DNA from: Saccoglossus kowalevskii
Lineage: Eukaryota > Hemichordata > Enteropneusta > Harrimaniidae
Direction of reading: 5' to 3'
NCBI RefSeq assembly: GCF_000003605.2
Contig: NW_003152750.1
Coordinates: 162,367 to 188,029, forward strand
DNA length: 25,663 nt
The notes under the pieces are model-generated. The model saw nothing but the letters and a program-made list of their open reading frames with translations, made no database searches and had not been told where the DNA came from. This document shows positions 1-25,663 of this stretch, piece after piece. Positions within the stretch are counted from its first letter, which is position 1. Every line of letters starts with the position of its first letter. The position numbers and the translations under genes are program-made.

Positions 1-55
1 TTACTTGTACAGCAAATGTGAATGCTTACTTGTACCGTTAAATGTGAATGCTTAC
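1..55 (-). repeat. tandem repeat of the GGA exon 10 5' splice site (25-26 bp units)
   Basis: On the minus strand, the hexamer plus donor GTRCAA|GTAAGCATTCACAT recurs at boundaries 56/55, 30/29 and 5/4; the third is cut by the window edge. Units are 26 and 25 bp. Reading past the first donor in frame meets TAA after five codons. Using a downstream donor would therefore truncate GGA before the ear. Confidence 0.85.
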
Positions 56-279
56 TTGCACAGGAAAAGATGAAAATGGCATTGCCATCTGTTGTTGTAG
101 CTGCATTTGCCGCTGCTGTTGATGCAGTAGTCCAACTGTCGCAGCTGTTGCTTGAGCAGCAGAAGGGATATTACTTGCTTGAGCTGGTGCCTGAGCTGAT
201 GCAAATACGTCATTCAAGTCGGCATTAATTGACGACCCTGGCTGCTGTGATGCTGATGTACCAGTATTTTCATTTAAAC
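56..279 (-). CDS. GGA: GGA coding exon 10 (distal hinge)
   Basis: 224 nt, acceptor TTTCTAG|GT, donor CAA|GTAAGC. The junction restores LSALGLNE, as in other GGAs, and the reading frame stays open to the donor at 56/55. It encodes an Ala/Ser/Gln-rich hinge with a DLNDVF acidic-hydrophobic motif and a QQQ-rich run. No DxxLL autoinhibitory signal is seen in exons 9-10. The donor is repeated downstream (see the repeat at 1-55). Confidence 0.85.
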
Positions 280-3200
280 CTAGAAACCATAAGAAACACC
301 ACTACAATGTTTATTTACCAGCCTAGAAAATAATTTTCCAATGACGTCATAAATGACCGATATTTTAGTGGTCATACCGTAGATCTGGTACAACACACCC
401 AATGTTACCAATATTTGGTAAAATCTATTGTATTGATACTTACACAACCTGTAAAAATTAACATAAATTTATCAGTGCGAATTATCATACACATACACCT
501 TTCTATGGTGCCGCACTTCAAGGAGAACAAATACAGTATTATTCTTTTTCAACAAGCATGTAGGTACAGCATTGAATATGGTATGTGATTTCTTTACTTT
601 TGACGTTGTCCCAGTATGCAACCAGTTTTCATATTTGATTGCCACATGACAATCACAAATTTCAACTCCTGATATACCCCTGAATAATCTGAAAATGTCT
701 AATATTCAAATTGTGTAATTAATATGACCCCAAACAATCGCATCTGTGGTTTATCCACAAGCAACTAAAAACATGAGTTGGAAACAATAAAAAGAATGAA
801 ATTATATGTTTGAATAACAATAGTTATTTGTATTTTTACAATTCATTGTATTATATATACTATCATGCATGTTTACAATATGTACCAGCACTGCACATGG
901 TGGCTCTTTTGTTTATGTTTATAATTGAATTATAAACCAACATTGACAATGCACATTCCCTGTTCAGAATTCTATCAGAAGTGTGGGTGTACATTAGGCT
1001 GAATAGTGCAGTGAAATAGTCAGTCATTGCTGGAAATGTTCTGTAATAGACTGTGCATATTTGGTTGAATCACTAACATCACTAACAAAAATTAATGTAA
1101 TGTGAAACCAAATCCAGTATGTAGAACCATTATACTGAGTTTGAATGGAATCATGCAAGCCATCACAGAGAAACAGATGTTAAAATCACGTTCATCTGAA
1201 ACCAAGTCTGTGTGATCCTGATACAAAAGGCCTGTTCATCTGCAGGAAATGATTTTTAATTTTAAGATTTTAGACAAACAAACCATCAATTCGACAAATA
1301 TGATCAAGTCACACAAAATAACGCAAGGCAATATATTAGGGAGAAATCGGCATAGCCATGAACAAAAACAAAATGGCCACTAGTCGGCTATTTTTGTTCA
1401 AATCAAATCGTTCATTTAAAATTTGTGTACATCTAATTGTATGAGTGATCATGGTACTAAGTTTGAATGAATTCAGCATGAACATGGATTGAATAATAAC
1501 AAAATGGCCGCCAGAGGTATGTACGATCTAGAAAAAGGAAATAAAAGACAGTTTCATTGCCAACAGTCTAGGAAAGTTTATCAACATAATTTTACAATGA
1601 AATACCTTATAGTTGATAGTGTTATTCGTTTTAACATTTAATTTTTTTATATCTGTATTTCATGTTATTGTGTTTTTTTGTGTATGATTATTGACCATGG
1701 TTAATGTATTTCCAATTCATTAATTTGAGTAAAATATAATATACTATTATAAGCAAACAAATCCAGCCGTTGAGCAAACTGGCAAATGACTCCACCCCTC
1801 GCATACACCTGTTTTCCTGGCCTTTGTATTACCCCTCGCATAGGGCTTTTTTACTACTCGCAAATAATACATTTTACCACTCGCATATGGCATATTTTGC
1901 TACTTGTGACTCGCAACTTGATACTTGCATATGGCACTTTTTCTAGGTCGTACATATCTCACCAGTTAGTCATTTTTGTTTGACCCAGTATGTATGATCA
2001 TGGTCCCAGACTTGTTTGAGTATCAACATTTTAGCAATTTTGAAAGCCAAAATGACCACCAGTCAGCCATACTTGATCAAATGGTATGTAAGTCATCTTA
2101 CATGGTACACGTATGTGTTAAATTTGAATGTGATCGGTGAAAACATGTCTGCGAAATGGCCTCAGATGCATGAACGGACAGAAAGACAAACAAACAGAAA
2201 ATAAATTAATTGTCCTTGAAATGGGACTAAAGACAGATAACAAACACACTGATTTACTTTGCCCACGTTTTCTATCCCTCTTTTCTCGAGTCTATGGTAA
2301 TACAATCATTACAGACAAAATCCAGTAGTTATCATTTTTGTATATGAGGAAAGCAAATGTTATGTGGAATAATAAAAGCAGGTACTACATATGTATAAGA
2401 TATTAGAAGACAAGGAGAAATGAAATGAAGCCATAGATTAGGTGAAGACCATTAATGTAGACAACTAATGCGTAAAAGAATTATTAAAAAAGTACCGATT
2501 ACTTGATTGGGTAATTGTTAGCAAGTCTATTACTTTTAAGGTTAAGGTTTTATTTGACCACTAGGGAACCCCCACCAATTAATGATGATAAGAAAGCATG
2601 TTGTGATACCTAAAGCTGAAAGTTCATCTTCTAAAAGCAAAGCACTGGATGATGCGGGTAGATGTGATTGCTGGCCGTTAGCAGTGGCATCTGATGATGT
2701 GGTTTCTCCGGATGGTGCTAATGGCATACCTGTTTCTGTCATTAAAGCGGCGTCCATGTCTATTAATGTTGATATATTTCCTGTAACAGATAGTTAGTAT
2801 TATTTATTTAAAAAGCTAGATTCGAATGAAGAAATAAACAGGTTGTGTACATTTCTCCACAGATGCTATGTAAAATTTTATTTCATTCCTGTTAATTGAG
2901 CTAATTAGAGGGTATCTAACTTTTATTTTATTTGGAATCTTCAATCCTATCATATTTAGATCTCTATAAAAAATATTTTTGTAGCAAAGCACTGCTAATA
3001 AAGCTAGCACTTGTTGCTTTGACAGGTGTAAATTCTCTCACCATTTCTGTTTATTAAAGTGCATGTGAATCATTTGCTACTTTGAACAAAAATTTTAATA
3101 TATCTGAGCAGAAAATAAATACTTTAATAGAAAAATTGAGTTTCCAAGTTTTTGTGCCATTCTATTCAGTGACATGAATGCACATTTTTTATTGGCAAGC

Positions 3201-6200
3201 TCTAATAAACTGTTATAATAATTGTAATTGTTTGGGGGGGGGGGGGAATGCAAACCTTATTTTTAAATTGGATTTGCATGCTGCATTTTTTTGTGTTGTT
3301 TTCTTTGATATATTACAGGTTTAAGGTGAAAATTCACTAAAATTTGTTTTTAATTTCACCCACCAAAGTCACTTTGTAAGTGGTGATCCTATCTTAGTGA
3401 TCACGTATTGAGATACCAAGTGTATATGCATGTACAATAAAAAACTGTTGGTAGACCCATATGTTTTATGATCTTTTGCACCCCAGGAATAAGATCAAAT
3501 GACAAATATCTACTATATAAACAATAAAAGCACTGGTATTCTAAATTTGTATTACTCCACACACTTGTAAAAGAAATAGTTTAACAGCTTTTCCATCATT
3601 CTGTGCATGGAACTTGTATGACTTGCTCCTTTTGATGTTTGGTGGTTCAGTTACTTTCACTTTGGGAAAGGTTGAGTACAACTCAGAATCTTTTAAATTT
3701 TCTTGTGATCATGATCTATTTGTTTAATTATTTCTTTTTACAAAATAGAGAAATGTATATCAAATATAAAATACCACAAAAACTGAACGTAATCTGAAAT
3801 TTACATCTTCAAAAGACATCAATAACCTAAACAAATGTGCTTACTCAAAAGAAGAAGAAGTTTTATAGGCCTTCATCATACTTACAAATACTAATACTGA
3901 CATTTAATTTCATCATACTTACAAATACTAATACTGACATTTAATTTCATCATTTTAATGTTTTGAGCATATTTACTGTTTTAATTTCACAGATTTGTCA
4001 GGAAAACAACAAGTTGTATTGATATTTTACATGTTCACGTAGATTCAATTTAGCAGATTTTCACTTGGCAAAAACAGCAAAATTAAAACCAAACAAAGAA
4101 TTAATGCATTTACATTATACATTATAAACAGTGCCCTCCAGTAGCACAACACGCTCTAGTGAATTGCAACCAGTAAAAAAAAGCAAATACTAATAGTAGT
4201 TACATACTTCCAATAGGTGATGCCAGATTGGTTTCAACTCCTTCTACAATTAGCTTAAATGATTCCATCACTTTGACCAGTGAGTCGTTGGCTTGTAGTA
4301 TATCATCTACATGGGAGAAATAAAAACAAATATGATTAAGTTAAGGAGACATATCAGGTCACAGGTGAGCTACTACATGGTTGGTATAGAACAGGTAAAA
4401 TATACTAACATTGTCAAATGATATAACAGTTGAAATGAAGATATTATGACTTATGTCAATATAAATTTCCTGTCTTAAAGCGTGGTGGTCGTCGCGGAGC
4501 GCGTGTTTGAATTTCATGTAAATCAACAATGTATTTTACACACATTGTATATGCCGCTATGAGTCCCATATCGAACAGGACGCGGCACGATGACTGCAAC
4601 CCTTTAATTAATATTGTCATAGGGGTTCCCAAATTTTTGATTTTTTTTTGACTTGAGTTCATGAAGATTTGGTTCACAGTGAGTTAAATTTTGGCATGTA
4701 ATGCTTAACTCAGTATACTTCACATAAGCATTGCATATGAAGAAGATGTATTATTTTTTCTCTCTCTAAAAATCCAATGCAGTTATCATTGGTCTTAAAC
4801 ATTTGTGGGAAGGACAATGTGTTATTGTAGCTTCTATGACGAAAGACATACATGTAATGGGTGTACTACTTACTTAGGCCATCATCTTTATCATCTGCAT
4901 CACTCGCCAATGTAAATAATTTGGGTCTCATTTTTTCACATGCTTCATACAGCTCCTGTTCAGAATAAGTACAAGTTTAATATCAGGGATCCAAAGTACG
5001 GGTAATAATAATTATCAGGAAGTGGCCCATCCCTACACAAAATTTGTTTGTAACTTAAATTCCTACAGCTAACAATGAATGAGCTTAGGCTTATTTTCCT
5101 AAATCACGTTTCACCCAAATTTATTGCCAGAGTTGTATTAAATATTATAATACCATGCGCTGATGATACTGGTTAACAGGTACCAAATGCAACTCTGTTA
5201 TTATTTACCCAATAATGTGGTAACAAAATTGTGTGTGAATGAACAATATCCATGTTTCCCAGCGTTTTCATAAATCGTTTGAGGAATCAACCAACGATGA
5301 TTCTTTCACATTACGAAAGTCGGGTCATTTTCATCTGGAAACATGTGTCATATCTGTTTTTGCACATCGTTTACTTAAGAACATTGACTATGCAACTGAA
5401 TAACAAGCATCTTCGACACACAACAATATTAGGTTCTGTCACTTATTCTTTAGTTGATGGTTGCAATTTATAACAATAATAAATCTCCCACATTGTCATA
5501 TTGATTTCAAAGAAGGGGCCTAGAGCTGGGGATGTTGGCTTAGAGGGCTATATGATGTCTTGCTTGATATAGATCACAGCATTTCTCGTCGTCACTAAAT
5601 ATATCTTAGAAAACAAAACATGTTTATTTATGTACTAAATAAATTGGTTATGAAAATGCATGACATCCAAAATAATTTTATCTTTAAAAAGAATAACACT
5701 AAAAGAAATTGTTACCTTCATTAAATCGATTTCTTGAGAACTTGTAACATCCTTTGTGTAGTGGGCTAACATTTCATTTAATAGTTTCACATTATTATTA
5801 CACATTTCCAACTCTGTAAGTCTACGGGACACTTTCTCCATCCTATTGGCATCTTCTTTCACCATATTTTTAATTAATCTGTTCGCCGCTTGCAAATCTT
5901 CTTGGTTTTTGCTCTTCAGTAACCTATCTAATAACTGAAAAACAAATACAGAATACTTTATGATAACAGTGATGCTTGATCAACCAATGCAGACATACCT
6001 AGCGGTACTTAATTGATAACCCGATGATGATCTCTGATGAATTCGTCATTATGTGAGAGAGGAATATCGAAAATGACAAAATGTGCAAAAAAACATGTAT
6101 AAACTAATTTGAAACATCAGTTGATATTTGACATGATAGAACTATGGCACTAGAACAACATTGTTATGTATATGTTTTATAAAATGTTCAATGTATGTAC

Positions 6201-9200
6201 CAAGATGGACAATAGTTACCCATGTATAACCAAGTTCTGGGTTCAGAATGGCAGAAATGCTTGACTTTGATGCTATTTAACATTAAAATGGCTGTCATTC
6301 TGGCATCTTGAATCTGGCCGATATGACCAAACACATAAATGGTCAGGGCACGTCAAGAAATAAAGAGAGATTTACTGTACTCGACCGGCATAGCACTTCT
6401 GCATTGCGTTAATAATAGTTCAATCTGCATTGCGTTAATAATAGTTGGAATTCAGAATTTCCGAAGAATTCTGATTGGTTAATAACAGACTTGACTCATT
6501 AGCTCAAGTGACATGGTAGCACGTCAAATCATACAAGAAAACATCATGGTGGAAAATGCTTTGCATCAAGAGTTTGCGTACAATCGAGGCACATTCAACA
6601 ATGAAGATAATGGTCTCATAGTTCTGTACTATGAGATTAACTCGTCGGTTATTAGTGTTCCCACAATGTTCTTGATATATCACAACCATGATAGTTTATT
6701 TGGTTGTTGCCATGGTAATTACATGGACTCTATATACCAAGTACCATATTTTACCCAACATAAAGAATTGAAAATATCGTCACAAAATGAACAAATCTGA
6801 CAGAAGTCCGCCTTTAGTACCAATATACAGAGTATCAATTTAAAAGCAATTGAGCTGGTGATTTTCAGAAAGAAGATTAAAATGCAATTATTTACGATGG
6901 ACAATAATCTATATGAACACCTCTGCTCTGTCATCTACAATGACAGCAGCGATACAAAAGGTCACTATTTGGCCATCTTGAATCAGATCGTGAAATGAAT
7001 TGACGTGCATATATACATGTATGTGTGAAGTTTTAATGTGATCGGCCCAGGTATGTCTGAGATAGAGCTACTTGTATGCATGCACAGGGGGATTGACAAA
7101 CACACACGGAGGTCAATAAGTCTCCATTTTAGAACAGTGTATGCGAAGTAAAAAAAAAAACATCAATCTAAGCATGCAGATTCATTTTAGGTTCATTCTA
7201 GTAAGTATACAGTAGTACCTCAACTTTCTAAATGGTAAGGGTAGAGTATGTTCTTAAAAACACAGAAACCAAAAATTCTTTGTAGGTATATAAATCAATT
7301 ATTGATGGGAATTTCAGATCACTAGTATTCAGACAATTGAGATTCAACTGTAATAAATAGTGACTCATCACCTGCACACCCCACCTATAAACCCAGAATG
7401 AAATAAACTGCCCACACTATTTTAGGTATTGTGGATTTGCACACTAAGTTGTAATGTGAGGTTATAACGAGGATACCTCAAAGTATGCACAGAACAGCTC
7501 GAGTATCGATCGACGATGTGCGGCTGATTAGGTGAGGTTGATGTGCGGCGCATCTTTCTGAGTGCATACTTTGAAGTATTCTTGCAATGATCTTATTATT
7601 ATACATCTTGCCAAAATCCAAAAGGTTTAGAACAGAATCAGCGAACTTCTTTGTGTGGAGTCCGTTCAAACCCTGATGGCAGCCATGTTTGTTTTTATTT
7701 TTAGAGGATGCTTACACGCGCAATCATTCCATATTTGGAATTTGCATTTCCTTATATATATGGTAGGATGAAAATACCTCGTAATATACCGCAAAATAAC
7801 GGCACGCTGTAACTTATGGCGTTATGGGGACAGATGTATAATAATATTTTATGATAGATCCATGCAACTGTGGTATTTGTTTTGATATAAAACACCATTT
7901 TTTTGTTAAATTTACAACCATGTTGATGAGAATTACGGGATTTTATCTTCACCAACAAAATGACTGAACTGATTTGTACTGCACCTGGATGTCCTCCTGA
8001 GAATGCAATATAAATCAAAATGTCAATAACATTAGAGACAGAACATCTGCCACTTTCGATACAAACAGAGAAAATGGCCTTGACATTCTAATTTCCAATG
8101 CCAAGTATAAAAAAAAGTGTATTTTGCCTGGACATGAATCAACTAATTATAATACTAGTCTACGGAAGAAGACAAATATGGAGGCGAAAAGGCAGCTGAC
8201 ATCTCACCTTGGCTTTGTCCTCATCCTCAAATAATGTATCTTTTGGTCTAGGAGGTGGCGGTGGTTCATATGTCTTATCTACATAAGTTGGATCTGTAGT
8301 AACTATTCCTGCAATTTAAATTAAAAGAAACAATGCAATGTTTTTCTCCAGTGTTCTCCCAACATAGAACAAAGCATGGCGGCACCGCCATGCTTGGCGA
8401 CCCGGCCGCCACGCTTGGGCTCGGACCGCCATGCTTACAACTTCACCGCCATGCTAATAGGATGCATTGTAACCCACTCACACGTAGCACTGCATAAATT
8501 AACACCGTCAACGCCACGGCGGTTTGAACTTGCCGGGACGAATTAAACAGTCCCACTGTTAAACACGTGTGAAGTACAGACGCTGTAAATGGAGAACAAA
8601 TTGTCACTCGAGTTGCAAACACCGAGATGCTATATAACAAAACATGTAAAGGAAAAAAAGGTGATGCCGCCCGGCTAAAACGTACAATCACCGCTAGCAC
8701 AGCACAGAAACGGAAGCGTGTAGAAACACAGAAACGGCGTGAGGCTGGTTTTGATGAGTCGTGGAAGAAGATATTTCCCTGGTTGAGGTCAACTTCAGAT
8801 TGTTCAGGTATGATTTCGTAATTTTAGAAATAAAATGCCAGTAGGTGTTTGTTTTGCCGATCGTAATAACACCGAACATGGTAGGCCTACACCGATTTCA
8901 ATCAACATCTTAGACGCGAGGCTCGTATAACCACGGCATGAAAAAAAAACATCACTTGTTACTGTCAACTATTTTTAGATTATTTATGGATATCTTCATA
9001 GATTAATGGGTACGCGTATGTTATAATTTGTCCAAGCAAAAAAAAAAAATTGAATTTTTGTATTCTTCCGGTCACATGTTGACCTGTGTGGGTATTTCCA
9101 AGATGGCGGCCTCTCAACGTCTTGCGAACAACAGCTGCTATTGTCACGAGCTATGATCGATGGAATCCTGATTAGTATACATAATTTTATCGTTACGTTT

Positions 9201-12200
9201 TAATTTTAATTGAATAGTGACCTCATGTTTTTTCCCTCGAAATTCCCGAGTCCTTGTCGTTGACCTGACAAAACCAACATGTAAACAACATGTTTTGCAG
9301 ACGGTATGCTATCCATACGGCACTGGGTTCCCGATGGCGACACAATTCAATTGTTATGTTTACATTTATTTGAACCTCAATCCTCATTGTGTTTTTTTTT
9401 TTTTACCACTAGGAATGTTGTGCAGTTTATGCTCAAAGCACAACATGCTTGCAAAGAGAGGGTCTTCTTTATGGAACAAAGTCCCGTGCACGGTACGGTC
9501 TATGACAAGTTTAACTACAGTAAAGCAGCCAATGTTTGGAGCGCAGCAAAGTCAAGGAGGATTAGTTTAGACTAACTTTTATGGAACAGTTCACATTAAA
9601 TGACGATCTTGTCAAATTATGGTATACTATGTAAAGTATTATGTAATTTAAATAAAGCCTCTCATACATTTTAATACTCTCTTGTATGTTTGTTTTTGTG
9701 AAAGTGAATCCTGAAAAATATGCAAATTAGTATGCAAATTAGTCCGCCATGCTTGCCTCTGAGCCTGGGACTGTTCTCAGTCAAACGTACTGTTAAAAGC
9801 ATAAATTATTTCTGGTTTTTTAATTTCACTATTTTGATATTTCATCATATTTAAAAAATCACTGATTTTCCAGTGAAACAATTAGTTCTATTGCATTTGT
9901 AATTGATATGAATATTATTTACACTTATCAGCAAAAAATAGCTAATAAAAAAACTCGATGAAAAATTATTAAGTTTACAATTGAATTTACAGTAGCAATT
10001 CAAAATATTTATCAACTCAAAAGCAATCAAAGCATTTCAGAGTTTTTAATGAGGACACAATACTGGGAATGTAGGTACCCTCTCAATGAATAACGTCACA
10101 ATGATGTATTCAACCTGGTATGCTACTCAGCCCATATAAAGAAAATACTATATGGTAATTGTATAACTGTCGGCTAATTTAACTTGTTTTAAAGTCAGTA
10201 TTTTCCACACCCTTTCATAATTAAGCACATTCAGCAATCAACAAAAGAAGGTAAATTAAAATCATGCGAAAAAAGAATAAATATTTTCGTACCTTGTTTC
10301 TTTAACATTTTATAAGCATCCCCAATTTTCGCTTCATGTGGTAACCCTGTACTCCAACAATATAACAACTCAATCACTTTTGTTTTCACTTTCTCCGATG
10401 TTTTTTCACCCAGATACTGTAATCATGAATAAAAATTGTAAAGAAGGCAATACAATAATGGGACCCAAACGGATATTTATTGAGAACATAATTTAAATAT
10501 TCAACACACAAAAATGCCAACATTTAAACATATGATGCAACAGATTACATCATGTATGTGAAAAAAAAGTCATATCATACTCGTATTAAGATCATTGTAA
10601 TATAAAGTATGAACATACCAGGGATTTTATTATACAAGGGAACAGGGGCGCAGCACCCTCATGCCATGGAAATGCGCCCCTTTACTCTGGGGAGCAGATC
10701 CTCTGGCAACCATAAAATTCTGATTGACCAGAGATCACATGTGGCCACAGTCTTCAACTGTGACCTGTCTGATAGTAATTTTGGCCCCACGAAAGTCATA
10801 GAATGCTCCATTTTAACTTAGAATTATCAAAAACTCCACACCCTGATAGGGAGAACCCTATCTCCCCCACCTGGTGGCGCTGCTGATTTGCAGTGCTCCC
10901 TCTTGCAGTTTTTTTTCTACTTGGCGCCCATGCTTGACTGAATGCCCAGCCCCCATTTTTTGGACATTCCTCTTTTTGGGGTACGTTCGGCTGCAAAAAA
11001 CCCATGCCCCAATACCAATAATAGAATTTTATATAAATTATAAGAAAATTAATGACGAAGTGACTAATTTTGCTAATTTATTCTCCCCAATGATCATGCA
11101 TGTGCACATGGTGAAATAAAATTGTCATTTACATAGTACTTGTTCTTGGGTGTGTGTGCTGGGATGAGCACTCATCCCTCCAGAACGTGTAATTTTGGGA
11201 TCACCCTGAGCGCTAAGTCGGATGGGTATGGTATATGTACTATGATGTGCATGGTAAGTGACAAATAAGGCTGTTGAAAAGAGTGCACCAAAGCATGCAG
11301 CGATCCAGTTCCGGTTGACTCACAATCATTATATCTATAAAGTCAATGGTTGAAGCCACAAACATTGGACATATATGAATACAACATATTTACCTTAGGA
11401 GAAACCAACTTGATCATTTCATTCAGAAATCTAAATTTACCAATTTCTTGGTGAAAACGTCTACCACAGTTTTTAACACAGGATTCCAAAACGGTTAATG
11501 ACTGAAGAGCCTCCATTTCTTGCGGGGATTGCATCTTATGAGCAATTAACTTAGTTGCTATCTGGGGTCTGAAAAAGTGAATGAAAATGTTACTTTCTAA
11601 AAGCAATTATCAGAAAAGTTCAAACAAGACCTATGCAGTCTTCAGAAATAAATATGATAAATGGTATTTGTCATGATGAATAACCATGTATGTAAGGGGT
11701 CTGAAAACTAACTCTGCAACACGATAGTGCGACTCGCTGAATGTTAATTATTGCACTCTGTGGCAGGGGTGCAGTGTCACTGATTGATTTGATTGGAAGA
11801 CCACTTGTCACAGCGTAATCACCTGGGGACGCATTATGTGTGCATTGTTTCATGTTGAAATAAATTCTTAACATTTTGGAAACCTCTCTGAATTTTGAGT
11901 CGATTATTTTAATTTAATTTCGAATGAGTTTAATTTCATGATTTTGAGCTGTCTGAGCTTTTCGCGGTGTTTAGATTTCCCGGACTGTCGAAATATGAAA
12001 CAAATGGTCACACCACATGAAGCAGTCAGTCAATGTCTTGTTGATTTCAGTCACATGCAGCCTCCAGCAGAACAGGTATTTCTGTATGTCTGACACTTAA
12101 TCACTGTATCCTTTATTTTAAATACTAAATGTAAATGACGTGTTTTCAGACAGTCTAGAAAGTAATACAAAAAGAACAACCCCGGGAGAATAACTAACAA

Positions 12201-15200
12201 CCGATCCGTGCTTTATCAATAACAATTTTCATCTGGTGACAAAAATACTTATTTATTCGCGGCAATAAAAATAATTATTTTTTGTAATGAACAAATTAAT
12301 AGGATACAAATAGATTTTTTTTTTTCAGGTGAGCGAATTAATAAGATCCATTTTGATCGGTTCAATTTGAACTTGTTTTCGCCAATTTAATAGTGATCAA
12401 GACGTTCTTTCGTGTTTTGGAGTGGTTTAGGGGCCGTGGCTAACAAAAAATGTCGCAGGGAATCAGAGTGGACAGCAGGGAACTCAACCAAAAGTCACGC
12501 ACCACTCGAAATGTTAGTTTCTAGCTTTTCAATTGGTCGCGAGGAAGACAAGATGCCAATCACAGAGATGCACTGTATTTTGTGCTACATTGAAGGAGCA
12601 AAATGCACGCTGTTTTGGAATGAATATGTAAACAAACAATCAATTTGTGGCTACAAATTGTGGCCTTCTGATTGTACCGCTTTCTTTTATTAAAATGGTA
12701 CTTTTTACACACACACATATTTTGGTACGGTGTATCCCTTTTTTGGAGGATGAAAATGGCCGTTTTGTTTGTGTTGTAAAAAGTTACAAATAGATTAATT
12801 TGTGCTTGACAAGTCGCCGGCAGTGAAGCCTTCAAACCAATCAGCTTCATCGTCGTTGTCATGGAGCAGGTCAGCAAACGTTTCAGCTATTTCGTCTTCA
12901 GCCCCGTTAATTGCATTAGTAATGCCGCACAACTTGAACGACTTTGAGATCATCGATGGTCGCTCGACTACTAGTAACTTCTTCCAAGCATTTTCAACAC
13001 AGTCCACGATAGTCTGTTTATGGACCGTTAACAAGCGTGATTCTGAATATGAGCACGAAATGAAATGAATCAAGCACTATCATTGAATATCGTCTCTCTG
13101 TGTATGGTACCCATATCTCGTCTACCCAGCGTAGCATGAGTGCTTCATTCATCCATCCCTTTTTTTGGACAGCAATGACGAAACTGGGTGGGGATTTCAA
13201 TTCACGTTTTCCCTTGAATATAATCATGGGGGAAGTACATCTCACCATTTTACATTCAGTCAGTACGATGGTGAGGTGACGCTTTTCATTGCCCATGGTT
13301 CAAACTTTCATTTTTTTCGCCCCTCGAGTGTCCACTGTTCTGTTCGGGACTAAATCAAAATAAACGGGGGGTTTCATCCATAATTCCTATATAATCAGAC
13401 CCTATTCACTGAGTTTAATTCGCACAGATGTCAAAAACTTGTTGAGTTTTTCTTCAAAGTCAGCGGGCAATCGCCATTGCAGTTTTTGCACAAAGTGTGA
13501 GATTGTTCTGTTTCATGAAGTGCTGACACCAACCGCGAGAAGCTTTAAAACGTTGGAGTTATCAGGGACATCGCATGATAACTAATTTCGTCAATCTGCA
13601 AGTCCCATTCTCGAATTAACCAGGCAAGCATTTGTTCGTTCAGTTCTCCCCCATACGTTATTTTACGCCCACTGCTATAACATCATCCATCTTTTGTGAA
13701 CTGTTTGTGGTCAAAATCATATTTTTTCCACCCTCTGATGGTTGATGATGCAATCTTGTACCTTCTAGAAGCAGTATTGATACCGATGATTTTTGCCTCC
13801 TCAAAAATTGCCCTGCGTTTCTTTACATTGTAAGAAATATACACGCCTCAACTTTTTGGAGTTGATTGGGCGATCGATTGATGAGGCGGGGAGACGAGTC
13901 GAAATGTGGTGATAATGACATGGACGAGTCAAGTGGTGCTGGGCGCGGTGATCCGATGTTCTCTTAATGGGTTGTGGTGGGTTGCGATACTGCAACATCA
14001 CTTGTGTCGATTCGAGGATTCTTAGGTCTGCCAACGGGGCGTTTTTTCCCGAACGATAGTGGGTGATGTACAAAACATAGACAACGGAATAGCTGGTATA
14101 TCAGCAGAAGGTTTAGAAAAAAAAGAATCAATACGGCGAGACATATTGAAAGTACTATTAGCTTGTTACAAGACTAAAAGCAAGTAAATTCAGATTGGAA
14201 ATATGTCTTATTTATGCCATCTCGTAGCCCCAAATTCTTCACACATTTTCAGACACATATCTGCGATAAACTTGGTGCAACTCATGCTGTTTAAAAAAAC
14301 AACAATGAATTTGCAATTGAGCTCATATCGTGTACAAAGGCGAAACAGTTTCACTGACTGGAGAGGACAGGAAATTGTCAGTATACTGTGTGACCCATCC
14401 TATTTAAAAACAAATCTGGCATGTGCCCATCTATTTACAACATTGAATTCGCAAATGAGCTCATAATATCTACAATGTCTGGAAGGAGGCAGGAAGTAGT
14501 CAGTGCTACATGTAACGTCTGACACATTAATTTTGAGACCAAAGACGCATCGTTTTGTCGCGAACATTAATATTGTTATTAATTTTGAAGTTATTATTGT
14601 TATATTCAATGTTATGGTAATACTGCCAATATCCAAGTGAAATGCATAAATTATGTTAATTAAGGTCAATCAACGTCCGCACGTGATCGGTATTGACCAA
14701 TCAGTGTTTGTTTATTTTCTGCTCACGTGCAGTTCAAATTCTGTTATCTTCTGTGTTCCTGTTCCAGACAACATTCGTTTTTGAATAAATAGTATACAGG
14801 TTGTGATTGTAATATTCATGGGAAAACCTAACTGAGTCTGTATTTCTGTGACGCTATTCACAATTTAGTGCCGAGACCAGGATATTTCCGAACACTACCT
14901 GACGATGCCAACCTTAGCCTCTACCCACGCAAAGGCATAGAAACAAAGTGTCTTGCTCGAAAGGATCATCAAACCGATCAAAGACCTCATCCGCGAATTC
15001 GACTCCCTACCAAACTTGTATTTTTCCAATCAAAGCTCTGCTAGCTGCAATGATGGTTACTAAATAACCATGCTTCGACGATCGCCGGTGATCACAACAA
15101 CTCAAGGTAATTGGTAACGTGAAAACGATAAACGCATACTGAAAACAAAAAAGGTATTTGGCGATATTGATAGGATACAAATTATAGTTTTGTTTTTAGA

Positions 15201-18200
15201 ACGTGGCGAATTAATAGGACACAAATAATAATTAGCCCCCGAAAATAAAATAGGCGGACGAATTAATAGAGACTGCGAATTAATACAGTTTTTAATATAA
15301 TAAGGTAATTTGCATTTTTTTTTTATTTAATTGGTAACGAAAGTATAATCTAAAATAAGTTTCAAATAAAAATAAACACAACTGCATTGCTTAGTAGCAA
15401 ATGATCACGGTAGCCCAACAGGTCATGCTGTGTTTCACAATTGTTGATTATTATTCATTAGTGATCATAATAATGTACAAAGAAAAAATTTGTTGTATTG
15501 TTATGAAAAGCAAGTAAAATTCAACTCTGGTCGCATGTAAACGCTTAAACCATGTGACATTTTTTCGTGACGACTTCCATGAGTTTGCCGATCACTGAAT
15601 AGTGCGGCATGTCGCCGATGTATGATAGTGTTTACATCTTGTTTATCATAGTTCTATAAGGCATATGGTAAACCGTTACACTGAAAGAAGTTATATGGAC
15701 ATCGACCAACCATTGGGATTCACGCTTTTTGACAAACCAACCAATGGGAATCATGCTCTTTGCTGAGTGACACTGCAACCCTTTCGCAGAGTGAAATAAT
15801 CAACATTTGGCGAGTCGCACAATCGCATCGCAGAGTTAGTTTTTTCCTTTTACATACATACCTTGAATAGCACATAGTTTGTAGAATCAGTCTCTGTCGC
15901 ATGAATTTGAATAATTTTGCGCATATGGCAAACTATGTACATGCTCAAACACCTAGCTCTAGTACTAATAAAAAAAACTAGAAAACCAAAAAAAGAACAT
16001 CACAAGCTCACTATAAAACCAAAAAAATCAAATTAACAGTCGAAGGTGATACAGACATAATCCTGAAACTAATCAATGTTGTACATTACCCTAAAGTACC
16101 CAGGTACCAAATTTAATCAAAATCCGCTAAAATTTTTTGAGATTTCTCATACATTGACTGAAATGAGAAAACGAACATGCAAATTAGCTACTTAATATGC
16201 AAGCACATAGCCCCCAAAACAAATCCTGTTTGCACGTTATCCTATGAACTAAATTTTATAAAAATCCACTCAAAAGTTTTTGAGATTTTGCTCACATAGA
16301 CTGAAAATAGACAATTAATATGCAAATAATATGCCAGCTACTTATACGCAGACATGGCCCAAAAAAAAAAATCATGTGCATTACCATAAGGTACCTATGT
16401 ATCAATTTCGATTAAAATCCATCTTTGCTAAGATAACAAATAACACATGTGCATAAACTGAGGCATGTCTATGTTAAAGTACTAAGTCATGTTTTAATGA
16501 TCCAGCATTCAATAAATTTGTGCATGATTTATGCATGTACTTCCAGTACAGATGTGCTTCTAGAACAAATAAAGTTTTTGAAAAATGTGCAATACCTCAT
16601 AATGCCTGATACAGACTTGATTTCGCAACCCACAATATATGTGTACACAAAGTGGCATAATTCTTCTTACTTACCCTTCTAATTCTACATTCACTTGATC
16701 ACAGAATCCCATTATATATTCCCAGTCATCTTCTCGGTTAAATGGATTTGTGGCTTTATCTAAAAATGAAATAGTGACAAAAGATGCATGGCAAAGTCCC
16801 CGTTAGTTATCAAATTTAAAATATGTGTATATAATTTTGTTTATAGTAATTTAGTTGGAAAATAAGCATGTCAGAGATATGGATCCAAAAGCTGATGCTT
16901 GATTATGATTTTTTAACATTAAAATGACTGAGATTCAGTCATATTGTATCTGATTGTCAAACAGTACCTGCCCATATTGAGAGGTATTGCTCTGGAACAG
17001 CATTAATTAAAACAAACGGCCGCTATTCGACCATTTTGAATTAGATTGTCAAACCAATACATCTGTATATCGATGACATGCAAAATTTGAACGTAATCAG
17101 TTGAAGCATGTCAGAGATATGGCACTAGAACAGCATTTACTAAAACAAAATAGCTGCTAGTCAGCCATTTTGAATCCGATCTGAAAATCCGATCCAAAAT
17201 GACTAATGTATATACCATTTTTCAACAAAATCCATTTGTAAATATCCAAGATCTGGTTCAAGAATGCCAGAAGAGCTTGATTTCGATGATTTTCAGCACA
17301 AAATGACGGGCATTTGGCCATCATGAATCAGATTGTGGAACAAATTGAGGTGCATATGTATAATATTATATATGATGTATGTGTGAAGTTTAAATTTAAT
17401 CAGTTCAGGCATGTCTAGGATATAGGTCCGGGCGCACACATGAACTCACGGACACAGGCAAAATCCACAAGTCCCTGTGTGTCACTGCTGTTTTGCGCAT
17501 GCATAACTGTAGAAAATTTAATCAAAATGGCGTCGCACACTGTTCTTTAGAGGTGTGGTAAGCCTGTGTTGACAGCATGAAAATAGTATCAAATTCGTAT
17601 TAGTTTTAAAAAAAGCGATGCATTTGCAAAAGCATATTTCAAATCCATATATTTGTTTACAATCTGCCTAAATTCATATTTATGTTGTATGCCATGTCAG
17701 AGGTCATCTTTGCTATCACGCACATTACACACTGACAACCACACTTTTTGTAGTTCAGTACACAAAGTGTATATGGCAAAGCTCCATAAAAATATATTTC
17801 TGTTCTATTTTACTGACTGGTTTCAATCACGTTTTGTTTGTATTGACTCTTTAAAGAGGAAGCTGTCAACCCAAGGGACTGTACCCTACAATCACCATTG
17901 TCTATTTCAGTATTTATAATATAGCCCTGTGTCGAGGGTTAGCAATAGCATATTATAGTCAGACGAACCCCCCCCCCCCGCCCCCAACCGTATGAACGCC
18001 CGACCGTATAATTGTAACCCCCGACCATTCACAGCGGTATATGTAATTAGATCATATTTAGATTCGCGTTGTTATTCTAATTTATCAAGTAAAGTTTCTG
18101 TTAATATACCCATCGTAAGTAAAAACCGATTGAATTTCGAACCCGGAAAACTCCGGAAGCTCATGAATTCTCTCACGCCGGTGTATATTGTAGTTGTGTG

Positions 18201-18399
18201 TTCCCCGAGTCGATCGTCCACGGCCAGACACTTTTTTTTTTTTGCTGCCGTGGGTGAATAATAATGTGAACATCATATGAACGTGAATATTATATAAATC
18301 TAATGTGTATTACTTAAAAATTTTGAGGAATATGTTTTATAGAATGGAAATGAAACACTCACTCAGCCACGATTCGAGGGATTCGCCATCGTCCGCCAT
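56..18399 (-). CDS. GGA: GGA-family ADP-ribosylation-factor-binding clathrin adaptor, 5' ten coding exons (3' end outside window)
   Basis: Minus-strand gene with ten coding exons: 18363-18399, 16675-16759, 11394-11568, 10293-10416, 8208-8308, 5716-5934, 4874-4955, 4208-4306, 2610-2780 and 56-279. All have GT-AG borders, and phases agree at every junction (1317 nt, 439 residues). Residues about 1-140 are a VHS domain containing KFRFLNEMIKLVSPKYLG, the region that in known GGAs binds acidic dileucine sorting signals. Residues about 160-300 are a GAT domain. Its AANRLIKNMVKED helix matches the ARF-GTP contact, including the conserved Asn, and DILQANDSL lies in the ubiquitin-binding C-GAT bundle. 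A hinge follows with LLLEDELSALG, typical of GGAs. Known GGAs recruit clathrin at the trans-Golgi network to sort cargo such as mannose-6-phosphate receptors. The C-terminal GAE ear is absent because the window ends. TOM1/TOM1L proteins share VHS-GAT but fit the hinge and exon sequences less well. Which vertebrate GGA it corresponds to cannot be decided; invertebrates usually have one. Confidence 0.96.
1350..2215 (+). repeat. dispersed modular repeat, copy A (interrupted)
   Basis: Contains the recurring modules AAAATGGCC(A/G)C...GTCGGC, TTGAATGTGATCGGTG and ACATGTCTG, and ends with a GACAGAAAGACAAACA-type tract. The same modules occur in the same order at 6235-7130, 16850-17480 and 22060-22555. 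A minisatellite interrupts this copy. No coding capacity; class unknown. Confidence 0.6.
1798..1946 (+). repeat. degenerate minisatellite, about 21-23 bp units
   Basis: Six or so imperfect units built around CTCGCATATGGCATTTT...CTA, for example starting near 1835, 1857, 1880, 1903 and 1924. Low internal identity suggests an old array. It sits inside dispersed-repeat copy A in GGA intron 9. Confidence 0.65.
2610..2780 (-). CDS. GGA: GGA coding exon 9 (hinge)
   Basis: 171 nt, entered in phase 1 after exon 8 (codon A|GA) and left in phase 1. Acceptor is CTGTTACAG|GA, donor TTAG|GTATCA. It is a low-complexity Ser/Thr/Ala-rich hinge ending in SSALLLEDELSALG, the conserved LL-x-DEL-x-x-LG element of GGA hinges. 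The plus strand across it also stays open (2582-2797), which is a shadow. Confidence 0.9.
3234..3246 (+). repeat. G13 homopolymer
   Basis: Thirteen consecutive G on the plus strand (C on the GGA transcript) in an otherwise AT-rich intron. Length may be unreliable in assembly. Confidence 0.9.
3874..3947 (+). repeat. perfect 37-bp tandem duplication
   Basis: Two adjacent identical 37-bp copies (3874-3910 and 3911-3947), each beginning CATCATACTTACAAATAC. The absence of mismatches implies a recent event or a segregating allele. Located in GGA intron 8. Confidence 0.95.
4208..4306 (-). CDS. GGA: GGA coding exon 8 (end of GAT)
   Basis: 99 nt, acceptor CATGTAG|AT, donor GGAA|GTATGT. Encodes NDILQANDSLVKVMESFKLI and the following V-E-G-V. 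ILQANDxL is the conserved last helix of the GAT domain, contacted by ubiquitin and Rabaptin-5 in GGA1/GGA3. Confidence 0.95.
4307..4873 (-). other. GGA intron 7
   Basis: Short intron whose main content is MITE copy 1. Nothing else recognised. Confidence 0.75.
4475..4607. mobile_element. MITE copy 1 (TTAA-flanked inverted-repeat element)
   Basis: 133-bp block with TTAA at both edges. The left end reads TTAAAGCGTGGTGGTCGTCG and the reverse complement of the right end reads TTAAAGGGTTGCAGTCATCG, so the termini are imperfect inverted repeats. The interior (AACAATGTATTTTACA, CCCATATCGAACAGGA) aligns with the reverse complement of copy 3 at 24010-24169. No coding capacity. TTAA is the piggyBac target site, but assignment to that superfamily is tentative. 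In GGA intron 7. Confidence 0.75.
4874..4955 (-). CDS. GGA: GGA coding exon 7 (C-GAT helix)
   Basis: 82 nt, acceptor TGAACAG|GA, donor CTAA|GTAAGT. Encodes ELYEACEKMRPKLFTLASD followed by an acidic ADDKDDGL. It matches the LYQRCERMRPTLFRLASD segment of human GGA1. Confidence 0.95.
4956..5715 (-). other. GGA intron 6
   Basis: AT-rich intron without a recognisable repeat or exon. A 73-codon plus-strand open frame at 5252-5473 has no recognisable protein features. Confidence 0.7.
5716..5934 (-). CDS. GGA: GGA coding exon 6 (GAT domain, ARF-binding hook)
   Basis: 219 nt, exactly 73 codons, phase 0 at both ends. Acceptor is TTTTTCAG|TT, donor AAG|GTAACA. Encodes LLDRLLKSKNQEDLQAANRL and then IKNMVKEDANRMEKVSRRL, the helix-loop-helix that grips ARF-GTP in known GGAs. 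CNNNVKLLNEML begins the C-GAT helix bundle. Confidence 0.97.
6235..7130 (+). repeat. dispersed modular repeat, copy B (interrupted)
   Basis: Left part (6235-6345) has GTTCAGAATGGCAGAAATGC, TTGACTTTGATG and AAAATGGCTGTCATTCTGGC. Right part (6950-7130) has TTGGCCATCTTGAATCAGAT, ATGTGTGAAGTTTTAATGTG, a GATCGGCCCAGGTATGTCTG stretch, and an ending with repeated ACACACACGGAGGTCAATAA. The parts match 16850-17480 and 22060-22555 but are separated by about 600 bp of unrelated DNA. Confidence 0.65.
6398..6447 (+). repeat. 26-bp tandem duplication
   Basis: TCTGCATTGCGTTAATAATA followed by GTT occurs at 6398 and again at 6424, a 26-bp period, identical over about 23 bp. In GGA intron 5 beside dispersed repeat copy B. 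Confidence 0.9.
8208..8308 (-). CDS. GGA: GGA coding exon 5 (VHS-GAT linker)
   Basis: 101 nt, acceptor AATTGCAG|GA, donor AAG|GTGAGA. Encodes GIVTTDP, a proline-rich linker (EPPPPPRPKD) and the acidic FEDEDKAK entering the GAT domain. The proline run between VHS and GAT is typical of GGAs. Confidence 0.94.
8372..8456 (+). repeat. subterminal array of CCGCCATGCTT with an inverted leading copy
   Basis: CCGCCATGCTT-type 11-mers start at 8385, 8406 (one mismatch), 8426 and 8446 (last base differs), a 20-21 bp period. The inverted copy AAGCATGGCGG at 8372-8382 forms a near-perfect palindrome with the first, 2-nt loop. Another copy is at 9744-9754. Clustered subterminal 11-mers suggest transposase-binding sites. 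Confidence 0.75.
8627..9570 (+). CDS. two-exon zinc-finger protein resembling the N-terminus of hAT-type transposase-derived proteins
   Basis: Exon 1 is 8627-8807 (donor TCAG|GTATGA); exon 2 is 9413-9570 (acceptor TTTACCACTAG|GA after a T tract). Phase is consistent and gives 112 residues. The N-terminus is very basic (KRKRVETQKRRE), followed by FDESWKKIFPWL. The splice then creates SGMLCSLCSKHN and WNKVPC, the layout of the N-terminal zinc finger in ZNF862/C17orf113-like, hAT-derived proteins. The two histidines expected after the SL motif are missing (TSLTTVKQPMFG), and there is no catalytic domain. An AATAAA lies 81 bp past the stop. Start chosen as the first ATG after an in-frame TGA. It is antisense within a GGA intron. 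Either a decayed transposon gene or a small domesticated one; not distinguishable here. Confidence 0.6.
9065..9108 (+). promoter_or_regulatory. ETS (CTTCCGG) plus perfect YY1/TISU element
   Basis: CTTCCGG at 9065-9071 and CAAGATGGCGGC at 9097-9108 lie 25 bp apart. The second matches the TISU consensus SAASATGGCGGC at all 12 positions. The ATG opens only a 17-codon frame, then TGA. The site is inside the intron of the plus-strand zinc-finger gene and could be a cryptic promoter. Confidence 0.45.
9651..9656 (+). terminator. poly(A) signal AATAAA of the plus-strand zinc-finger gene
   Basis: Canonical AATAAA 81 bp beyond the TAG stop at 9568-9570, on the same strand. Position fits a short 3' UTR. 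Confidence 0.6.
10293..10416 (-). CDS. GGA: GGA coding exon 4 (VHS C-terminal helices)
   Basis: 124 nt, acceptor GATTACAG|TA, donor CAAG|GTACGA. Encodes YLGEKTSEKVKTKVIELLY, then W-x-x-GLP and AYKMLKKQG, the conserved end of the VHS domain. Confidence 0.96.
10417..11393 (-). other. GGA intron 3
   Basis: Contains a less AT-rich stretch at about 10610-11010 (runs such as GGCGCAGCACCC and CCCCCACCTGGTGGCG) that looks like an unclassified insertion. Open frames there on both strands show no recognisable domain. Confidence 0.6.
11394..11568 (-). CDS. GGA: GGA coding exon 3 (VHS core)
   Basis: 175 nt, acceptor TTTTTCAG|AC, donor AAG|GTAAAT. Encodes the VHS core: IAHKMQSPQEMEALQSLTVL, the cysteine pair around SCVKNCGRRF, and KFRFLNEMIKLVSPK, the cargo-signal binding helix region of GGAs. 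This is the most diagnostic exon for the family. Confidence 0.97.
11706..11781 (+). repeat. 76-bp inverted repeat, left arm
   Basis: Begins AACTAACTCTGC and ends GCAGTGTCACT. It aligns without gaps to the reverse complement of 15766-15841, 64 of 76 positions identical. Weaker similarity continues outward (ATGTATGTAA on both sides), so the true end lies slightly further out. Confidence 0.9.
12290..12349 (+). repeat. GAATTAATA motif repeats, left cluster
   Basis: Two motif copies about 42 bp apart: AAATTAATAGGATACAAATA at 12293 and GCGAATTAATAAGATCC at 12333. The unit matches the right cluster at 15161-15226 in the same orientation, with a T-rich spacer in both. Confidence 0.7.
12795..13880 (-). 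pseudogene. pogo/Tigger-type DDE transposase pseudogene
   Basis: Read on the minus strand in shifting frames, it shows the order of a pogo-superfamily transposase. First is an N-terminal helix-turn-helix-like region (13880-13690, ending STIRGWKKYD), then a second DNA-binding helix (GRKITYGGELNEQMLAW). Next are the first catalytic Asp in GIMDETP, the GNEKRHLTIVLT strand, FKGKR, and VQKKGWMNEALMLRW. The second catalytic Asp is in IVLDSF, and the C-terminal tail has SFKLCGITNAI and WFEGF. Stops and frameshifts occur between about 13300 and 13700. Directly after VLDSF the sequence jumps to the tail, so the segment that carries the third catalytic residue (LQPLDVxVNKPFK in relatives) is deleted. 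Inactive. The start is uncertain; upstream open sequence to 14073 shows no clear homology. Confidence 0.85.
14300..14525 (+). repeat. imperfect tandem repeat, about 138-bp period
   Basis: ACAATGAATTTGCAATTGAG followed by CTCATA near 14302 recurs near 14440 as ACATTGAATTCGCAAATGAG plus CTCATA. Similar downstream parts (GGA-GGAC/GGC-AGGAA-TGTCAGT and GTGTGACCC/GTCTGACAC) follow. Two copies; origin unknown. Confidence 0.6.
14654..15015 (+). mobile_element. probable BEL/Pao-type LTR retrotransposon relic (LTR plus start of gag region)
   Basis: A candidate 209-bp LTR (14654-14862) begins TGT, ends ACA and contains AATAAA (14784). It is followed by TAGTGCCGAGACCAGGAT, which resembles the junction after BEL-family LTRs. 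An ATG at 14905 opens a stretch that breaks at an in-frame stop. A shifted frame (about 14940-15015) continues as a charged helical segment like the start of a BEL gag. No pol is present and no second LTR was found. Assignment is from pattern memory. Confidence 0.4.
15161..15288 (+). repeat. GAATTAATA motif repeats, right cluster
   Basis: Four motif copies: GCGATATTGATAGGATACAA (15161), GCGAATTAATAGGACACAAA (15206), GACGAATTAATAGAGAC (15257) and GCGAATTAATACAG (15275). Such reiterated subterminal motifs are usual near the ends of DNA transposons and may mark the end of the pogo-type element at 12.8-13.9 kb. Confidence 0.7.
15766..15841 (-). repeat. 76-bp inverted repeat, right arm
   Basis: Reverse complement begins AACTAACTCTGC and ends GCAGTGTCACT, pairing with 11706-11781 at 84% identity without gaps. 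Just inside it, at 15704-15761, is a roughly 29-bp imperfect tandem repeat containing CCAAT-like cores. Confidence 0.9.
16081..16440 (+). repeat. 147-bp tandem repeat, about 2.4 copies
   Basis: Copies start near 16081 (GTACATTACCCTAAAG), 16229 (TTTGCACGTTATCCTATG) and 16376 (TGTGCATTACCATAAGG). Each contains a TAAAATCC...TTTTTGAGATTT core, then ATGCAAAT/ATGC modules and an ACATGGCCC-like end. Identity is about 70%, so the repeat is old. Last copy truncated. In GGA intron 2. Confidence 0.75.
16675..16759 (-). CDS. GGA: GGA coding exon 2 (VHS, N-terminal helices)
   Basis: 85 nt, entered in phase 1 and left in phase 2. Acceptor is TTTTTAG|AT, donor GG|GTAAGT. It encodes KATNPFNREDDWEYIMGF and the following FCDQVN segment, closely matching the KATNP...DW...GFC start of GGA VHS domains. 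Confidence 0.95.
16850..17480 (+). repeat. dispersed modular repeat, copy C (longest)
   Basis: The module CATGTCAGAGATATGG...AACAGCATT...GCCATTTTGAATC is reiterated about three times (16867, about 16960-17045, 17107-17180). It is followed by the GGTTCAAGAATGCCAGAAG/TTGATTTCGATGATTTTC module and the terminal AAGTTTAAATTTAATCAGTT / GGACACAGGCAAAATCC module. All modules recur in copies A, B and D in the same order and orientation. No coding capacity. Confidence 0.7.
17968..17985 (+). repeat. C-rich homopolymer tract (C12 G C5)
   Basis: Twelve C, one G, five C on the plus strand in GGA intron 1. The flanking GACCGTATGAACGCCCGACC stretch has short internal repetition. Sequencing length here may be unreliable. 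Confidence 0.8.
18363..18399 (-). CDS. GGA: GGA coding exon 1 (start codon)
   Basis: Encodes MADDGESLESWL plus the first base of the next codon. Donor is A|GTGAGTG. The start is the only in-frame ATG before the VHS helix and has a CAAGATGGCGGA context. An acceptor-like TTTTATTGCAG lies only 8 nt upstream of the ATG, so an upstream non-coding exon is possible. Confidence 0.9.
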
Positions 18400-18403
18400 C
18401 TTG
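18392..18403 (-). promoter_or_regulatory. TISU/YY1-like start-codon element of GGA
   Basis: Minus strand reads CAAGATGGCGGA, matching the TISU consensus SAASATGGCGGC at 11 of 12 positions with the ATG being the GGA start. TISU elements are known to combine YY1 binding with scanning-free initiation from very short 5' UTRs. A transcription start within about 30 nt upstream is the inference. Confidence 0.55.
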
Positions 18404-20256
18404 AAAGCTGCAATAAAACAATGACCACTTATCTTTGTAAAAATTATAGTTACTCATCTCTTTAGATAGTCACAAAACCTCACACAGAAAGAATGATCAC
18501 ATTTATTTAGACAAAAACTGTTATTACGCTAATATATCAATGAAGTAACTGTTGTGATCCTTATGTTTTCACTGTTCTTCTTAATAACTAGTAGGAAAAC
18601 CAAACACTAAAGGCGGTCATATTACACGAAGCAAAACCACGTTTACAAACTAGGATTCGACATCGACAAAGCACAACGCCCACCTGTGCCCAGATCATGT
18701 GCTTTTTGGAACACAAATCATGAAAGTTTAAAAATGCATCATTTAATACGCCATCTGCAGAGGCTGATCTTCACTCTTATATAGATAACCATGATTCATA
18801 TATAGCTTCAGTAGCGCCTCATTTCAAATGCAGCTTATGTGTTTGTTGTTTGTGCTGGTGGTTGGGCGAGGATAGACGTGTCCGTGTTTTGCTCAGCCAA
18901 TTATTTGTGTTTACTTTAATAATCGTAATACATGACCAAGAACAGGACTGAATCAGATTGTTCTATTTTTAACATTAAGTCACATGAATTTTTTTCAACA
19001 ATTTTTATCAAAACTTGTAGCCGATTAAGTTGTCAATTAATTAATTTAATATATTCAAAAGCAAGAGTCATGTTTCCAATAATTGATACCATACGGCCAC
19101 ACCTGGGATTTTTCGAGAGAAAAAAATCATCATCAGCACCGCATTGAGCGAATTATCATCCAACAATCCTCCCAAAATACATTTGTAAATGTTACAAACG
19201 GCAAATTCACAGAGCAAGATATCTTCTGAAAGATAACATTAGAGACACCCCTAACTGGTCGTCATATTTAATAAAATTGCAGACACAACACAGGAAATTG
19301 CACAAACTTTAAAACAAAAATATTTTGTTTCTTTATATAAAATATTTATAAGTTTTATAAATTTGAAAGAATGGTTGAAAAATTGACTAATTTTGCCTCA
19401 GTTGATGCATACTATTCATACAGAATATCTTTTGCATGCATGGCTGTAAATAAGTCAAGGGTATCATGAGTACGGTAAGTTTTATAAATTTCCATAAAAG
19501 CATCATATCTTCATAAAATGGAGTGTAAACCTAACACACATACATTTCAATTTGTATATTACGTTAATAAAAATCTGATTTGAAGGCATTGGTCATAATG
19601 CAGCACTGTTAAACGTTTTGAAAATAATGTATTTTAAATGTGTTCACTCTTAAATATTGTTTAAAAAGTGCAAATACATCCTCTAAATCAAGGTTTGAAG
19701 ACATCAAACTCTTTGGTGCTTGATAAAAACCTAGAATTTATGCAGCGTTCCACTCGCTCTACATTCCATAAATGCCTAGTTACAATGCTAGTTTTATCAT
19801 TACCCATCCAGACACACTATAGTATGTAATAAGCATCTTATGAAATAATATACTGTATGCTCATTGGTCAGTTTAGATGCTACACAAATTATTACAGATG
19901 TGCTCCTATATTACGGTAAATATTATATTCTGCACACCTTAAATTTTCTATTGAAATTGATATTCTAGGTCTATTTGCTCCTATATTTATTTTTTCCAAA
20001 CTTGTTGCCGGATACACAACTCATATATGATAACATAATATGGATAAATTACTTATTAATGAAAAAATGTTTATTCAGGAATTACAAAAAAAATTGTTTG
20101 GAAAACAAGATTAATCTATGAAAATGTACACGTTCACAGATAAATCTGTTGGTGACTTGAAAAAATCAAAGAGATAAGAAGTAAGCACTAAATGTTTGTC
20201 ATGAATACAGAAAACTGGACTAATGGGAAAAAGTAATATTCAAATGTTACAAATAT
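18404..20256. other. GGA upstream region (left part of the PHF5A-GGA interval)
   Basis: AT-rich intergenic DNA that should contain the GGA promoter. No TATA box or CpG-rich core is obvious; the start-codon TISU/YY1 element is the only promoter-type signal recognised. A plus-strand open frame at 18932-19147 has no recognisable features. Confidence 0.6.
20070..20075 (-). terminator. first canonical poly(A) signal downstream of PHF5A
   Basis: TTTATT on the plus strand (AATAAA on the PHF5A strand). By eye there is no AATAAA or ATTAAA between the PHF5A stop (21065) and this site. If it is the one used, the PHF5A 3' UTR is about 1 kb and contains the octamer array. Confidence 0.35.
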
Positions 20257-20852
20257 AGTAATATGCAAATTAATGTTTCTTATGTAATTACAGTAATAAG
20301 CAAATTAACAGATGTTACTCATCCACGTACAGTAATATGCAAATTACATCAGGCATTACTCATCCAAGTACAGTAAAATGCAAATGAATTCAGATGTTAC
20401 TCCTCCCAGTACAGTAATATGCAAATTCATAAAAATATTTATGTTGTCACCGTAATATGCAAATTGCATCAGACATTACTCATCCAAGTACAGTAATATG
20501 CAAATGAATTCAGCTGTTACTCCTCCCAGTACATTAATATGCAAATTCCTAAAAATATTTGTTATCACCGTAATATGCAAATTACATCAGACATCACTCA
20601 TCCAAGTACAGTAATATGCAAATGAATTCAGCTGTTACTCCTCCCAGTACAGTAATATGCAAATTCCTAAAAATATTTATGTTATTACCGTAATATGCAA
20701 TTTACATCCTATTATAGTAATATGCAAATTATCTAGACGTTACTCATCTAATTACAGTAATATGCAAATTATTTCAGACATTACTTTTCAAAAATACAGT
20801 AATTTGTAAATTGAATACATATATCCATTTACAGTACGGTAATATACAAATA
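20257..20852 (+). repeat. higher-order tandem array with twelve perfect ATGCAAAT octamers
   Basis: Monomers of about 40 bp share the core GTAATATGCAAATT. Three monomers make a higher-order unit of about 119 bp, with unit starts near 20346, 20466, 20584 and a degraded one at 20704 (spacings 120, 118, 120). The second and third units are nearly identical. Twelve perfect ATGCAAAT sites lie between 20263 and about 20770, with further variants (AAGCAAAT, ATGCAATT, ATACAAAT). ATGCAAAT is the canonical POU-homeodomain octamer. Monomer linkers alternate CATCAGACATTACTCATCC, GAATTCAGCTGTTACTCC and CCTAAAAATATTTATG. Located between PHF5A and GGA. Confidence 0.95.
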
Positions 20853-21064
20853 AACTCAACAAGTGTACACTACTGAAGTCATCCTGGGTGTTGTATTTTA
20901 CCAAGTGGGCTTAGTAAAACGATGAATATATTGGAAACGTCACAGCTGGACCAAGTCGTCACGATGTATACAGATGTCACATTGCTGATGCGTGCTTAGT
21001 TCACAGCAATAACAAAACAAGAATATCAGTCCATGGAATAAAAGTGTGAAGTCAGTTATGTATA
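20853..21064 (-). other. PHF5A proximal 3' UTR
   Basis: Sequence directly after the PHF5A stop. No canonical poly(A) signal seen, only an AATATA variant near 20925. Transcription probably continues into the octamer array. Confidence 0.45.
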
Positions 21065-21154
21065 TCATCTTTTTTTAAATCCATACTTCTTTCTTTCGTA
21101 GAACAGATCTGTTTTGGCACTGCCGAGGTTTACTATTTTTGGACAGCCATCTCT
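21065..21154 (-). CDS. PHF5A: PHF5A terminal coding exon
   Basis: 90 nt: [20 protein letters not shown] then RKKYGFKKR and TGA. Joining after EKD restores the conserved EKDRDGCPK. This exon lacks its own ATG, so it is easily missed. Confidence 0.97.
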   Translation of the reverse strand, partial: RDGCPKIVNLGSAKTDLFYERKKYGFKKR

Positions 21155-23374
21155 CTAGAAAAAATAAATAAAATGTTGGAATTTAGTTAAATGGTTTCAT
21201 GTTCAGATTTTTTGAAGCACTTTTCGAGGGATGTATTGTTTATTGAATAATATAGAACCACTGCTTATCCAAATGCAACTGCTGGTCTGTATTAAAAATA
21301 TATAGTGCAACATCAGATTTTTTTTATAACATAAGATATGAATATGTATGTATGATTTATTCCATTTAACAGCATAAAAATCTACAAATATAAACTTGTA
21401 TTATATACAGTTTAAAAATAGCAAGATAAAATATATTTGGTCTCCATGTTGAACATATAGGGTTTATGATTTGTGGTCAAAATACTAGACCCGTATTTTC
21501 ACTGCAAGATATGTTTGCGCTTATAGGATCTTATGGCATTTGTTAATTTGCTTTGTTTTACTACCACACTGATCCTACTCCGCTACAGTGATCAGGGGTT
21601 CCCTTGTTTAAGAAAATCCCTGGTCATTATCCTGACTGCCATTTACATATTTTAAATCAAATTGCTGAAAACAATCTTAAAGCAATAACAGTTTTGTAAG
21701 TCAATAATTTTTACATTGTGTGAATGTGTAGGTTTATTCATCACCATATAATTGATATAATTATGCAAATGAGTATATAAATGAGTATTGTCATCACTAC
21801 AGTGGTTTGAATTTCTGGGGAGAATACTGAGATTTAGCATATGATAATGTACTTCAGACAAAGTATATATTTTTTTGTTTTGTAGATTATGAAAGATTCT
21901 TGAAAACAAGAAGGACTTTATAATTTAGACTTTACTGTGAATGTTCATTTTCATAGTAATTATAGATTTACATGCAATCTGACTATTTTGAGTACCGGTA
22001 CATTTACTTGGTTTCAAATTCACAGAACTTGCATGCATGTGTATATGTGTGATATAACTTGATTCGTCAGAGATATGGCACTGGAACAGCATTCGTTAAA
22101 TGCCACCAGTCGGCCATTTTGTATCTGATTTAAAAAAACAACGATGTGCAAGGTCCCTTAGTGCTGAACACCAAGTTTGAAAGAAATCCATTGCTACACG
22201 TCAGCTATCTGGTTCTGAAATTGCAGAAATGCTGGATTTTGATGAATAAGCATAAAAATGCACACCATTCAGCCATCTAGAATTGAATCGTGAAACGAAT
22301 GCACATGCATATGTTCCTACCCCTAGAATTGAATACAGTTATTTTTTGTTGGTTATTTTTTGTCAAGAAAATAAAATGTTATGAGAATGTATAAATGCCG
22401 ATAGCAAGAGACTGCAATAAACAAGAGATTGTATACAAGTCTATTCCTCCCAAAGATCTATGAAGTTTTAATTTCATTGACTCAGGCATGTCTAAGACAC
22501 AGCTTAAAGCGCAGACACACATAGAGGTCAACCCATAAGTCCTTGTGTTATGACTGCATCAGAAAATAATTAATTCAATAAACTAAAGCCTAGTTTAGAT
22601 CAATGAACATAATAATTGATGATATTCTGCAAAAAAACAACATGAATTCAAAGGGGGGAGGTTGGGATAAAAGAACTTCACAAATGCAGGACAACGAAAT
22701 TTACAGTTATTTTATATCAGTTTTCATTGTCTAGATATTCAACTTTTCATTATGTAGAAGGATAGCACATTGAATTGCCATTTGATAGAGAGATGACCAC
22801 ACTGCCCTGTCATATATTAGTCTAGTCCCAAACATGAACAGGGCTTCAGTGACAAAATGCACTATGTGTATCATCTTGATTCTCCAGCAAAGGATTACAA
22901 GTGAAAAATGTAACAAAGACACTGTAGTGATTAATTGGAAGCATTATATTATTTTCTCAGCCTTTCCCTTTAAAGCGAGAGGGTCGTCACCTGCGTACAC
23001 GCAGGAATTGAGTCCCATGCGACATTAACAACACACGCTAAAAATGCAAAGGCAATGACAATAAAAAAATGACACGCTATGGCCATATGATACATGCGCA
23101 GGTGACGACTCCCCCGCTTTAAATAAACTAAAATACTACATGAAGAAAATAAAATATAGCCATGATGGCATGTAATGACTTACATCTTTTTCTTGTATCG
23201 TACATTCTTTACAATAGTAAGCATCAGACACGCCAGGTCCGCCACAAATAACACATCTACCTTGATAAGAACCATAGTTACACTCGTCGCATATCCGAAC
23301 TAAAGTACACGGACGTACGTATGAATCACATATCACACATTTACCATCGCATTTCTCGCATAATCTACCAATAG
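21065..23374 (-). CDS. PHF5A: PHD finger-like domain protein 5A / SF3b 14b (Rds3), last two coding exons
   Basis: Exon 23184-23374 (acceptor TTCACCAG|CT, donor GAT|GTAAGT) and terminal exon 21065-21154 (acceptor TTTTCTAG|AG) join in phase. They give about 93 of the family's 110 residues, starting at the Ala18 codon and ending GFKKR-stop. PHF5A is a zinc-knuckle subunit of the U2 snRNP SF3b complex that helps recognise the branch-point adenosine. The CxxC series is intact (CEKC, CVIC, CDEC, CVIC, CKEC). Tyr36 in CDSYVRP, at the branch-point/pladienolide pocket, and Lys29 in CDGKC are present. The end reads [18 protein letters not shown], as in other invertebrates. The first coding exon (expected MAKHHPDLIF-like start) was not found up to 25663 and should lie outside the window. 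Confidence 0.97.
22060..22555 (+). repeat. dispersed modular repeat, copy D
   Basis: Shows TCAGAGATATGGCACTGGAA, CCACCAGTCGGCCATTTTG, TGCTGGATTTTGATG, AAGTTTTAATTTCATTGACT, CAGGCATGTCTAAGA and a CACACATAGAGGTCAACC end. Same module order and strand as copies A-C. A short unrelated insertion sits at about 22320-22450. Confidence 0.7.
22970..23122. mobile_element. MITE copy 2 (TTAA-flanked)
   Basis: 153-bp element flanked by TTAA. Termini are strong inverted repeats: AGCGAGAGGGTCGTCACCTG on the left, and AGCGGGGGAGTCGTCACCTG as the reverse complement of the right end. The interior is not clearly related to copies 1 and 3, but the termini share the AGCG-GTCGTC design. In the PHF5A intron. Confidence 0.85.
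23184..23374 (-). CDS. PHF5A: PHF5A internal exon (zinc-knuckle core)
   Basis: 191 nt, entered in phase 1 and left in phase 0. Encodes [20 protein letters not shown] through CTIQEKD, essentially identical to the human protein and holding all the zinc-binding CxxC pairs. The open frame continues past both splice sites for a few codons; those residues are intronic. Confidence 0.98.
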
Positions 23375-24009
23375 CTGGTGAAGAAATAGACAAATTAAAG
23401 TTGGTTAGTGTGACACACAAGAGTTATAGTGTAAATAAGTGATGCCAAAGGCTCTTCCTGATTAAAACTAGACAAAACAGTTACTCTCATAACCAACACT
23501 GATCTTCACAGATTTTAACAACCAATTTAGCAACCAAATAGAAGCAAACTCTCAAATGACAGAGATAGCACACATCGGCTTAAAATATAGAAAAGATTTT
23601 AACATATGAATGTTTTTTACTCGAGAGACATGTAGCCTTTTAATGTAATGAACATAATACCCTTCCACTGAGCTCAAACATTTTTAGAAAATTTGTGCCA
23701 CATTGTGTACCTGTGGTAAAACTCATAGCAAAAGAACACGTAAAACTGATTTTTGTTTTCGATATTAAAAACTAGAATTCAATTACTAGTACAAATCTTA
23801 GCAATTTTCATTTTTCCTATACAGCACTTTCCACTATATGTTGTTATGCAAGTTGCATTGTACATTTTAGTTTTGGGGGAAATTTTTCTTGGTGAAGCTT
23901 GAAATATGATTGTGTCTCAATACACACATTTTACCAAACTTGACACTTGTCTTCTAACATGGTACCACTGATCATTTAAGGTTCATTTTAGAACAATTCA
24001 TACATGTAT

Positions 24010-24169
24010 TATTGGGTGGTGGTCGTCAAGCCACATCCAGTCGATATGGAACCCATAATGGCGTATACATACATGTATACAAAATGTATATGTACATAAC
24101 ACATGTAAAATACATTGTTTGTTTACATGAAAATCAAACACATGCTACGTGAAGACCACCGCCCTTTAT
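24010..24169. mobile_element. MITE copy 3
   Basis: Inverted termini: GGGTGGTGGTCGTC (24014) against GGGCGGTGGTCTTC (reverse complement of the right end). Its reverse complement aligns along its length with copy 1 at 4475-4607, including GTGTTTGATTTTCATGTAAA, ACAATGTATTTTACA and CCATATCGA. The flanking TTAA is degenerate (TTAT/TTTA). About 160 bp, non-coding. Confidence 0.75.
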
Positions 24170-24961
24170 TAGGAGTTCTGCAACTGTTATTTGAATTATT
24201 TGTTGGTAAGAATTAGTAGAAAACATGTACTAAATGTTCAATTCTCAGTGATTATCACTGCAGCTAAGATTGTTTGAATTTCAATTGTCAATGCTTTTGA
24301 ATAATGTAAAGAATTAAGTATTCCCTGGCTTTTATTTTTTTGAATAAACTCATGTGAATCTGTAAAATAACAGAAGAACTCATTTTTTCTCCGGCAAATT
24401 TGAGAAAATAAAGCCCAGTGTATACGCTCAAAATAGTTTTTTGTTTCAAACAACATCAAGTGTGTGATTTTTTTTTTAGGAAAGAAATTTCGGTAAGGGT
24501 AGGTGAGATGTACATGTATAATGCATCTTGTTTTCAGCAGGTTTTGAGGTTTGAAACATTGACGTTAAAGAATAATTATTTACCAGACGAATAGTGGATC
24601 TCTTTTCCTTTCACTCAAGGGAGAATAGCACTTCCATAGACATAATACCGTAGTATGTATTGCAGAGAAGAGTTTTGCTACTAAGCAATGCACTCAAATT
24701 TGTTTTTTTTCGAAACTTCTTTTACAATATACTTTTCGTCACCAAAAAACTTTAAAAAAAAACTGCATATTACATTAAATATACAGGGATTTTTTTTATC
24801 AAGGGAAAAATTTGTTTTTTTGATTGATTGTAATGTTTCAACATTTCGTGACGCTTATTATAAAACCAAATTAAGGCCTTCCTCTCTTCTCTGACGGCTA
24901 AATTAGAGTGACGCCTAAACTAGAGATTTAATGATAATGAAAAATTACTGCCAATGTAATA

Positions 24962-25663
24962 CAGTAAAACCTGTCAAAACCGACCATGACTGGGACTGGG
25001 ATCTATGGTCGGTTTTCAGAGGGAGTCGGTTTATTCAGGGTGGGCGTGACTTTGATTGAAACAACAATTACATGTGCTGTAAACACGGGACAAATGAAAG
25101 ACATCGGAGTTTGCCTCCGGTGATTCTACATGTATTTACAGTGTGCATTTATTGTATTGTTTCAATAAAATAATTTACCAAACAAGACAAAAATATTATG
25201 GTATGTACATGACATCAATTAACATTAAAATAACTATTCGAACAGACCGGGTAAGTATTGCGTATCGTAACTGAAGGCGTCCATTTTGGATGACATCACA
25301 ACGTATGTTCACGTGAGCTACATGTAATTATCATAATTTATGCAGACAGTCGATTTTGCTGTTAAGTCAATCAACAGGGACTGTGAGTCAATGAATCAAA
25401 TTACGATGTAAAAAATCATCAAGCTTTGACTACTTTAAAGAACATCTTTTTTTTTCAACGATTTTGTTTTCCGTTCGAATTATGAAATTTTGGATATCTG
25501 TCAAGTAACTGGAGTCTTTGTTCTGTAATCTTGTCAACATGTCTAGCACATCGCCATGCGTCAAGTCACTGTCGTTGTGGGGGTCAATAATTTGACTGTC
25601 GTTGCAATTTATGTCATTGTTGTCTATAGATTCATGGTTTTCTTTGTCTGCAATAAAATTCTC
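24962..25663 (-). mobile_element. pogo/Tigger-like DNA transposon, 3' end (continues beyond window)
   Basis: A terminal repeat starts at CAGTAAAACCTGTCAAAACC, preceded by the TA target dinucleotide (24960-24961); both are typical of pogo elements. A perfect 12-bp inverted repeat, AAAACCGACCAT (24976-24987) and ATGGTCGGTTTT (25005-25016), forms a subterminal hairpin. A minus-strand transposase tail follows from 25663 down to 25430. The left end and catalytic domain lie outside the window. Confidence 0.75.
25430..25663 (-). CDS. pogo/Tigger-like transposase, C-terminal 77 residues (partial)
   Basis: Open from the window edge to TAG at 25430, with no ATG inside, so it is the end of a longer gene. 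The tail is acidic and Asn/Asp-rich (NDINCNDSQIIDPHNDSDL), followed by a helical segment DVLDMLTRLQNKDSSYLTDI and a basic end (VEKKRCSLK). This matches the acidic-then-helical tails of Tigger/pogo transposases, and the terminal repeat 470 bp further along supports it. A TTGCAG acceptor-like site occurs at 25648-25653, so part could be intronic. No DDE motif is in the window; whether the copy is intact cannot be told. Confidence 0.6.
   Translation of the reverse strand, partial: ENFIADKENHESIDNNDINCNDSQIIDPHNDSDLTHGDVLDMLTRLQNKDSSYLTDIQNFIIRTENKIVEKKRCSLK

Follow-up and report, generated by a model that had tools for sequence, protein, structure and literature searches.

A probable locally grown minisatellite between PHF5A and GGA in Saccoglossus kowalevskii, with a conserved block that contains a POU octamer

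Introduction

The nearest parallel that we found to the present locus is provided by the satellites of root-knot nematodes, which are reported (PMC3694981) to have little in common apart from a 17-bp CENP-B-like Box 1. Their monomers make up simple as well as higher-order arrays, two of the switches from one monomer type to another fall precisely at the box, and further repeats have nothing but the box in common. The likeness resides in a constant short box amid divergent tandem repeats; the present locus differs in having a POU octamer block in place of a CENP-B-like box and in that its array is ~0.65 kb long, lies beside genes and is made mostly of units of 35-42 bp. Minisatellites in general resemble the locus by their ~40-bp unit, homogenised centre, degenerate edges and almost wholly single-copy flanks; they differ from it in that divergence is uneven here, the core being constant and the linkers different. 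The functional octamers that are known mostly occur singly or in small number. In homotypic site clusters and octamer elements such as the CEH-6 octamer of C. elegans (PMC2841177), as at this locus, the consensus site of a single factor is present in numerous copies close to genes, but the sites described here are head-to-tail, in tandem and in a single orientation. A literature search by titles and abstract openings yielded no report of octamer-boxed satellites among the matches listed.

Results

The window, that is, the whole stretch of 25,663 nucleotides that was analysed, corresponds to bases 162367-188029 of contig C4256 in a genome of 572 Mb, and its genes indicate a eukaryote source. 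A first-pass annotation had described twelve perfect octamers in about 510 bp, spaced by about 40 bp and arranged in three-monomer units of about 119 bp, and this description held. We found 12 perfect copies of ATGCAAAT over 507 bp (20263-20769), on the plus strand only; nine of the 11 gaps between them were 36-41 bp long, and the two longer ones (74 and 65 bp) skipped broken copies at 20298 and 20695. Counting both strands, the whole window contained 21 octamers, against a mean of 4.66 and a maximum of 10 in 100 dinucleotide shuffles of the window. TRF reported a 120-bp unit repeated 3.2 times (20332-20708, 93% matches) and a 41-bp unit repeated 9.4 times (20289-20665). The array had been placed at 20257..20852 and proved longer than that: a core scan recovered 17 monomer cores spanning 20231 to 20853, and the end at ~20876 is conventional, being the start of the last monomer plus 40 bp. 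The features of the array are the following.

20231..20876, plus strand: whole tandem array, 17 monomer cores with a period of ~40 bp (core scan, TRF)
20330..20687, plus strand: higher-order part, built of three successive A-B-C units (120, 118 and 120 bp; TRF, repeat family, unit alignment)
Starts 20263, 20337, 20378, 20419, 20457, 20498, plus strand: first six perfect octamers
Starts 20539, 20575, 20616, 20657, 20722, 20762, plus strand: last six perfect octamers
20238..20245, plus strand: broken octamer ATTCAAAT, located in the monomer farthest 5' (monomer list)
Starts 20298, 20695, 20804, 20844, plus strand: further broken octamers (monomer list)
20332..20344, plus strand: example of the block GTAATATGCAAAT (alignment)

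The array consists of head-to-tail units within the ~10-100 bp typical of a minisatellite (17 cores, with periods of 41 and 120 bp), and its centre was homogeneous and its edges degenerate. The octamer core, which had been taken as perfect throughout, was so in the nine higher-order monomers, but 5 of the 17 octamers, all of them outside these nine, carried substitutions. On aligning the three A-B-C units, 13 of 120 columns were variable and none of the 24 octamer columns was (hypergeometric P 0.046, or 0.076 counting substitutions only). The octamers of the array showed no helical phasing (vector strength 0.21, n = 12). The nucleosome repeat being about 147-200 bp, a nucleosome-phased satellite, as the annotation had also suggested, is not supported, since periods of 36-41 and 118-120 bp fit no such repeat. 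Two pairs of inverted repeats with 78-80% complementarity, one having an arm within the array and the other bracketing it from farther out, were considered and not accepted as element ends. The window gave no Rfam match at gathering scores, and a tRNA search of it found none. A second, tiny octamer tandem was noticed at 9719-9743, where a 12-bp duplication, TATGCAAATTAG, is repeated 2.1 times.

Comparison of the 17 monomers with their consensus, a small sample in which the edge monomers were recognised via their core, gave 6 differing positions out of 136 in the octamer, 2 out of 85 in the preceding GTAAT and 122 out of 414 in the linkers, with a Fisher value of 0.71 for octamer against GTAAT. 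Parsimony changes were counted on the nine monomers with alignable linkers, using a tree built from linker columns alone, which avoids selecting monomers by their core. The 13-column block had 2 changes, one in its 8 octamer columns and one in its 5 GTAAT columns, whereas the 27 linker columns had 26 (permutation P 0.001 for the block), and the octamer window had the fewest changes of any circular 8-column window (1, with 2 in its neighbours). The octamer columns alone also changed less than the linkers (permutation P 0.016), as had been anticipated, but they were not more constant than the adjoining GTAAT, which had not. The conserved unit is the block GTAATATGCAAAT, wider than the octamer. 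Extended by TAC to 16 bp (GTAATATGCAAATTAC), this block is a near-palindrome, 14 of its 16 positions being equal to the reverse complement.

A search with the 380-bp higher-order part, in which very common words were skipped, gave 3 matches across the genome, all inside the array itself; the genome search advocated by the annotation for the 119-bp unit hence excluded an ordinary dispersed satellite. The 3' flank (20700-21064) had no genome match beyond its own place and the 5' flank (19700-20330) had none elsewhere in the genome except for the piece 19730-19803, apart from which the flanks are single-copy, as around a local, non-dispersed minisatellite. Because the unit is local and the flanks are nearly unique, we infer that the array expanded in place. 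The exceptional piece at 19730-19803 is an isolated fragment, 77-83% identical, of an ~83-bp satellite whose copies cover at least positions 1842-11039 of C4398; one further place lies on C4308. Pattern scans of viral contigs gave no match. Three matches in bacterial and archaeal genomes corresponded to short repeats of 2-3 copies in metagenome-assembled prokaryotes, differing from the array outside the octamer word, and were set aside.

The location of the array between PHF5A and GGA, as proposed from the first pass, was confirmed by domain matches on the minus strand, namely PHF5 on one side and VHS (E 2.1e-21) and GGA_N-GAT (E 2.4e-6) on the other. The relevant features are given below.

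23139..23420, minus strand: open frame with the central PHF5A exon (PHF5 domain, Pfam PF03660, E 1.5e-27)
21065..21154, minus strand: last coding part of PHF5A, 29 residues and stop (from the translation; start of the part from codon count)
21065-21067, minus strand: PHF5A stop (read from the translation)
20070..20075, minus strand: AATAAA, the sole minus-strand copy from 20000 to the PHF5A stop
18358..18399, minus strand: probable first coding part of GGA, MADDGESLESWLSE (from the translation; start and end inferred)
18397-18399, minus strand: GGA start codon (read from the translation)

Read in the direction of the two genes, the array thus comes ~0.2 kb after (3' of) the PHF5A stop and 1.8 kb before (5' of) the GGA start. 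Should the AATAAA at 20070 be the signal used by PHF5A, the array would be transcribed antisense, within the PHF5A 3' UTR; AATACA at 20892 or AATATA at 20927, if used, would stop the PHF5A transcript short of it. A DDE_1 transposase fragment, which we take to be of the pogo/Tigger type, was observed at 13021-13296 on the minus strand (Pfam E 3.5e-8), between the GGA exons at ~16.7 and ~11.5 kb.

The word TAATATGCAAAT had 1572 copies in the genome, against 472 and 367 for two dinucleotide-preserving shuffles, and was 3.3-4.3 times commoner than these. The random sample was small: 12 stretches, six from a random contig list and six from hand-picked large contigs, with 79,096 non-N out of 120,000 bases, three stretches being all N and two pure satellite. 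Over 59,096 of its non-N bases, the octamer occurred 9 times, the shuffles 4 and 13 times and the reversed word 6 times, and a separate random count of 6 octamers was unremarkable against a Markov expectation of 7.0. The two wholly satellite stretches, both from randomly chosen contigs, consisted of 61-bp units repeated 164 times (L042) and 35-bp units repeated 285 times (L045), in which periods of 53, 88 and 123 bp are nested.

The 14-mer TAATATGCAAATTA had 585 copies in the genome and the reversed word, which contains CpG, had 3; the order-0 expectation was 49 copies if the full length is taken and 32 if the non-N part, as estimated, is taken. Twenty well separated sites of this 14-mer were chosen by hand from the 100 listed of 585, and 8 of them matched a divergent repeat family of ~140 bp, one (L048) through a single short match, the others being L047, L049, L055, L061, L062, L064 and L065. 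Given these 8 sites out of 20, the family accounts for part, not all, of the excess of TAATATGCAAATTA. It is both tandem and dispersed, frequently has two AATATGC words ~20 bp apart, and is present in the window as well.

About 16050..16450, plus strand: two copies of the ~140-bp family, 143 bp apart, with octamers at 16177 and 16320

A search for two copies of TAATATGCAAAT separated by 14-44 bp gave 32 matches on 15 contigs, including that of the window; among the control pairs, one shuffled word gave a single match, and the reversed pattern and the other shuffled word gave none. At 13 of these 15 contigs we compared a total of 15 arrays, whose periods ranged from 19 to 129 bp, C750 (no TRF array with octamer) and C4512 being left out. 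Among arrays that had been selected by the box, and after dropping pairs having a linker of fewer than 6 bases, 4 of 78 tested linker pairs surpassed 99 of 100 shuffles in similarity; the pair formed by the window and C257 was one of the four, and the linkers of C1650 and C3323 were similar by eye. The same box was found in arrays of otherwise mostly unrelated units. Octamer triples gave 2,551 matches, 537 of them on the forward strand and 2,014 on the reverse strand, and triples of the reversed word gave 29. The 100 listed triple places, on contigs up to C759, made up 24 loci, 17 of which had at least 2 matches, and the linkers at most of the 24 differed, judged by eye only; a rough extrapolation by contig number yielded ~153 octamer array loci in the genome. 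The strand imbalance of the triples suggests at least one very large octamer array beyond the 100 listed places.

The octamer was significantly less changed than the rest of the unit in 3 of the 15 arrays, those of the window (6/112 vs 91/439, P 4e-5), of C3898a (0/128 vs 39/380, P 1e-5) and of C3992 (0/85 vs 29/417, P 0.008). Its protection was not significant in the 12 other arrays, including C2267 (12/260 vs 47/1056) and C3985 (33/312 vs 178/1376), which have the most copies. Pooling all 15 gave 66/1447 for the octamer and 481/5773 for the rest, in arrays found through the octamer, a bias that favours it. Two octamer arrays lie within 1 kb of each other on C3898 (L026 403-885 and 1484-1591, periods 32 and 20 bp) and likewise on C1177 (L019 1536-1635 and 2004-3065, periods 22 and 129 bp), and a 39-bp array with one octamer per unit (G000:C253:639575-639816) has GC-rich, CpG-holding linkers unlike the mostly AT-rich ones of the listed arrays.

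Whether the octamer is preferred in arrays beyond its abundance depended on the normalisation. Per word copy, there were 14 array loci in 1572 for TAATATGCAAAT, excluding the window locus, and 1 in 839 for the shuffled words (Fisher p 0.026), a test that depends on a single control locus; p was 0.016 with 15 loci, 0.042 with 12 loci, and 0.14 with the first control word alone (15/1572 vs 1/472). Normalising by all in-step 8-mer triples in the small random sample, 44-66 octamer array loci were expected against the ~153 extrapolated, and the expectation rose to 143-217 if the two pure-satellite stretches were included. The reversed word had 88 times fewer triple matches than the octamer (matches, not loci), though it was nearly as frequent in the sample. 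The excess of octamer array loci over abundance lies between none and about eightfold, a range that is wide because the genome is very rich in tandem repeats.

Discussion

We consider it probable, at about 0.62, that the locus is a minisatellite that grew in place, its conserved near-palindromic box being at the same time a POU site. The sequence itself shows tandem duplication on two levels, a block that stays constant, linkers that switch and flanks that are nearly unique. In the process that we propose, a ~41-bp unit would have duplicated in tandem, its linkers would then have diverged into three types, A, B and C, and the whole A-B-C triplet would have duplicated in turn, via unequal exchange or replication slippage. 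Meanwhile, the 13-16 bp of near-palindromic GTAATATGCAAAT(TAC) would have stayed nearly fixed, with linker types switching at the block edges. The block may provide a short homology for unit exchange, in which case a change of linker type at its edges is what one would expect. A neutral array should diverge evenly, so that the constant core needs a cause; the POU octamer inside the block may be there by chance, or may contribute to the block's maintenance. The less changed octamers of C3898a and C3992 speak against a neutral minisatellite in that they are equally explicable by POU binding. Judging from the recurrence of the octamer in many other tandem arrays of the genome, the array is one of a class. 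On the tests that were run it behaves as a minisatellite, and an enhancer label would need functional support.

A broader proposal, which we regard as rather unlikely, would make of the ~150 octamer-anchored minisatellites with unrelated linkers a family of POU platforms or sponges, in which the POU block, by analogy with a CENP-B box, might seed or homogenise the arrays or be bound in them. Unlikely too, on a similar analogy, is that the box, bound by a POU or another protein, would promote tandem expansion or mark repeat chromatin. The per-copy comparison (p 0.026) and the ratio of octamer to reversed triples, 2,551 matches against 29 for words present 9 and 6 times in the sample, would fit such a role. 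However, the all-8-mer normalisation, with 44-217 loci expected against 153, shows no clear excess, the Fisher value relies on a single control locus and becomes 0.042 or 0.14 under other counts, and the reversed control word contains CpG.

A homotypic enhancer cluster, in which POU factors would bind the octamers and regulate GGA or PHF5A while selection keeps the octamer and the linkers drift, is likewise improbable. It would account for the octamer window being the least changed and for a site count above chance, be it 12 in 507 bp or 21 in the window, but GTAAT is as constant as the octamer, 5 of the 17 octamers are broken, and their spacing is without helical phasing. In addition, octamer arrays are common genome-wide, 12 out of 15 showing no significant octamer protection, and we know of no POU connection of PHF5A or GGA. 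In favour of binding, the genome has POU genes, with at least 2 exon matches over the cut-off, and the block resembles octamer sites from published binding assays: a consensus EMSA probe contains GAATATGCAAATTACC (PMC1800861), TATGCAAAT is an OCT4 site (PMC12370185), and with the variant ATTTGAAT, which is the reverse complement of the broken octamer at 20238, weak expression was still seen in C. elegans (PMC2841177). Since POU genes are present and the block fits Oct-bound sites, POU factors would likely bind the block in vitro; that the array regulates GGA or PHF5A would be a guess. Finally, the array could be an expanded fragment of the dispersed ~140-bp family carrying TAATATGCAAATTA, as 8 of 20 sampled dispersed sites and two copies within the window might suggest, but this is very improbable, the core-masked 600 bp around the octamer at 20337 giving no family match at E 1e-3 and the array unit matching nothing else in the genome.

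Coming back to the locally grown minisatellite, the locus would be an ordinary one if it is only that. Should a genuine preference for the octamer in arrays hold across the genome, a developmental transcription-factor site would be tied to the birth and upkeep of satellites. As it stands, the octamer appears more a repeat-building box than an established gene switch.
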